Positions 1 through 59,265 of a stretch of 59,265 bases of DNA are shown here, piece after piece (the stretch's first letter is position 1; every line of letters begins with the position of its first letter). The DNA is from Paludibacteraceae bacterium (GTDB taxonomy: Bacteria; Bacteroidota; Bacteroidia; Bacteroidales; Paludibacteraceae). A program made the position numbers and the translations under genes. The notes under the pieces are model-generated. The model was not told the DNA's origin, did no database searches, and was given only the letters and a program-made list of their open reading frames with translations. The stretch spans positions 1-59,265 of the forward strand of contig CAJOIR010000010.1 of NCBI GenBank assembly GCA_905234685.1, given 5' to 3'.

Positions 1-309
1 TTGGAAATCAGGAAAAGTCTGAGCAAATTGCATCATTCTGCGGATACTTTTTTCATCAAATCCCTTTGTCCCATACTCCTCTTGCAATTGTCGCGCCACC
101 GTCGCGACAATTTGCTTGCCATACTCTGCGCGTTCATTATTAAGCACATCGCGATTGATACGATTGCCGATATTCCAATACATCGCAGTTAACTCATAAT
201 TGGCAGTTGCAGCGACGTTTGTACGAGCAGAGTCGATGATCTGCCGCAAGTCATCGATGAGTTCTGTAGGTACTAATCCTTTTTGTGTTACTGTCTCTAT
301 ATCTGCCAT
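1..309 (-). CDS. YhcG/DUF1016-type PDDEXK nuclease family protein, N-terminal part (cut by window edge)
   Basis: Reading the minus strand from the ATG at 307-309 gives 103 codons open to the window edge, so only the N-terminal domain is visible and the C-terminal nuclease domain would lie outside. The text ANYELTAMYWNIGNRI, then ERAEYGKQIVATVARQL and GFDEKSIRRMMQFAQTFPDF, is the signature of the DUF1016 N-terminal helical domain. Family members carry a C-terminal PDDEXK nuclease fold and often sit near type I restriction genes or in mobile islands; their role is poorly defined. The gene has its own promoter at 410-441. The family call is firm from the motif pattern; whether the gene is intact cannot be judged. 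Confidence 0.85.
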   Translation of the reverse strand, partial: MADIETVTQKGLVPTELIDDLRQIIDSARTNVAATANYELTAMYWNIGNRINRDVLNNERAEYGKQIVATVARQLQEEYGTKGFDEKSIRRMMQFAQTFPDFQ

Positions 310-409
310 GGTCTTGTTTTTCTTTGTGTTATGGGGTATGTGTGCCATTCTGCATTTTACGATTTCTGGCGCAAAGGTGCAATATCTGCATTATACAATA
401 ATCCTGCTG

Positions 410-441
410 CAAAGATACGGAAAAATATGCGATTGTGCAAA
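410..441 (-). promoter_or_regulatory. Bacteroidetes-type promoter for the DUF1016 gene
   Basis: On the minus strand TATCTTTG (410-417) lies 20 nt from TTTG (438-441), the spacing expected for the Bacteroidetes -7/-33 elements. It points at the DUF1016 gene and leaves a leader of about 95 nt. Confidence 0.65.
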
Positions 442-660
442 TATATTTTGCAGGGAGGATTTGGTCATTTTCTTCGGTGCGGCTGCTTGGCTTCACTATT
501 ATCTATTTCTCGCCTTTATCCGTAGGCATAAACACATTTCAGAGATTGCCTATCCCTTCGGCAAGGGTTCGATACCCCTTCGAAGGTTTCATCCTGTTCA
601 TTAAGAAATCCACTACCCTTGCGCTACCTTAGCGCGACCTATACACCAACAATGGAACAC
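442..660. other. Intergenic stretch without a recognisable gene
   Basis: Between the DUF1016 promoter and the panC terminator I see no gene with credible start and coding pattern. Small inverted repeats are present: CCCTT/AAGGG around 554-566 and GCGCTA/TAGCGC at 621-635. Short open frames here have no recognisable protein features. Confidence 0.5.
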
Positions 661-699
661 AAAAAAAGTGCAGGCCCCGGACATATCCGAAACCTGCAC
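661..699 (-). terminator. Rho-independent terminator of panC
   Basis: GTGCAGG (668-674) pairs with CCTGCAC (693-699), with a further CGG/CCG pairing inside, and on the minus strand it is followed by seven T (661-667). It lies 37 nt past the panC stop. Confidence 0.85.
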
Positions 700-735
700 A
701 GTGCACAAATGACAATTATATGCTTTTGTCAAGTC

Positions 736-1578
736 TTAATACTTGATGTTGTCTATCAGACGGACAGGTCCGCAATAGACGGTGATGCACCCTATGGCGT
801 GAGAGAAGTCCTGAACGGGCATGAGTGTGGTCTGGTCAACTATCTCGTAATACTCCACTGTCAGTCCCTGTACGCGGTTCACCTGCTCTATCACCCAACT
901 CTGCACCTGTGCCACACTCTGGCTCTGCGTCAACTGGCGGCTCTCAAAGAGTATATGCGAGATGTTGACAGCGATGGCTTTCTCCTCTGCCGAGAGACGC
1001 TGGTTCCTTGACGACAGCGCCAGACCCGAAGACTCCCTGACTATGGGGCAGCCTACTATCTGTATGTCATTGAAGTCAAGCACCTGCACCATACGTCTAA
1101 TGATTGCGAGCTGCTGGTAGTCCTTCTCGCCGAAGTACGCCCTGTCGGGTTGCACAAGCGTGAAGAGACGGCTTACTATCTGCACCACTCCGTTGAAGTG
1201 TCCGGGACGCATCTTGCCCTCCATGACCTGGTCAAGTCCTCCGAAGTCGAAAGAGAACGTGGTGTTCAGTTCTTCGTCGGTGTACATCTCCTCGGTGGCG
1301 GGAGCAAAAAGGAAGTCCACATTGAGCGACGCAAGCAGTTCTGCGTCCTTGTTGATGTCTCGCGGGTATTTGAGCAGGTCCTCCTTGTTGTTGAACTGCG
1401 TGGGGTTGACGAACACGGATACGAAGGTCACGCGGTTCTCCTCCACCGATTTCCTTACAAGCGAGGCGTGTCCCTCGTGCAGCGCACCCATGGTGGGTAC
1501 GAGTCCTATGGTCTTTCCGAGCCTCTTGCAGGCCTCCACCTGCTCCTGCAGTGCTTTCTGAGTAGTAATTATTTGCAT
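736..1578 (-). CDS. panC: Pantothenate synthetase (pantoate--beta-alanine ligase)
   Basis: PanC condenses pantoate with beta-alanine using ATP, the last step of vitamin B5 synthesis, in the cytoplasm. The 280-residue product has the usual family length. It shows the nucleotidyltransferase motif VPTMGALHEGH near residues 27-37, FVNPTQFN near 57-64, the PDRAYFGEKDYQQ block near 145-157 and the KMSKS-like LALSSRN near 185-191. panB and panD are not adjacent. The gene is divergent from the glycogen-synthase-like gene, with overlapping promoters between them, and ends at a strong terminator. Confidence 0.97.
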   Translation of the reverse strand: MQIITTQKALQEQVEACKRLGKTIGLVPTMGALHEGHASLVRKSVEENRVTFVSVFVNPTQFNNKEDLLKYPRDINKDAELLASLNVDFLFAPATEEMYTDEELNTTFSFDFGGLDQVMEGKMRPGHFNGVVQIVSRLFTLVQPDRAYFGEKDYQQLAIIRRMVQVLDFNDIQIVGCPIVRESSGLALSSRNQRLSAEEKAIAVNISHILFESRQLTQSQSVAQVQSWVIEQVNRVQGLTVEYYEIVDQTTLMPVQDFSHAIGCITVYCGPVRLIDNIKY

Positions 1579-1644
1579 GTCTGTTAGGTAGGTTGATGTT
1601 TGTGAGTTGATGCTAAACTACGTAAAAATACGTCTTAGGGACTG

Positions 1645-1674
1645 CAAAATTACTAAAAGTTTTGTTATATCAAA
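1645..1674 (-). promoter_or_regulatory. Promoter of panC
   Basis: TAATTTTG (1645-1652 on the minus strand) with TTTG at 1671-1674, spacing 18 nt. It overlaps the divergent promoter at 1661-1691. Confidence 0.6.
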
Positions 1675-1691
1675 CTTTTTTTGTAATTTTG
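1661..1691 (+). promoter_or_regulatory. Promoter of the glycogen-synthase-like/DUF4270 operon
   Basis: TTTG (1661-1664), 19-nt spacer, TAATTTTG (1684-1691), a full match to the Bacteroidetes pattern. The start codon is about 90 nt downstream. Confidence 0.7.
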
Positions 1692-1784
1692 CGCTGCGAA
1701 ATATGTATGTTGCATTTCATAGTGGTGCTGCATGACAGTTCGTTGCAAGAAAAATGACCCACCTTAAAAAGAAAGGATTCCGTT

Positions 1785-2609
1785 ATGAGTGAGCCGCTTC
1801 GTGTTTTGTTTGTCTCTCAGGAGATATATCCTTACCTGCAGGAGGAGACTCCTGTCAGAAAGTTGAACCGCATGCTTCCCGAAGTATGTCAGGCTGACGG
1901 CTGGGAGACCCGTACCTTCATGCCCAAGTTCGGCGAGATTAACGAGCGCCGCAACCAGTTGCATGAAGTTATACGTCTGTCAGGCATGAACCTGATTATC
2001 GATGACACCGACCACCCGCTGCTCCTCAAAGTGGCATCCATACAGTCGGCAAGGATACAGATATACTTCGTTGACAATGACGACTATTTCCGCCGCCGCC
2101 GTGGTCTGGCTGACGAGACCGGCAGGGAGTATTCTGACAACGACGAGCGCTGCATCTTCTTTGCACGCGGCGTTATTGAGACTGTGAAGAAGCTCCGCTG
2201 GACTCCTGATATAATCTATTGCAGCGGCTGGATGTCAGCACTTACGCCTCTCTACATAAAGAAAGCCTATGCTGACACGCCGTTCTTTGCCGACTCCAAG
2301 GTAGTGTTCTCTCTTGACGACCACAGTTTCCGTACACCTTTCGGCATAGCTTTTGCAAAGAAAGTGATGACCCACGGCATAAGCGAGAACGACATACAGC
2401 ATATCATAGGCCGCCGTGCAGGTTACAACGAACTGATGAAGCTGGCTGTTGACTTCTCAGACGCCGTCATTCAGACATCGGAGAGCGTTAACAGTGTGGT
2501 AAAACGTCATGCCATGCAGCGCGGAGTGCCATACATGCCGTATAAGGGCGAGAATCCTGAAGACTATCTGGCATTCTTCCGCCAACTGCTGGAGACAGGA
2601 AAAGAATAA
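1785..2609 (+). CDS. Short glycogen/starch synthase family protein (GT5 catalytic domain only)
   Basis: The 274 residues align with the N-terminal Glyco_transf_5 half of glycogen synthase: VLFVSQEIYPY at the start, PDIIYCSGWMSALTPLYIKK near 140-160 and VVFSLDDHSF near 175. Full-length GlgA is close to 480 residues and needs a C-terminal GT1 half; that half is absent. The ADP-glucose-binding KTGGL motif expected after the first strand is replaced by ETPVRKLNR. Short proteins of this type next to panC are common in Bacteroidales. Whether this one makes glycogen, is regulatory or needs a partner is unknown. The DUF4270 gene starts 5 nt downstream. Confidence 0.85.
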   Translation: MSEPLRVLFVSQEIYPYLQEETPVRKLNRMLPEVCQADGWETRTFMPKFGEINERRNQLHEVIRLSGMNLIIDDTDHPLLLKVASIQSARIQIYFVDNDDYFRRRRGLADETGREYSDNDERCIFFARGVIETVKKLRWTPDIIYCSGWMSALTPLYIKKAYADTPFFADSKVVFSLDDHSFRTPFGIAFAKKVMTHGISENDIQHIIGRRAGYNELMKLAVDFSDAVIQTSESVNSVVKRHAMQRGVPYMPYKGENPEDYLAFFRQLLETGKE

Positions 2610-2614
2610 CAACA

Positions 2615-3997
2615 GTGAGACGAGGGCTGGTGTACATATTGCTATTGCTGACATTGGGTGCGTGCAAGAACGACGTACTCAACACAGGCGCTTCCATTCT
2701 CCCCGAGGAGGATGCGATAATAGTAAGTGTGGACACGTTCTCTGTACGCTCCTCGCTCGACAGGACTGACTACATATATTCTTCACCCGACTCAATGCTC
2801 CTCGGCGAGTGCGACAGCCGTTTCGGAACCATACATGCCGACATACTCACGCAGCTTGCATGCCCTGAGGGCTATCAGTATGAGGACGGTGCAGTGCTTG
2901 ACTCGGTATGCATATATGTCAGTTACAGCACTTGGTTCGGAGACGGCATGAGTCCGATGAGCCTGTCAGTATATGAACTGGACAAAGCAACGTTTTCCTA
3001 CACACAGCGTTACAAGAGTTCTCTCGATGTGTCCGACTATTGGAGCGGCGAGGACTCCACTTATGTGCTTGACCACGACCGCATAATAGTGGCAGGAGCG
3101 GCAACCGACTCTGCAGGTACTGGTAACTACTACGTGTCGTTCAAGACCAACGACAGGTTCGCCAATCGCTTCTTCAACATACGCGACTTCTCATCACAGG
3201 AGGCCTACACCCAACTTTTCAAGGGATTTTACATCACAACGGGTTTCGGCAGTTCTACCATGCTGCATGTCAACGACATCAGCCTCGCTGTGTTCTATCA
3301 TTACACCTACTCACGTGCAGGTGTTGACACCCTTGCGCTTAACGAGAAGTGGTTCTATGCCAACTCGGAGGTGAGAAGCATCAACCGTATCAACTACACC
3401 AACAGCACATTCGAGGAACTCCGCAAGACTGAGGACAGTGTCAACTACATCGTCTCGCCTGCCAACCTCCAGACACGCCTCGGACTGCCCATGCGCGAGA
3501 TGGCGGACAGCATCAAGAAGTCCATCTCGGAGAAGAAGCGACCATACGTCAACCTGGCACGCCTTCAGATAGATGTACTGAACGTATATACCGGACAGAC
3601 GTCACAGAAGACATCCGACGACTGGGCACAACCTGCGCCTTACATGCTACTGCTGAAAGAGGACTCCTCGGAACGTTTCTTCACGAACAAGGAGTTTCTT
3701 ACAGACACCTGTGCCATCATAAGTCCGCTTACTTCAGGCACCGACTCCGTAGGCAACACCATCTACTACTACGACTACGACATCACCACCCTGCTCACGC
3801 GCCAACTGCGTACAGAGGGCAATCCTGACACGCTTTACATGCTCCTTGTGCCGGTGAGCGTGGAAATAAGCTCCACTTCCTCTACGACAACCATCAGTGC
3901 CGTCTATCCTATGCAGACTGTCAGCGCCACAGCCATACGCAGTGCACAGGACAAGCAGTGCCCCATGCGGCTCGAAGTGGTCTATAGCGGCTTCTAA
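2615..3997 (+). CDS. DUF4270 family lipoprotein
   Basis: A 460-residue predicted lipoprotein whose short signal peptide ends in TLGAC, placing the lipidated Cys at about residue 17. The start is a GTG 5 nt after the upstream stop; no ATG gives a signal peptide. The body is beta-rich and lacks catalytic motifs I recognise; length, position behind the short glycogen synthase and the SMLLGECDSRFGTIHADILT block fit the DUF4270 family of Bacteroidetes. Function is unknown. It is probably translationally coupled to the upstream gene, and a terminator follows at 4017-4052. Confidence 0.8.
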   Translation: MRRGLVYILLLLTLGACKNDVLNTGASILPEEDAIIVSVDTFSVRSSLDRTDYIYSSPDSMLLGECDSRFGTIHADILTQLACPEGYQYEDGAVLDSVCIYVSYSTWFGDGMSPMSLSVYELDKATFSYTQRYKSSLDVSDYWSGEDSTYVLDHDRIIVAGAATDSAGTGNYYVSFKTNDRFANRFFNIRDFSSQEAYTQLFKGFYITTGFGSSTMLHVNDISLAVFYHYTYSRAGVDTLALNEKWFYANSEVRSINRINYTNSTFEELRKTEDSVNYIVSPANLQTRLGLPMREMADSIKKSISEKKRPYVNLARLQIDVLNVYTGQTSQKTSDDWAQPAPYMLLLKEDSSERFFTNKEFLTDTCAIISPLTSGTDSVGNTIYYYDYDITTLLTRQLRTEGNPDTLYMLLVPVSVEISSTSSTTTISAVYPMQTVSATAIRSAQDKQCPMRLEVVYSGF

Positions 3998-4016
3998 TAT
4001 TAATTATCAACTTCGC

Positions 4017-4052
4017 AGTAGAGAAGACGCCATTGTCCTTCTCCACTTTTTT
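4017..4052 (+). terminator. Terminator after the DUF4270 gene
   Basis: GAGAAG (4021-4026) pairs with CTTCTC (4038-4043), extended by AGT/ACT across one mismatch, and is followed by a run of seven T. Confidence 0.7.
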
Positions 4053-4118
4053 TATATATTGTATTCCTGTGTATCAGCATGTTGGCACCACTCATATCCA
4101 CTTTTTTAATATTAGGTA

Positions 4119-4149
4119 TTGCACACGCGAAAGACAGAACGTAACTTTG
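4119..4149 (+). promoter_or_regulatory. Promoter of the SusC/SusD polysaccharide utilisation operon
   Basis: TTG (4119-4121), 20-nt spacer, TAACTTTG (4142-4149). The susC-like start codon is 32 nt downstream. No other good promoter was found up to the GH3 gene, so the locus may be one long transcript. Confidence 0.7.
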
Positions 4150-4180
4150 TGCAGAAAAATCAATCAACTCACTATATCAC

Positions 4181-7171
4181 ATGAAACACAAATCAGACTC
4201 ATTGTTCCGACGTCTCTTGCTTCTGGCATTTTGTGCCATCGGTGCATTCACGGCTTATGCCGAGGTGCAGGTTAGCGGCGTCGTGAAAGACAGTCAGCAA
4301 CAGACTGTCATTGGTGCCACAGTGCAGGAGAAAGGCACACAGAACGGCACAGTGACCGATTTCGACGGTCAGTTCTTCATCAATGTCTCGTCAGACAATG
4401 CAGTGCTCGTAGTCTCATACGTCGGTATGAAGACCGAAGAGGTGGCACTTGCAGGCAGAAAAGAACTGACAGTAGTACTCAAAGAAGACAACGAACTGCT
4501 TGACGAAGTGGTTGTCATAGGCTATGGTACAGCCAAACGCCGTGACATCACCACCGCTGTCAGTTCAGTCTCGGTTGATGACCTCGAGAAGCACCCTATC
4601 ACATCTGCTGCGCAGGCCATTCAGGGCAAGGCTGCAGGTGTCACGGTGGTTAAGCCTAACGGACAACCGGGTGCAGACATGGTCATACGCGTGCGCGGTA
4701 CCACTTCTATGAATGCCAGCAACGACCCGTTGTATGTAGTCGACGGCGTGCCTATGACCGACATAGGCTTCCTCGCACCCAACGACATCGAGTCTATGCA
4801 GATACTCAAAGATGCATCTTCGGCTGCCATCTACGGTTCACGTGCTGCCAACGGCGTGGTGATGATTACCACCAAAGCCAACAGCGCAAGCAAGGAGCAC
4901 CAGAAGATAAGTTTCTCTATGTATGGCGGCTGGACACAGGTCACCAAACAGATGGATGCACTCAACTTCGAACAGTACAAGGAGTATCTTGCCGACCTCG
5001 GGAGCAAAGTGGTGCTGCCTGACGGACTCAAGGACGAGACCGACTGGTTCAAAGAGACCTACAAGACAGGCTCCACTCAGAACTACCAACTCTCTGTCAG
5101 TGGCGGAACAAACAAGATTACGTATTTCCTCTCAGGCGGCTACAGCAACGAGAAAGGTATCATTGAGACTACCAAGTTCCAGCGCTTCAACTTCCGTGCT
5201 GCCATTGATGCCGAAGTCACCAAGTGGTTCTCAATAGGTGCCAACATAGCATATAGTAACAACACCAACGAAGGTGCCATCTCTTCAGGTACAGGTGCCA
5301 ACCGCGGCGGTCTGGTGCTCTCTGTCATCAACACGCCTACCTACGCCCCAATCTGGGATAAGGACAACCCCAACTATTACTACACCAACTTCTATGGTGT
5401 GAGCAACATCACTCACCCGCTGGAGAACATTACCCGTTATGCCGACCAGCAGACCAAGACTCACCGCCTGCTTGCCACTGCAAAAGGCGTATTCACTTTC
5501 CTCCCCGGATTCAAACTCACTACAACCATCACCGAAGACTACCGTGCTATCAACTACACGCGCTTCCTTGACCCGCAAAAGACATCATGGGGACGCAACC
5601 AGTACGGTGAGGGTGAAGACACACGTTCCACCGATCAGGTGCTCGTTTGGGACAACGTACTCTCCTACAACACACAGGTCGGCAAACACGGCATTGACGT
5701 GATGGCAGGTTCTTCGTGGACACACTCGCTCTGGAGTCAGGGAGTCATCAACGGTAACCACTATGCTGACGGCACCATCAAGACTCTTAATGCTGCCAAC
5801 AAGATTGACCCGGGAAGCACCTATTCTTCCGCTTCCGAATGGGCTATCATGTCAGCCTTTGCACGACTCAGTTATAACTACGACAGCCGCTATCTCATTT
5901 CTGCAAACTTCCGTGCCGACGGTTCTTCCAAACTCGCACCCGGACACCGCTGGGGTTTCTTCCCTTCTGTCAGTGCTGCATGGCGTATTTCAGGAGAGGA
6001 CTTCATGAAAGACGTTGAGTGGATTGACGACCTCAAGTTGCGTGGAGGTTGGGGACAGACTGGTAACCAGGCAGGTCTTGGCGATTATGCCTACCTCGAG
6101 CGCTACAATATAAACCGTCAGAACTGGTGGGAGACAGGCAAGGAGAATGCTGTTCCTACCTACAGTCAGGCTTCTCTCCGTGCTACCGACCTCACATGGG
6201 AGACTACCTCGCAAGGTAACGTCGGACTCGACTGGACTATGTTCCACAACCGTCTCACCTTCAACTTCGACTGGTACTACAAGCGTACCCGCAACATGCT
6301 TATGTGGGTTAGTCTGCCTGCAGGCTCGGCTGCTGTGAGCAGCATTCAGCGCAACGAGGGCGAGATGACCAATACCGGTGTTGAGTTCACTATCTCATCG
6401 CATAACTTTGTACGCAAGAACTTCAAGTGGGACACCGACTTCAACATATCGCACAACAAGAACCGTCTTGAGAGCCTGCAGACCAGCCAGGTTTACTACG
6501 ATGCCAAGGTGACAGATATTCTCGCCGACTACTGCGTACGCAACACACCTGGTATGCCTCTCGGCAGTTTCTATGGTTACAAGACTGGAGGCGTTGACCC
6601 TGAGACAGGCGAACTCATCTACCTCGACACCAACGGCGACGGAGAGGTTACCGCCTCTGACCGTACTTACATTGGCGACCCCAACCCTGATGTCACTTTC
6701 GGTATGACCAACACTTTCCGCTTCTACGGAGTCACCATCAGTTTCATGCTGCAAGGCGCTGTTGGCAACGAGATATTCAATGCTGGACGTATCGAAACAG
6801 AAGGTATGTACGACGAGAAGAACCAGTCCACACGTGTTCTTGACCGCTGGCGCAGACCGGGCATGCAGACAACCATACCTAAAGCCGGTTTCGACATGCG
6901 TGTCAGCGACTACTTCATTGAAGACGGTTCTTTCCTCCGTCTTAAGGACCTGACCCTCGCGTACGACTTCTCGGGCGCGTGGATGAAGAAGATAGGCATG
7001 ACCAAGCTGCAGCCTTACTTCTCCGCTCAGAACCTTCTTACACTCACTCGTTACCTCGGAATGGACCCGGAGGTCAACCAGTATGGCAACAGCGGCACGG
7101 TGCAGGGACTTGACTACGGCACCTACCCGCAGACTCGCAGTTTTGTTCTTGGTATTAACATCGAATTCTAA
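4181..7171 (+). CDS. SusC/RagA-type TonB-linked outer membrane transporter
   Basis: A 996-residue TonB-dependent porin that imports oligosaccharides across the outer membrane with the SusD lid encoded next. After a signal peptide ending in FTAYA there is the CarboxypepD_reg-like domain (about 29-110: VQVSGVVKDSQQQTVIGATV), the conserved DEVVVIGYGTAKRRD segment, the plug domain (PLYVVDGVPM, SAAIYGSRAANGVVMITTK) and a long beta-barrel ending in the terminal Phe of SFVLGINIEF. It lacks the extra N-terminal STN domain, so it is unlikely to signal to an anti-sigma factor. It heads the glucan locus. Confidence 0.97.
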   Translation: MKHKSDSLFRRLLLLAFCAIGAFTAYAEVQVSGVVKDSQQQTVIGATVQEKGTQNGTVTDFDGQFFINVSSDNAVLVVSYVGMKTEEVALAGRKELTVVLKEDNELLDEVVVIGYGTAKRRDITTAVSSVSVDDLEKHPITSAAQAIQGKAAGVTVVKPNGQPGADMVIRVRGTTSMNASNDPLYVVDGVPMTDIGFLAPNDIESMQILKDASSAAIYGSRAANGVVMITTKANSASKEHQKISFSMYGGWTQVTKQMDALNFEQYKEYLADLGSKVVLPDGLKDETDWFKETYKTGSTQNYQLSVSGGTNKITYFLSGGYSNEKGIIETTKFQRFNFRAAIDAEVTKWFSIGANIAYSNNTNEGAISSGTGANRGGLVLSVINTPTYAPIWDKDNPNYYYTNFYGVSNITHPLENITRYADQQTKTHRLLATAKGVFTFLPGFKLTTTITEDYRAINYTRFLDPQKTSWGRNQYGEGEDTRSTDQVLVWDNVLSYNTQVGKHGIDVMAGSSWTHSLWSQGVINGNHYADGTIKTLNAANKIDPGSTYSSASEWAIMSAFARLSYNYDSRYLISANFRADGSSKLAPGHRWGFFPSVSAAWRISGEDFMKDVEWIDDLKLRGGWGQTGNQAGLGDYAYLERYNINRQNWWETGKENAVPTYSQASLRATDLTWETTSQGNVGLDWTMFHNRLTFNFDWYYKRTRNMLMWVSLPAGSAAVSSIQRNEGEMTNTGVEFTISSHNFVRKNFKWDTDFNISHNKNRLESLQTSQVYYDAKVTDILADYCVRNTPGMPLGSFYGYKTGGVDPETGELIYLDTNGDGEVTASDRTYIGDPNPDVTFGMTNTFRFYGVTISFMLQGAVGNEIFNAGRIETEGMYDEKNQSTRVLDRWRRPGMQTTIPKAGFDMRVSDYFIEDGSFLRLKDLTLAYDFSGAWMKKIGMTKLQPYFSAQNLLTLTRYLGMDPEVNQYGNSGTVQGLDYGTYPQTRSFVLGINIEF

Positions 7172-7177
7172 ACAGCC

Positions 7178-8734
7178 ATGAAAACAATATTCAATATCTC
7201 TATTAGAAACAAGGCTGTGACTCGTCTCACGCCCGCAGGATTTATCTGTATCTTGTTCTCTGTTCTCTGTATCTTTGCATCATGCAACCTGCAGATCGAC
7301 CCTATCTCCGACCAGTCGGAACTCAACCTTTCCACCACCGACACGGCGGATACACGTATCAAGTACAAAGACCGTGCTGCTATGGAGGCTGTTTACAAAA
7401 ACCTCTATACCCTCATGCGCGACCGTCAGGAACACTGGTATCTTGACTATCTCCTCTTTGGTGAGGCTCGCACCGACAACGCCTATGCAGGCACAACAGG
7501 TGCTGAGGTCGTACCCGTGGAAACCAATGCACTCGATGCTTCCAACCCTGACATCGCTCGCGACTGGGATCGTTATCTTGAAGACATAGCCAAAGCCAAT
7601 GTGGTCATCACCAACATTGACTCTGTGCCAGACCCTGCTTTCTCGCAGGCTGAACGTGCACAATGGAAGGCGGAGGCTAAGATATTCCGTGCACTCATGC
7701 TCTTCGACCTCGCTCACTGGTTCGGAAACATTCCTCTTAACCTCAAGGAGGCACCCGACATCACATCTGACAACATCGAAGAAGTCTATCCTCTCTATTT
7801 CCCGAAGCCTGTGACACAGGAAGAGGCTTACGCTCAGGTCATCAAAGACCTTGAGGAGGCATTGGAATATGCACCTGCACTCAGTCCTATCGACAAGACT
7901 GTACTTTCCAAGACTGTTGCCGAGGCGCTCCTTGCCAAGATTCATGCCGAGCGTGGAGAATGGGACAAGGTGGAGAACTATTGCAACCTCGTTCTTGCCG
8001 ATGGTATCTCTCTCGAACCTGACTACCGCTCTCTTTTCGGATACAATGCCGAGACAGGCGATGCCACTCTCCGCAACTCGCGTGAGTCTATTCTCGAGAT
8101 GCAGTATTTCACAGGTTCTGGCAGTTGGGTTACGTGGATGTACGGACGCGACCTCGCCAACTGGGACGAGTCCTTCACTTGGGCTAAATGGATTACTCCT
8201 TCACGCGACCTTATCAATGCCTTCAATCAGGAGGGTGACACTGTCCGCATGAACCAGACCATAGTATATTATGAGTGTTCTTGGGCTAACTACTATCCGT
8301 CCGACCACTACCCCTTCATGTATAAATGCCGCTCCGCATACAACAGCATCATCAAACTGCGTGGTGCCGACATCATCCTTCTTAAGGCGGAGGCATTGGC
8401 ACACAATGGCGACCTTCCGGGTGCTGCCGACTGCGTTAACCAGATTCGCCAGCGTGTGGGACTTAAAGACCTCGAGGCTTCTAAGACAAGTTCAGAGGAC
8501 GCTATGCTCAACGCTATTCTCAATGAACGCCGTCTCGAACTCGCTCTTGAAGGACAGCGACTCTTCGACCTCATACGCTTCGGGAAACTCCTTGAAGTGA
8601 TGAACACCATCAACCTGCGTGATGAAGGACGTATCCCGCAGGCGAGACCCTTCGTCGAAGACCACCGCCTCATGCCTATTCCCCAGACTGCACTCGACAA
8701 GAACGCTAACCTCATACAAAACCCGGGATACTAA
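7178..8734 (+). CDS. SusD/RagB-type glycan-binding outer membrane lipoprotein
   Basis: The 518-residue partner of the SusC-like transporter, starting 6 nt after its stop. A signal peptide with lipobox IFASC puts the lipidated Cys near residue 36. The helical SusD fold is indicated by the TPR-like centre (AEAKIFRALMLFDLAHWFG, TVAEALLAKIHAERGEW) and by the C-terminal block ILNERRLELALEGQRLFDLIRFG, followed by the usual LMPIPQTALDKN and NPGY ending. The protein caps the transporter on the cell surface and binds the glycan. Confidence 0.97.
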   Translation: MKTIFNISIRNKAVTRLTPAGFICILFSVLCIFASCNLQIDPISDQSELNLSTTDTADTRIKYKDRAAMEAVYKNLYTLMRDRQEHWYLDYLLFGEARTDNAYAGTTGAEVVPVETNALDASNPDIARDWDRYLEDIAKANVVITNIDSVPDPAFSQAERAQWKAEAKIFRALMLFDLAHWFGNIPLNLKEAPDITSDNIEEVYPLYFPKPVTQEEAYAQVIKDLEEALEYAPALSPIDKTVLSKTVAEALLAKIHAERGEWDKVENYCNLVLADGISLEPDYRSLFGYNAETGDATLRNSRESILEMQYFTGSGSWVTWMYGRDLANWDESFTWAKWITPSRDLINAFNQEGDTVRMNQTIVYYECSWANYYPSDHYPFMYKCRSAYNSIIKLRGADIILLKAEALAHNGDLPGAADCVNQIRQRVGLKDLEASKTSSEDAMLNAILNERRLELALEGQRLFDLIRFGKLLEVMNTINLRDEGRIPQARPFVEDHRLMPIPQTALDKNANLIQNPGY

Positions 8735-8756
8735 TCTATAGCTAAAACCTGATGTT

Positions 8757-10223
8757 ATGAAAACAACTGTCAAAATATTTCTATTCTGTGCTCTCTGCTC
8801 TGTAATCGCTGCATGCCAACCTACAGAGTTCCGCACAGTCTATCCGAACGAGACTCCACAAGTCTCTGGCTCTATCCTGCAGAAAGAAGTGCTCTATGGC
8901 ACCGACTCTATCGACATCACCGTCAAGGTCACTGCAGAAAAGACTCCCCTCTCCACTCTCACTGTCATGCTCACCGCAGGCGAGCGGGAGAACACCAAGA
9001 AAATATCTCAGGAAGTCATCCGCACAAAGGACTACTCCTTTGAAACCACCCTCCGCTACGCTGTGCCGTTTGGCGCAGGAATGGGAGAAGGTGCTCCTAT
9101 CAAGGCATGGCTTACTGCAGAGAATGTAGAAGGCGACAAGGCTGAAGTCGTTGTCGAAGGATGTATCGGACACCGACCCTCTGTGCCTTCGCTCTATATC
9201 ATGCCCCCCACCATCCAGTATACTGTCATTGGCAAAGGACGGCAGATGGAGCGTGAAGACGACATCTTCATTGCAAAAGACCTCGGATATCCCAAGTCCT
9301 TCGAATGTCTGCTTGCTACTGTCGGCACCAAGTTCGGACGTATTGACTGGTCACAACCCGTCTTCGGCATGGTTGACGGTGAGATAAGTGTCATCACCGA
9401 AGATATGTTCAACAGTGGCATTGCCACCTCTATACTCATTGAAAACGACAACTATGAGACCATAGATACCGTTCGCTTCGACCCTGTCACTTTCAACCTT
9501 ACTTTCGGTGGAAAAGTGGCTATGCCTGTCGCTAAGATTGACATCGAAAACGACCTCGAGGAAGCACCTAAGTATATCTCGTCTTCCACCGTCGCTAAGA
9601 AATACCGCGGAGCTAAGATATTCCTCGACAAGGATTCCGAAGTCGAGATTATCGGCGCTCAGGATGTCTCCAAGGCATACAACCTCGACTACATGGAGTA
9701 TATCAGCGGTAACAAAGTCCGCTTCCTGGGCGAGAAGGGCATGTATTATGTATCATACAAAGTTGAAGCCGACTATCTTGTTGTTGAACCGCTCTATGAA
9801 CTCACTGCTCCGGAAGTGATGTATGTCTGCGGTGTCGGTCTCGGTCACCCGACTTATACGCCTCAGGCTACTTCAGGATGGGGATTCGACTCGCCTGACC
9901 AGAACTTCGTCGGTCGCACTGTTGCTCCTAAGGTTTATCAGTTCACACTCTACATGCTCAATGGAGAAAACGCTGATTACGATGACTATGGCTCTCTCAA
10001 CTTCAAGTTCTTCCACCAGCATGGTTGGGGAGGCGAAGAGGCTGGCAACAACTACGAGCAGGTCGGTCTTAACATCTATGGCTCCGCTGGTATTACCAAG
10101 AAGGACGGATCAACAGGCAACGAGACAGGCAACTGGATTGCCACTGCCGCTCCTATTGACGGCATCTACCGCATCACGCTCGACATGAACAATATGACCA
10201 CCACATACGAGAAAGTACGTTAA
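8757..10223 (+). CDS. Surface lipoprotein of the glucan locus, probable glycan-binding protein
   Basis: A 488-residue lipoprotein (VIAAC lipobox near residue 20) with an all-beta multi-domain look. The N-terminal part (about 25-140) resembles an Ig-like module; the C-terminal part holds SusE/F-like features (KVYQFTLYMLNGENADYDD, GIYRITLDMNNMTTTYEKV). Its place right after SusD matches surface glycan-binding proteins of this class of locus. No catalytic motif was seen. The SGBP role is inferred from position and composition; the exact Pfam DUF is not certain. Confidence 0.75.
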   Translation: MKTTVKIFLFCALCSVIAACQPTEFRTVYPNETPQVSGSILQKEVLYGTDSIDITVKVTAEKTPLSTLTVMLTAGERENTKKISQEVIRTKDYSFETTLRYAVPFGAGMGEGAPIKAWLTAENVEGDKAEVVVEGCIGHRPSVPSLYIMPPTIQYTVIGKGRQMEREDDIFIAKDLGYPKSFECLLATVGTKFGRIDWSQPVFGMVDGEISVITEDMFNSGIATSILIENDNYETIDTVRFDPVTFNLTFGGKVAMPVAKIDIENDLEEAPKYISSSTVAKKYRGAKIFLDKDSEVEIIGAQDVSKAYNLDYMEYISGNKVRFLGEKGMYYVSYKVEADYLVVEPLYELTAPEVMYVCGVGLGHPTYTPQATSGWGFDSPDQNFVGRTVAPKVYQFTLYMLNGENADYDDYGSLNFKFFHQHGWGGEEAGNNYEQVGLNIYGSAGITKKDGSTGNETGNWIATAAPIDGIYRITLDMNNMTTTYEKVR

Positions 10224-10239
10224 CTAAACACCTAACCCC

Positions 10240-11745
10240 ATGAATAGAACAATGTTTATTTCACCTCTCATCGTTGCACTTTGCCTCATGGCATGCAATG
10301 TGACTATCACTAATCCTGACGACAATAATAAACCCCAGGACACGTCTAAGGTCACTCCGGTTGACGAAAACAAGGTGCAGACTTGGATTACCACTGGTGA
10401 CAATACCATGCACTTCTCCGCCGTCTCGCGTGACTTCAAGGAAGGATTCAACGCTAACCTTGACAAGACACTCTATCTTCACCCCGAGACACGCTATCAG
10501 GAGTTCGATGGTTTCGGTTGTGCGCTCAATGGCTCGGCTTGCTATCTCCTCATGAAAATGACACCCGAGAACCGCGCCAAACTGCTCAAAGAAACCTTCT
10601 CACCCACAGAAGGAATGGGTTACAGCTATACGCGTATATCCATTGGTTGCTCCGACTTCTCACTCTCCGAGTACTCGTGCTGCGATGCTAAAGGACTTGA
10701 GAATTTCAGCCTCACCTCCGAAGAGACCAACTATGTCATACCCGTACTCAAGGAGGTTCTTGCCATCAACCCCTCGCTCAAAATCATGGGCTCGCCATGG
10801 TCGTGTCCAAGGTGGATGAAGGTTAACAACTTGAATGACAAGCAGCCTTACAACTCTTGGACTTCAGGGCAACTCAACCCCGACCACTATCAGGACTATG
10901 CACTCTATTTCGTCAAATGGATTCAGGCGTTCGAGGCTGAAGGCATTCACATCGAAGCGGTCACTGTGCAGAACGAGCCACTCAACCGTGGTAACTCTGC
11001 ATCACTTTACATGACTTGGCAGGAGTGCCGCGACTTTGTTAAACTCGCTCTCGGACCTAAGTTCGAGCAGAACAGCATCAAGACTAAGATTCTCGTCTTC
11101 GACCACAACTACAACTACGACAATGTCAACGACCAGCAACAGTACCCGCTAAAGATATACCAGGACAAGATTGCCGCAGGTTATATCGATGGCGCGGCTT
11201 ACCACAACTACGGAGGCTCGCCTACCGAACTTGACAATATTCACCGTCAGGCACCAGATAAAAACCTCTATTTCACTGAGCACTCTATCGGCACTTGGAA
11301 CTACAACAACTACCGTGATGCGCTCATGAATGACATGAACAACCCATGTATGTCGGCTGTCACCCGCTGGTGCAAGTCTGTCATTGTCTGGAACTTCATG
11401 CTTGACAACGAGCGTGGGCCTTACCGACCGGGAGGTTGCGGCACTTGCTATGGTCTTGTCGAAATATCCAATCGCGACTACGCCACTCTCAACCGCCGTG
11501 CCACCTACTACGTCATGGGGCACCTCTCCAAAGTACTCAAGGCTGGAGGTACTCGCATCGACGCCAAAGGCTATACGCCGTCTAATGTCAGCTTTGTCGC
11601 TTCCGACAACACAGATGGCACCTATGGCCTTGTCTTGCAAAACAATAATGATGACGGAGTCACAATGACCATCGACGATGGCACTCACAGCTTCGACATT
11701 ACCTTGCCTGCAAAATCTGTCACATCTTGCCTTTGGAAGAAGTAA
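10240..11745 (+). CDS. GH30 family beta-glucanase (beta-1,6-glucanase or glucosylceramidase-like), lipoprotein
   Basis: A 501-residue lipoprotein (lipobox CLMAC, Cys near residue 19) with a GH30 (beta/alpha)8 barrel. The YQEFDGFGCALNGSA entry motif is followed by MGSPWSCPRWMK, the acid/base Glu in TVQNEP (Glu246 by codon count) and the nucleophile Glu in LYFTEHSIG (Glu347), then the C-terminal beta domain. GH30 subfamily 3 enzymes cut beta-1,6-glucan, and the SusCD-GH30-GH3 combination is known from a Bacteroides thetaiotaomicron locus for fungal beta-1,6-glucan. The family is secure; the substrate is inference from context. An array of 11-nt repeats follows the stop codon. Confidence 0.93.
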   Translation: MNRTMFISPLIVALCLMACNVTITNPDDNNKPQDTSKVTPVDENKVQTWITTGDNTMHFSAVSRDFKEGFNANLDKTLYLHPETRYQEFDGFGCALNGSACYLLMKMTPENRAKLLKETFSPTEGMGYSYTRISIGCSDFSLSEYSCCDAKGLENFSLTSEETNYVIPVLKEVLAINPSLKIMGSPWSCPRWMKVNNLNDKQPYNSWTSGQLNPDHYQDYALYFVKWIQAFEAEGIHIEAVTVQNEPLNRGNSASLYMTWQECRDFVKLALGPKFEQNSIKTKILVFDHNYNYDNVNDQQQYPLKIYQDKIAAGYIDGAAYHNYGGSPTELDNIHRQAPDKNLYFTEHSIGTWNYNNYRDALMNDMNNPCMSAVTRWCKSVIVWNFMLDNERGPYRPGGCGTCYGLVEISNRDYATLNRRATYYVMGHLSKVLKAGGTRIDAKGYTPSNVSFVASDNTDGTYGLVLQNNNDDGVTMTIDDGTHSFDITLPAKSVTSCLWKK

Positions 11746-11760
11746 ACCCCCAGCCATCGT

Positions 11761-11802
11761 CATCGTAACCTCATCGTAACCTCATCGAGACCTCATCGTA
11801 AC
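11761..11802. repeat. Short tandem repeat, 11-nt unit CTCATCGTAAC
   Basis: Four units (the first partial, one with two substitutions) fill the gap between the GH30 and SGNH genes. Sequence differs from the 11-nt arrays at 21221 and 29669 but the unit length is the same. Confidence 0.85.
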
Positions 11803-11816
11803 CTGAAGCATACTCC

Positions 11817-11838
11817 AACGGAACATGAACGGAACATG
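11817..11838 (+). repeat. Duplicated 11-nt unit AACGGAACATG spanning the SGNH start codon
   Basis: Two perfect copies. Each carries an ATG (11825 and 11836). Translation from the first gives the four-codon frame MNGT, whose TGA overlaps the ATG of the true gene in an ATGA junction. Confidence 0.75.
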
Positions 11839-12879
11839 AAGCAATTCTCAAACATATTTCTGTTGCTCTCCACGATAGCCTTGCTCTCGTGCACACCTGC
11901 CGCAGACCGGCGTATATGCTTCTTCGGCTCGTCTGTCTGTCGTGGTGTGGGCGCCGACTCCCTTCACGGCTACGCATGGCAGTACTCACAACGCTTGCCC
12001 AATAGTTGGAGCATAGTCAACATCTCCGTTGACGGCAACGACACCTACGACTTGCTTGCACGCTTCGATGCTGACCTTCTGCCCGATGACAGCCGTTTCG
12101 TGGTTATCGGTCTGAGCCTCGGCAACGAAGGGCTTCACGAAGACGGAGAGGCTGCGGTGTTGTCATATAAGGAAAATCTGCTCACACTCGTCCGTAAGAT
12201 TCGTGAACTCGGCAGGATTCCTGTAGTCATGGGTAGTTATGTCCGGGCGGATTTCAACCCTGTTGACTACGAAGACTTGCTCAACACCAACCTTGAGATG
12301 ATGCAGTGGCAGGTCCCCTTTGTCTCTTTCCTTGGCGCACTTGACGACGGGCGTGGACGTTGGGCAGACGGATTCTGGAATAAGCAGGACAAATGGCATC
12401 CTAACACCGCAGGTCACCGCGAACTGTGTTCCGCCATACCTCCTACTTTCTTCCAGGCTCTCGCTCAGGGTAAACCGCTACCTCTTCGCAGAGATGTGAC
12501 ACCATCACAGCAAATATCAAATGTCAGCTTCGTACCTGAACCGGGCTTGTCTTCCTACACCCTATCCTACACCTCGCGCGACTCTGTCTATACCACTGTG
12601 CATTCCGCTGTACGCCATACCACATGGCGTTATGTCAACAAGCACTGTGTTGACACTATTGCCACAGACGAAGTGCCGGATATGTTCACTGTTACCGGAG
12701 ACTGCCTCCGCGACCTCTTCTTCTACCGCACTCCGCTCTCGCCAAGAGAGGTCGCTACTCTTGCAGAAGGAGCTATGTTGCATGGCTCACTTGAGATTTA
12801 CGCTCCACTCACGGGCGACAACCCCGCCGAAAACCTTGCACTAACATTAAATACACTTAAAATCAACCAACATTATTAA
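11836..12879 (+). CDS. SGNH/GDSL hydrolase lipoprotein (probable carbohydrate esterase)
   Basis: A 347-residue lipoprotein (lipobox ALLSC). The SGNH block I is FFGSSVCRGVGA with nucleophile Ser33, block III holds the GxxGN-like IGLSLGNEGLHE, and block V is DKWHPNTAGH with Asp185 and His188. Residues about 230-347 form a LamG/concanavalin-like tail homologous to the tail of the large modular protein downstream (shared SLEIYAPL). In a glucan locus such an enzyme would remove acyl groups from the polysaccharide; the specific ester is unknown. The second of two in-line ATGs was taken because it gives the signal peptide. Confidence 0.88.
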   Translation: MKQFSNIFLLLSTIALLSCTPAADRRICFFGSSVCRGVGADSLHGYAWQYSQRLPNSWSIVNISVDGNDTYDLLARFDADLLPDDSRFVVIGLSLGNEGLHEDGEAAVLSYKENLLTLVRKIRELGRIPVVMGSYVRADFNPVDYEDLLNTNLEMMQWQVPFVSFLGALDDGRGRWADGFWNKQDKWHPNTAGHRELCSAIPPTFFQALAQGKPLPLRRDVTPSQQISNVSFVPEPGLSSYTLSYTSRDSVYTTVHSAVRHTTWRYVNKHCVDTIATDEVPDMFTVTGDCLRDLFFYRTPLSPREVATLAEGAMLHGSLEIYAPLTGDNPAENLALTLNTLKINQHY

Positions 12880-12901
12880 CCAATTTAAAACAACAATCAT
12901 C

Positions 12902-14128
12902 ATGAAAAAGATTTTCTCTTTTCTTGCAGTTGCAATGCTTGCATTGACTGCTTACGCTACCGATTACTATCTGGTAGGCACAGCTCCCGGTTGGAATCAG
13001 GACAGGGAATCCAACAAGTTCGTTGACGTAAACGGTGTACTCACCTACACTATTGCTGACCTCTATGGCGACATTAAAGTCACTGTTGACGGTCAATGGC
13101 ATCCCCAGTACGGCGCTGTCTTGGATGGTGATAATGCTGCACCTCTCAAATTTAACACACCTTATGTTCTTGGTGGTGAAGGAAGTGATGGTGAGGCTAT
13201 CAACTTGCCTATCGAACTTGAAGAGAACTACCGCTACAAGGACGCTAAACTCACTCTCAAGGTTGAAGGAGACAAACTGACACTCACCCTTGTAGAAGGC
13301 ACTCTCTACGACCACTCAGCAGTTGGTCCTACCTATCAGCTCGTTGGTGCTTGCACTGACAACTGGAGTCTTGTAGCAGCTATTCAGTTTGAAGATGTTA
13401 ACGGAGTACTTACAGCTAACGTTCCTGACCTTAATGGTACATTCAAGATTGTTCAAGACCGTTCTTGGGATAACCAATGGGCAACCAAATGGGGAACTAA
13501 AGATGGCCTCAAACTCAACGAGCCTTACGAAATGGGCGCAAAGGGTGCAGAAGGAACTTCTGGTGACCCTGCAAACCTCGCACTCGCTAATCCGTTTGGC
13601 GGTTATAAGAACGCTGTCCTCACTCTCTCTGTAGGCGAGAAGATGGTGCTCACACTTACTGCTGGTGAGTTCTATATCTCACAGAACGACTGGTTCATTC
13701 CCGGCTCAAAGCTTGGTTGGGATTGCAAAGATGCACAGAAGTTCACTCCTGTAGCTGGCAAGCAAAACACTTATGAGTACCTTGCTCCAGAGTTTGGTCA
13801 GGACTTCAAGGTTGTTTATGGCAACTGGGCTGTTGAGTTCGGTGCTAACAATACGGACGACAAGTGGGAAATCAACAAGTCTTACACTATGACCTATCCT
13901 TGCGCCGGCAACTTCTATCCTGCATCAGAAGAGATTTATCAGGATGTTACTATCACCATCGTTGTTGACTATGAGAAAGCAGAAGTGCAGTTCATTGCTG
14001 AAACCGAGGCAACAGGTGTGGAAGACATCAAGACTCAGACTCAGGCTGTAAAGCGCATTGAAAACGGACAACTCATCATACTCAAGAACGGTATCCGCTA
14101 CAATGTCCTCGGTGCTGAAATAAAGTAA
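12902..14128 (+). CDS. Secreted protein with three SusE/F-like binding modules and a C-terminal tail
   Basis: A 408-residue protein with a classical signal peptide (cleavage after TAYA) and no lipobox. Three repeated beta-sandwich modules start at YYLVGTAPGWNQD (about 21), YQLVGACTDNWSL (about 145) and WFIPGSKLGWDCKD (about 263), each with an FxDVNGVLT- or FTPVAGKQNT-type strand; this recalls the starch-binding modules of SusE/SusF. The last 25 residues, starting KRIENGQLIILKNG, form a tail shared with the next gene. It is likely a glycan-binding accessory of the locus. A strong hairpin follows at 14161-14187. Confidence 0.75.
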   Translation: MKKIFSFLAVAMLALTAYATDYYLVGTAPGWNQDRESNKFVDVNGVLTYTIADLYGDIKVTVDGQWHPQYGAVLDGDNAAPLKFNTPYVLGGEGSDGEAINLPIELEENYRYKDAKLTLKVEGDKLTLTLVEGTLYDHSAVGPTYQLVGACTDNWSLVAAIQFEDVNGVLTANVPDLNGTFKIVQDRSWDNQWATKWGTKDGLKLNEPYEMGAKGAEGTSGDPANLALANPFGGYKNAVLTLSVGEKMVLTLTAGEFYISQNDWFIPGSKLGWDCKDAQKFTPVAGKQNTYEYLAPEFGQDFKVVYGNWAVEFGANNTDDKWEINKSYTMTYPCAGNFYPASEEIYQDVTITIVVDYEKAEVQFIAETEATGVEDIKTQTQAVKRIENGQLIILKNGIRYNVLGAEIK

Positions 14129-14160
14129 CCGCATGAAACGACTGAAATATTGTCGCTTGG

Positions 14161-14187
14161 TACAGAGCGGCTGGTTACCGCTCTGTA
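14161..14187 (+). other. Intra-operon hairpin
   Basis: TACAGAGCGG (14161-14170) pairs over 10 bp with CCGCTCTGTA (14178-14187), loop of 7 nt. The sequence after it is T-rich (TCTCTATATT) but has no T run, so it looks like a partial terminator or an mRNA-stabilising element rather than a full stop. Confidence 0.7.
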
Positions 14188-14223
14188 TCTCTATATTACT
14201 AATAATCATTAAACATAATCCTT

Positions 14224-17200
14224 ATGAAAACACGTTTCTCTCTCTTGAGCACCTTGTTTGTATGTGTGCTCTCCTTGTCTGCTCAAACAGTTGAGCGCAG
14301 TTTCTACTTCGACTTCGGCATGTCTGGTGGCACAAGAGGTACTATCACCACTGGTGCCGACATCTATGGTCACTATTGGAATAACATCGGAGACCAGGAA
14401 GTAACAAGCAACAAACCTTCTCTTAGCCATATATATAACCTCGTGGACGCAGATAATACGGCTACAACTCTGACGCTACAGTTGGCAGGTACACAGTTCA
14501 CAGCTAACGGTATGTCAGGCGGTGGTGGTCTTCTTTCTGCTGATACTGCATTATTAGGTGACCTTGGTATTACTACTGCAACAGAAGACTATCTCTTTGC
14601 CTCCAACAGTGAGCATTGTTCTATGGTTATCAGTGGTCTTAATACTGCCAAAGGTTATCAGTTCAAAATATTCGCGAGCCGCACAGCAACCGATGTGCGC
14701 ATCAGCGACTATACTTTGCGTGGTCAGTGGGCTATTCAGGGTTCTCTGCAGGCAGCAGGCTCAGGTATTGGTGCTAACGGAGAGAATCAGAATACAAGCA
14801 ACGTATGGCTTTCACCTGTTATTAAACCTGCTTCAGACGGCACAATCACTCTCACTGTGCACCGTCAGTATGCCGGTAGCGGAGCATATTTCCCTATTTC
14901 ATGCATGCGTATGCAGGAGATGACAAACCTCCATGTGGCAGACAAGGAGATCTACATCGACTGTGGTCACTCTGATGGTAACAATGGTGAGTTAACCGCT
15001 TCTCCTGATGATGGAGGCATATATTGGAACAATATCTATGAAAATGCCACTTCTGCAGCAGCAGTCAGTCTTGTTTACAGTGACAACCAGTCTGTAGGTG
15101 CAAATGTCACTATCACCTCAGGCTTCTCACGCAACGGTTACAATAACGGCGGTAACACCGCAGCAACTTATCCCGCCATACTTGGTGCTTTTGCCAAGAA
15201 GACAGTCATGGGTGACTACTTCTTCATCAATGGTTCTGCTGTAGGCAAAATGCGCTTCAACAACATGAACCCTGACAAGGCGTATGTATTCTATATCATC
15301 GGCTCACGTGCTTACAACAGCAGTTTCGGACAGACAGTTGACCACATCAAAATAGAAGGTCTTACAGAGAGCGTCTTCACACATCATACAGGTGGTAATG
15401 GACTCTGTTATTCTGGTGCCTCAAATGGTTGGAACGAAGATGCCTTCTCAGTATCTGACCCGTTGTTCCCTGCTGAAGACGGCACACTCACTTTGTCACT
15501 CAGTATAGAACGCGGCAGTTATGTTCACATCAATGGTATTCGCATAGAGGAATACAGCGACTACGAGAAGCCTGCACCGGCACAAGTGGAGCAATACAGT
15601 CGCTTGCTCATAAAAGGCACTGCAGTCGAAGGTGGTGAGGTGGAGATGCATCTGCGTGCTGCTGACGGGAAGACCGAAGGCACCTCTTTTGAGACATTCC
15701 TTCGTATGACCAATGGCGGAACACTCTCTTTCGAGAAGCCTGATGGCACTGTTCTGTCCTCAACCACATGCGCATTGGAAAACGGTATCTACAGAATAGT
15801 GTATAATACTACCACAAAGACTTTCACAAGTCTTGCAATTAACCGTGTAGGTATTGTTGGCAATGTCACTACTGCAGGTTGGAATGCTGCAGGTGTGGAA
15901 TTGACATACAGAGGCAATGGTATATGGCGTGACACACTTGACCTCGTGGCATACAACGGGAGTGATGCAGAGCGAGGACAATTCTGCATGAACTCCTCGT
16001 GGGACTACACCGTAAAAGCCAGAAACGGTGAAGAGGGCATTGTCGGCTTCACTCCCGACCAGACTGATTGCGGTTTTACCGTGTCAGACATCTATATGCG
16101 TCACGGACGCAAAGACATAATGCTTGACATGCAGCAGTTCGTATATAGTATCGAGTGTATGGAGATAGCAGACAACAAGATTACTTTCTTCGGCTCTTCA
16201 GTATGCAACGGTCAAGGTGCTGATGACATGCATGGTTATGCATATCAGTATGGTCAGTTGCTTGCAGCACGGCATGCAGCCGACTCTTCATTGCCAGAAT
16301 ATGAGTACTCTAACGCCTCTATCAACGGCAACAACACACTTAATCTGCTGGCAAGATACAAAGGACATATGTTTGGCGATTGCGGCAAGTATGTAGTTAT
16401 TGGTCTAGGTCTCGGCAACGAAGGTCTGCACGAAGCTACCAACAAGCAAGCGACATACAACCAGTGGAAACACAATATGGATAGTCTCATCAATATTGCA
16501 CAAGACGAAGGCAAAGTGGTTATTGCCACCAACAACTACCCACGCGGTGACTACAATGCTACAGACTACGGTTATGTAAAGCAAATGAACCTTGAAATGC
16601 AGGAGTGGAATATACCTACTGTCAACCTCCTCGGTGCTCTTGACAACTGCAAAGGTGATGGGCAATGGGCTGACAACTATCAGGTAAGCGGTGATGTGTA
16701 TCACCCCACCACAGAAGGACATACCGAGTTCATGCATACTATCGTACCTTCTCTCTTTGATGCTCTTGAGGCAAACAAACCTATGCCGACTCGTCAAACA
16801 GGTGAAGGACTTGCTCTTGCATCAACCGACACTCTCGTCTTCCTGCCTGAGGACCGGGTTCACTCATTCACCCTCGCTATGAGGCTGAAGATTGCTTCTG
16901 CCGACAACGTAATATTACTATACACTGATGAAGGTAAAAAGACTATTACTCTACCCTCACAAATATGTGACAACGGGTGGCACACACTTATGATGACACA
17001 TTACTATGCAGCTGGAAAGACATATTACTATATTGACGGCACACTCGGCAACAGTGATACAGAACAACTGCTCCTTAATGCTGTGCGTATAGGCGGAGCA
17101 GACATGAGAGTCAGCGACCTTCATTTCTGGCGCTCTGCCATGAATGCAGAAGAGGCAGCAGCATTACATACAGGCAAGATGCTGTGTTCGTCATTGGAAA

Positions 17201-17400
17201 TATATGCACCTCTCAACAATGCCTCTCTTGCCAACATTGCACAATCCACAAATACATTATACATAGCACATGCCTCTACCCAGACATCTCTTACGAGTCT
17301 GCAGACTATTGCTACTGCCGAAAAACGCATTGAGAACGGAAATCTGATAATTATACACAATAATATCCGTTATAATATTCTCGGAGCAGAATTAAAATAA
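14224..17400 (+). CDS. Large modular secreted protein: two malectin-like modules, SusE/F-like module, SGNH hydrolase, LamG-like domain, C-terminal tail
   Basis: A 1058-residue exported protein (signal ending LSLSAQ). Residues about 25-235 and 240-455 are two related beta-sandwich modules (SFYFDFGMSGGTRG and EIYIDCGHSDGNNG, each followed by a YWNNI element). About 460-645 contains a SusE/F-like module (VGIVGNVTTAGWNAAG). The SGNH domain (about 655-860) has FFGSSVCNGQGAD with Ser659, IGLGLGNEGLHE, and Asp824/His827 in GDVYHPTTEGH. A LamG-like region (about 865-1000) and the tail EKRIENGNLIIIHNNIRYN finish it. The esterase part is a paralogue of the smaller SGNH lipoprotein. It probably acts outside the cell on the same acylated glucan. 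Confidence 0.85.
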   Translation: MKTRFSLLSTLFVCVLSLSAQTVERSFYFDFGMSGGTRGTITTGADIYGHYWNNIGDQEVTSNKPSLSHIYNLVDADNTATTLTLQLAGTQFTANGMSGGGGLLSADTALLGDLGITTATEDYLFASNSEHCSMVISGLNTAKGYQFKIFASRTATDVRISDYTLRGQWAIQGSLQAAGSGIGANGENQNTSNVWLSPVIKPASDGTITLTVHRQYAGSGAYFPISCMRMQEMTNLHVADKEIYIDCGHSDGNNGELTASPDDGGIYWNNIYENATSAAAVSLVYSDNQSVGANVTITSGFSRNGYNNGGNTAATYPAILGAFAKKTVMGDYFFINGSAVGKMRFNNMNPDKAYVFYIIGSRAYNSSFGQTVDHIKIEGLTESVFTHHTGGNGLCYSGASNGWNEDAFSVSDPLFPAEDGTLTLSLSIERGSYVHINGIRIEEYSDYEKPAPAQVEQYSRLLIKGTAVEGGEVEMHLRAADGKTEGTSFETFLRMTNGGTLSFEKPDGTVLSSTTCALENGIYRIVYNTTTKTFTSLAINRVGIVGNVTTAGWNAAGVELTYRGNGIWRDTLDLVAYNGSDAERGQFCMNSSWDYTVKARNGEEGIVGFTPDQTDCGFTVSDIYMRHGRKDIMLDMQQFVYSIECMEIADNKITFFGSSVCNGQGADDMHGYAYQYGQLLAARHAADSSLPEYEYSNASINGNNTLNLLARYKGHMFGDCGKYVVIGLGLGNEGLHEATNKQATYNQWKHNMDSLINIAQDEGKVVIATNNYPRGDYNATDYGYVKQMNLEMQEWNIPTVNLLGALDNCKGDGQWADNYQVSGDVYHPTTEGHTEFMHTIVPSLFDALEANKPMPTRQTGEGLALASTDTLVFLPEDRVHSFTLAMRLKIASADNVILLYTDEGKKTITLPSQICDNGWHTLMMTHYYAAGKTYYYIDGTLGNSDTEQLLLNAVRIGGADMRVSDLHFWRSAMNAEEAAALHTGKMLCSSLEIYAPLNNASLANIAQSTNTLYIAHASTQTSLTSLQTIATAEKRIENGNLIIIHNNIRYNILGAELK

Positions 17401-17408
17401 GAAACCAT

Positions 17409-19649
17409 ATGAAACGTATAGTATTGTCATTATTCGCAGTGTGTGCATGCACTCTGCTTTCAGCACATCTTTATCTTGACCCGTCACAACCTCTTGAGCA
17501 ACGGGTAGAAGACGCTCTTGCACACATGACCCTGCAAGAGAAGATAGCAGTCATTCATGCACAGTCGAAGTTCTCTTCACCAGGTGTTGCCAGACTCGGC
17601 ATTCCCGGACTTTGGTGCACTGACGGTCCTCACGGCATACGTCCTGAAGTATTGTGGGATGAATGGAATCAGGCAGGTTGGACAAATGATTCATGTACTG
17701 CATTCCCTGCTCTCACAGGACTTGCCGCCACATGGAATACAGAGTTGGCAAGACTATATGGCGAGATGCTCGGAGAAGAAGCTCTATACCGCAACAAGAG
17801 TGTAGTACTCGGACCTGGTGTGAATATATACCGCACTCCTTTCAACGGACGCAACTTCGAGTATATGGGAGAAGATCCACTGCTGGCATCAGAGATGGTA
17901 ATACCCTATATTCAAGGACTTCAGTCGAAAGGTGTTGCTGCATGCGTAAAGCATTATGCACTCAACAATCAGGAGTATAACCGTCATGGTTACAATGTGA
18001 ATCTCTCCGACCGTGCTTTGTATGAGTTATATCTGCCAGCCTTCAAAGCTGCTGTTATAGAGGGAGGTGCATGGAGCATAATGGGTTCTTATAATTTCTA
18101 CAAAGGCCAGCACGCATGTCATAACCAATATCTGCTGAAAGACATACTTCGTGACGAATGGCACTTCGACGGTACAGTCATCTCAGATTGGGGAGGTACT
18201 CATGATACCGATGAGGCAGTGCACAACGGTCTTGACCTTGAATATGGCACTTGGACAGACGGTATGACGCACAACAAGGCCAATGCTTATGCCGCTTACT
18301 ATATGGCAGATGCATATATGGAGGGTATTAAGAGTGGGAAATACGACACCAAGGAACTGGATGAGAAAGTGCGTAATGTGCTCAGGCTTATATTACGCAC
18401 TTCAATGAACCCTCACAAAGGATTCGGGAATATGGTGTCTGAAAAGCATAAGCAAGCAGCAAGAGCAATAGCCCAAGAGAGCATCGTCCTGCTAAAAAAC
18501 GAAGGCCGTCTGCTGCCTGTGAAAGAAGATGTGAAGACTATACTCGTAGTTGGTGAGAACGCCATTCGTATGACTACAATAGGCGGAGGCTCATCACAAC
18601 TGAAAGCTAAATACGAAGTCTCTCCGCTTGAAGGAATGTCAAACAAGGCGCCTAACAAAGTGTTATATGAAAGAGGCTACGACAGCAAGGAGTATGCAGT
18701 GCAGGACGGATTGAAGAGTAAACAGGAGCTTAGTGAGTCACGCAGTGCAGAACAACTGATGCAAGACGCGACAGAAGCAGCAAAGAAGGCTGACATAGTG
18801 GTCTTTATTGGAGGTCTTAACAAAGCTCCACATCAAGACTGCGAAGATGCCGACCGTGAGCGATACAACCTACCCTACAATCAAGACAAACTTATTGAAG
18901 CGCTGGCAGAAGCAAACAAAAATATTGTGGTAGTGATAGAGTCAGGTAATGCAGTAGCTATGCCGTGGTTACAGAAAGTACCCGCAATAGTGCAGACATG
19001 GTATGGAGGCTCTGAAGGCGGCAACGCTCTTGCCGATGTGCTATTCGGCGATGTCAATCCTTCTGGCAAACTGCCTTTCACCATCTGCAGCCGCATAGAA
19101 GACTACCCTTCTCACCAATACGGAGAAGAAGGTTATCCAGGTGTTGACGGTCAGGTGTATTATAAAGAAGATATATTTGTCGGCTACAGATATACAGACC
19201 TATACAAACAGAAGAAAAAGATAAAGGCTTACAAACTGAATGCTCCCAATCAGCCTCTCTTTGCCTTCGGTCACGGTTTGAGTTACACCACATTTGAATA
19301 CGGCAAAGCACAATTAGACAATCCCAAAATCAAACAATCAGGAAATCAAACAATCCACATCTCAATTCCTGTTACAAACACAGGCAAACGTGCAGGCAAA
19401 GAGGTAGTGCAACTATATATCTCCGACCTCAAGTCAACACTACCAAGACCTGTGAAGGAACTCAAAGCATTCAAGAAGATAGAGTTGCAAGCAGGAGAAA
19501 CCAAGCAAGTGGAATTCGTCATTACTGAAGACATGCTGCAATACTTCAATGCAGACAAACACCAATGGGAGACAGAAGCAGGCGACTTTGAAGCAATCAT
19601 AGCTTCTTCTGCAACTGACATCAAAGCACGTGTAAAGTTCTCGTTGTAA
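17409..19649 (+). CDS. GH3 family beta-glucosidase
   Basis: A 746-residue secreted or periplasmic enzyme with signal peptide (TLLSAH region). The N-terminal barrel shows GLWCTDGPHGIR, KHYALNNQEYNRHGYN and the nucleophile Asp260 in VISDWGGTHD; then the alpha/beta sandwich domain (SIVLLKNEGRLLPV, GGGSSQLKAKYEVSPLEG) and the fibronectin-III-like C-terminus (FAFGHGLSYTTFEYG, VVQLYISD). GH3 enzymes release glucose from the non-reducing ends of beta-gluco-oligosaccharides; here it would complete the degradation of GH30 products. It starts 8 nt after the modular esterase and is the last plus-strand gene of the locus. Confidence 0.95.
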   Translation: MKRIVLSLFAVCACTLLSAHLYLDPSQPLEQRVEDALAHMTLQEKIAVIHAQSKFSSPGVARLGIPGLWCTDGPHGIRPEVLWDEWNQAGWTNDSCTAFPALTGLAATWNTELARLYGEMLGEEALYRNKSVVLGPGVNIYRTPFNGRNFEYMGEDPLLASEMVIPYIQGLQSKGVAACVKHYALNNQEYNRHGYNVNLSDRALYELYLPAFKAAVIEGGAWSIMGSYNFYKGQHACHNQYLLKDILRDEWHFDGTVISDWGGTHDTDEAVHNGLDLEYGTWTDGMTHNKANAYAAYYMADAYMEGIKSGKYDTKELDEKVRNVLRLILRTSMNPHKGFGNMVSEKHKQAARAIAQESIVLLKNEGRLLPVKEDVKTILVVGENAIRMTTIGGGSSQLKAKYEVSPLEGMSNKAPNKVLYERGYDSKEYAVQDGLKSKQELSESRSAEQLMQDATEAAKKADIVVFIGGLNKAPHQDCEDADRERYNLPYNQDKLIEALAEANKNIVVVIESGNAVAMPWLQKVPAIVQTWYGGSEGGNALADVLFGDVNPSGKLPFTICSRIEDYPSHQYGEEGYPGVDGQVYYKEDIFVGYRYTDLYKQKKKIKAYKLNAPNQPLFAFGHGLSYTTFEYGKAQLDNPKIKQSGNQTIHISIPVTNTGKRAGKEVVQLYISDLKSTLPRPVKELKAFKKIELQAGETKQVEFVITEDMLQYFNADKHQWETEAGDFEAIIASSATDIKARVKFSL

Positions 19650-19684
19650 TTACTTATCAGAAGAGTAACAACAGGCGTGACCAC

Positions 19685-21106
19685 TCACTCTTTTACCCAA
19701 ACGGAGTAGCCTTTAGATTCGAGCGTGAAGGTAGTAGCAGGTGAGAGTGTGGTATGCGTGAGGGTAGCATCGTTATGCACTGTCTCACTATCAAGCCACT
19801 TGGAATATCTTCCTTGTTCTATGCTGGAAAGAGTGAAAGTGACAGGCTCCGTTGCAAAGTTGAGAGCAACAAGGACGGTGTTGTCACCCTTAGTCTTAGT
19901 ATAACACAAGAGTGACGGTTGCCCGGTGTCAAGGAATGTTACTACGCCGCGTTCTGATTTTATCCCTCCACCAAGTGCAGGTTGCAAGTGACGGAGTGCA
20001 ACAAGTGTTGCAATAGTGTTCTTCAACTGTCTGTTAATTGAGTTCCAGTTAATGACAGAGCGGTTAAAATAGTCCTGCACAGGACGATAACCAATCTCCT
20101 GTCCGTTATAGAGGAGCGGCATGCCGTAGAGTGTGAATTCAAGGACAGTCATAAGAGGCACGTTAACACCGAAGTCGGAGAAGTAGTTCTTACCATCATT
20201 ACCGTCGTCGTGGTTGGTTAGATAGACCATACGATCCATATTGTCATACCGACTGTTGCTGACAAGAGTCTGACAGATGCTCCGCAGCGTCTTTGCCTTG
20301 TCGGTAGCACCTACCTGCTTAGCCGCACTATCGTGGAAATTCCAAGCATAGTCGTAGTCGAAACCTACATCATAAAGGTCTTTTCTGTCGATAAGGTCTC
20401 CTTCGGCAAGCATCCAGATACGTTTGTCAGGAGCAGCATTCTTTATTTCAGGTATTGCCCTCTTCCAGAAAGAGGCGGGAATAGCAGGTGAGGATATGTA
20501 GTCGAAGCGAAATCCATCAACAGAGGCTTCTTTTACCCAATACTTTACAGCATCAATCATAGCCTGTTGCATTGCAGAATTACTATAGTTGAGTTGATAT
20601 ACATCTCCATAGTCGTTCGGGTGTACAATCTTTCCATCCTTAGTCTGATAGTACTCCGGATGCTCTGTAACCCACACATGGTCGAGTCCTGTATGATTGG
20701 GCACCCAATCCAACCACACCTCTATTCCGAGATTGTGCGCCTCGTTTACGAAGTTGATGAGGTCACTGAGCGTACCATGATCAGGGTTGACCTTGGTATA
20801 GTCCTGAAGAGCGTATGGGCTGCCAAGAGAACCTATCTTGCCTTGCTTGCTCCTCGGCTGAATCGGCATAAGCCACACTATGTCAATGCCAAGAGTGCGC
20901 AACTCCTTAAGGCGTACCTGAGCAGCAGCGAGCGTACCCTCTTTGGTAAAGTTGTAGAGATTGAGCTCATAGATGACTCGGTGGTTGACATTGAGTGCAG
21001 TAGTGTTGCTGACAGAGAGCGGCTCAGTAGTGTCAGGGGGAGTAGTGTTGCATGCTACAGAGAGCATGAGGATAAGAGAGAGTGAAAGACAAAGTTTAAT
21101 ACGCAT
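19685..21106 (-). CDS. GH13 alpha-amylase family lipoprotein
   Basis: A 473-residue lipoprotein when started at the ATG at 21104-21106, which gives the signal peptide MRIKLCLSLSLILMLSVAC; the longer upstream frame runs through the promoter. GH13 motifs are present in order: WLDWVPNHTG (region I), DGFRFDYIS with the nucleophile Asp (II), WMLAEGD with the acid/base Glu (III) and YLTNHDDGN (IV). The family hydrolyses alpha-glucans. It is convergent with the GH3 gene and has its own promoter, so it need not belong to the beta-glucan locus. Confidence 0.93.
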   Translation of the reverse strand: MRIKLCLSLSLILMLSVACNTTPPDTTEPLSVSNTTALNVNHRVIYELNLYNFTKEGTLAAAQVRLKELRTLGIDIVWLMPIQPRSKQGKIGSLGSPYALQDYTKVNPDHGTLSDLINFVNEAHNLGIEVWLDWVPNHTGLDHVWVTEHPEYYQTKDGKIVHPNDYGDVYQLNYSNSAMQQAMIDAVKYWVKEASVDGFRFDYISSPAIPASFWKRAIPEIKNAAPDKRIWMLAEGDLIDRKDLYDVGFDYDYAWNFHDSAAKQVGATDKAKTLRSICQTLVSNSRYDNMDRMVYLTNHDDGNDGKNYFSDFGVNVPLMTVLEFTLYGMPLLYNGQEIGYRPVQDYFNRSVINWNSINRQLKNTIATLVALRHLQPALGGGIKSERGVVTFLDTGQPSLLCYTKTKGDNTVLVALNFATEPVTFTLSSIEQGRYSKWLDSETVHNDATLTHTTLSPATTFTLESKGYSVWVKE

Positions 21107-21134
21107 AGTTGTAAAATTATTCAGGTTTACGGCA

Positions 21135-21165
21135 CAAAGATATGAAAATAAACGTGAACCTGCAA
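21135..21165 (-). promoter_or_regulatory. Promoter of the GH13 gene
   Basis: Minus-strand TATCTTTG (21135-21142) and TTG (21163-21165), spacing 20 nt; start codon about 30 nt downstream. Confidence 0.7.
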
Positions 21166-21220
21166 GAGACTGAGACAAGACGTTGCAGTCAAGGAGACTG
21201 AAAGCAGGGAGAAAGTATAG

Positions 21221-21296
21221 TTATCGTCCGTGTATCGTCCGTGTATCTTCCGTATATCTTCCGTATATCTTCCGTGTATCTTCCGTGTATCGTTCG
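21221..21296. repeat. Tandem repeat of seven 11-nt units, consensus TGTATCTTCCG
   Basis: Units at 21221-21230 (10 nt, first one short) and then six of 11 nt to 21296, varying T(G/A)TATC(G/T)T(C/T)CG. The same array, with the same opening (TATAGTTATCGTCCGTG) and closing text (TGTATCGTTCGTGAAA), recurs at 29669-29733. Confidence 0.9.
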
Positions 21297-21312
21297 TGAA
21301 AGTATGAGTAGT

Positions 21313-21378
21313 TATGGGTTAGGGGATGAGGGTTTATGGGTTAAGGGATGAGGGTTTATAGGTTAGGGGTTAAGGGAA
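21313..21378. repeat. Three 22-nt tandem repeats upstream of the htrA promoter
   Basis: Units begin at 21313, 21335 and 21357 (TATGGGTTAGGGGATGAGGG-type, GT-rich on the plus strand); the third copy is diverged. They end 24 nt before the -24 element of the sigma-54-type promoter. Confidence 0.85.
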
Positions 21379-21402
21379 GTGAAGTCTGCCATGCGGATAC
21401 TT

Positions 21403-21418
21403 TGGCACAGACTTTGCA
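21403..21418 (+). promoter_or_regulatory. Sigma-54 (RpoN)-type -24/-12 promoter of htrA
   Basis: TGGCACA (21403-21409), 4 nt, TTGCA (21414-21418) matches the consensus TGGCAC[G/A]-N4-TTGC[A/T] with exact GG-to-GC spacing. The start would fall near 21429, about 44 nt before the chosen ATG. No good TTTG/TAnnTTTG pair lies nearby. Confidence 0.65.
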
Positions 21419-21472
21419 ACTATGTAAGAAAAAGATTATTTGAAAGTATATAAATCCGATAATTCAACAATT

Positions 21473-22960
21473 ATGAAACAGTTTATAAAGTATCTATTTT
21501 TGATAATAGTGGTAGCGGCAGTCAGCGTAGGCACAACATGGTTCTTTCTGCAGAAGGCAGGTCCGGAACTGGTGATGACAAAAGTAGTGAATGGAGATAC
21601 CGTTTCGGCAGTGCCTGTGCAGTACCAGCGTTTCGCCTCGCTTCCCCGTGCCGGCGAGACAGACTTCACAAATGCAGCAGAGTTGTCAGTCAACGCCGTC
21701 GTACACGTAAAGACCACCTACAAGAGTCAGGCTCGCTCTTACATGTCTGATCCGTTCTTCGAGTTTTTCTTCGGCCGCCCCGGACAACAACAACGTGAGA
21801 TGCCTGCCCAACAAGCCAGCGGCTCAGGTGTGATAATATCTCCAGACGGCTACATCGTAACAAACAACCATGTGATTGACAAGGCTCAGCAGATACAGGT
21901 AGTTCTTAACGACAAGCGTGAGTACGAAGCCACTCTTGTAGGCACAGACCCCAACACCGACATCGCCCTGCTGAAAATAGAGGCTCAGGATTTACCCGTA
22001 ATACTGATGGGTAACTCTGATGACCTTCGTGTAGGCGAATGGGTTCTTGCCGTTGGCAATCCTTTCAACCTGACATCAACAGTGACCGCAGGTATAGTGA
22101 GCGCGAAAGCAAGAAACATCAACATACTGAATGCAGACATGAAGATAGAGTCGTTCATTCAGACAGATGCAGCAGTCAACCCCGGCAACTCCGGCGGCGC
22201 ACTGGTCAACACCCGCGGCGAACTGGTAGGCATAAACACAGCGATAGCCTCGCAGACAGGTTCATACACAGGCTATTCGTTCGCAGTACCAACGAGCATA
22301 GTACAAAAGGTGGTTAGCGACATAAAGCAGTACGGCATAGTTCAACGTGCCATACTGGGCGTGCAGATGCAAGAAATAACCCCCGAACTGAAGAAAGAGA
22401 AAGGTCTGACCACATTGCAGGGAGCATACGTGGCGCGAGTAGTGGACGACGGTGCTGCTGCGAAGGCAGGAGTGAAGGAAGGCGATGTGATAACACAGAT
22501 TGACACTACCCCCATCAAGACCGGCACAGACCTTCAAGAACAAATAGGCAGACACCGTCCAGGAGATACTGTGACCCTGACGATACTCCGCAAAGGCAAC
22601 CTGCTTACCCTGACAGCAGAACTGACCAACAGGCAAGGCGGCACATCTCTGCTTGAGAAACAGAACGAAAGTGCAGTACTCGGTGCTCAGTTCGAGGAGT
22701 TGAATGACAAGTTAAAGAAGAGTTTAGGCATAGAATACGGCTTGCAGGTGAAGAGTCTGAAGTCGGGAAAACTGAAGAGTGCCGGTGTGCCTCAGGACTT
22801 CATAATACTGAAAGCCAACAACCGCGTGATTCGCAGTGAGGAAGACCTTAACGAAGTATTGGAGAATGCAATGTCAGCACCAGAGCGCGACAAGGTGTTA
22901 TTTCTAACCGGCTGCACACCACAGGGGAGAGTTCAATACTATGCGGTGGATTTGAATTAG
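21473..22960 (+). CDS. htrA: HtrA/DegP family periplasmic serine protease
   Basis: A 495-residue trypsin-like protease and chaperone of the cell envelope that degrades misfolded proteins. The ATG at 21473 gives an N-terminal membrane or signal segment (FIKYLFLIIVVAAVSVGTTW); an ATG 33 nt upstream has no such fit. The catalytic triad is His133 (TNNHVID), Asp163 (NTDIALLK) and Ser240 (NPGNSGGAL). PDZ 1 (about 285-385, AILGVQMQEI and ARVVDDGAAAKAGVKEGDVI) and a more divergent PDZ 2 (about 400-490) follow. It is transcribed alone, from a sigma-54-like promoter, and ends at a bidirectional terminator. Confidence 0.96.
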   Translation: MKQFIKYLFLIIVVAAVSVGTTWFFLQKAGPELVMTKVVNGDTVSAVPVQYQRFASLPRAGETDFTNAAELSVNAVVHVKTTYKSQARSYMSDPFFEFFFGRPGQQQREMPAQQASGSGVIISPDGYIVTNNHVIDKAQQIQVVLNDKREYEATLVGTDPNTDIALLKIEAQDLPVILMGNSDDLRVGEWVLAVGNPFNLTSTVTAGIVSAKARNINILNADMKIESFIQTDAAVNPGNSGGALVNTRGELVGINTAIASQTGSYTGYSFAVPTSIVQKVVSDIKQYGIVQRAILGVQMQEITPELKKEKGLTTLQGAYVARVVDDGAAAKAGVKEGDVITQIDTTPIKTGTDLQEQIGRHRPGDTVTLTILRKGNLLTLTAELTNRQGGTSLLEKQNESAVLGAQFEELNDKLKKSLGIEYGLQVKSLKSGKLKSAGVPQDFIILKANNRVIRSEEDLNEVLENAMSAPERDKVLFLTGCTPQGRVQYYAVDLN

Positions 22961-22980
22961 AGAACAAAGAAAAATGACAA

Positions 22981-23015
22981 AAAAATAGGGGCTACTATTC
23001 AAAGTAGCCCCTTTT
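22981..23015. terminator. Bidirectional terminator between htrA and glnS
   Basis: GGGGCTACT (22988-22996) pairs with AGTAGCCCC (23003-23011), loop of 6 nt. A T run follows on the plus strand and an A tract (T run on the minus strand) precedes it, so it can serve both convergent genes. Confidence 0.9.
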
Positions 23016-23027
23016 AATGTTATGTCA

Positions 23028-24707
23028 TTATTTCTTTTGCCAGTTGTCCTTTAACGAAGCTGTGCGGTTGAAGACAAGATGCTCCGGAGTACTGTCGTCA
23101 TCAACAACAAAGTAACCCTGTTTAAGGAACTGGAAGTGGTCTTGCGGCTGTGCAGATGCAAGTGCCTGTTCAACTTTAGCATTGGTTATACGAAGTGAAT
23201 CGGGGTTAAGCAATTCACGGAAATCACGCTCATCGGCAGAAGGATTCTCTACGGCAAAGAGTCGGTCATAGAGACGCACCTCCGCGTCAAGAGCGGAATC
23301 ACACTCAACCCAATTGATAGTAGCCTTTGTCTTACGGTTGCCTCCCTCAGTGCCAGATTTGGACTCAGGGTCGTAAGTAGCATATATAGTAGTGACATTG
23401 CCTTCTGCGTCTTTCTTGCAACCGGTAGCTTTGATGATATATGCGTTCTTGAGTCGCACTTCGCGGCCGTCTGGAGCAGCAGAGAGACGATAGAAGTTCT
23501 TGTCAGCATCCTCGCGGAAGTCTTCACGCTCAATCCAAAGCTCACGTGCGAAAGGCACATTGCGCGTACCAAGTTCAGGTATGCCATCGATGTTCTCGGC
23601 GGTGATGACCTCCTTGCTGTCAGCAGGGTAGTTGGTTATGACAAGTCTGACAGGGTCGAAGATGGCAGACACGCGAGGAGCCTTTTCTTTGAGGCACTCG
23701 CGCACTGTGTGTTCAAGCAGACCGAGGTCAATAGTGCCTTCAACCTTGGTATAGCCTATCTTGTCGATAAAAGTGCGAATGGCTTCCGCAGTGTAGCCTC
23801 TACGACGGAGACCACAAACAGTAGGCATACGCGGATCATCCCAACCTGCCACAAGCCCTTCTTTCACCAGTTGGAGCATCTTACGTTTAGACATGACGGT
23901 ATATGTGATGTTCAAACGGTTGAACTCGAACTGGCGCGGGCGATAGTTATTACCCCAAGGAGAGAGACACGGCTTGTTGTCCACGAACTGGTCAATAAAC
24001 CAGTCATACAAGGGACGGTGAACCACGAACTCAAGTGTGCAAATAGAATGAGTGACACCCTCGAAATAGTCAGACTGCCCATGTGCAAAGTCATACATCG
24101 GATATACATTCCACTGTCTGCCAGTACGGTGATGGGGATGAGTGGTGATGATTCGATACATGATAGGGTCACGGAAATGCATGTTAGGGTTAGCCATGTC
24201 TATCTTTGCACGGAGCACCATCTTGCCGTCAGGTATCTCACCAGCCTGCATAGCCTCGAAGAGACGGAGGTTTTCTTCAATGGGTCGGTCACGATAAGGT
24301 GAGTTTTGCCCAGGTTCGGTAGGAGTGCCTTTCTGCGCTGCTATCTCTTCCGCCGACTGCTCATCAACATAAGCCTTGCCTGCCTTGATGAACTGAATGG
24401 CAAGGTCGTAAAGTTGCTGGAAATAGTCAGACGCATAGTATATCTGTCCCCAGTGGAATCCAAGCCATGCTATGTCATGCTTGATGCTATCGACATACTC
24501 TGTGTCCTCCTTAACCGGGTTGGTATCATCGAAACGAAGGTTACATACTCCTCCATAACGTTCTGCAATGCCGAAGTCCATGCAGATAGCCTTAACGTGA
24601 CCTATATGCAAATAGCCATTAGGCTCAGGCGGGAAACGCGTTTGAATACGTCCGTCGTTCTTTTTTTCCTGCAGATCTTTCTCAACTATTTCTTCAATAA
24701 AGTTCAT
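23028..24707 (-). CDS. glnS: Glutamine--tRNA ligase
   Basis: The 559-residue class I synthetase charges tRNA-Gln directly. The HIGH-type motif PPEPNGYLHIGH lies near residues 26-37, CNLRFDDTNP near 56-65, and the KMSKS-equivalent VMSKRKML near 268-275. After that the GlnRS/GluRS anticodon-binding beta-barrels continue to the end. Length and motifs fit GlnRS and not GluRS. It is the last gene of the minus-strand run that includes the lipid A genes, 52 nt after lpxA. Confidence 0.97.
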   Translation of the reverse strand: MNFIEEIVEKDLQEKKNDGRIQTRFPPEPNGYLHIGHVKAICMDFGIAERYGGVCNLRFDDTNPVKEDTEYVDSIKHDIAWLGFHWGQIYYASDYFQQLYDLAIQFIKAGKAYVDEQSAEEIAAQKGTPTEPGQNSPYRDRPIEENLRLFEAMQAGEIPDGKMVLRAKIDMANPNMHFRDPIMYRIITTHPHHRTGRQWNVYPMYDFAHGQSDYFEGVTHSICTLEFVVHRPLYDWFIDQFVDNKPCLSPWGNNYRPRQFEFNRLNITYTVMSKRKMLQLVKEGLVAGWDDPRMPTVCGLRRRGYTAEAIRTFIDKIGYTKVEGTIDLGLLEHTVRECLKEKAPRVSAIFDPVRLVITNYPADSKEVITAENIDGIPELGTRNVPFARELWIEREDFREDADKNFYRLSAAPDGREVRLKNAYIIKATGCKKDAEGNVTTIYATYDPESKSGTEGGNRKTKATINWVECDSALDAEVRLYDRLFAVENPSADERDFRELLNPDSLRITNAKVEQALASAQPQDHFQFLKQGYFVVDDDSTPEHLVFNRTASLKDNWQKK

Positions 24708-24759
24708 AAAGGCATTATATTTTTTTGTGATTGAGTTGTACGATTATTTGTTGATCCGG

Positions 24760-25542
24760 TTATTTGTCCAAGTAGCCTTTAAGTATGCCACGCGGAGAAT
24801 TGCGAACGAAAAGTATTATCTCGTCGCGCTCAATGCTACTGGGTAGTTCAGCCTCAATACGCTCCATTGCCTGAGAGACATTGAGACCAGACTGGAATAT
24901 AAGGCGGTAGGTATCCTGAATACTATGTATTTGGTCGTTGGTGAAACCTCTGCGCCGCAGACCAATGCTATTGACACCACAGAACTGGATAGGCTCACGT
25001 GCAGCCATGATATAAGGAGGCACGTCTTTTGATATGCGACTACCTCCCTGAATCATCACATGAGAGCCAATATGTGTAAACTGATGTATGAGAGTGCCGC
25101 CACCGATGACGGCCCAATCGCCAACCTGCACTTCGCCTGCCAACTGTGTGGCATTGGACATGATGATGTTATCGCCCAGCACGCAGTCGTGTGCAATATG
25201 GCAATATGCCATGAGCAGACAGTTACTTCCAATAATGGTCTTACCCTTTGATGCCGTACCACGGTGAATGGTAACGAACTCACGTATGGTAGTGTTGTCG
25301 CCAATATATACATAACTGTCCTCTCCCTTGAACTTGAGATCCTGAGGAATGGCGCCAATGACAGCACCAGGGAAAATTGTGCAGTTCTTACCTATACGCA
25401 CACCCTCACAAATGGTCACATTGCTGCCTATCTTAGTGCCAGCACCAATCTCCACATTATTGTCAATACTTACAAACGGGTCAATGAGCACACTTGGGTC
25501 AATCTTAGCTCCCGGATGAATGTATGCAAGCGGTTGTCTCAT
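24760..25542 (-). CDS. lpxA: UDP-N-acetylglucosamine acyltransferase
   Basis: LpxA adds a 3-hydroxyacyl chain to UDP-GlcNAc, the first step of lipid A synthesis. The 260 residues show left-handed beta-helix hexapeptide repeats from the start (AYIHPGAKIDPSVLID), the catalytic His region LLMAYCHIAHDC near 115-126, and the C-terminal helical part with INSIGLRRRGF-like NSIGLRRRGFTNDQI. It lies 31 nt after lpxC in the same direction. Confidence 0.96.
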   Translation of the reverse strand: MRQPLAYIHPGAKIDPSVLIDPFVSIDNNVEIGAGTKIGSNVTICEGVRIGKNCTIFPGAVIGAIPQDLKFKGEDSYVYIGDNTTIREFVTIHRGTASKGKTIIGSNCLLMAYCHIAHDCVLGDNIIMSNATQLAGEVQVGDWAVIGGGTLIHQFTHIGSHVMIQGGSRISKDVPPYIMAAREPIQFCGVNSIGLRRRGFTNDQIHSIQDTYRLIFQSGLNVSQAMERIEAELPSSIERDEIILFVRNSPRGILKGYLDK

Positions 25543-25573
25543 ATCATTTACTATTTGATTATTTACAATTTTA

Positions 25574-26473
25574 TCATTGACTTAGCATCTCTTTCCTCAA
25601 GAGGCGACAGAAGGCGGTGTTGATGCTGTGACCAGGTCGCGTTGCTATAATCCTGCCCTGAATACGACATCCGAGCAGAGAAAGGTCGCCAATAAGGTCA
25701 AGCAACTTATGTCGTGCAGGCTCGTTATCGAACTTAAGCGGTGACAGATAGCCCAGTCTTGATGCATTGTGCGTCTCTTGTCCGAGACTGAGAGCAAGTT
25801 TGTTGAGTTCCTGCTGCGGCATCAACTCATCGTATATGACGAGTGCATTCTGCAAATCTCCACCCTTAATAAGTCCCATACTGAGGAGCGGCTTAACCTC
25901 ACGCACAAAACAGAAGGTGCGTGCAGGTGCTATGTCGGCTGCATAGTCGTCATAAGTTTCAATAGATGCAAACTGATTACTAAGAACCGGAGAACGGAAA
26001 GACACATGAACATCAACAGAGAGACGGTCGTCAGGGAAGAGTTCTATGCGGCTACCATTCTGCTCCCACTCCAGTTTTCTTTTCACAACAAACACATGCG
26101 CGTCTGCATCCTGCTCTTTTATTCCAGCCTTGATGACAGCCTCAACATAAGGTTGTGCGCTACCATCGAGAATAGGCATCTCTGCGCCATCAAGTTCAAT
26201 CAAGCAATTGTCAATACCCATTCCAGCCAACGCTGAAAGAGCATGCTCAACAGTAGAAATACGCCACTCACCATTGCTAAGGACAGTGCCACGCTCAGTC
26301 GCACTGACATAGTCTGCCAATGCCTGATAGCAAGGCTTGCCCTCAAGGTCGGTTCGACAGAGACGTATGCCGGTGCCAGCATCAGCAGGTTGGAAGACAG
26401 CCGTAACAAAGGAGGCAGTATGCAAACCTTTGCCCGAAAGAGTGAATGTATTATTGAGAGTATGCTGTTTCAT
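25574..26473 (-). CDS. lpxC: UDP-3-O-acyl-N-acetylglucosamine deacetylase, not fused to FabZ
   Basis: LpxC is the zinc deacetylase that commits precursors to lipid A. The 299 residues contain the family blocks: SGKGLHTASFV, the zinc ligand in STVEHALSALAG, DGSAQPYVEAV, ARTFCFVREV, and RHKLLDLIGDLSLLG and RPGHSINTAF with the remaining His/Asp residues. In most Bacteroidetes LpxC is fused to the dehydratase FabZ (about 460 residues). Here the frame ends right after the LpxC domain and only 31 nt separate it from lpxA, so no FabZ domain is present. Its start overlaps the lpxD stop by 4 nt. Confidence 0.95.
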   Translation of the reverse strand: MKQHTLNNTFTLSGKGLHTASFVTAVFQPADAGTGIRLCRTDLEGKPCYQALADYVSATERGTVLSNGEWRISTVEHALSALAGMGIDNCLIELDGAEMPILDGSAQPYVEAVIKAGIKEQDADAHVFVVKRKLEWEQNGSRIELFPDDRLSVDVHVSFRSPVLSNQFASIETYDDYAADIAPARTFCFVREVKPLLSMGLIKGGDLQNALVIYDELMPQQELNKLALSLGQETHNASRLGYLSPLKFDNEPARHKLLDLIGDLSLLGCRIQGRIIATRPGHSINTAFCRLLRKEMLSQ

Positions 26474-27498
26474 TGTTTCTTCTGAAGGTTATAAACTATA
26501 TGCTGCAATTCAGGAAGATTCTTGAACCCCACAACAGCCCGGCGCCAAATATTAGCATCAATGGCGGGATAACCCTGATAAACCCCTGCCTTACGAATAC
26601 TACCAGGTATGCCTGTCTGCGCACCGAATACGCAGTTGTCAGCAATCTCTATATGCCCTGCAACACCCACCTGCCCAGCGAGAACACAATGCCTGCCCAC
26701 TTTAGTGGAGCCTGCTATGCCAACCTGGGCACAAAGGAAGGTACTTTCACCAACCTCAACGTTATGAGCAACCTGCACGAGGTTGTCAATCTTTACGTTT
26801 TTATGAATAACAGTGCTACCCATCATAGCACGGTCAATAGTGGTATTTGCCCCGATTTCAACATCGTCCTCAATAACCACATTGCCTATCTGCGGCACTT
26901 TGCGGTTGATACCATCAGCATCAGGCTCAAAACCAAAGCCGTCAGCTCCGATGACCACACCTGAATGCAAGATGCAGTTGTTACCAATTACAGAATGATG
27001 ATACACCTTTACTCCGGCATAGAGAACAGTGTTGCTGCCTATAATGCAGTTGTCGCCAATATAACAATTGGGATATATCTGCACTCCTTCTCCCAAGCGA
27101 ACATTACTGCCTACGTAAGCGAAAGCTCCAACATAGATGTCATCAGGGAGAATGTTACCAGAAGCAATGTAACAAGGTTGCTCTATGCCCTGCTTCTTAG
27201 GCAAGAGAGCTTCGGAAACAGCTGCAAGGAGTTGCGCCATAGCAGCACGGGCATTGTCAACACGGATGAGTGTAGCAGCAGTAGTGCCAGAATATTCAAG
27301 GTCTCTTGATATGAGCACGACTGAAGCCTTGGTGTCAGCAAGGTAGTGGAGATAACGCTCTTCTCCGATGAAGCATAAAGTACCTTCTGCAGCATTCTCT
27401 ATTCTGCTAACATCAGAGACAGCAGCTTCGGGGTTTCCAAGCAGTTCTCCTTGCAGGAGTTGTGATATCTGTTGTGCTGAAAAAGTCATTACATTCAA
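26470..27498 (-). CDS. lpxD: UDP-3-O-(3-hydroxyacyl)glucosamine N-acyltransferase
   Basis: LpxD adds the second 3-hydroxyacyl chain in lipid A synthesis. The 342-residue product has the N-terminal uridine-binding domain (about 1-100), hexapeptide repeats (YIASGNILPDDIYVGAFAYVG, NCYIGDNCIIGSNTVLYAGV) and the catalytic His region LVQVAHNVEVGE near 240-251. It is followed by lpxC with a 4-nt ATGA-type overlap, which indicates translational coupling, and preceded by the HD-domain gene with a 30-nt gap. Confidence 0.96.
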   Translation of the reverse strand: MNVMTFSAQQISQLLQGELLGNPEAAVSDVSRIENAAEGTLCFIGEERYLHYLADTKASVVLISRDLEYSGTTAATLIRVDNARAAMAQLLAAVSEALLPKKQGIEQPCYIASGNILPDDIYVGAFAYVGSNVRLGEGVQIYPNCYIGDNCIIGSNTVLYAGVKVYHHSVIGNNCILHSGVVIGADGFGFEPDADGINRKVPQIGNVVIEDDVEIGANTTIDRAMMGSTVIHKNVKIDNLVQVAHNVEVGESTFLCAQVGIAGSTKVGRHCVLAGQVGVAGHIEIADNCVFGAQTGIPGSIRKAGVYQGYPAIDANIWRRAVVGFKNLPELQHIVYNLQKKQ

Positions 27499-27528
27499 TG
27501 TTTAATGTTCAAGATTTAAGGTTTATAG

Positions 27529-28752
27529 TCACAGTTTATGATATAAGAGATAATGCTTCTCCACTGTCTTTGTAAGAACTTGCAGATTGAGCATATCAGA
27601 AGCATCGGCAATATCGCGTATTGTGCCATCAGCATACAATATGTCAATACTATCGTCCTTTGCCGAGTATGTATTAGTAACCGAAGAGTGGTATGCAAAG
27701 AGATATTCGGCTTCTTCGGCTGTGATATGAAGACGGTCAATGTAAAAATCACGCATCTCAGTTACCTCTTTGTCAGTAGCAGGCGCCTGCAGCATGCGTA
27801 CCTTGAAGAGTCTGCGGTTGGTGAATGCCGTACAAAGCAGACTGAGAACAAGATCTGAGTGGTTACTCCATACCTTTATTGCAGAGAGAATATCGGTGTC
27901 ATCAAGCAAAGCATACCATCGCAATGCTTCGGCATCACCAGAGAAGTTATGCGCCTCAATGTTGTTATATAAGAAATAGTGCAATGCCGGACTTGCAAAG
28001 AGTTCAATGCCTTGAGAGGCAAGGTGTTTTGCACGCGCAAGAATCTTCTGTAACATCTGCTCAGCAGCGACAGAGGTTTTGTGCAGATACACCTGCCAAT
28101 ACATGAGACGGCGAGCGACAAGGAATTTCTCAATAGAGTAGATGCCTTTGGCCTCCACCACAAGACGATCATCAACGACATTTAGCATCTTGAGTATACG
28201 CGCCTCAGCGACAGTACCTTCGTTGACACCACAAAAGAAAGAGTCGCGGCACAGATAGTCAAGACGGTCTACATCGAGTTGTGAACTAATCATCTGGTGC
28301 AGGAAACGACGTGGGTACTCGTCACGGAAGATACTGATAGCATCAGTGAGACGACCTTGCATGTCGCTATTAATCTTCTGCATCATGAGGAGTGATATAT
28401 CCTCGTGAGCAATACCACGAACAAGTGTATTCTCAAGTACGTGAGAGAAAGGTCCGTGTCCTATATCATGAAGCAGAATAGCGGCTGCGGCTGCATTGCC
28501 TTCATTGTGAGAGATGTCAATACCTTTCTGCCGCAAGACGTATATAGCTTCCTGCATGAGGTGCATAGCTCCGAGAGAGTGGAGAAAGCGGCTATGCATA
28601 GCTCCCGGATATACAAAGAAACTAAGTCCGAGCTGACGTATACGATTGAGTCTCTGTACAAACGGATGCTGCAACAAGTCAAATAAGAACTCGTTGGGGA
28701 CACTGATAAACCCGAAGACGGGGTCATTGATTATCTTTCTCTTTCCCGCCAT
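27529..28752 (-). CDS. HD-domain phosphohydrolase (dGTPase-like)
   Basis: A 407-residue cytoplasmic protein with the HD-domain metal motif spread over MHSRFLHSLGAMH (about 51-63), ILLHDIGHGPFSHVLENTL (about 92-110) and the downstream Asp in LDVDRLDYLCRDSFF (about 157-171). Family members hydrolyse nucleotide phosphates such as dGTP, but the substrate here cannot be assigned. A gene of this type just upstream of lpxD is frequent in Bacteroidales. The barrel gene upstream ends 3 nt away. Confidence 0.9.
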   Translation of the reverse strand: MAGKRKIINDPVFGFISVPNEFLFDLLQHPFVQRLNRIRQLGLSFFVYPGAMHSRFLHSLGAMHLMQEAIYVLRQKGIDISHNEGNAAAAAILLHDIGHGPFSHVLENTLVRGIAHEDISLLMMQKINSDMQGRLTDAISIFRDEYPRRFLHQMISSQLDVDRLDYLCRDSFFCGVNEGTVAEARILKMLNVVDDRLVVEAKGIYSIEKFLVARRLMYWQVYLHKTSVAAEQMLQKILARAKHLASQGIELFASPALHYFLYNNIEAHNFSGDAEALRWYALLDDTDILSAIKVWSNHSDLVLSLLCTAFTNRRLFKVRMLQAPATDKEVTEMRDFYIDRLHITAEEAEYLFAYHSSVTNTYSAKDDSIDILYADGTIRDIADASDMLNLQVLTKTVEKHYLLYHKL

Positions 28753-28755
28753 CAG

Positions 28756-29577
28756 TTACCATTTAAAGACCCGACAATCCTTGCAATTGTGCCAACTATA
28801 ACCGATAGTTATACCAAACTGCAAAAGTCCGTCAGGAGACTTATTCCATTGTGAAAGTCCTATGCTGTACTCTTTGTTAGGGTTGCCGTCAAGATTCCAT
28901 CCGTCTCTGTCGAAGACCGCAGGTGACCAACCGGCATGAAGGCCTATAATCCAAGAGTCTTTAACAGTCCAATTGTAGCCAATTTCGAGAGGCACCATGA
29001 GAGCAAAGGTATTAGCCTTAACATCGTGCAGGTCAATAGTGCCATCAGAATTACGGTAGTCAAAGGTGACATGACTGAAACCAAGCGAGAGACCAGCATA
29101 GAGATAGAAGCCCGCGCCATTGACGGGATACCACTCAGCACCGACAGCCGCACGCGCCATGACTGACCGAAACTTACGCGGTCGCATGAGTTCTGCAATC
29201 TTCTTGCTGCCTCCCTCACCATTACCACGCAAAAGACCTGAACCAAGTGTATAACGGAGCTTGACCCCACTCATACCCAAAGGCTGGAGATAACTGAGGT
29301 TTCCCCAGAAGCCGACGTTGCCCAGGCTAAAGCCGTTCTTAAATACAGCTCCCTCGTTATCCATGTCACCATAATAATAAAGAGGATCAATAGAGAGAGT
29401 GAATGCCTGAGAAGCATTGTTGACAGGGGAGACATACCTACCAGTGTGTCTGTTAGGGCGCTTAGTCCAGACATAGTCAGGTGCACGATAAAGCCCTGGC
29501 TCTGCAAACACGGTGCACGGCACAGCGAGCAGCAAGACAAGAATGCTTAATATGATAGTTTTTACAGATTTCTCCAT
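28756..29577 (-). CDS. Predicted outer-membrane beta-barrel protein, function unknown
   Basis: A 273-residue exported protein (signal ending CTVFA) rich in alternating aromatic/Gly strands: AFTLSIDPLYYYGDM, VGFWGNLSYLQPLG, VKLRYTLGSGLLRG, AGFYLYAGLSLGFSH, LEIGYNWTVKDSWIIGLHAGW and LQFGITIGYSWHNCKD, consistent with an eight- or ten-stranded barrel of the PorG/DUF6089-like kind. I cannot assign a family with certainty. It is the first gene after a good promoter, directly ahead of HD-lpxD-lpxC-lpxA-glnS. Confidence 0.65.
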   Translation of the reverse strand: MEKSVKTIILSILVLLLAVPCTVFAEPGLYRAPDYVWTKRPNRHTGRYVSPVNNASQAFTLSIDPLYYYGDMDNEGAVFKNGFSLGNVGFWGNLSYLQPLGMSGVKLRYTLGSGLLRGNGEGGSKKIAELMRPRKFRSVMARAAVGAEWYPVNGAGFYLYAGLSLGFSHVTFDYRNSDGTIDLHDVKANTFALMVPLEIGYNWTVKDSWIIGLHAGWSPAVFDRDGWNLDGNPNKEYSIGLSQWNKSPDGLLQFGITIGYSWHNCKDCRVFKW

Positions 29578-29597
29578 ATTACATATATTTATGCGTG

Positions 29598-29628
29598 CAA
29601 AGGTACAACTTTCTTTTCTATTGGCAAA
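29598..29628 (-). promoter_or_regulatory. Promoter of the barrel/lipid A run
   Basis: Minus-strand TACCTTTG (29598-29605) and TTTG (29625-29628), spacing 19 nt. It is the only convincing promoter seen for the genes from 29577 down to glnS. Confidence 0.7.
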
Positions 29629-29668
29629 ATAATAATGAAAATATTGTGAGTAATGAGTGGAGGTATAG

Positions 29669-29733
29669 TTATCGTCCGTGTATCTTCCGTATATCCTCCG
29701 TATATCGTTCGTATATCGTTCGTGTATCGTTCG
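29669..29733. repeat. Tandem repeat of six 11-nt units, same family as 21221-21296
   Basis: Units T(G/A)TATC(G/T/C)T(C/T)CG from 29669 (first one 10 nt) to 29733, between the primary sigma factor gene and the barrel gene. Flanks match those of the other copy. Confidence 0.9.
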
Positions 29734-29789
29734 TGAAAATATAATAAAAGGGATATACAGACTACGCAGGAGACATACAGAATATGCAT

Positions 29790-29820
29790 AAAAAAAGAGA
29801 TCCGCCCTGATGGGCAGACC
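29790..29820 (-). terminator. Terminator of the primary sigma factor gene
   Basis: On the minus strand GGTCTGCCC (29812-29820) pairs with GGGCGGATC (29799-29807) around an ATCA loop and is followed by T-rich sequence with a T6-7 run. Confidence 0.8.
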
Positions 29821-29915
29821 TCAGCCAACATTGTCTGAAAATATGTATCATGCTTCAGGAGTCAAGTCGTGCAAAAGATAATCTTGAGAGAATCCCCATC
29901 AGCATGAGAGAGAAA

Positions 29916-30776
29916 TTATCCCAAGTAAGTCTTGAGTAACTTACTACGGGAGTTGTTTCGGAGTCGGCGTATAGCCTTCTCTTTGATTTGACGTACACGC
30001 TCACGTGTTAATCCAAACTCTTCTCCGATTTCCTCCAGCGTCATCTCCGGCATACCGATACCGAAGAATTTGCGTACTATTTCCGCTTCTCGTTCGGTAA
30101 GTGTAGCCAGCGCACGGTCAATTTCCTTGGAGAGACTCTCGTTGATGAGTCCACGGTCAGCATTGGGCGAGTCTTCGTTGATCATCACGTCGATAAGGCT
30201 GTTGTCTTCACCTTCGACGAAAGGAGCGTCAACACTAATGTGGCGTCCCGACATCTTAAGTGTTTCTGCAATCTTCTCAACGGGAATATCAAGCTCTTCG
30301 GCGAGTTCCTCAGCAGAAGGTTTACGCTCATACTGCTGCTCAAAATGCTGCAGTGCCTTGTTGATTTTGTTGAGCGAGCCTACCTGATTGAGCGGGAGGC
30401 GCACTATACGCGCCTGCTCAGCCAGAGCCTGAAGAATACTCTGCCGTATCCACCACACAGCATAACTGATGAACTTGAATCCACGTGTCTCGTCAAACTT
30501 CTCGGCAGCCTTGATGAGTCCCAGATTACCCTCGTTGATGAGGTCTGGGAGACTGAGTCCCTGATTCTGGTACTGCTTAGCCACAGAGACGACGAAACGC
30601 AGGTTAGCCCGAGTCAGTTTTTCGAGTGCGGCTCTGTCGCCATTGCGTATACGTCCTGCGAGTTCAACCTCCTCTTCAACCGTAATAAGCTCTTCACGAC
30701 CAATCTCCTGGAGATACTTGTCAAGTGAAGCGCTTTCGCGGTTGGTGATAGATTTGGTAATTTTCAGTTGTCTCAT
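29916..30776 (-). CDS. rpoD: Primary RNA polymerase sigma-70 factor (Bacteroidetes type)
   Basis: A 286-residue sigma factor lacking the long region 1.1 of proteobacterial RpoD, as usual in Bacteroidetes. Region 1.2 ([16 protein letters not shown]) is followed by region 2 ([55 protein letters not shown]), region 3 ([20 protein letters not shown]) and region 4 with the [23 protein letters not shown]. It would recognise the TTTG/TAnnTTTG promoters seen across this window. It is monocistronic between a promoter at 30872 and a terminator at 29790. Confidence 0.96.
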
Positions 30777-30871
30777 AGTTGACCTTAGATTTTAAATATA
30801 TTTTGGTCCGATGTGCCATGCTTGCAGACTACATTCTCTCACAGCAGCACACACCTCGCCAAAATAGGGCG

Positions 30872-30903
30872 CAAAGGTACAACAAATGTTTGAAACAGGC
30901 AAA
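30872..30903 (-). promoter_or_regulatory. Promoter of the primary sigma factor gene
   Basis: Minus-strand TACCTTTG (30872-30879) and TTTG (30900-30903), spacing 20 nt; leader of about 90 nt. Confidence 0.7.
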
Positions 30904-31001
30904 TAAAATATGCAGAATGATGTGTTTTTTGTGATAATATTCTTAGAAGTTAGCGCGAAAGTAGCGTAAACCACGTTGAGATATTACTTACAATCTTTCC
31001 T

Positions 31002-32873
31002 CTACAAGCCAATCATCACCTTGCCACATGCTGTTCCCTGGCGTATTATATAAACGCCCTGCGACAAGATATTGATATCATTACCAGCGTTCTGTCCTGT
31101 GATGGTGAATACCTGATAAGGCATAGAATAGTCAATCGTCATCGCAGGCATATCCTGAAGTGCCGACTCGGGCGGAGCAGGCGGAGTATAGATGTAGCCG
31201 AGTTTGTTGTCCATCCATTTAATTCGTGTTCGCATGTAGCTGCGCACATTCTCCACCTCAGCCTCGTAGCTACCCCATGTACGCGGGTTCTGATGAACAC
31301 AAGTGTTCATTATATCCCAACGCATGAAGTTGAGTTTCTGTGACTGCATAAGGAGTTCTGCCTGCTCATCAATATATGCGACGAAGTTATCCTCTGTGAG
31401 TCCTTCTTCACGCACCTTTGCCCATAAAGATTTAAGCAGTGCTCTGGACTCGGCATCCTTAATCACCAACTGGTCGGTAAAAGTCTTCATGTAACCAGTA
31501 GTGCTGCCTCCGCTGCGGTAGATGTAGTCAGACTTGCTGTTGACAGGGTAGATACGCTGGTCGTTATCAAAAGCAAGGTCGAAGTCCCATACCGGTCCAG
31601 TGTATATAGTGTCGTTGCCACGATGCTTGTAGAAATATACACTCCAGTAGGTGTCAGTGTTGCCGGAAACCTCGCCTACAAGGAAATGCTTGAGGAAAGT
31701 GACAGGGTCTAGCGACTGCTTCCAGTCAGCCTCCATAAAGTTATAGGCGTTCTCAATATAGGCGTTCTGCTCCGGTGTAATCACGTCCTCTTCAGGTGAC
31801 TTGATAGTGACGCCTGTGCCCTTCTGGGACCAGAACATAGAGGTCTCATCGCCTGCATAAGCATCGGCCTCAATGAGATAGCCTCCGGTTAGAGCCTCGC
31901 CAGAGTTATCCTCGGGAGTCATCTCTGTGATGTTGACACGCTGCTTCTGCACCTCAATCTGGTCGCAAAGCTGATATGTGCCCTTATATTCGCCATTCAT
32001 AAGAACATCAACATAAGTACAGAAAGGAGTGTAAGGCATTCCGAGACGGCGACTGAGTTCGAAGGCGAGTTGGTTACGCATGAGAGTCTTGTCTCCGTAA
32101 TTGTTGATAAGAGTCCATTTCTTTGCCTTGGCAGGCGCACCGAGCACGTTGTGTTTGCTGCTGAATTTGATGCGGTATGGCTTCTTGGGGAATGACATCG
32201 AAGCATTACCACGCAGACGCGTCAGTGCACTATCGGTGAGGAGTTGCGCCCCGTTGTTAGAGACAATAGAGACGAAGGACTCAAGCTGGTTGACTTTATC
32301 CTGAGGCTCTATATTATCTTTAATATGGATAGTGACAACGGGCAGGTTGGTGAGTTGTGCAAGATGAGAGTTGTCGCCTGCGCCTTTGTGTCCGTAGAAC
32401 TCCAATTCGGCAATATTACACCGAGCGTCAGAAGGTCCTACATAGCGTACATAGCGGAAGCCACGGGAGCAGTTGACATCTGCATACGACATCTGACCGA
32501 TGACACCCTGTTCGGTGATTATATACAGCGGCAGAGCATCCATGAAATCAGGACTGTCGGCACCCTCGAAAACACCGAGCACTACACGCCCCGGACCAAG
32601 TCCGTCGTTGCGTGGCGACCATCCTACGCGTGTTACCACATGAGACTCTCCGAGGTCGAGACCAACCCATGTAAAAGACCTCTCCCATGAAGCGAAAAAT
32701 GTGTTGAGGTCGCCATCGAACGCCATATATCGTGTGTTTACTGTGGCAGAAGGCGAGCCTGTGTTGCTATAGTCAACACTCTGTTCTGTACCAATGACAG
32801 TGCCAGTCAGTTTGTCATCAGCCCATGTTGTAATGGCAAGACATGTGAGGATAATAGTAATTGATTTTTTCAT
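31002..32873 (-). CDS. Secreted CotH-kinase-like protein with C-terminal sorting-like tail
   Basis: A 623-residue exported protein (signal ending ITTWA). Residues about 20-160 look like a discoidin/F5-8C-type module (FDGDLNTFFASWERSFTWVGLDLGE pattern). The CotH domain covers about 170-520: LPVVTIHIKD, TRLRGNASMSFPKKPYRIKF, GEYKGTYQLCDQIEV and the metal-binding GPVWDFDLAFDND. The end (VFTITGQ, then LSQGVYIIRQG) is like the type IX secretion C-terminal signals. CotH proteins are atypical kinases; the substrate here is unknown. It starts 20 nt after the HAD gene and likely shares its promoter. Confidence 0.88.
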   Translation of the reverse strand: MKKSITIILTCLAITTWADDKLTGTVIGTEQSVDYSNTGSPSATVNTRYMAFDGDLNTFFASWERSFTWVGLDLGESHVVTRVGWSPRNDGLGPGRVVLGVFEGADSPDFMDALPLYIITEQGVIGQMSYADVNCSRGFRYVRYVGPSDARCNIAELEFYGHKGAGDNSHLAQLTNLPVVTIHIKDNIEPQDKVNQLESFVSIVSNNGAQLLTDSALTRLRGNASMSFPKKPYRIKFSSKHNVLGAPAKAKKWTLINNYGDKTLMRNQLAFELSRRLGMPYTPFCTYVDVLMNGEYKGTYQLCDQIEVQKQRVNITEMTPEDNSGEALTGGYLIEADAYAGDETSMFWSQKGTGVTIKSPEEDVITPEQNAYIENAYNFMEADWKQSLDPVTFLKHFLVGEVSGNTDTYWSVYFYKHRGNDTIYTGPVWDFDLAFDNDQRIYPVNSKSDYIYRSGGSTTGYMKTFTDQLVIKDAESRALLKSLWAKVREEGLTEDNFVAYIDEQAELLMQSQKLNFMRWDIMNTCVHQNPRTWGSYEAEVENVRSYMRTRIKWMDNKLGYIYTPPAPPESALQDMPAMTIDYSMPYQVFTITGQNAGNDINILSQGVYIIRQGTACGKVMIGL

Positions 32874-32893
32874 TACCGGTGAATAGTTAATGT

Positions 32894-33592
32894 TTATCGG
32901 TCAGATGATATTAGCATCTGTTTCAGCTCTTCTATATCAGCGCAGGTATGCCAACCAACAGTCTGTTCCGCAGCTATGCGGTTCTGCTCAAGGTCATCGA
33001 TAAAGACGGTACGCTCAGGTGCAGTGTCCAACACTTCGGCTATCTGGATGAACATACACGGATCAGGTTTGCTCAGGTGCATCTCGTGAGAGAGGAAGAA
33101 GCGGTCGAAACATTCACTAACAGGATACTTGCTCATCACATCATGCCAGTGAAGGTCGTTATTGTTGGAGAGTAGCACGGTGCGATAGCCTTGGTTGCGA
33201 AGCATACGTACATACTGCAACCGTTCCTCAGGTATATGGTCGTGCATGCTAAGCCAAGCGTTGATGACATCTTGCCGAGTAGTACCTGGTTTGGCTTCTT
33301 CCATGATAGCGTTAATGAACTCGTCCGTAGATACGAGTCCCTGCTCATAACGTATCATAAGAGAGTCTGTAGCACCCTCGCCGTCAGAACCCAAGCCAAG
33401 AGCATGCCTGACCTTGTCTTCGCCGAGCAAATCAACAAAACTGTTAATACAACCCTGCATATTATGTTTCATCAGCACTCCGCCGAGATCAAATATAAGT
33501 GTGTCATAGCGCAACACAGGCTGCCAGTATGACATCGGGCCTCCGTATTTACACTCTGGCGGCTCAGGAAAGAGTATATCTTTTAGTGACAT
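32894..33592 (-). CDS. HAD-superfamily hydrolase
   Basis: A 232-residue cytoplasmic phosphatase-type protein. HAD motif I is LIFDLGGVL near residues 32-40, motif II VLLSNNNDLHW near 138-148, motif III the Lys in HLSKPDP near 172-178, and motif IV VFIDDLEQNRIAAE near 194-207. The residue after the first Asp block matches the FDLGGVL subgroup that includes HAD-IA phosphatases. Substrate is not predictable. The first about 25 residues precede the domain, so the start could be the later ATG at MSYWQP. Confidence 0.9.
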   Translation of the reverse strand: MSLKDILFPEPPECKYGGPMSYWQPVLRYDTLIFDLGGVLMKHNMQGCINSFVDLLGEDKVRHALGLGSDGEGATDSLMIRYEQGLVSTDEFINAIMEEAKPGTTRQDVINAWLSMHDHIPEERLQYVRMLRNQGYRTVLLSNNNDLHWHDVMSKYPVSECFDRFFLSHEMHLSKPDPCMFIQIAEVLDTAPERTVFIDDLEQNRIAAEQTVGWHTCADIEELKQMLISSDR

Positions 33593-33634
33593 AATATATT
33601 CTAAAATAGTATATCGTGTGTTTTATTTCGTCTG

Positions 33635-33665
33635 CAAAGGTAAGGATAATACTTCATTTCTGCAA
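33635..33665 (-). promoter_or_regulatory. Promoter of the HAD-CotH gene pair
   Basis: Minus-strand TACCTTTG (33635-33642) and TTG (33663-33665), spacing 20 nt. Confidence 0.65.
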
Positions 33666-33691
33666 CTTGCAATGCCAAACAAGGATATTTC

Positions 33692-33722
33692 TTGCATTAT
33701 TCAAATAATAGCCGTATCTTTG
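33692..33722 (+). promoter_or_regulatory. Promoter of the unknown secreted protein gene at 33747
   Basis: TTG (33692-33694), 20 nt, TATCTTTG (33715-33722). It lies inside the longest open frame and so supports the downstream ATG at 33747. Confidence 0.65.
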
Positions 33723-33746
33723 CCAAACACTAAAAAATTTCTTTTT

Positions 33747-34904
33747 ATGAAACAGACTCTATTCTTGTCAGTATTCATGCTGAACGTTCTGACAGTGTCA
33801 GGTCAAAGTATTGAAAGCCGCATCAGTTATGTGGAAGACCTTCCCACGGCATATCATAACCAAGCATATACCCTCGCAGTAGGAAAGACTACAAGCACAG
33901 AGGCTATGCGCAATGCAAACAAGTACCCTTATGAAAAGAAGGAGTTTGAATGGGCGGTGCGCTATGCCACACTTTATGCTGACGAACTGCAGCAATATGA
34001 CCAGGAATACACCTATGACTACATACGCGATGCAATAGACAACTTCACACGCTATGGTTATACCTCAACATTGCCTGTAAACTTGCAAATACTACCAAAA
34101 GACTATTCAGAAATAAGAAGTATTAGTGATTACAAGAAACTTGGTCACTGCAAGTTGCTGCAGAATGAGACTTTCCGTAAGTTCGCCATTGGAGTTGCCA
34201 AACGAATGCTAAAAGAGTTCGTGGGCTTCTATCCGCGAGACTACAAGAAATACTTGCTCAAACAGATAGACTATGCCATAGACTTCATGAACGACATTCA
34301 CAACCATCAGTATAATGTTAAATGGATGGACGGAGATTATGGTTATGGATGGATAGAGTTATACGATGGAGACGAGGTATCCTATACTTCAAGCGGCATT
34401 GAAGGTATCATACTCAGACGAATGTTATTAAACGATATACCTCTCAACGAACTGATGAGCATCGCTAAAGACATACGCGAAGCAGTATCAGAGACTGACA
34501 ACAGCGCAAACCCAGACGTGATGATGCGTATAAGCCTCAACGATGATCTCGTATACTGCATAGGTTGCGAAGACCCATACTTCATATCAAATATTCCTCA
34601 CGAGGAGTACATCTCAGACAGTAAACGAAAAGTCTATTCCAAATACCAACCTTTCGAGCTTGACTTCGCAAGCAGAATGAACGGGTGGGGATGCAGTTAC
34701 GAGATAGAAATCACAGCAGTGGAACACTACAACGAAACCACCTATTTCCACAATGCAGAAGGAGAACTCATCAGTCAGAAGAACGACCTCTACCTATACG
34801 CATTCACACCCCCACAATACGGTTTCGGACACTGCTTTGTGGAAAACAATGTCACCAGACTGGAAATAGACGGCATGTTCAGAATACACCGCAAACTATA
34901 TTAA
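33747..34904 (+). CDS. Secreted protein of unknown function
   Basis: A 385-residue protein starting at the ATG at 33747, which gives the signal peptide MKQTLFLSVFMLNVLTVSGQ; the longer frame would cross the promoter. The first half is helix-rich and charged (YPYEKKEFEWAVRYATLYAD, EYTYDYIRDAIDNFTRYG, FRKFAIGVAKRMLKEFVGFY); the second half contains YGYGWIELYDGDEVSY and ends in beta-type sequence. I do not recognise the family and see no catalytic motif. It stands alone, with its own promoter. Confidence 0.7.
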   Translation: MKQTLFLSVFMLNVLTVSGQSIESRISYVEDLPTAYHNQAYTLAVGKTTSTEAMRNANKYPYEKKEFEWAVRYATLYADELQQYDQEYTYDYIRDAIDNFTRYGYTSTLPVNLQILPKDYSEIRSISDYKKLGHCKLLQNETFRKFAIGVAKRMLKEFVGFYPRDYKKYLLKQIDYAIDFMNDIHNHQYNVKWMDGDYGYGWIELYDGDEVSYTSSGIEGIILRRMLLNDIPLNELMSIAKDIREAVSETDNSANPDVMMRISLNDDLVYCIGCEDPYFISNIPHEEYISDSKRKVYSKYQPFELDFASRMNGWGCSYEIEITAVEHYNETTYFHNAEGELISQKNDLYLYAFTPPQYGFGHCFVENNVTRLEIDGMFRIHRKLY

Positions 34905-34906
34905 AC

Positions 34907-34930
34907 AGGGTGACGACATAATGTCGCCCT
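34907..34930. other. Hairpin between convergent genes
   Basis: AGGGTGAC (34907-34914) pairs with GTCGCCCT (34923-34930) over 8 bp (one wobble). It lies 3 nt after the plus-strand stop but no T run follows, so terminator function is uncertain. Confidence 0.45.
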
Positions 34931-34952
34931 ACATAATTCATATTATAAGCGT

Positions 34953-36683
34953 TTAGTCAGAAATTATTGAATCTGTTGCGGTAGCAGAAATACTATCAAG
35001 ACGCTGACGCTGGTCTGCTTTATAATCAATACGGAAAGCACTCTGTTTCTCAATGTATTTCTGTAGTGACGAGTTGCTCAACCACGTGATATATCCATCT
35101 TGACACCCTGCGTCATACAGGCCTCTAATCTCCTGAGCAATATTATAACCATTGTAGTCGATTCCATTGGGGTCAACATATCGCATTACATGATACGCCT
35201 GTACCCATGTGCGTACCTTTGCCGGTGTAGGGCATTCTGTCTGTCTTGCCTGAGCGTTTTTACCCCACACATTCAGAGTTTTGTAAGGGTTATTCCACGG
35301 ATTGCGTATGCCTCCGTAGCCTTGAGCGAAGTGGTCGGGATACGGCATTCCACACATAACATCAGCGATATTACTCAATGCAGGCCAATATTGCCCGTAA
35401 GGCGTAGTGTAACCTTTGTTGGTAGTTTCTCCGAAGACGTCAATTGACACATATACTCCGAGATTGTGGAGTTCATCTGTAGCATACTGCACAAAACGCT
35501 GAATAGCTTGCACTTTGCTTTCTCCGTAGCGGTTGTGATAGTTGATCTCATTTTCGACACTCTGCATCTTGTCAGGGAAACGAACATAATCGAAGTTAAT
35601 CTCGTTGAGCGAAAACTTGCGCACACACTCCTTTGCCAATTCCAAGTTGAACTGCCAGACACGCCGGTCGTAAGCACTCGGCCAATAGGCTTTATTATGA
35701 AAAAAAGGTTCGCCTGTGGTTCGGTCAGTGATAGCGCAGTCAGGGTTATCACGTACAAAATAACTATCTTTAAAACATGTGATTCGTCCGATTACATAGA
35801 AGCCTTCTTCATGCAAGCGTTTGACTGCATACTCATACATCTTCTCTTTGTTTACGCCTCCCCACTTGTAGTTGGTTGGTGACATACGTGAGAAAGTCTC
35901 CGCTTTGAAAGCAGGACATTCATTATCTTTCATGTCAAGCACGAAAGCATTGATACGAGTCTGCCTAGCAAGGTCGATAAAAGAGTCAATCTTTCCAACG
36001 ACAGCGGGAGATATATTAAGATAGAGACTATAGACTTCTTCCGGCATAATATTCCCGATAAAAACGGGTTTTTCGACAGGATAATAATCACAACCAACAG
36101 CCTCTCCACCACCAAAAGTGTTACGTACACGGGCGTGAATGGAATCATATAGTTCAGGCATATATCTTGCGTCTGCCTCTTCACGAGTGAAGACGGTGTA
36201 TTTGCCGTAAATCCAACCTGTATCACCAGAACAAATTATCTGATATCTGCGAATACAACCGTCAGAAAGGAGAGTATCAAATCCTAGCACCTGATATTCG
36301 ATTCCTTTCCGAGCAAGACCACAGATATGAGAAGATAGAGTATCATCAATGACAGAAGCGGGTGTACGAACAAAAACCGACGTTTCCATCGGAGATTTGC
36401 TAGGGTCATCAACGATATTGCATGTATTAACATATAATGTCTTGCGACCTACCTTGCACTGCACATAGCGTTGTTTATCATATTTGAAAGACTCATGCGG
36501 AAAAACAGAGACCTGCGTGCCTCGCCGGAGAGTGTCAGAGACAAACGGTGTTTTGTCGTCTGTGAGAGAATAAAGGAAAACTGAGTGCGTGCCAGAAGCG
36601 AGATAACGCGTCTCACACTCATTTTTCTCACAAGATACGAGCAACAGAGATAGGATTAGAAAAGAATAACAGAGATGTTTCAT
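34953..36683 (-). CDS. Putative glycoside hydrolase lipoprotein (DUF4015-like TIM barrel)
   Basis: A 576-residue lipoprotein with the start chosen at 36683 to give MKHLCYSFLILSLLLVSC. Residues about 25-180 hold two SH3-like segments (TLYVNTCNIVDDPSK, GDTGWIYGKYTVFT). From about 240 a TIM-barrel-like domain follows: INAFVLDMKDNEC, EEGFYVIGRITCFKD, EINFDYVRFPDKMQ and GVYVSIDVFGETT. These blocks match the putative glycoside hydrolases of the DUF4015 family; catalytic Asp/Glu in FDYVRFPD and SIDVFGE are plausible. The substrate is unknown. Confidence 0.82.
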   Translation of the reverse strand: MKHLCYSFLILSLLLVSCEKNECETRYLASGTHSVFLYSLTDDKTPFVSDTLRRGTQVSVFPHESFKYDKQRYVQCKVGRKTLYVNTCNIVDDPSKSPMETSVFVRTPASVIDDTLSSHICGLARKGIEYQVLGFDTLLSDGCIRRYQIICSGDTGWIYGKYTVFTREEADARYMPELYDSIHARVRNTFGGGEAVGCDYYPVEKPVFIGNIMPEEVYSLYLNISPAVVGKIDSFIDLARQTRINAFVLDMKDNECPAFKAETFSRMSPTNYKWGGVNKEKMYEYAVKRLHEEGFYVIGRITCFKDSYFVRDNPDCAITDRTTGEPFFHNKAYWPSAYDRRVWQFNLELAKECVRKFSLNEINFDYVRFPDKMQSVENEINYHNRYGESKVQAIQRFVQYATDELHNLGVYVSIDVFGETTNKGYTTPYGQYWPALSNIADVMCGMPYPDHFAQGYGGIRNPWNNPYKTLNVWGKNAQARQTECPTPAKVRTWVQAYHVMRYVDPNGIDYNGYNIAQEIRGLYDAGCQDGYITWLSNSSLQKYIEKQSAFRIDYKADQRQRLDSISATATDSIISD

Positions 36684-36723
36684 AACATACATGTGAATAG
36701 ACTTGCAAAAGTACAAATAAAAG

Positions 36724-36754
36724 TTGGAAACAAAAAGATAAATCATTATCTTTG
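36724..36754 (+). promoter_or_regulatory. Promoter of the sirtuin gene
   Basis: TTG (36724-36726), 20 nt, TATCTTTG (36747-36754). A weaker divergent TAnnTTTG (36706-36713, minus strand) may serve the putative glycoside hydrolase, but its upstream element is only 17 nt away. Confidence 0.65.
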
Positions 36755-36786
36755 CACCGCAGAATAAGACATAATAATATCAAAAT

Positions 36787-37479
36787 ATGAAACATCTTGT
36801 AGTATTCACCGGTGCAGGAATTAGCGCTGACAGCGGTCTAAGCACATTCCGCGATGCAGACGGATATTGGGACAAATACCGTATTGAAGACGTATGCACT
36901 CACGAGGCTATACTTCGCAACCGCGAGTTAGTGATAGACTTCTACAACCAGCGCAGGAAAGAAGTGCTTGAGAAAGAGCCAAATGCCGCACACTATGCGA
37001 TAGCTGAGCTTGAGAAGTATTTCGATGTGGACGTGATAACGCAGAACATAGACGACCTTCACGAGCGTGCAGGTTCAACGCGCATCACGCACCTTCACGG
37101 CGAGATAACCAAGTTGCGCAGTAGTAATGACGAGCTTGCCACTGTTCCATGCAAGGGTTGGGAGCAAAAAGCTGACGCGCGCCATCCTGACGGTTCGCTG
37201 CTGAGACCATACATAGTGTTCTTCGGTGAAGGAGTGCCGATGTTCGGGAAAGCATGCGAAATAGCCTCACATGCAGATATCTTTCTGGTGGTAGGAACAT
37301 CGCTTAACGTTTATCCAGCGGCTTCGCTGCTCCAGTATGTTCAAGAGAACGTCCCTATATATTTCGTTGACCCCGGTAATCCACAATTCGGCATATACAA
37401 GAACAGAGTGCAGCACATACAGAAACGTGCAGCAGAAGGAGTGCCCGAGATATGCAAAGAATTGACAACTAACAGTTGA
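36787..37479 (+). CDS. NAD-dependent protein deacylase (SIR2 family, CobB-like)
   Basis: A 230-residue sirtuin that removes acyl groups from lysines at the expense of NAD. Motifs: FTGAGISADSGLSTFRD (8-24), TQNIDDLHERAGS (about 95-107) with the catalytic His in HLHGE (about 112), PYIVFFGEGVP (about 141), VVGTSLNVYPAASLL (about 172) and VDPGNP near the end. The zinc-binding Cys pairs of larger sirtuins are not evident; this fits the class III/CobB-type short form. The HhH gene starts 1 nt after its stop. Confidence 0.94.
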   Translation: MKHLVVFTGAGISADSGLSTFRDADGYWDKYRIEDVCTHEAILRNRELVIDFYNQRRKEVLEKEPNAAHYAIAELEKYFDVDVITQNIDDLHERAGSTRITHLHGEITKLRSSNDELATVPCKGWEQKADARHPDGSLLRPYIVFFGEGVPMFGKACEIASHADIFLVVGTSLNVYPAASLLQYVQENVPIYFVDPGNPQFGIYKNRVQHIQKRAAEGVPEICKELTTNS

Positions 37480-37480
37480 A

Positions 37481-38353
37481 ATGCAGTCTCCGCTGACAAA
37501 ATCGCAATGGGTGGGAGCATGTATAATAATACTGATTATCGCCCTTTTCATCGGGAGTTTTCGCCTTGCAAATGTTATGACACGTCCGCAAGAGGAGATG
37601 ACTACGACAATTGATTCGCTGACTATATCAGAGATAGATATACTTCAGGAGAGGAGCAAGAGCACTTATTATATTAACATGAGTAGTGATACGATTGCTG
37701 TAAACCTTCACCCTTTCGACCCGAACACAGCCGACAGCATAGAACTCCTTCAGTTAGGCATGAAGCCGTGGATGGCGAGAAACATGTTGAGATATAGAGC
37801 TAAAGGCGGTGTATGGCGCAGCAAAGAATCACTGCGTAAGGTATATGGCATGACAGACGAATTGTATGCACAGATAGAACCATACATTGTAATCATTCTT
37901 CCAGAAGATACGATATCAAAACGACCTGAATATATTGCGCAGATAAAGAAAGACACTATTTTAGGTTTGAACTCATGCGACACAACCAATCTAAAGTATC
38001 TGCGTGGCATAGGTAGCGGTTATGCACGACTTATAGTAAGGTATAGGCAAGAGTTAGGAGGATATGCTTATGTGGAGCAATTGCGAGAGATAAGAGAGAT
38101 ACCTGAGGTGACTCTTGACTCTATAATTCCTCATTTCTTTGTTGAGCAAGACAGCATAAGGATGATAGATGTTAATAAGGCGACAGTTGAGCGTATGTCG
38201 CGTCACCCATATCTAAGTTTCACTCAAGCAAGAGCTATATATGAACTTCGTCGCAGTCGTTTCCGTCTGCAGAGTATAGAGGAACTGTTTGGCACAGAGT
38301 GCTTAACAGACACAGACATAGTACGTCTAACGCCATACCTAAGGTTTGATTAG
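37481..38353 (+). CDS. Membrane-anchored protein with three helix-hairpin-helix repeats (ComEA-like)
   Basis: A 290-residue protein with one N-terminal membrane segment (VGACIIILIIALFIGSFRL, about 11-29). Three repeats each have an ends-in-HhH pattern: DPNTADSIELLQLGMKPWMA (about 75), NSCDTTNLKYLRGIGSGYAR (about 163) and DVNKATVERMSRHPYLSFTQ (about 228). HhH pairs bind DNA backbone without sequence specificity; anchored forms such as ComEA take part in DNA uptake. The role here is inference. It is probably co-transcribed with the sirtuin and converges with the CXXX operon. Confidence 0.85.
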   Translation: MQSPLTKSQWVGACIIILIIALFIGSFRLANVMTRPQEEMTTTIDSLTISEIDILQERSKSTYYINMSSDTIAVNLHPFDPNTADSIELLQLGMKPWMARNMLRYRAKGGVWRSKESLRKVYGMTDELYAQIEPYIVIILPEDTISKRPEYIAQIKKDTILGLNSCDTTNLKYLRGIGSGYARLIVRYRQELGGYAYVEQLREIREIPEVTLDSIIPHFFVEQDSIRMIDVNKATVERMSRHPYLSFTQARAIYELRRSRFRLQSIEELFGTECLTDTDIVRLTPYLRFD

Positions 38354-38364
38354 GCGAAACGTGA

Positions 38365-38643
38365 TTATTTGTCAGGAGTGACGAGTAGAATTTCGCAGGT
38401 ATCGAAGTTGATTTCCCAGTTACCATTAGGTGCCGCCTCCCAGTTGTACTTTTTAGCCATCCTATCCCACCAACTTTGGAATCTGGCAGCCGTTTCACCC
38501 ATGTCTTTGACAAGTTTCTCATAGAGTACAGCATTGTCAGCTGTAAGAATCTTGGCGAGTTCATTCAATCCATTGCGTCGCTCGAAGATATTCTGAATTT
38601 CTTTTTTCTCTTCGACAGTTACTTTTCCAACTAACTTTTTCAT
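38365..38643 (-). CDS. Small accessory protein of the CXXX-repeat peptide system
   Basis: A 92-residue cytoplasmic protein without Cys clusters. The first two thirds are predicted helices (VTVEEKKEIQNIFERRNGLNE, YEKLVKDMGETAARFQSWWD); the last third has short strands (NGNWEINFDTCEILLVTP). Size, position right after the maturase genes and the N-terminal pattern match what I recall of the small modification-system protein of CXXX-repeat loci. It could act as a peptide-recognition or chaperone subunit; that is inference. It is the last gene of the operon, 6 nt after the SPASM partner. Confidence 0.75.
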   Translation of the reverse strand: MKKLVGKVTVEEKKEIQNIFERRNGLNELAKILTADNAVLYEKLVKDMGETAARFQSWWDRMAKKYNWEAAPNGNWEINFDTCEILLVTPDK

Positions 38644-38649
38644 ATTGTT

Positions 38650-39594
38650 TTAGAATTGTTCCCGAACGTCAAAAGGGTCGAGATATGTGATTTCTTTTAT
38701 TTCGTTTGTTACGGAGGAACCTGCATTCCTAAGTTGTTGCTGCAGGTAACGAGTGGCATTGCGCTCAAGATGCGCAATGACGCACTGCTGATGAGAAGGA
38801 GTATTGTTATCCCAAGTTAGACGCTGGTTTAACCAGACACACCTTCTGCACTGGTACGCATCACAGATGCGGCATAAAGGTGCATTGTCAAGTTTGAGGA
38901 GGCGCTGATTGGGTATATGTAACCCTATTTCAAGATCTCCAATACTATAGTCGGATGAGGGTTTGTGATGATTGAGACGGTTATTAATTCCCATTCGCTC
39001 ATTATAATAGAAAGCAGGACAAAGATAGAACTTACCGTTGGGCGCAACAGTGATGTTTCCGATGCCAGCGTTGCAGTTGTGCATCATATCAAGTTGCAAG
39101 CGGTCAGTGATGATATTGAGTTGCGGTTGTCTGCCTTGTTTGAACATCTCAAGAACTTTGGCATTGAGTGTCGCCAGAGCTTGCTTGTAGTCCTCTGTTT
39201 GTGCATCCTTGAAGGAATCGATATCTCTTAAACAAATGTTCAAGCGTTTTGGTTTAGGCAACAAAGCGGCGATATCATGCTGTCTGGCAATAAACTCCAC
39301 AATAGTAAGGCGCAACACGGCAATCTCTGCAGTAATTGCATCAGGCACTTCGTTATATATTGCTATATCGCGACCAATAGTGATATGATCAATAGACTCC
39401 ATAAGTAGATTGTACTCCTCTGGCAATTTATATTCAGGCACAACATACTGAATCATGAGATTCTCTTTCATACCGTAGAGAATAGCCTTACGGAGGGTAT
39501 CTAACGGCATTAGACAACGTTCCTCAAGTGGGTTGTCCGCATGACAGTAAGCAACACTTGTATCGTCCAACAGTATAACTAAATAATGCATCAT
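38650..39594 (-). CDS. CXXX-repeat peptide maturase partner (SPASM-like, no radical SAM core motif)
   Basis: A protein of about 314 residues with no CxxxCxxC motif near its N-terminus, so it should not bind the SAM-cleaving cluster. In its second half a SPASM-like set of Cys is visible: MMHNCNAGIGNITVAPNGKF, YLCPAFYYNE and LCRICDAYQCRRCVW. This suggests auxiliary iron-sulfur or metal sites and a role as partner of the neighbouring radical SAM enzyme. The start is uncertain: an ATG at 39612 would overlap the upstream gene by 14 nt; the ATG at 39594 (MMHYLVILLDD) fits a folded start better. Confidence 0.78.
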   Translation of the reverse strand: MMHYLVILLDDTSVAYCHADNPLEERCLMPLDTLRKAILYGMKENLMIQYVVPEYKLPEEYNLLMESIDHITIGRDIAIYNEVPDAITAEIAVLRLTIVEFIARQHDIAALLPKPKRLNICLRDIDSFKDAQTEDYKQALATLNAKVLEMFKQGRQPQLNIITDRLQLDMMHNCNAGIGNITVAPNGKFYLCPAFYYNERMGINNRLNHHKPSSDYSIGDLEIGLHIPNQRLLKLDNAPLCRICDAYQCRRCVWLNQRLTWDNNTPSHQQCVIAHLERNATRYLQQQLRNAGSSVTNEIKEITYLDPFDVREQF

Positions 39595-39598
39595 AATA

Positions 39599-40819
39599 TT
39601 AACATCGTACAATGTTCATAGATTTTCTGTTCGCCTCGTATTCCTCACGTGAATTTTCCAGTTCCAATTTACGGAAAAGTTTGTTCCAGTAATAGTTGTT
39701 AGCATGCACACGTGCTTTATGCATTTTGCATATAGCAGTTGCACGTTCAAAGATGGTATGTGTAGCGGCAGCATCAAAATTCTCACCCTGACACCAGGCA
39801 CAACCTTCGGCTATCTCACAGTCAATACATTCCTGTGTTGACTGCGTGCATCGGTCAAGAGTGAGGAACGGACGGAGTTTGTTTTTGTCAATGCCATCTC
39901 TTATGTTACCTATTATCCACGCCTCTTTGTCACGAAGTGAATACTGTGCAAAACGTGTACAAGGATAGAAGTTGCCTGCTGCATCAACTGAAAGCATTTT
40001 TCCTGCTCCGCACCAATTCTGATTGTCATATCTGCAATCCAACTGATGTCCTATCCGCTCGGAAAAAAAAGAACAGGAAAAGTCCTTATAAAGCCCGTTG
40101 TCAATAATAGCATCTGCCAATTGAACAAGTTGCTCTTCAAACATGAGGTCGTCACCGTCATTCCAGACATCTTCAAACACACAATTGATATTCACCTGAT
40201 GAATGCCAAGTTCATAAAGATGTAGTACTGACTCTTTAATATAAGGTATGTCAGGAGAAGAGATGGTCACTTTCGTACCTGTACCGGGGAATTGCTTAAG
40301 CCAAAGAGGTATGTTACGCACAACATCATCGTATGAACCTCGATCCGAACCTTTATATACACGATTAAGGTCATGCTTACGGCGCGTACCATCAATAGTG
40401 ATACCAATAGACAAGTGACTGTGGTTTTTCTCTATATAACGTTGCACCTTTTCGGAGTCATAGTTTATGCCGTTGGTAGAGAAAGAGAATCTATAGGAAT
40501 CAAACCAAGGATGGTTAAGAGCAAACATCTGCTGTTTGATGTAATCACAAATCCTATCTATAAGGTCTATCTCCAAAAACGGTTCTCCGCCTATGAAATC
40601 CCAGATGACAGATTCCTGCTGAAAGTCGGGGTCATCGTCACGTGACAAGATATAGTCAACAGCAGCCTTGGCAACCTCCCACGGCATACGTTCGCTGACA
40701 TTTTTGCCTACAAGATAGCAATACTTGCAGGCAAGTTGACAGTCTTTGGTAACAATGAAAGTAATACTTTTTGCCCTTCCTTCCTGCCACCCTGGGTTAT
40801 TATCCTTAATGTTGCTCAT
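39599..40819 (-). CDS. Radical SAM/SPASM peptide maturase, CXXX-repeat target family
   Basis: A 406-residue radical SAM enzyme. The 4Fe-4S motif is C27-x3-C31-x2-C34 (TKDCQLACKYCYLVG); DFIGGEPFLEIDL is the SAM-binding GGE motif. The C-terminal SPASM domain has WCGAGKMLSVDAAGNFYPC and then CTQSTQECIDCEIAEGCAWC, giving ligands for two auxiliary clusters. Such enzymes install thioether or carbon-carbon links on ribosomal peptides. It starts 2 nt after the stop of one Cys-rich protein gene, so that protein is the obvious substrate. The chemistry performed is not known to me. Confidence 0.93.
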   Translation of the reverse strand: MSNIKDNNPGWQEGRAKSITFIVTKDCQLACKYCYLVGKNVSERMPWEVAKAAVDYILSRDDDPDFQQESVIWDFIGGEPFLEIDLIDRICDYIKQQMFALNHPWFDSYRFSFSTNGINYDSEKVQRYIEKNHSHLSIGITIDGTRRKHDLNRVYKGSDRGSYDDVVRNIPLWLKQFPGTGTKVTISSPDIPYIKESVLHLYELGIHQVNINCVFEDVWNDGDDLMFEEQLVQLADAIIDNGLYKDFSCSFFSERIGHQLDCRYDNQNWCGAGKMLSVDAAGNFYPCTRFAQYSLRDKEAWIIGNIRDGIDKNKLRPFLTLDRCTQSTQECIDCEIAEGCAWCQGENFDAAATHTIFERATAICKMHKARVHANNYYWNKLFRKLELENSREEYEANRKSMNIVRC

Positions 40820-40821
40820 AA

Positions 40822-41670
40822 CTAACTATTAGAACTTTTACATGTGACATTGCAAGAGGTGTTACAAGAGAATTGGCATCCCCGACGACAGAATCCTGTG
40901 CAACTTGTATCACAAGACCAACTGCAAGTAGAGCATGAAGTGCCTCCTTTAACATAACCTGCGCAATCATTTTCACAAGTAGAAAGACATTTACTGCCGC
41001 AAGTAGTGCCGCATCCGCTGCTACAATTCTTATAGCAACTTGCCGTACATGTTTTGCAACCACTGCCGCTACCTGTTGAAGAGCCAGAACAACTAGTAGA
41101 ACAACCACCAGAACAAGTGCCGCTACAACCTGAGCAACCGCTTGATTTTGCTGTCCCTGAGCAAGTACCACGGCAAGTGGTATTGCAGTCCATCAGGCAA
41201 TTTGTCATACACGTTGAAGAGCATCCTTGACAACCACCTGTACATGAAGACGAGCAACCGCCAGTACAACTTGTGCAACCAGTATAACACCCACTCGAGC
41301 ATCCGCCAGAGCAACTACCAGAACAACCTCCAGTGCAACTTGTGCAACCTCCGGTGCAAGTCGTAGAACATTTACCCGTGCAATCTGTCTCACAGCCACC
41401 GGTGCAAGTAGTAGAGCAAGTGCCTACACAACTATTGCCACAACCTCCAACAGCTGTACCAGTACAAGATGTTGAACAACTTCCTGTACAGTCTCCCTCA
41501 CAACTGACTTCGCAGTTGTTTCTGCAGTCGGTCACAGCAGAGCATGCCTCAAACAAAGGTGTACCAAATACTGTCATTCCAAGTACGGGTAACGCTGTCT
41601 GTACGACACGTTTGAAGAAGTTCCTGCGGTTAAGCAGTTCTTCGTTATTTGTTTTTCTGTCTTCTTCCAT
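40822..41670 (-). CDS. CXXX-repeat Cys-rich protein 1, predicted radical SAM substrate with Tat-like leader
   Basis: A 282-residue protein with 55 Cys by hand count, mostly spaced as CXXX, X being nearly always Gly, Ser or Thr. Residues 1-43 form a leader: acidic start, twin arginine R15-R16 in LLNRRNFFKR, hydrophobic TALPVLGMTVFG, then PLFEAC with a possible lipidated Cys43. The start at 41670 mirrors the paralogue at 45208; a longer start at 41691 is less likely. It begins inside the end of the upstream lipoprotein gene, with AGGAAG 8 nt before the ATG. Alternatives such as a metallothionein-like metal binder cannot be excluded, but the adjacent maturase argues for a modified peptide. Confidence 0.85.
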   Translation of the reverse strand: MEEDRKTNNEELLNRRNFFKRVVQTALPVLGMTVFGTPLFEACSAVTDCRNNCEVSCEGDCTGSCSTSCTGTAVGGCGNSCVGTCSTTCTGGCETDCTGKCSTTCTGGCTSCTGGCSGSCSGGCSSGCYTGCTSCTGGCSSSCTGGCQGCSSTCMTNCLMDCNTTCRGTCSGTAKSSGCSGCSGTCSGGCSTSCSGSSTGSGSGCKTCTASCYKNCSSGCGTTCGSKCLSTCENDCAGYVKGGTSCSTCSWSCDTSCTGFCRRGCQFSCNTSCNVTCKSSNS

Positions 41671-43039
41671 AAATATCTTCCTTACCATCAACAGGTTGCT
41701 GCATACTGAGAAGTGTTATTTGCTTTGGTGCCTGCGAAAGATTGGTACGAGTGAATGTCAGGTTCGTATATACTGATGAGCGATTATAATATGAATTATT
41801 GTATGAATAATAGAATGTTGCATATAGGGCATTTGCCCTGCGACCATTATTATCGTCTGAATCAGAAGGACCATAAGTAATCTTGCCCTGTTTGTCAATA
41901 GTAAACCACGCTTCTGCAAGATTGTTGTACCCTTTACCTCCTTTTAAAATATACCAGTTACTGCCTTCTGCATATACCGCATAGTAATGAGCGTAAAAAG
42001 TAGTGTCACCCGTGTGCCATGCAGGAGCAGTGAATGTCTTACTGTCATCACTTAATCCACTATACAATCTAATACAATGTTTTTCACTGTCATATCTTCC
42101 AAAGGCATTTATACCTCGCTGTCCCCATATAATACCATCAACAACAACCCATATTTCGTTGTCTGGACCGGTGAATGTGTTAATCTTCACATTATCCCAA
42201 GCCTCATATGTTTTGTCTTCAAAATTGTAAGCACGACAACTCCACGTTCCAAGAAAATCACTTATGGTATATGAGAGACCTTGAGCATCAGTGGTGGTGA
42301 AAGAGATAATGTTACTATAGAAGAGTACAGAGTCTTTAGTTAAAGCATAAGCACGTACATAATATGTAGTATTGATTTTCAGATTATCAAGTGATCTTGT
42401 AGTGTCTATTGTACTTTCTGTCCAAAGCGCCTGCACTCCTTTTGCCGTAAAGAATACCCTGCTCTCATAATCATTCCAGTCTGGAGTTGGTATTGTAGCA
42501 CTATACATGACGCCCAATTCTATAACCTCTATTCCAGAGTAGCGCGTTGCAGAGAATGGTATAACAGCAGTAGTAGTGGTTATGTTTTCAGGTGTGCCTA
42601 TAGACAGCGTTATGACATCGTCATTCCTCAGCAACGCATCGCTCAATAGTTCACCCTCACCTGTATGCGCCTCAGTTGTCATGTTCAGCACACGCACTTC
42701 TCCATAGGCAGTACCTTCGGAGTTGGTAGCATAAGCACGATATGACCAATACCCGAAAGATATACCTTCTATAGGTGCCATGAAACTACCAACACCCCTG
42801 CCGGCAGAAGCATGTTTTCCTGTTATATCAGGTTCTCCCTTGCCTTGCATGTAGCATACTCCACGGTCGGTCACCGGTGCTCCACCGTCAGCCTTCACTT
42901 CTCCATTGCAGACAATGGTGAATGTCTCCGGGTAAGTTGTATATTGCCCCGTCGTAGCAGTAGGTAATTCGAAAACTTTAGGCTGGCATGCACAAAACAC
43001 AAAGACAAATACAATAAATACAAGTTGTTTACTATTCAT
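41645..43039 (-). CDS. CXXX-operon lipoprotein B (two Fn3-like modules plus C-terminal beta domain)
   Basis: A 464-residue predicted lipoprotein (signal VFVFCAC). Module 1 (about 25-125) has the GEVKADGGAPVTDRGVCYM pattern and YWSYRAYATNSEGTAYGEV; module 2 (about 148-255) ends TTYYVRAYALTKDS. The C-terminal domain (about 262-440) starts DFLGTWSCRAYNFEDKTYEA and looks like a lipocalin-type barrel. It is a paralogue of the gene directly upstream. Its 3 prime end overlaps the start of Cys-rich protein 1, so expression of the two is coupled. A role in binding, surface display or acting with the modified peptides is inference. Confidence 0.8.
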   Translation of the reverse strand: MNSKQLVFIVFVFVFCACQPKVFELPTATTGQYTTYPETFTIVCNGEVKADGGAPVTDRGVCYMQGKGEPDITGKHASAGRGVGSFMAPIEGISFGYWSYRAYATNSEGTAYGEVRVLNMTTEAHTGEGELLSDALLRNDDVITLSIGTPENITTTTAVIPFSATRYSGIEVIELGVMYSATIPTPDWNDYESRVFFTAKGVQALWTESTIDTTRSLDNLKINTTYYVRAYALTKDSVLFYSNIISFTTTDAQGLSYTISDFLGTWSCRAYNFEDKTYEAWDNVKINTFTGPDNEIWVVVDGIIWGQRGINAFGRYDSEKHCIRLYSGLSDDSKTFTAPAWHTGDTTFYAHYYAVYAEGSNWYILKGGKGYNNLAEAWFTIDKQGKITYGPSDSDDNNGRRANALYATFYYSYNNSYYNRSSVYTNLTFTRTNLSQAPKQITLLSMQQPVDGKEDIYGRRQKNK

Positions 43040-43053
43040 AATGAATAAAATTC

Positions 43054-44511
43054 TTATTTCTTTTTAACAAGAATATGCTGAGAAATATGTCGAAGTATAA
43101 AGGTTTTGTCAGTATATCGTATCTGTACGCCTCGGCGCGGCATCTGCTGGTATTCCCTTGTAAAACGTGTATCCCACATATAGACAGGAGTTGACTTGTT
43201 ATACCAATCAAGAGTACTTACATTCACATAATCGAAAACATACGCTCCTGCCGTGTTGTTATAATTGTCTGGTTTGTCAGATTCTTTGAAATATAGTGCA
43301 CCGTCATTATCCTTTACGAGCAGAATCTCTCCGCCAAAGTTGTCATCATTGTCATCATTAGACAGATATGTACGCTCGTTTTTGTCAAAATCATACGCAA
43401 CAGGAAAGAATACAGGATATACGAGCGTATTGTCTATTGTTACTGTTTTGTCATCGAAATAATAACCGCCATAAAGGCGGATAACGCCTTTGTCAGCATC
43501 ATACACGCCAGAAGCCGCATAGTTTGCGTAACCGCTATATAGCCCCTCAACAATAACCCATTGTTTGTCATTAGCATCCACATAATACTTGCTTATAGTA
43601 ACACCACTCCAATAACGATAATTCATATCGGGAAGTTCGTGTGCACGAACATACCAAGTACCAAGATAGTTATCAAGACCAATAGTGTTCGCTGTTTCTT
43701 TTAAGGTTGTGAATTGAATCGTGGAACTATAGTAGTTTTTGGCAGTAGTGTTAACATAAGCTCTTGCATAATATGTGGTGGATGGTTTCAAGTCTGTCAC
43801 CTGAGCATAGCCGGTAACAACGTTATTCTTCCAATTGGCAGCCAGATTGCTCTTTTCGAAAAAATACCGTGTGTCATAAGTATTAAGGTTGGGTGAGTTA
43901 ACCGTTCCACTTATCAAGATGCCGACTTCTTCCACACCTGTCAAATCTGTTATATTGGCAGAGAAGTATATGATAGCGGTAGTAGCGGTTATTTCCTTAG
44001 GTGAATCAATAGTCAAAGTAATGGTATTGTCAGGAGTAGGAGGTGTTTCTGGATTGTCTGGTGTCTCCGGATTGTCCGGAGTATCAGGATTTTCTGGCGT
44101 AACTGGTATTATCGTACCTACACCTGAATCCTCCTTGTCGGTCATTTCAAAGGCTTTCCAATCTCCGTAGCTTGTGCCTGCTGAATTGGTAGCATAGGCA
44201 CGATATGACCAATGCCCTTTTGTTATTGACTGTAGTGCTGACAAGAACTCACCTCTGCCAGTACCGGCTTCAATACATACATTGTCAACCGAAGGTGGTT
44301 TTGTAGTACCTTGCACATAGCAAATACCTCGTTTAGTATTTATGTCGCCTCCGTTGTCAGTTACTTCACCTTCACATGCCACAGTATTAGTAAGAGGGTA
44401 TGTGTGGAAATTACCTGTGGTAACTATAGGCAGATTGACAACGTCATTATCATTGTTGCAGCACCAGAAAAAAGCGGCAACCACTATAAGAATCAAACCG
44501 TGCTTTCTCAT
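43054..44511 (-). CDS. CXXX-operon lipoprotein A (paralogue of lipoprotein B, with Pro-rich linker)
   Basis: A 485-residue predicted lipoprotein (signal AAFFWCC). The layout equals that of the next gene: Fn3-like module 1 (GEVTDNGGDINTKRGICYV, HWSYRAYATNSAGTSYGDW), module 2 (IGLDN preceded by STTYYARAYVNTTAKNYY) and a C-terminal domain starting YLGTWYVRAHELPDMNYRYW. Between modules a Pro-rich linker of PDNPET repeats (about 145-165) replaces the short linker of lipoprotein B. It sits between the second Cys-rich gene (13 nt upstream) and lipoprotein B (14 nt downstream). Confidence 0.8.
   Translation of the reverse strand: MRKHGLILIVVAAFFWCCNNDNDVVNLPIVTTGNFHTYPLTNTVACEGEVTDNGGDINTKRGICYVQGTTKPPSVDNVCIEAGTGRGEFLSALQSITKGHWSYRAYATNSAGTSYGDWKAFEMTDKEDSGVGTIIPVTPENPDTPDNPETPDNPETPPTPDNTITLTIDSPKEITATTAIIYFSANITDLTGVEEVGILISGTVNSPNLNTYDTRYFFEKSNLAANWKNNVVTGYAQVTDLKPSTTYYARAYVNTTAKNYYSSTIQFTTLKETANTIGLDNYLGTWYVRAHELPDMNYRYWSGVTISKYYVDANDKQWVIVEGLYSGYANYAASGVYDADKGVIRLYGGYYFDDKTVTIDNTLVYPVFFPVAYDFDKNERTYLSNDDNDDNFGGEILLVKDNDGALYFKESDKPDNYNNTAGAYVFDYVNVSTLDWYNKSTPVYMWDTRFTREYQQMPRRGVQIRYTDKTFILRHISQHILVKKK
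44042..44095 (-). repeat. Three 18-nt in-frame repeats coding the PDNPET linker
   Basis: Units 44042-44059, 44060-44077 and 44078-44095 differ at a few positions and code for six-residue Pro-Asp/Glu-Asn repeats of lipoprotein A. Confidence 0.8.
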
Positions 44512-44524
44512 AAACTATCCTCCA

Positions 44525-45208
44525 TTAACTTGCACCGCCCTTACAATAGCCTCTGCAAGAAGTATCGCAATAACCCTTACATGAGGAAGAACAACTTCTA
44601 TCGCAAGCGTGATAGCAACCATATGTGCAACTATAATTGCAACCAGAACTTGAACCAAGAGCTTCTGCAAAAGAGCAAGACTCCATACATGAAGCAGTGC
44701 AGAACTGGTGACAGCCGTTGCTGCAATACTGCATACATGTCTCTGAGCATGATGAACATCTACCTGTGGCCGTGTTATCGCAATCACCTTTGCAACTTGT
44801 ACTGCAACTGCCAGTACAACTTGTACAACCAGTAGAACAACCGCCCGTGCAATCACCTGTGCAACCTGAATAGCAACTCCCACCACATCCGCCTGTACAA
44901 CTTGTGCAACCAGTCTGACATCCAGTGGAACATGAACCTGTACAACTGGCAGAACAACTGCCTACACACGTATTCCCGCAACCGTCATAAGCCGAGTTGT
45001 CACAACTCTTTGAACAACTGCCTGTGCAACTACCCTCACAAGACACTTCGCAACTGTTTCTGCAATCGTTATGACTCAATGCCGAACAAGCCTCAAACAA
45101 TGTAGGTCCCATCACGGCGATACCCAAGACAGGCAACACACCGCGTGCTGCTCTACGGAAGAATTGCCGCCTTGACAATAATTCGTCATTCCTGTTATCT
45201 TCTTTCAT
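44525..45208 (-). CDS. CXXX-repeat Cys-rich protein 2, predicted radical SAM substrate with Tat-like leader
   Basis: A 227-residue protein with 42 Cys by hand count, CXXX-spaced with small residues between. The leader (1-41) has R13-R14 in LLSRRQFFRR, close to the Tat consensus SRRxFLK, then a hydrophobic stretch with VLPVLGIAVMG, and TLFEAC. The leader is strongly conserved with Cys-rich protein 1 (SRR/NRR, LPVLG, LFEACSA), as is the first core part (CRN-CEVSCEG-CTGSCS). The C-terminal third has more Tyr, His, Met and charged residues. It is the promoter-proximal gene of the operon. Confidence 0.85.
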   Translation of the reverse strand: MKEDNRNDELLSRRQFFRRAARGVLPVLGIAVMGPTLFEACSALSHNDCRNSCEVSCEGSCTGSCSKSCDNSAYDGCGNTCVGSCSASCTGSCSTGCQTGCTSCTGGCGGSCYSGCTGDCTGGCSTGCTSCTGSCSTSCKGDCDNTATGRCSSCSETCMQYCSNGCHQFCTASCMESCSFAEALGSSSGCNYSCTYGCYHACDRSCSSSCKGYCDTSCRGYCKGGAS

Positions 45209-45240
45209 AAGAAATCAATAAGAATTAAACTATCACCGCA

Positions 45241-45272
45241 CAAAGGTAAAAAGATTTGTTAAACATTCCAAA
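45241..45272 (-). promoter_or_regulatory. Promoter of the CXXX-repeat operon
   Basis: Minus-strand TACCTTTG (45241-45248) and TTTG (45269-45272), spacing 20 nt, a full Bacteroidetes match. The leader to the first gene is about 25-30 nt. No second promoter was found inside the operon. Confidence 0.75.
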
Positions 45273-45395
45273 TATTTTTTAACATTTTCTGTCTAAAGCA
45301 GAATATAATGGCTTTATAATAACAATAATATTGACTTCGCATAGAAATACGAAGGCAACGACGTGATGTGGTACAAGCGTAGTTGTGATTAGGTG

Positions 45396-46721
45396 TTACA
45401 GTATTGTTGCGGGTTCGCCAATGAGTGTTGCGGGTGTAGCATCGGTGATGCGGATGTTGACGAATTCTCCAATATGTCGTCCTTGACGTGGAAAGACGAC
45501 GGTTTTGTATTGTGAAGTACGTCCTACCATCTGTTCCCTGCTTCGTTTGGCGAATCCCTCGACGAGAACTTCAACGTTTTTCCCTATTTCGTTCATGTTA
45601 CTTTCGAGCGAGAGTTGTTGCTGTAGTGATATGATTTCGTTAAGCCGTCTAATTTTGACATCTTCCGGTATGTCATCGGGGAGATGTTTAGAAGCATAGG
45701 TACCGGGTCTTTCGGAGTACTTGAACATGAAGGCGGTATCGAAGTGCACTTGTCGCATAAGCGACAGTGTGAGTTGATGGTCTTCTTCGGTTTCGGAATG
45801 AAATCCGCAGAAGATGTCGGTACCGATAGCGGCCTGTGGCAGAATGGTGCGTATTGCATTGATGCGCTCCAGATACCACTCACGCGTATATTTGCGATTC
45901 ATGAGCCGTAGTATCCTGTTGCTACCGCTCTGTACGGGCAGGTGTATGAACTTGCATAAGTTGTCGTGCTGGGCGATGATTTCGAGAGTATGGTCCGACA
46001 TATCTTTGGGGTGTGAGGTAGTGAATCGAATACGCATGTCAGGCACAGCTTGAGCAACAATGCCGAGCAGTTGCGGGAAGGCGACATCGTTGAATTGATA
46101 TGAGTTGACGTTCTGTCCGAGCAGAGTGACCTCTTTGTATCCTTTCTGTTGCAGGTCATGCACTTCGCGAAGAATGCTTTCGGGATCCCGGCTACGCTCT
46201 CTGCCTCTTGTATAAGGTACGATGCAGTATGAGCAGAAGTTATTACATCCTCGCATGATACTGACGAATCCGGAAATGCTTTTCCCAATTCTTGAGGGTA
46301 TGATGTCGCGGTATGTCTCGGTGGTGCTAAGGTTGATGTTTAGTGCTTTGGTGCCCTGAAGAGCCTGTAGGATAAGGTTAGGGATGTCGAGATAGGCATC
46401 GGGGCCTGCAACGAAGTCAACATCATAGTCATTGAGCAGTTGCTGCCCGAGTCGTTCTGCCATGCATCCGATGATGCCAACAACAGGTGATTTGTGTGGC
46501 TTTCGTCCTTTGAGCCTGCGGCTGTTTATCTCGCGGAGTCTGGAGAAGATTTTCTGCTCGGCATTGTCACGAATAGAACATGTATTGAGAATGATAATAT
46601 CAGCTTTGTCAATGGTGTCGGTCAATAGCCAATCAGTAGTCTGCATAACAGCAGCGACTACTTCTGAGTCAGCGACATTCATCTGACAGCCGTAGGTCTC
46701 TATGTAGAAATATTTACCCAT
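45396..46721 (-). CDS. miaB: tRNA-2-methylthio-N6-dimethylallyladenosine synthase
   Basis: MiaB is a radical SAM methylthiotransferase that modifies A37 of tRNAs reading UNN codons. The 441 residues from the ATG at 46719-46721 begin directly with the domain (YFYIETYGCQMNVADSE); an upstream in-frame ATG would cross the promoter. The first cluster uses the Cys in YGCQMN, LNTCSIRDNA and GIIGCMAERLG; the radical SAM motif is GCNNFCSYCIVPYTRGRERSR near 152-172; a TRAM domain ends the protein (VLVEGFAKRS, GEFVNIRITDA). A TATCTTTG element lies at 46729-46736 but its -33 element is weak. Confidence 0.96.
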   Translation of the reverse strand: MGKYFYIETYGCQMNVADSEVVAAVMQTTDWLLTDTIDKADIIILNTCSIRDNAEQKIFSRLREINSRRLKGRKPHKSPVVGIIGCMAERLGQQLLNDYDVDFVAGPDAYLDIPNLILQALQGTKALNINLSTTETYRDIIPSRIGKSISGFVSIMRGCNNFCSYCIVPYTRGRERSRDPESILREVHDLQQKGYKEVTLLGQNVNSYQFNDVAFPQLLGIVAQAVPDMRIRFTTSHPKDMSDHTLEIIAQHDNLCKFIHLPVQSGSNRILRLMNRKYTREWYLERINAIRTILPQAAIGTDIFCGFHSETEEDHQLTLSLMRQVHFDTAFMFKYSERPGTYASKHLPDDIPEDVKIRRLNEIISLQQQLSLESNMNEIGKNVEVLVEGFAKRSREQMVGRTSQYKTVVFPRQGRHIGEFVNIRITDATPATLIGEPATIL

Positions 46722-46826
46722 ACGAGTGCAAAGATACGGAAAAAACAAATAATCTGCGATTATTATCATGTGGCACACAGAGAAAAAATGATTTTCCGAC
46801 ATAAAGACATCTTTTTCCAAAAAAGA

Positions 46827-46858
46827 TTTGGCTCATAAAATAAAAAGCATTACCTTTG
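46827..46858 (+). promoter_or_regulatory. Promoter of the greA operon or of a short leader RNA
   Basis: TTTG (46827-46830), 20 nt, TACCTTTG (46851-46858). Transcription would start near 46865, about 42 nt before the terminator-like hairpin at 46907-46939. Confidence 0.75.
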
Positions 46859-46903
46859 CAGGCGAAAACAAATAAAATTTTCATAGTTAAGGTTTAGGTT
46901 TAA

Positions 46904-46939
46904 TGGCTACACGTTGCTGGGAAGCAGCGTGTAGTTTTT
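46904..46939 (+). ncRNA. Leader RNA with 12-bp terminator-like hairpin (attenuator or small RNA), overlapping a 12-codon ORF
   Basis: CTACACGTTGCT (46907-46918) pairs with AGCAGCGTGTAG (46923-46934) over 12 bp (one GU) around a GGGA loop and is followed by five T. The promoter lies just upstream, so a transcript of about 75 nt would result if termination is complete. An ATG at 46904 opens the frame MATRCWEAACSF, which runs through the hairpin and stops at 46940-46942. Translation of it would break the hairpin and allow read-through into the greA operon. Confidence 0.55.
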
Positions 46940-46959
46940 AAGTTACTGAAAAAAAGATT

Positions 46960-47331
46960 ATGGATACAGTGATAGCAATAACGATGTCGCTGACGGTGTT
47001 CGGATTCTTCATGGTTGTGGTGATTCGTAACCTGAAGAAGCATGTTGCAACAAATACCCATCGTACGCAACCTACGCAAAACACGATGACAGGTCACAGC
47101 AGCAAATCAGACAAAGCAGGTTCTGTCAAAGACGACATGCCTCAAGAGGAAGGCAAGGCATCAGTGAAAGAACTGAAGACGCACACGCAGCCTGTAACAC
47201 ACGTTCAAGCAACAGTGAACACAGAAGAAGAGACAGATGACATCTCGGAGCTGATACCCGACTTTACAGATGAGAACGAGTTGCGAAGGAGCATAATCAC
47301 AGCAGAGATAATCAACAGAAAATACAATTAA
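46960..47331 (+). CDS. Small membrane-anchored protein of unknown function
   Basis: A 123-residue protein with one N-terminal membrane segment (VIAITMSLTVFGFFMVVVI, about 4-22), a long polar, probably disordered middle (Thr/Gln/Lys/Ser-rich, 35-90) and a compact C-terminal motif NELRRSIITAEIINRKYN. A C-terminal motif of this kind is seen in small Bacteroidales membrane proteins; the function is unknown. It is the first gene after the hairpin leader, 34 nt ahead of greA, and probably in one operon with it. Confidence 0.7.
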   Translation: MDTVIAITMSLTVFGFFMVVVIRNLKKHVATNTHRTQPTQNTMTGHSSKSDKAGSVKDDMPQEEGKASVKELKTHTQPVTHVQATVNTEEETDDISELIPDFTDENELRRSIITAEIINRKYN

Positions 47332-47365
47332 CTTCAATAAGACAAAAACAAAAACATTATATATT

Positions 47366-47836
47366 ATGGCAGTTATTTATATGTCTGCAGAAGGTCTGCA
47401 GAAACTAAAAGACGAACTTGTATATCTTGAAGGCGTTGAGCGCCCGAGAGTGATTGCGGCTATTCAGGAGGCTCGCGACAAAGGTGACCTCAGTGAGAAC
47501 GCTGAATACGATGCCGCCAAAGAGGAACAAGGCAAGTTGGAAAGCAAGATAGCCTTGCTCAAGGAAAAGATAATGGACGCGCGTATCATTGACGAGAGCC
47601 GCATCAACACCGAAGAAGTGCAAGTGCTTACGAAAGTAAAAATCAAGAACTTGAAGACCGGTCAGGTGATGAACTACCAACTTGTAACCGAAGGTGAAGC
47701 CAACTTCAAGGAAGGCAAACTGTCAGTAAGCACTCCTATCGCCAAAGGTCTGCTTGGCAAGAAGGTTGGTGAGATAGCAATAGTGACAGTTCCTGCAGGT
47801 ACAATGGAATTTGAAGTTATTGAAATAAACTTCTGA
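47366..47836 (+). CDS. greA: Transcription elongation factor GreA
   Basis: GreA rescues backtracked RNA polymerase by stimulating transcript cleavage. The 156 residues show the N-terminal coiled coil (MSAEGLQKLKDELVYLEGVE to ALLKEKIMDARI) with the acidic tip in GDLSENAEYDAAKEEQG, and the C-terminal FKBP-like globule (STPIAKGLLGKKVGEIAIV). The HIT gene starts 4 nt after its stop. Confidence 0.97.
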   Translation: MAVIYMSAEGLQKLKDELVYLEGVERPRVIAAIQEARDKGDLSENAEYDAAKEEQGKLESKIALLKEKIMDARIIDESRINTEEVQVLTKVKIKNLKTGQVMNYQLVTEGEANFKEGKLSVSTPIAKGLLGKKVGEIAIVTVPAGTMEFEVIEINF

Positions 47837-47840
47837 GACT

Positions 47841-48251
47841 ATGACAATATTCACACGCATTATCAACGGTGAAATACCATCATACAAGGTAGCCGAGAAC
47901 GAGAAGTTCTATGCTTTTCTCGACATCAACCCATTGACCAAAGGTCACACACTGGTTATACCAAAATTACCCGAACCTGAGGCAGACTACATCTTCGACC
48001 TTGATGATGATTTGTTGAGCGAGATGATAGTGTTCGCAAAACAGGTTGCAGTAGGCATGAAGAAAGCGATTTCGTGCAAGCGTATAGGAATGGCTGTGCT
48101 CGGAATGGAAGTGAACCATGTTCATATTCACCTTATCCCTCTCAAAAAAGAGAGTGACATGCTATTCAGCAACCCGAAACTCAAACTTGAAGCTGCAGAG
48201 ATGGCACAGATAGCAAACTCTATCGCTGTGGCGGTAGAGGGGGAGGAATAA
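47841..48251 (+). CDS. HIT family nucleotide hydrolase/transferase
   Basis: A 136-residue histidine-triad protein. FTRIINGEIPSYKVAE opens it, the substrate pocket is GHTLVIPK near 33-40, and the triad HVHIHLIP is near 94-101. Members hydrolyse nucleoside phosphoramidates or dinucleoside polyphosphates. The pairing greA-HIT is frequent in Bacteroidetes; here both are in one transcript. It converges with the pectate-lyase-like gene with a 2-nt gap, with no terminator visible between them. Confidence 0.94.
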   Translation: MTIFTRIINGEIPSYKVAENEKFYAFLDINPLTKGHTLVIPKLPEPEADYIFDLDDDLLSEMIVFAKQVAVGMKKAISCKRIGMAVLGMEVNHVHIHLIPLKKESDMLFSNPKLKLEAAEMAQIANSIAVAVEGEE

Positions 48252-48253
48252 TA

Positions 48254-49939
48254 TTATTGTACTATTTGACCTGTAAGGGTATATCTTTCTCCATTAACAA
48301 GTTGGAGGATGATATGCCCTTGTTTTATAACCATGCGTGCGTCATCACGCTCTGCTTGAACAGACTCCAATGCGGTGTTCATTTTTTCATCGGATATCTG
48401 CTGCATGGGTGAAAACGACTGAGGAATGCTGTTTATATAGAGTTCGAGGTTGCTGTAGCCGCTTTCGGTAATGAGCGAGCCATCTGTTTCGTCTTCTTTA
48501 TTGAGACCGTGTGCGATCTCCCATTCGTCAGGAATACCATCTTCGTCAGTGTCGGTATAAGGTTCACCTTGTAGCAGAGGCCAACCGCCGACAGCCAGTG
48601 GGTCATCAATGATACCGTCTTTGTTTTTGCTACCTTTGCCTGATGCAGTTCCGCTGCGAACCTCCTCCACAAGGCGTGCATCCTGCCAGTCGCGATGAGG
48701 TGCACAAGCACCTACACATGTAAGCACATTCTCGAAAGCTTGTTCTGAGGTTTGCAGTTTACCTGCAAGCAACAGTCTCACCTCGGGAGAGAAGTCGTCA
48801 GCACGAAAAATCTGTTTCATAAGTGATATGTCACTATAGTTGAATTGCACACCGCACCACCAGTTGTCGGCGGTTATCTCGGGGTAATTACTCAGGTAGT
48901 TGTCCTCGATAAAATGCTTCGAACGATAGCCTGCATACCATGAAGCGGTATCCTGGTCAATACGCACAAGGCGGTTTACCTTGTTGGATGGTGATGCCGC
49001 TTTGCCGCCGCTGTAGCCTGTAGCAGGACCATGTTTGTAGTAGTTGCCGACCATATTAAGTTCATTACGAGTCACATCAGGCACTTTTACCTCCACCTCA
49101 AGACCGTAGCCTGAATTGTTGGTACCCCAATTATAGACCACGTTGTTATGAAAGTCCACAACAGCAACAGTATCATGAGCGCGTGCGCCGTTGAAGCGTA
49201 TGTTGCGACTATCGTTATGTGCTATGAGATTATGGTGGTATGAGGCAAATTGCCCTCCCCACACACCGCAATATGAACGAGTTCCTTTCTTGTGGTTGGC
49301 TTTGTAGAGCCCTTCGGCAGCGATGCACCACTGCACAGTGGTATTCTTAGTATCGTATATAGCAAGACACTCCTCATTAGCCCATGTCATGGTGCAGTGG
49401 TCAAAAATTACATTCTCGTAGTTCTCCACATCAGTGCCGTAGGTGACATAGCTCTGGTCGGTAGGAATAGTAGGTCTGAAACGCAGATAGCGTACGATGA
49501 CGTTCTTGCGTCTTGGCCCAAAATACCACATTTCGCCACCTGTGGCGCCGTTAAACAACATGGTGTGACCTGTTATGCAGATGCCGTCACCCGGAGCTGT
49601 CTGACCTGCTATGGTGAGGTTGTCGCGCTTCACTTTAAGGTCTTCTTTCAGAATCAGGTTGCCTGCAACATTGAACACTATAGTCAGCGGTTTATACACT
49701 GTGACCGTCTTGCCGTCAATCTCTTGCTGACTGACATATTGTGCGAGTGCCCATCGAAGAGAACCTTCTACTGGTGCCTCTGACGAAGTATAATCTTCAA
49801 GTGTGGTCACTGTCACCACCTTGCCTCCTCTGCCGCCAGAAGCGAACCTACCGAAACCTTCAGCCTCTGGGAAAGCAAGAGTCTGTGCATTGAGCAGCAG
49901 ACAACAGAAAAACGATAATAAAATTAAATTATATCTCAT
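48254..49939 (-). CDS. Pectate lyase-like right-handed beta-helix protein with Ca-binding segment and C-terminal tail
   Basis: A 561-residue secreted protein (start at 49939 gives a signal ending LLLNAQ). The opening FPEAEGFGRFASGGRGGKV and repeated helix rungs (NLTIAGQTAPGDGICITGH, NVIVRYLRFRP, ENVIFDHCTMTWANEE, ASYHHNLIAHNDSRNIRF, VDFHNNVVYNW) are typical of PL1-type pectate lyases of Bacteroidetes. A thrombospondin-type-3-like Ca site, DTDEDGIPDEWE, follows near 480. The end, VIKQGHIILQLVNGERYTL, is a sorting-like tail. It starts inside the end of the Dabb gene and is probably co-transcribed with it. Confidence 0.85.
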   Translation of the reverse strand: MRYNLILLSFFCCLLLNAQTLAFPEAEGFGRFASGGRGGKVVTVTTLEDYTSSEAPVEGSLRWALAQYVSQQEIDGKTVTVYKPLTIVFNVAGNLILKEDLKVKRDNLTIAGQTAPGDGICITGHTMLFNGATGGEMWYFGPRRKNVIVRYLRFRPTIPTDQSYVTYGTDVENYENVIFDHCTMTWANEECLAIYDTKNTTVQWCIAAEGLYKANHKKGTRSYCGVWGGQFASYHHNLIAHNDSRNIRFNGARAHDTVAVVDFHNNVVYNWGTNNSGYGLEVEVKVPDVTRNELNMVGNYYKHGPATGYSGGKAASPSNKVNRLVRIDQDTASWYAGYRSKHFIEDNYLSNYPEITADNWWCGVQFNYSDISLMKQIFRADDFSPEVRLLLAGKLQTSEQAFENVLTCVGACAPHRDWQDARLVEEVRSGTASGKGSKNKDGIIDDPLAVGGWPLLQGEPYTDTDEDGIPDEWEIAHGLNKEDETDGSLITESGYSNLELYINSIPQSFSPMQQISDEKMNTALESVQAERDDARMVIKQGHIILQLVNGERYTLTGQIVQ

Positions 49940-50234
49940 AGTCGCAAGCGGCACGTGAAGTTTTGCATTTGCCGATATAAGCAGCCACTTTCAAATGCTC
50001 GGGATGAATGGCATAGGTATTGAGGTCGTCCCAAGTGTCAAACAGACAGGTGAGAGCGATGTCATAGTCAGTTGCTGGAGCATACGGAATGTTCAATCCG
50101 ACCTCTATCTGCTTAAGACAAGGTACTTTATTGACGAGGCTCAAGAGACCTTCTTTTATTATACGAGCATTCTCAATTTTGGACTTTCCTTCGGCTTTGT
50201 CTGCCAAACGAAAGAATACAATGTGTTTAATCAT
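49929..50234 (-). CDS. Dabb (stress-responsive A/B barrel) domain protein
   Basis: A 101-residue protein with the Dabb fold: MIKHIVFFRLAD at the start, LKQIEVGLNIP, YDIALTCLFDTWDDLNTYAIHPEH and VAAYIG near the end. The family is a small ferredoxin-like dimer of uncertain biochemical role. It lies 27 nt after nadB and overlaps the start of the lyase-like gene, so the three genes probably share a transcript. Confidence 0.88.
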   Translation of the reverse strand: MIKHIVFFRLADKAEGKSKIENARIIKEGLLSLVNKVPCLKQIEVGLNIPYAPATDYDIALTCLFDTWDDLNTYAIHPEHLKVAAYIGKCKTSRAACDYEI

Positions 50235-50261
50235 GGGTTAATAGGTTAAAATGTAAATGGG

Positions 50262-51863
50262 TTACCAGACTTCTTGTGTATTCAGCGAAGGGTCTTTAGG
50301 ATAGTCGATAGTGTAATGCAGACCACGGCTTTCCTTTCGCTCAAGTGCATGACGCGTGATGAGATAACCGACGTTTATCATGTTTCGTAGTTCGCATATG
50401 TCGCGTGTCGCCTTCACTCGTTTGAACAAGTCCTCGGTCTCCTCATACAGCAAATCAAGTCGCTCCCATGCACGTCTTAGACGCAGGTCGCTGCGCACTA
50501 TGCCTACGTATGTTGACATTATCTGTCCCACCTCTTTTATATCCTGACTGATAAGCACCTGCTCCTCGTTGGTCATTGTGCCTTCATCATTCCATGCGGG
50601 GATACGTTCGTTGAAATTATAAATATCCACTACCGACAAAGCATGTTTTGCTGCTGCATCGGCATAAACAACAGCTTCAATGAGTGAGTTGCTTGCCAGA
50701 CGGTTGCCACCATGAAGTCCTGTGCAACTACATTCTCCTACAGCATAGAGTCGGTTGATGCTTGACTGCGCATCAAGATTGACCTTTATGCCTCCGCACA
50801 TATAGTGCGCACAGGGAGCAACCGGAATATAGTCTTTCGTGATGTCAATACCTATAGACATGCACTTGGCGTAAATGTTGGGAAAATGATGTTTCGTTTC
50901 CTCAGGGTCTTTGTGTGTGACATCAAGACATACGTGATCTATACCGTTAACCTTCATTTCGTTGTCAATGGCACGTGCGACGATGTCGCGTGGTGCGAGT
51001 GAAAGGCGCTCGTCGTATTTCTGCATAAACTCCTCCCCGTTTGGAAGTCGCAGTATGCCTCCGTATCCGCGCATTGCTTCAGTGATGAGATATGCAGGGT
51101 GAGTCTCACCCGGATGATAGAGAGCTGTAGGATGAAATTGGACAAACTCCATGTCTTTAACCGCACCTTTGGCGCGATAGACCATAGCTATGCCGTCGCC
51201 TGTAGCGATGTTGGGATTGGTGGTAGTAGCATATACAGCACCCGTTCCTCCTGTTGCAATTAAGGTTATCTTGCTTAGATAGGTGTCAATCTTCTGCGTT
51301 TGAGGATTAAGGATATATGCTCCGTAGCACTCAATGTCTGGAGTACGTCGTGTTACTCGTACTCCGAGGTGGTGTTGAGTGATTATCTCAACAGCAAAAT
51401 GGTTTTCGAGCACATCGATGTCTGGATGAGAGCGTACTGCCTCCATGAGTCCGCGCTGAATCTCTGCTCCGGTGTCGTCGGCATGGTGTAGGATACGGAA
51501 CTCGGAATGTCCTCCTTCGCGGTGCAGGTCGAAACTCCCATCTTCTTTGCGGTCGAAGTTGACTCCCCACTTCAGTAGGTCATTGATAGCAGCAGGTGCG
51601 TTGCGGACAACTTGTTCGACAGCAGCAGGGTCGCTTATCCAATCGCCGGCAACCATGGTGTCGTGAATATGTTTTTCAAAGTCATCAACAAGCAGATTAG
51701 TAACACTGGCGATGCCACCCTGCGCCTTTGCGGTATTAGCTTCGTCTAGAGAAGTTTTGCAGCAGAGTGCAATGGAGTAGCGGCCTGATTGCGCCACCTT
51801 GAGTGCAAAACTCATTCCGGCTACTCCGCCACCGATAATGAGAAAGTCATAATGTTTGGTCAT
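50262..51863 (-). CDS. nadB: L-aspartate oxidase
   Basis: NadB oxidises aspartate to iminoaspartate with FAD, the first step of de novo NAD synthesis. The 533 residues start with the FAD motif FLIIGGGVAGMSFALKVA and contain TAKAQGGIASVT, the substrate-site HREGGHSEFRILHH, LIATGGTGAVYATTTNPN, EFVQFHPTALYHPG and PCAHYMCGGIKVN. The C-terminal helical domain (GIVRSDLRLRRAWERL) is present. nadA and nadC are not adjacent. Confidence 0.97.
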   Translation of the reverse strand: MTKHYDFLIIGGGVAGMSFALKVAQSGRYSIALCCKTSLDEANTAKAQGGIASVTNLLVDDFEKHIHDTMVAGDWISDPAAVEQVVRNAPAAINDLLKWGVNFDRKEDGSFDLHREGGHSEFRILHHADDTGAEIQRGLMEAVRSHPDIDVLENHFAVEIITQHHLGVRVTRRTPDIECYGAYILNPQTQKIDTYLSKITLIATGGTGAVYATTTNPNIATGDGIAMVYRAKGAVKDMEFVQFHPTALYHPGETHPAYLITEAMRGYGGILRLPNGEEFMQKYDERLSLAPRDIVARAIDNEMKVNGIDHVCLDVTHKDPEETKHHFPNIYAKCMSIGIDITKDYIPVAPCAHYMCGGIKVNLDAQSSINRLYAVGECSCTGLHGGNRLASNSLIEAVVYADAAAKHALSVVDIYNFNERIPAWNDEGTMTNEEQVLISQDIKEVGQIMSTYVGIVRSDLRLRRAWERLDLLYEETEDLFKRVKATRDICELRNMINVGYLITRHALERKESRGLHYTIDYPKDPSLNTQEVW

Positions 51864-51938
51864 TGAGATTTCAAGGGTTTGTATGGGAGACTCAATATTA
51901 TCGCCCTTTTTTCAAAGAGTGACAATAGTTTTCACCTG

Positions 51939-51969
51939 CAAAGATACGGGAAAAAACGTTATATACAAA
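51939..51969 (-). promoter_or_regulatory. Promoter of nadB
   Basis: Minus-strand TATCTTTG (51939-51946) and TTTG (51966-51969), spacing 19 nt. Confidence 0.7.
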
Positions 51970-52021
51970 TTATAATCTTTGATTATTTTAATGGAAGAGA
52001 ATGTTATTGTCAGTGTCCGGA

Positions 52022-53683
52022 TTAGCATAATGTGAGAATCATGATTTGTGCGAGCATGACACGTAGAAACATAGTGAGTGGATAAACGGTGGCATATGCT
52101 ACCGAAGCCTGATCTGTTTCATCTGAAGTGCTGACGGCATAGGCAAGAGCTGGGGGGTCAGTAGTAGAACCTGCCATTAGGCCCATAAGCGTAAAATAGT
52201 TCAGTTTCCCCCATTTACGTGCACAAAATCCAGTGATAAGCAGAGGAAGCAGTGTTATTATAACGCCGTAGATAATCCATATCCAGCCACCTGTCGCTAT
52301 AGTTGAGACGAAGCTTCCGCCTGCGCCAAGTCCTACAGCTGCAAGGAAGAGCGAGATACCTATCTCGCGTATCATCATATTGGCACTTGTAGTGGAAAAT
52401 GTGACCATGTGATAGTATGGTCCAAATCTACCTATCAATATAGCAACAATAAGTGATCCACCAGCAAGTCCGAGTTTGAAGGGTTGCGAGAGTCCTATAG
52501 AAAAAGGAAGAGTACCAACAATAATACCAAGCACAATACCGAAAAAGACCGGTAAGAGATTTGGCATGTCAAGACGTTTCAGTTCGTTGCCGAAGATTTC
52601 AGCTACTTTTCCCACATCCTCTTTGCTGCCGACTACCATTATTCTGTCGCCAAGTTGTAGATGCAGATCAGAGGTAGCGATGAGGTCAATACCTGCGCGA
52701 TTGACTCGAGTGATTGTGACATGGAATCTGTCGTTGATACCGAGACGCCTTATCTGTTTCCCATTCCATTCGCTTTTGGTAACGACTATTCGTCGTGAGA
52801 TAAGTGTTTCTCCGTCGCTTTTCTCTACTTTATTCCTTTCTCTTATTTCTCCGAGAAGAGAAAGCATGTCAAGATGTTTCCTGTCGGCAAGTATGCGCAA
52901 TGTGTCTCCTTTGTTAATTTCTGTTGATGCTTGAGGCACAGTCTCCGTTCCATCCTGATGAATTATGCGAGAAATAACCATAGATATAAGTATCATATGG
53001 TGTAACTCGCGTACAGTAATACCTGCTATTTGCGGATTGGTAATTATAATGTCTATGAGAACAGGTTCTTGCTGCTGACCACGACTTTTCTTGATACTGT
53101 TCAGTTCGTGGCTAATGTTAATCCGAAACACCCATTTCAGTAGCAACATGCTGAAGATAATGCCTAAGACACCGAGTGGATAGGCTACTGCATATCCGGT
53201 AGCGATGGTTGGATTAGCTTGCTGAAAAGCATCTGCATATGCCTGTTCCGCAGCACCAAGAGAAGGAGTATTGGTAACTGCACCCGACATAACGCCTATC
53301 ATGGTTGCCATATCTTCACCTGTGAAATGCGCAATAAGCCAGGTGATGCCACATGCGAGCAACACAATAGCGGCAGCAAATCCGTTCAATCTTAAGCCTG
53401 CCTTGCCAAAGGATGAGAAGAACGACGGACCGACCTGTAGACCAATGGAATAGACGAAAAGTATAAGTCCAAAATCTTTGACAAAATGCTCAACATCAGG
53501 ATCAATTTGTAATCCGAAATGCGAGAATATGATACCGCAGAACAATATCCACGTAACGCCCAAAGAGAATTTCTTGATTTTGAGTTTGTCCGCCAGGAAA
53601 AGACCTATAGCAACAGTCAGTACCAAAATCATCAAAGACTGAGTGATGCCCGGTTCGAAGAAAAGAGAATATATATAATCCAT
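52022..53683 (-). CDS. AspT/YidE-type putative transporter with two TrkA-C domains
   Basis: A 553-residue inner-membrane protein (start at 53683; a 13-residue longer frame is less likely). Two halves of membrane helices flank a cytosolic middle. The N-terminal half has SLMILVLTVAIGLFLADKL and FGLILFVYSIGLQVGPSFF; the repeat in the second half has GLAGGSLIVAILIGRFG and SLFLAAVGLGAGGSF. The centre (about 200-370) carries two TrkA-C/RCK-type domains (AGITVRELHHMILISMVISR, RRLGINDRFHVTITRVNRAG). The family includes the aspartate:alanine exchanger; substrate here is unknown. Confidence 0.92.
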   Translation of the reverse strand: MDYIYSLFFEPGITQSLMILVLTVAIGLFLADKLKIKKFSLGVTWILFCGIIFSHFGLQIDPDVEHFVKDFGLILFVYSIGLQVGPSFFSSFGKAGLRLNGFAAAIVLLACGITWLIAHFTGEDMATMIGVMSGAVTNTPSLGAAEQAYADAFQQANPTIATGYAVAYPLGVLGIIFSMLLLKWVFRINISHELNSIKKSRGQQQEPVLIDIIITNPQIAGITVRELHHMILISMVISRIIHQDGTETVPQASTEINKGDTLRILADRKHLDMLSLLGEIRERNKVEKSDGETLISRRIVVTKSEWNGKQIRRLGINDRFHVTITRVNRAGIDLIATSDLHLQLGDRIMVVGSKEDVGKVAEIFGNELKRLDMPNLLPVFFGIVLGIIVGTLPFSIGLSQPFKLGLAGGSLIVAILIGRFGPYYHMVTFSTTSANMMIREIGISLFLAAVGLGAGGSFVSTIATGGWIWIIYGVIITLLPLLITGFCARKWGKLNYFTLMGLMAGSTTDPPALAYAVSTSDETDQASVAYATVYPLTMFLRVMLAQIMILTLC

Positions 53684-53778
53684 AATAGAGTTTGAGTAAA
53701 AACAATCAATCCATATGAGCAAACGTCAACGCCACATGACGTACGCTATTAAATAATATATTCTGCCAATTCCGCATG

Positions 53779-53809
53779 CAAAGTTACAACAATTTTTACA
53801 AACGACAAA
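53779..53809 (-). promoter_or_regulatory. Promoter of the AspT/YidE-type transporter gene
   Basis: Minus-strand TAACTTTG (53779-53786) and TTTG (53806-53809), spacing 19 nt. Confidence 0.65.
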
Positions 53810-53881
53810 ATTAAAGATTTACACATAATTATTTACAACACTTTGAATCTTTTAACCTTTTCACAGAAATAGATACAGAGC

Positions 53882-53919
53882 AAGAAATAAAACAACCATC
53901 TTGGAATCAGATGGTTGTT
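53882..53919 (-). terminator. Terminator of the tRNA-Pro gene
   Basis: AACAACCATC (53891-53900) pairs over 10 bp with GATGGTTGTT (53910-53919); on the minus strand TTTTATTT follows. Confidence 0.8.
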
Positions 53920-53931
53920 ATTAAGACGATG

Positions 53932-54005
53932 TCGGGATGACAAGATTTGAACTTGCGACCTCCGGTCCCCCAGACCGTTGCGCTACCGGACTGCGCCACA
54001 TCCCG
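53932..54005 (-). tRNA. tRNA-Pro (anticodon GGG)
   Basis: The minus strand folds into a 74-nt cloverleaf: acceptor CGGGATG/CATCCCG, D-arm stem GCGC/GCGC, anticodon loop CTGGGGG with anticodon GGG, variable AGGTC, T-arm GCAAG-TTCAAAT-CTTGT and discriminator A. The CCA end is not encoded. One A-G mismatch is at the base of the anticodon stem. Confidence 0.95.
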
Positions 54006-54073
54006 TCGCTATGTCTTCGCGTTGAAGCGAGTTGCTTTCTTGAATTACAATGCTGTTTATCCAAAAGCGGCTG

Positions 54074-54105
54074 CAAAGGTACACCAAGTTTTTAAACTGT
54101 GCAAA
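54074..54105 (-). promoter_or_regulatory. Promoter of tRNA-Pro
   Basis: Minus-strand TACCTTTG (54074-54081) and TTTG (54102-54105), spacing 20 nt; about 60 nt upstream of the mature tRNA. Confidence 0.65.
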
Positions 54106-54124
54106 TAAAAAGTGAAGAAACCTG

Positions 54125-55585
54125 TCATAGACTCCATTCGAAGCCGTCCTTGGTATCCTTCACGGTGAATCCGAGTTCTGTAAGCCTGTTGCGGATGCGG
54201 TCAGAGGTAGTCCAGTCTTTCAGTCTTTTAGCCTCAAGGCGCATCTCAAGCAGCATGTCAACAGCGCCTTTGTATGCGTCCAACCCGCTTTCAACTCCTC
54301 CTGTGTCTGAGATCCTGAGTCCGAGAATGCCCACCACAAACAACTGCCATACCGCCTTCAACTCCTCAAGGTCTTCTTGAGAGATAGTCCCCTTGCCGTC
54401 AAAGACGGTGTTGACTGCACGTGCCGAATCAAAGAGGTGTGAGATGACTATCGGTGAGTTCAGGTCATCAGCCATTGCTTCTTCGCATCGTTCACGAAGT
54501 CCATGTACATCCACTGTACTATCTTTTGCAGGGATGAGTTTCTGAAGTCTTGCGTATGTCTCAGTCAGGCGTTCCAGTCCTTTCTCTGCTGCTTCTAGCG
54601 CTTCCGATGAGAAGTCCACCGTAGAGCGGTAATGTGCCATGAGAATGAAGAAGCGTATCGTCATCGGCGAGAACGGCTTGGTGAGTAGTGGGTGCTTACC
54701 CGTGAAGAACTGCTCAAGAGTAATGAAGTTGCCATAGGACTTACCCATCTTCTTTCCTGCGATAGTTATCATGTTGTTGTGCATCCAATAGCGTACCGTG
54801 TCATGCCCGAGAGCAGCACAACTCTGCGCTATCTCAGCCTCGTGGTGTGGAAACATGAGATCCATACCTCCGCCGTGAATATCGAACTGTTCGCCCAAGT
54901 ACTTGGTACTCATCGTTGAGCACTCAAGATGCCAACCAGGAAATCCCTCCGACCAAGGTGAAGGCCAATGCATTATATGTTCTGGCGAAGCCTTCTTCCA
55001 GAGGGCGAAGTCATAACTGTGACGTTTTTCCTGTTGACCGTCAAGTTCTCTTGTTTCCGCATACAATTCATCAATGTTCCTCCCCGACAGTTTGCCATAA
55101 TGATAGTCTTTGGCATACTTCTCTACATCAAAATACACACTACCCTCCGACACGTATGCATAACCTGCGTCCAGAATCTTCTGCACAAAGGCAATCTGCT
55201 CTATTATATGTCCTGACGCATGAGGTTCAATGGATGGTGGCAACACATTCAGCGCCTCCATATCATGTTGATAGCGGTTGGTGTAGTACTGCACCACCTC
55301 CATAGGCTCCAGTTGCTCCAAACGCGCTTTCTTAGCTATCTTGTCCTCACCCTCGTCAGCATCATGCTCCAAATGCCCTACGTCAGTGATGTTGCGCACA
55401 TAGCGCACCTTGTATCCGAGGTGCGTAAGGTAACGATAGAGCAGATCAAAGGTAATAGCGGGTCTTGCATGACCTAGATGCGCATCACCATATACAGTAG
55501 GACCGCATACATACAGACCAACGTGCGGAGCATTGAGTGGTATGAACTCCTGTTTCGAGCGGGTGAGAGTGTTGTAGATTTGCAT
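54125..55585 (-). CDS. cysS: Cysteine--tRNA ligase
   Basis: The 486-residue class I synthetase charges tRNA-Cys. Zinc and HIGH region: [19 protein letters not shown] (23-41). Other zinc ligands appear in [10 protein letters not shown] and the [10 protein letters not shown] block. The KMSKS motif is [10 protein letters not shown] near 273-282. The C-terminal DALR-like helical domain follows. It lies 48 nt after the response regulator gene, in the same direction, and has no clear promoter of its own. Confidence 0.97.
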
Positions 55586-55633
55586 AAGCCAATAGTTTTA
55601 GCAACTGTGCCTCAGGGCATGGTGTTACGCCCT

Positions 55634-56335
55634 TCAGTTTTTCTTCTCAGGCAAGAGCAGTTTGTAACCTTTGCCGTGAACATTAAGTATTCTTACTTCA
55701 TCATCAGTACTCAGCACTTTTCTCAAGCGATTGATATATACGCTCAGCGAGCGGCTTGCGAAGTAATTGTCGTTATGCCATACCGATGTGAGAATCACTT
55801 TTCGTTCAACCAGACGGTTGGCATTTTGTGCGAGGATGAGCAAGAGGTCGTTTTCTTTGGATGAGAGATGTATCAGGTCTCCGTTGACCTCAATCTCCTG
55901 TTTCACGGAATCGTAGTACATCGTTCCAACATCGTAGGGGCATTCGCTACGTTGATAGTGATAACGCGACAGAATGCTTTCCATCTTGCACATGAGAACA
56001 TCCATTGAGCATGGTTTGAGCACGTAGTCATCTGCGCCGCAGTGGTAACCTTCAAGCACGTCTTCTATAGCGGTGCGTGCTGTGAGGAAAATCACGGGGA
56101 CCAGCGACCCTGTCATACGTATCGCCTTGCATAGTTCGAAACCTGTTCTAACTGGCATCATCACATCCAACACGCAGAAATCATAACTCTTTGCATTGAA
56201 TTTCTGCCAGCCTTCTTCGCCGTCTTGGGCATAGTCCACTTTGTAGCCTTTCTGTTTGAAATAGTCACAAAGCAGCATTCCGTAATTCACATCATCTTCA
56301 CAAAGAAGAATAGTGGCTTGCTTTTTTTTCATCAT
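55634..56335 (-). CDS. OmpR-family response regulator (RprY-like), no partner kinase nearby
   Basis: A 233-residue two-component regulator. The receiver domain (about 8-120) has the acidic pair in LLCEDDVNYG, the phospho-acceptor Asp in FCVLDVMMP, and the Thr and Lys in VIFLTART and DYVLKPCS. The winged-helix DNA-binding domain (about 135-228) has LSSKENDLLLILAQNANRLV, SLSVYINRLRKVLS and VHGKGYKLL. It resembles the RprY group of Bacteroides. Its sensor kinase is not in the window. Two ATGs in a row make either a possible start. Confidence 0.92.
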   Translation of the reverse strand: MMKKKQATILLCEDDVNYGMLLCDYFKQKGYKVDYAQDGEEGWQKFNAKSYDFCVLDVMMPVRTGFELCKAIRMTGSLVPVIFLTARTAIEDVLEGYHCGADDYVLKPCSMDVLMCKMESILSRYHYQRSECPYDVGTMYYDSVKQEIEVNGDLIHLSSKENDLLLILAQNANRLVERKVILTSVWHNDNYFASRSLSVYINRLRKVLSTDDEVRILNVHGKGYKLLLPEKKN

Positions 56336-56408
56336 TAGATTTACTGTTTGTTATTGTTGTTTTTCTATGGTCGCAACACAACTGTTGCCTCCTTGTTTTT
56401 AAGGAGCG

Positions 56409-56439
56409 CAAAGATATATCTTTTTGCTGGAACTTGCAA
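56409..56439 (-). promoter_or_regulatory. Promoter of the response regulator (and perhaps cysS)
   Basis: Minus-strand TATCTTTG (56409-56416) and TTG (56437-56439), spacing 20 nt; leader of about 70 nt. Confidence 0.65.
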
Positions 56440-56493
56440 CCCTTTTAACTTTTTTTCAGCTTATATTTTCACACGTAAATATATGACTCAGAC

Positions 56494-57960
56494 TTAAAGT
56501 TTCTTAAGTGTGGCAATCAGTAAATTGTAGAAGCGCTCAACCGATGCTATATTCACTTTTTCTTCCGGAGAATGTGGGTGTTTTATTGTTGGTCCGAAAC
56601 TTATCATATCCATTCCCGGGTAGTTTCTGCCTATAATGCCACACTCCAGACCTGCGTGAATAGTGATGATTCGCGCCTCTTCGCCGAACTCCTCTCGGTA
56701 TGTCTGCTGCATCAAACCGAGTATATTCGAGTTTAGATTCGGTTTCCAACCCGGATAACTTCCAGAAAATTCCACCTTGGCGCCTGCCAGTGCGAACACA
56801 CTCTCTATCATCTCCTCAAGTTCTTCTTTCCTACTTTCTACTGAACTGCGTGTCAGACAGCAAATCTCTATACGTACACGATCTTGCTCGTTATTGGCAG
56901 GTAATGTCTGTACCATAGCGAGGTTGTTGCTTGTCTCCACTACATCGGGCATTTCAGGTATCATCCTCCTCACTCCGTCAGGGCAGGCTGTGATGGCATG
57001 TATAAGGCTGTCTTGAATCTCTTCTGGCAGCAAACCATCAGGCATTGCGGTCTCTTCGGCAGTGAACTGTATGTTGTCCTCCACATCGTCAAACTCGCGT
57101 ATGAACAAATCTTCATAGTCCATCACCAGTTGCTTAAGGTCTTCTACTCCCTCTGCCGGCACAGAGATTATTGCCATTGCTTCGCGAGGAATGGAGTTTC
57201 TCAAACTACCACCTTCAACCCAGGCTAAGCGTGCTTCATATTCTGACACCGCCTCTTTCAGGAAACGAAACATCAACTTATTGGCATTGGCGCGCTGCAG
57301 GTTGATGTCGCAACCGGAGTGACCGCCCTTCAAACCTTTGAGCACTATCTTCAATGCCGCATCACCCTCTTCCGCAGGTTGCATAAAGCAGTCGAAAGTG
57401 GCAACTGCATCCACTCCGCCTGCGCAACCTACATACAGTTCACCCTCCTGCTCCGAGTCAAGGTTAAGCAGCGTTTTGCCTTGAAGCACACCACCCTTCA
57501 GGTCGAATGCACCATACATGCCGGTTTCCTCATCAACAGTGAAGAAAGCCTCCAAAGGCGGGTGAACTACACTCTTGTCTGCAAGTATGGCCATTGCTGT
57601 GGCTACACCAATACCGTTGTCTGCACCCAGAGTAGTGCCTTCTGCTGTCACCCATTCGCCGTCAACGTAAGCACGTATGGGGTCTTTCTCGAAATCGAAC
57701 TCAGTGTCTGAATTCTTTTGAGGCACCATATCCATATGACCTTGAAGAATCACTCCAGGGTGGTTCTCCATACCTGCTGATGCAGGCTTGCGGATTATCA
57801 CGTTGCCTATCTCGTCCTGTATGCTCTCCAGTCCGAGCGACTTGCCGTATGATACAAGGAAACGGCTTATCTTCTCCTTTTTGCCCGAAGGACGGGGAAT
57901 CTGTGTAAGGGAATGGAAATTTTTCCATACGCCTTGTGGTTGAAGTTCTTCTACTTTCAT
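56494..57960 (-). CDS. PepD-type aminoacyl-histidine dipeptidase (M20 family)
   Basis: A 488-residue zinc dipeptidase (start at 57960; a start 27 nt upstream adds residues unlike the family). Metal and catalytic motifs: GVILQGHMDMVPQ (His and Asp), TTLGADNGIGVA, FTVDEETGMYGA with the catalytic Glu pair, LLNLDSEQEGELYVGCAGG, KGLKGGHSGCDI and ITIHAGLECGI near the end. Length and motif set match PepD, which cuts Xaa-His and other dipeptides. It follows the asparaginase gene by 34 nt. Confidence 0.94.
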   Translation of the reverse strand: MKVEELQPQGVWKNFHSLTQIPRPSGKKEKISRFLVSYGKSLGLESIQDEIGNVIIRKPASAGMENHPGVILQGHMDMVPQKNSDTEFDFEKDPIRAYVDGEWVTAEGTTLGADNGIGVATAMAILADKSVVHPPLEAFFTVDEETGMYGAFDLKGGVLQGKTLLNLDSEQEGELYVGCAGGVDAVATFDCFMQPAEEGDAALKIVLKGLKGGHSGCDINLQRANANKLMFRFLKEAVSEYEARLAWVEGGSLRNSIPREAMAIISVPAEGVEDLKQLVMDYEDLFIREFDDVEDNIQFTAEETAMPDGLLPEEIQDSLIHAITACPDGVRRMIPEMPDVVETSNNLAMVQTLPANNEQDRVRIEICCLTRSSVESRKEELEEMIESVFALAGAKVEFSGSYPGWKPNLNSNILGLMQQTYREEFGEEARIITIHAGLECGIIGRNYPGMDMISFGPTIKHPHSPEEKVNIASVERFYNLLIATLKKL

Positions 57961-57994
57961 GGTTTTATAATATATTTTGTCTTTCAATTATGCA

Positions 57995-59050
57995 TTAACT
58001 AACCTCAACAGTCATTTCGCCGCACAGGTTTGTCTGTAGCAGTCTGCGCACTGTCTGAGTGTCATCACCGTTCTCGCCGAGCAGATACATCATTTTCGTT
58101 ATCAGCGCCTCTGTCGTTATGTCATTACCGCCTATCACGCCCGCCTCCACGAGGTTGAGCGAAGTCTCGTATCTGCCCATTTCCACGCTGCCGCTCACAC
58201 ATTGAGTCTTATTCACTATTATTATATCTTTCTCCGCAGCCGTCTTAAGTGCCTCGCACAACCATGCGTCGCTTGGCGCGTTGCCCGCTCCGTAGGTCTC
58301 TATCACCACTGCACGCAGACCCTCTATGCCCAATATCGCCTTCACAGTCTTCTCCGATATACCAGGGAATAGTTTCAGTATAGCCACGTTCTGGTCTATC
58401 TTCGTCCTAAGACGCAGAGGCTTCTTTGTGTCTGGATAGTTGACGAGATGCGGAAAATAGTGTATATGTACTCCTGCTATAGCAAGAGGTTCGTAGTTGT
58501 ACGACTTGAAAGCGGCGAAATGCTCCGAGTTCTTCTTTGTGCAACGGTTGCCTCTGTAAAGACGCGCCTCGAAGAAGATACACACCTCTGGTACTACGGC
58601 GTTGCCTTCTTCGTCCTGCTCGGCGGCTATCTCTATCGCTGTCAGCAGATTCTCTTTGGCGTCACTGCGAAGTACACCTATCGGCAGTTGACTGCCTGTC
58701 AGTATCACGGGTTTGCCCAGATTTTCAAGCATGAAACTCAACGCAGAAGCTGTATATGCCATAGTGTCTGTGCCGTGCGTGATGACAAAACCGTCATAAC
58801 GCTCGTAGTTGTCATATATCAGGTTTGCCAGTTTGCTCCAGATAGGCGGATTCATGTCTGATGAGTCGATAAGAGGGTCGAAAGGCAGCATGTCAACGCG
58901 TATGCCACTGTGAAACAACTCTGGCATGTACTCCTGAAACTGCTTCATGTCGGCTGGGCGCAACGCACCTGTATCTTTGTCTTGCGTCATCGATATAGTG
59001 CCACCGGTGAAAATCAGCAATACAGATTTTATTTTTTCTCTCTCACTCAT
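57995..59050 (-). CDS. ansA: Type I L-asparaginase
   Basis: A 351-residue cytoplasmic asparaginase that turns asparagine into aspartate and ammonia. The first catalytic Thr is in IFTGGTISMTQD (about 13-24) and the second in VITHGTDTMAYTASALSFML (about 94-113); VILTGSQLPIG and the C-terminal VIETYGAGNAPSD and ITTEALITKMMYLLG match the type I group. No signal peptide is present. It starts 11 nt after the recJ stop, so a recJ-ansA-pepD transcript is likely. Confidence 0.95.
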   Translation of the reverse strand: MSEREKIKSVLLIFTGGTISMTQDKDTGALRPADMKQFQEYMPELFHSGIRVDMLPFDPLIDSSDMNPPIWSKLANLIYDNYERYDGFVITHGTDTMAYTASALSFMLENLGKPVILTGSQLPIGVLRSDAKENLLTAIEIAAEQDEEGNAVVPEVCIFFEARLYRGNRCTKKNSEHFAAFKSYNYEPLAIAGVHIHYFPHLVNYPDTKKPLRLRTKIDQNVAILKLFPGISEKTVKAILGIEGLRAVVIETYGAGNAPSDAWLCEALKTAAEKDIIIVNKTQCVSGSVEMGRYETSLNLVEAGVIGGNDITTEALITKMMYLLGENGDDTQTVRRLLQTNLCGEMTVEVS

Positions 59051-59061
59051 AATGTCAACTG

Positions 59062-59265
59062 TTAATTGTCAACTACTTTCATCTCTTGCACCATCATCTG
59101 CAGCGATGTCTGACCGTTGAAGGTGTTTTGCTGCAACTCGTAGCATATATCCACGTTTTGCCCCTGAAGTATAGGCTCTGCAAAACCACCTTTGCCGAAG
59201 GCAATGCCCTGCATCGTACCTGTCTTGTCTGTCACGTCTAAACGCAGATGCTCACCCTGTTTGCC
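59062..59265 (-). CDS. recJ: Single-stranded-DNA-specific exonuclease RecJ, C-terminal end (cut by window edge)
   Basis: Sixty-seven residues and a stop are visible at the right edge, reading GKQGEHLRLDVTDKTGTMQG, then IAFGKGG, and a C-terminal segment QNTFNGQTSLQMMVQEMKV. This is the closing beta-strand (OB-like) domain of RecJ, where HLRL and NxFNGxxxLQ are typical. The DHH catalytic domain lies outside the window. Confidence 0.82.
   Translation of the reverse strand, partial: GKQGEHLRLDVTDKTGTMQGIAFGKGGFAEPILQGQNVDICYELQQNTFNGQTSLQMMVQEMKVVDN

Follow-up and report, generated by a model that had tools for sequence, protein, structure and literature searches.

A CXXX-repeat radical SAM operon in a Paludibacteraceae bacterium, with large lipobox-bearing substrates and a possible role for twin-arginine export

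Radical SAM peptide systems are usually regarded as makers of small secreted peptides, and an operon in which the enzymes of such a system stand beside two large Cys-rich proteins raises the question what product is made there and by which route it would leave the cytoplasm. The operon considered here lies in a stretch of 59,265 nucleotides (the window) from a gut bacterium of the Paludibacteraceae (contig CAJOIR010000010.1 of assembly GCA_905234685.1). It is a variant of the computationally named CXXX-repeat system, a family that, to our knowledge, is known from computation alone. No publication on this system was found in the literature searched, and the accessible parts of PMC10434189, PMC10352776, PMC8326336 and PMC9927498 contain nothing on it.

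An earlier note on this DNA had claimed a co-directional set of seven genes, separated by 2–14 nt or overlapping, and all seven open reading frames are indeed present, on the minus strand and in one direction. In operon order these are Cys-rich protein 2 (44525–45208; 227 aa, 42 Cys), the FnIII-type lipoprotein LipA (43054–44511; 485 aa), the lipoprotein LipB, in which two FnIII-like domains are combined with a beta-rich one at the C-terminus (41645–43039; 464 aa), Cys-rich protein 1 (40822–41670; 282 aa, 55 Cys), a radical SAM/SPASM maturase (39599–40819; 406 aa) with the motif CX3CX2C at residues 27–34, a SPASM-only partner in which this motif is lacking (38650–39594; 314 aa) and a small helper (38365–38643; 92 aa). 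The gaps are 13, 14, −26, 2, 4 and 6 nt, the negative value being the overlap of LipB with Cys-rich protein 1, and the two substrates are as large and as rich in Cys (18.5 and 19.5%, respectively) as had been stated. The sequence TTTG-N20-TAnnTTTG, which we take to be a Bacteroidales-type promoter motif, was found exactly where the promoter had been placed, at 45241–45272 on the minus strand (read from 45272 to 45241), and is, in the interval 38000–46500 of that strand, the single TTTG-N-TAnnTTTG site with a spacer of 17–23; since the whole window carries seven such motifs on the minus strand and two on the other at spacers of 19–21, the motif by itself is no proof of a promoter. The flanks of the operon are ordinary, with a miaB-like gene upstream and, downstream on the other strand, genes for a helix-hairpin-helix protein and a Sir2-family protein.

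The assignment of the maturase genes to the CXXX-repeat system, which had been made from the sequence alone, held in an NCBIfam profile search, in which the radical SAM enzyme scored 634 bits with TIGR04115 (cut-off 350), the partner 209 bits with TIGR04119 (cut-off 150) and the helper 97 bits with TIGR04116 (cut-off 50). A scan of genome contigs yielded 326 confirmed stretches with related genes, the best 80 of which were studied. By title these 80 loci belong to Bacteroidales or the wider Bacteroidia, except L024 and L046, which are named 'bacterium' only, and many originate from gut or rumen samples. Most are metagenome-assembled genomes, some pairs are near-copies, and the loci partly share genomes with the genus and family samples discussed below; the counts are not independent. 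The partner was present at 79 of the 80 loci, the helper at 73 (of the seven loci lacking a helper match, six break off near its position), and at least one Cys-rich open reading frame at all 80. That the operon is real beyond chance is confirmed by the three genes that score far above curated cut-offs and by the recurrence of the gene set in relatives.

The division of labour between enzyme and partner also recurs, as CX3CX2C occurs in the enzyme at all 80 related loci and in the partner at none of 79. Among solved structures, CteB is nearest to the radical SAM enzyme, and its SPASM part is the sole match of the partner at E values up to 0.1 (E 0.003); among the other models PapB is nearest to the enzyme, and hhalign matches the partner to the SPASM region of the radical SAM enzyme (probability 81). 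In a divergent locus, L194, both functions appear in a single fused protein of 673 aa, which scores 455 bits with TIGR04115 (cut-off 350) and 119 bits with TIGR04119, below the cut-off of 150; among the matches listed, most of at least 120 relatives of this protein are about as long, and the organism names visible are those of Clostridia. The fusion indicates that enzyme and partner act together. The helper was modelled with AlphaFold2 at a pLDDT of 94, as a strand, a two-helix hairpin and two strands, and just common helical-hairpin folds occur among the structural matches listed. No RRE (PqqD-like domain) was found in the enzyme, where residue 16 is the first one covered by the radical SAM match, or among the matches listed for the helper model, although one may be present.

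The system is patchy in its distribution, being found in 18 of 121 genomes of the genus, 13 of 150 of the family sample and 5 of 392 of the phylum sample, with the window included each time. Within the genus, a match to the substrate family TIGR04117 (E up to 0.001) was obtained in 16 of the 18 genomes with the radical SAM enzyme and in 2 of the 103 others, both of which are doubtful, one (G599) being a frame with three stops and the other (G631) a weak match. Substrate and maturase genes thus occur together across the genomes of the genus. The two substrates of the window match TIGR04117 significantly, yet stay below its cut-off of 50 bits (49.5 bits, E 3.5e-13, for Cys-rich protein 2; 37.2 bits, E 2.3e-9, for Cys-rich protein 1). 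To follow substrates in the relatives, a filter for Cys-rich proteins was used, which gave 139 open reading frames at 79 loci (the substrate of L056 fell outside the filter and was found otherwise); together with the two of the window these form a set of 141.

Both window substrates start with a twin-arginine motif, SRRQFF in Cys-rich protein 2 (signal at 45089–45208, ending in the lipobox LFEA-C41) and NRRNFF in Cys-rich protein 1 (41545–41670, lipobox LFEA-C43), each with LP at +13/+14. The pattern RRxF[FL] is found within the first 80 residues of 130 of the 141 substrates and in 3 of the 1202 other open reading frames at these loci, although two of the three are themselves substrates that fell outside the filter. 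When the 130 leaders are aligned on the twin Arg, the shared positions are LP at +13/+14 (121 leaders), K at +6 (117), G at +17 (98) and S at −1 (86). Such conservation exceeds the known requirements of Tat, and since it extends past the Tat motif we read this segment as a leader that may serve the maturases too.

The genes of the translocase point in the same direction. Eight of the 80 loci are too short for the comparison; in the 72 testable ones tatC lies downstream of the helper in 61 and is absent in 11, and tatA and/or tatC are found there in 63, leaving 9 with neither. Wherever both tatC and the helper are present (60 loci), tatC is on the operon strand. The tatA matches begin at a median of 15 nt past the helper, and Pfam confirmed one example each of TatC and TatA. 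Of the 121 genus genomes 18 carry the system, and TatC occurs in 17 of these as against 44 of the 103 others (Fisher p 5e-5), and in the family sample in 13 of 13 enzyme-positive and 90 of 137 enzyme-negative genomes (p 0.01); as 44 system-negative genomes of the genus keep TatC, Tat is not exclusive to the CXXX-repeat system. Judged from motifs and gene order, this system is Tat-linked in most of the relatives studied. The window operon itself is without tatAC, and the same genome carries both genes elsewhere, unlinked, with TatC split across two contig ends and TatA on a third contig. The one enzyme-positive genome of the genus that lacks TatC is G564; it encodes the fused enzyme, a Cys-rich protein without twin Arg and an ABC exporter, although it is rated 7% contaminated and its contig could be of foreign origin. 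Signal type and exporter change together in this single case.

Spacings of four make up 34 of the 41 Cys–Cys steps in Cys-rich protein 2 and 43 of the 54 in Cys-rich protein 1. An unlikely reading is that the Cys-rich proteins serve to carry metal or iron-sulfur, being loaded in the cytoplasm and exported as folded, loaded proteins, with limited radical SAM modification, if any. The high Cys content of both window proteins would suit such carriers, and so would the translocase, since Tat generally moves folded, often cofactor-bearing proteins. However, metallothioneins and ferredoxins are built on CXC and CXXC spacing, whereas in the 141 substrates 2529 of 2932 spacings are CX3C, with 189 CX2C and 11 CXC, and the tight linkage of maturase and substrate also argues against a mere carrier. 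Of the two products suggested in the earlier note, a cross-linked scaffold may be what is made, and a metal-loaded polymer is conceivable.

Bulky residues occupy 40.5, 20.6 and 13.8% of positions x1, x2 and x3 of the spacer, and their share is higher at x1 than at x3 in 128 of 141 proteins, lower in 9 and equal in 4, which suggests that each repeat unit is read in register. Gly takes 22.5% of the x3 positions, so that no one fixed beta-carbon acceptor there suits all repeats. In the DNA of the window substrates the tandem repeats are short and have decayed, and both Cys codons are in mixed use (21/21 and 29/26), from which it is likely that selection on the protein maintains the Cys register. 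The nearest enzymes, PapB and CteB, form thioethers, and by analogy the CXXX-repeat maturases may do the same at Cys; each Cys would then probably be bonded either to a small residue nearby or to the unit that follows.

The lipoboxes bear on where the product ends up. The sequence LFEAC in both window substrates is a loose lipobox, recognised by a rule of our own, and makes a lipid-anchored product plausible. By the strict lipobox rule 36 substrates qualify (34 in relatives and the two in the window). Their median length, counted from the twin Arg, is 202.5 residues, and the large substrates of the window are thus not unique. The other 94 of the 130 fail the rule and are shorter on the same measure (median 94.5, range up to 226); in many of them an AxA-like site closes the signal, as judged by eye. 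A signal for export to the surface, K-(D/E)2, is described in the accessible part of PMC5080379; no clear signal of this type follows the lipid Cys in the two window substrates, where acidic residues are weak, which makes surface exposure unsure.

LipA and LipB appear to belong to the same long form. They are 35% identical and share the C-terminal domain, their FnIII domains are supported by models and searches, and the lipid Cys of the family is invariant in all 21 aligned rows. Related FnIII lipoproteins are encoded on the operon strand at 14 loci, window included, and a lipobox substrate is present in 13 of these by the rule and in the incomplete locus L009 by eye, as compared to 18 of the 66 other loci (Fisher p 7e-6; 8e-7 with the window left out and L009 counted). 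The C-terminal domain of LipB has a narrower distribution, being found, besides LipA and LipB, at only 6 of 80 loci, and in all six the gene adjoins a lipobox substrate (L009 again by eye). Long substrates thus tend to be of the lipoprotein type and to accompany FnIII lipoproteins, and since the latter track lipobox substrates, LipA and LipB are most likely part of a long, anchored form of the system. The version in the window would be this large lipid-anchored form with unlinked Tat.

These data also bear on the possibility that RiPPs with an antimicrobial or signalling role are secreted, and that the long substrates are tandem precursors from which small peptides are cut after export. The majority of substrates that fail the lipobox rule, many with AxA-like sites, and the divergent locus L194, with an ABC exporter gene and no Tat signal, would fit such peptides. 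Nevertheless, the window substrates carry lipoboxes, no operon protein scored above the cut-off of any peptidase family in profile searches, and an unsystematic inspection revealed no recurring cleavage motif between repeats, so we regard small peptides as quite improbable for this operon. Least probable, and rather remote in our judgement, is that most of the Cys end up in disulfides once outside the inner membrane, with the maturases altering only a few residues: there is no sign here that all Cys are targets, but a plain disulfide protein does not need the x1/x2/x3 asymmetry, and the hosts, to judge from their gut and rumen sources, are probably anaerobes.

The reading that we favour, and consider reasonably probable, is that the substrates are cross-linked through Cys in the cytoplasm by the radical SAM/SPASM enzyme and the SPASM-only partner, and that the finished, modified chains then leave through the Tat translocase and are held by a lipid anchor outside the inner membrane. 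Their N-terminal signal would double as the leader recognised by the maturases and as the ticket for Tat. A cross-linked chain may be too rigid for the Sec pore, and Tat would let it exit in modified form. The role of LipA and LipB would be to bind the anchored product or to present it, and in the simplest form all would be parts of one cell-envelope assembly. Export of lipoproteins by Tat is treated as accepted in the part of PMC10924467 that was available. Most informative on this mechanism are the twin-arginine signals and the linkage to tatAC and to FnIII lipoproteins, none of which was in the earlier note.

A bolder form of the proposal, in which RiPP chemistry and Tat are fused, is possible and is put forward tentatively. 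One segment would be both leader and Tat signal, only finished, thioether-laddered chains would exit, and the long lipid-anchored forms would make a covalently stapled envelope rod with the FnIII lipoproteins, a new surface polymer. The gene linkage predicts large, repeat-built proteins that are modified in the cytoplasm and then pass through a pore for folded proteins. In a phage display study of thioether-bridged peptides, Tat was named as a possible route, and preliminary attempts to use it failed, according to the accessible part of that report (PMC5686179). If the proposed mechanism is true, the CXXX-repeat operons would provide a natural solution to Tat export of such peptides.

It is useful to compare the operon with known systems. 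Its three maturase-side proteins exceed the cut-offs of the NCBIfam CXXX-repeat system (TIGR04115, TIGR04116, TIGR04117, TIGR04119), whereas its two large lipobox-type substrates remain below that of TIGR04117; compared to its relatives, it adds two FnIII lipoproteins and lacks the adjoining tatA and/or tatC. The fused maturase of the Clostridia type, as in L194, matches TIGR04115 as the window enzyme does and, below the cut-off, TIGR04119 as well, but its Cys-rich neighbour lacks a twin Arg and its operon includes an ABC exporter gene. With the PapB model NF047865 the window enzyme scores 195.4 bits (cut-off 340) and with the SCIFF maturase (CteB) model TIGR03974 113.9 bits (cut-off 425), below the cut-off in both cases. 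CteB forms thioethers and has an N-terminal RRE, as described in the accessible part of PMC8172795, whereas the match of the window enzyme to the radical SAM family sets in as early as residue 16. PapB makes a thioether at Cys-X3-Asp in freyrasin, according to the part of PMC9413430 that was available, and this link spans a four-residue step, as in the repeats of the window. What distinguishes the window substrates from those of the PapB and CteB systems is that they combine Cys at this four-residue step with a Tat signal.

In the divergent CXXX locus L194 (contig C54 of genome G564, 398-4556), the radical SAM/SPASM maturase and its SPASM-only partner are fused in a single protein of 673 aa, the Cys-rich ORF lacks the twin-arginine motif, and a gene for an ABC exporter adjoins this ORF. 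No TatC match was found in the host genome, which has a contamination rating of 7%. In the window genome, TatC is present in two pieces located at two contig ends (C23:3-629 and C28:29914-30084), with a sensor-kinase-like ORF adjoining the split gene, and TatA is encoded separately (C17:31650-31802). Within the window, a short Pro/Asp/Asn/Glu/Thr linker repeat (44042-44101; 3.3 copies of an 18-nt unit) joins domains 1 and 2 of the lipoprotein LipA.

Genome G599 carries TatC, with the maturase not above the cut-off, and a frame resembling TIGR04117 with three stops (C33:307-531) is possibly the leftover of a lost CXXX system. Two CXXX loci were found together in one isolate (L021 and L069, G533) and likewise in another, where L005 has two shorter substrates that do not fit our lipobox rule and L009 a long one, its lipobox judged by eye. 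The expanded locus L055 (7326-14540) contains five Cys-rich ORFs, two matches each to the helper and tatA, and an additional partner fragment.

The lipobox-type Cys-rich protein of L025 (7717-8967; 416 aa, 38 Cys) is larger than usual and has a lower Cys density. In the 240-aa protein of L022 (7739-8461), a Tat signal, a lipobox and CXXX repeats are followed by a further domain, which we take to resemble the FISUMP type. Such domains are known from Bacteroidales surface lipoproteins, and this protein is a possible link between the CXXX repeat and surface-protein domains.
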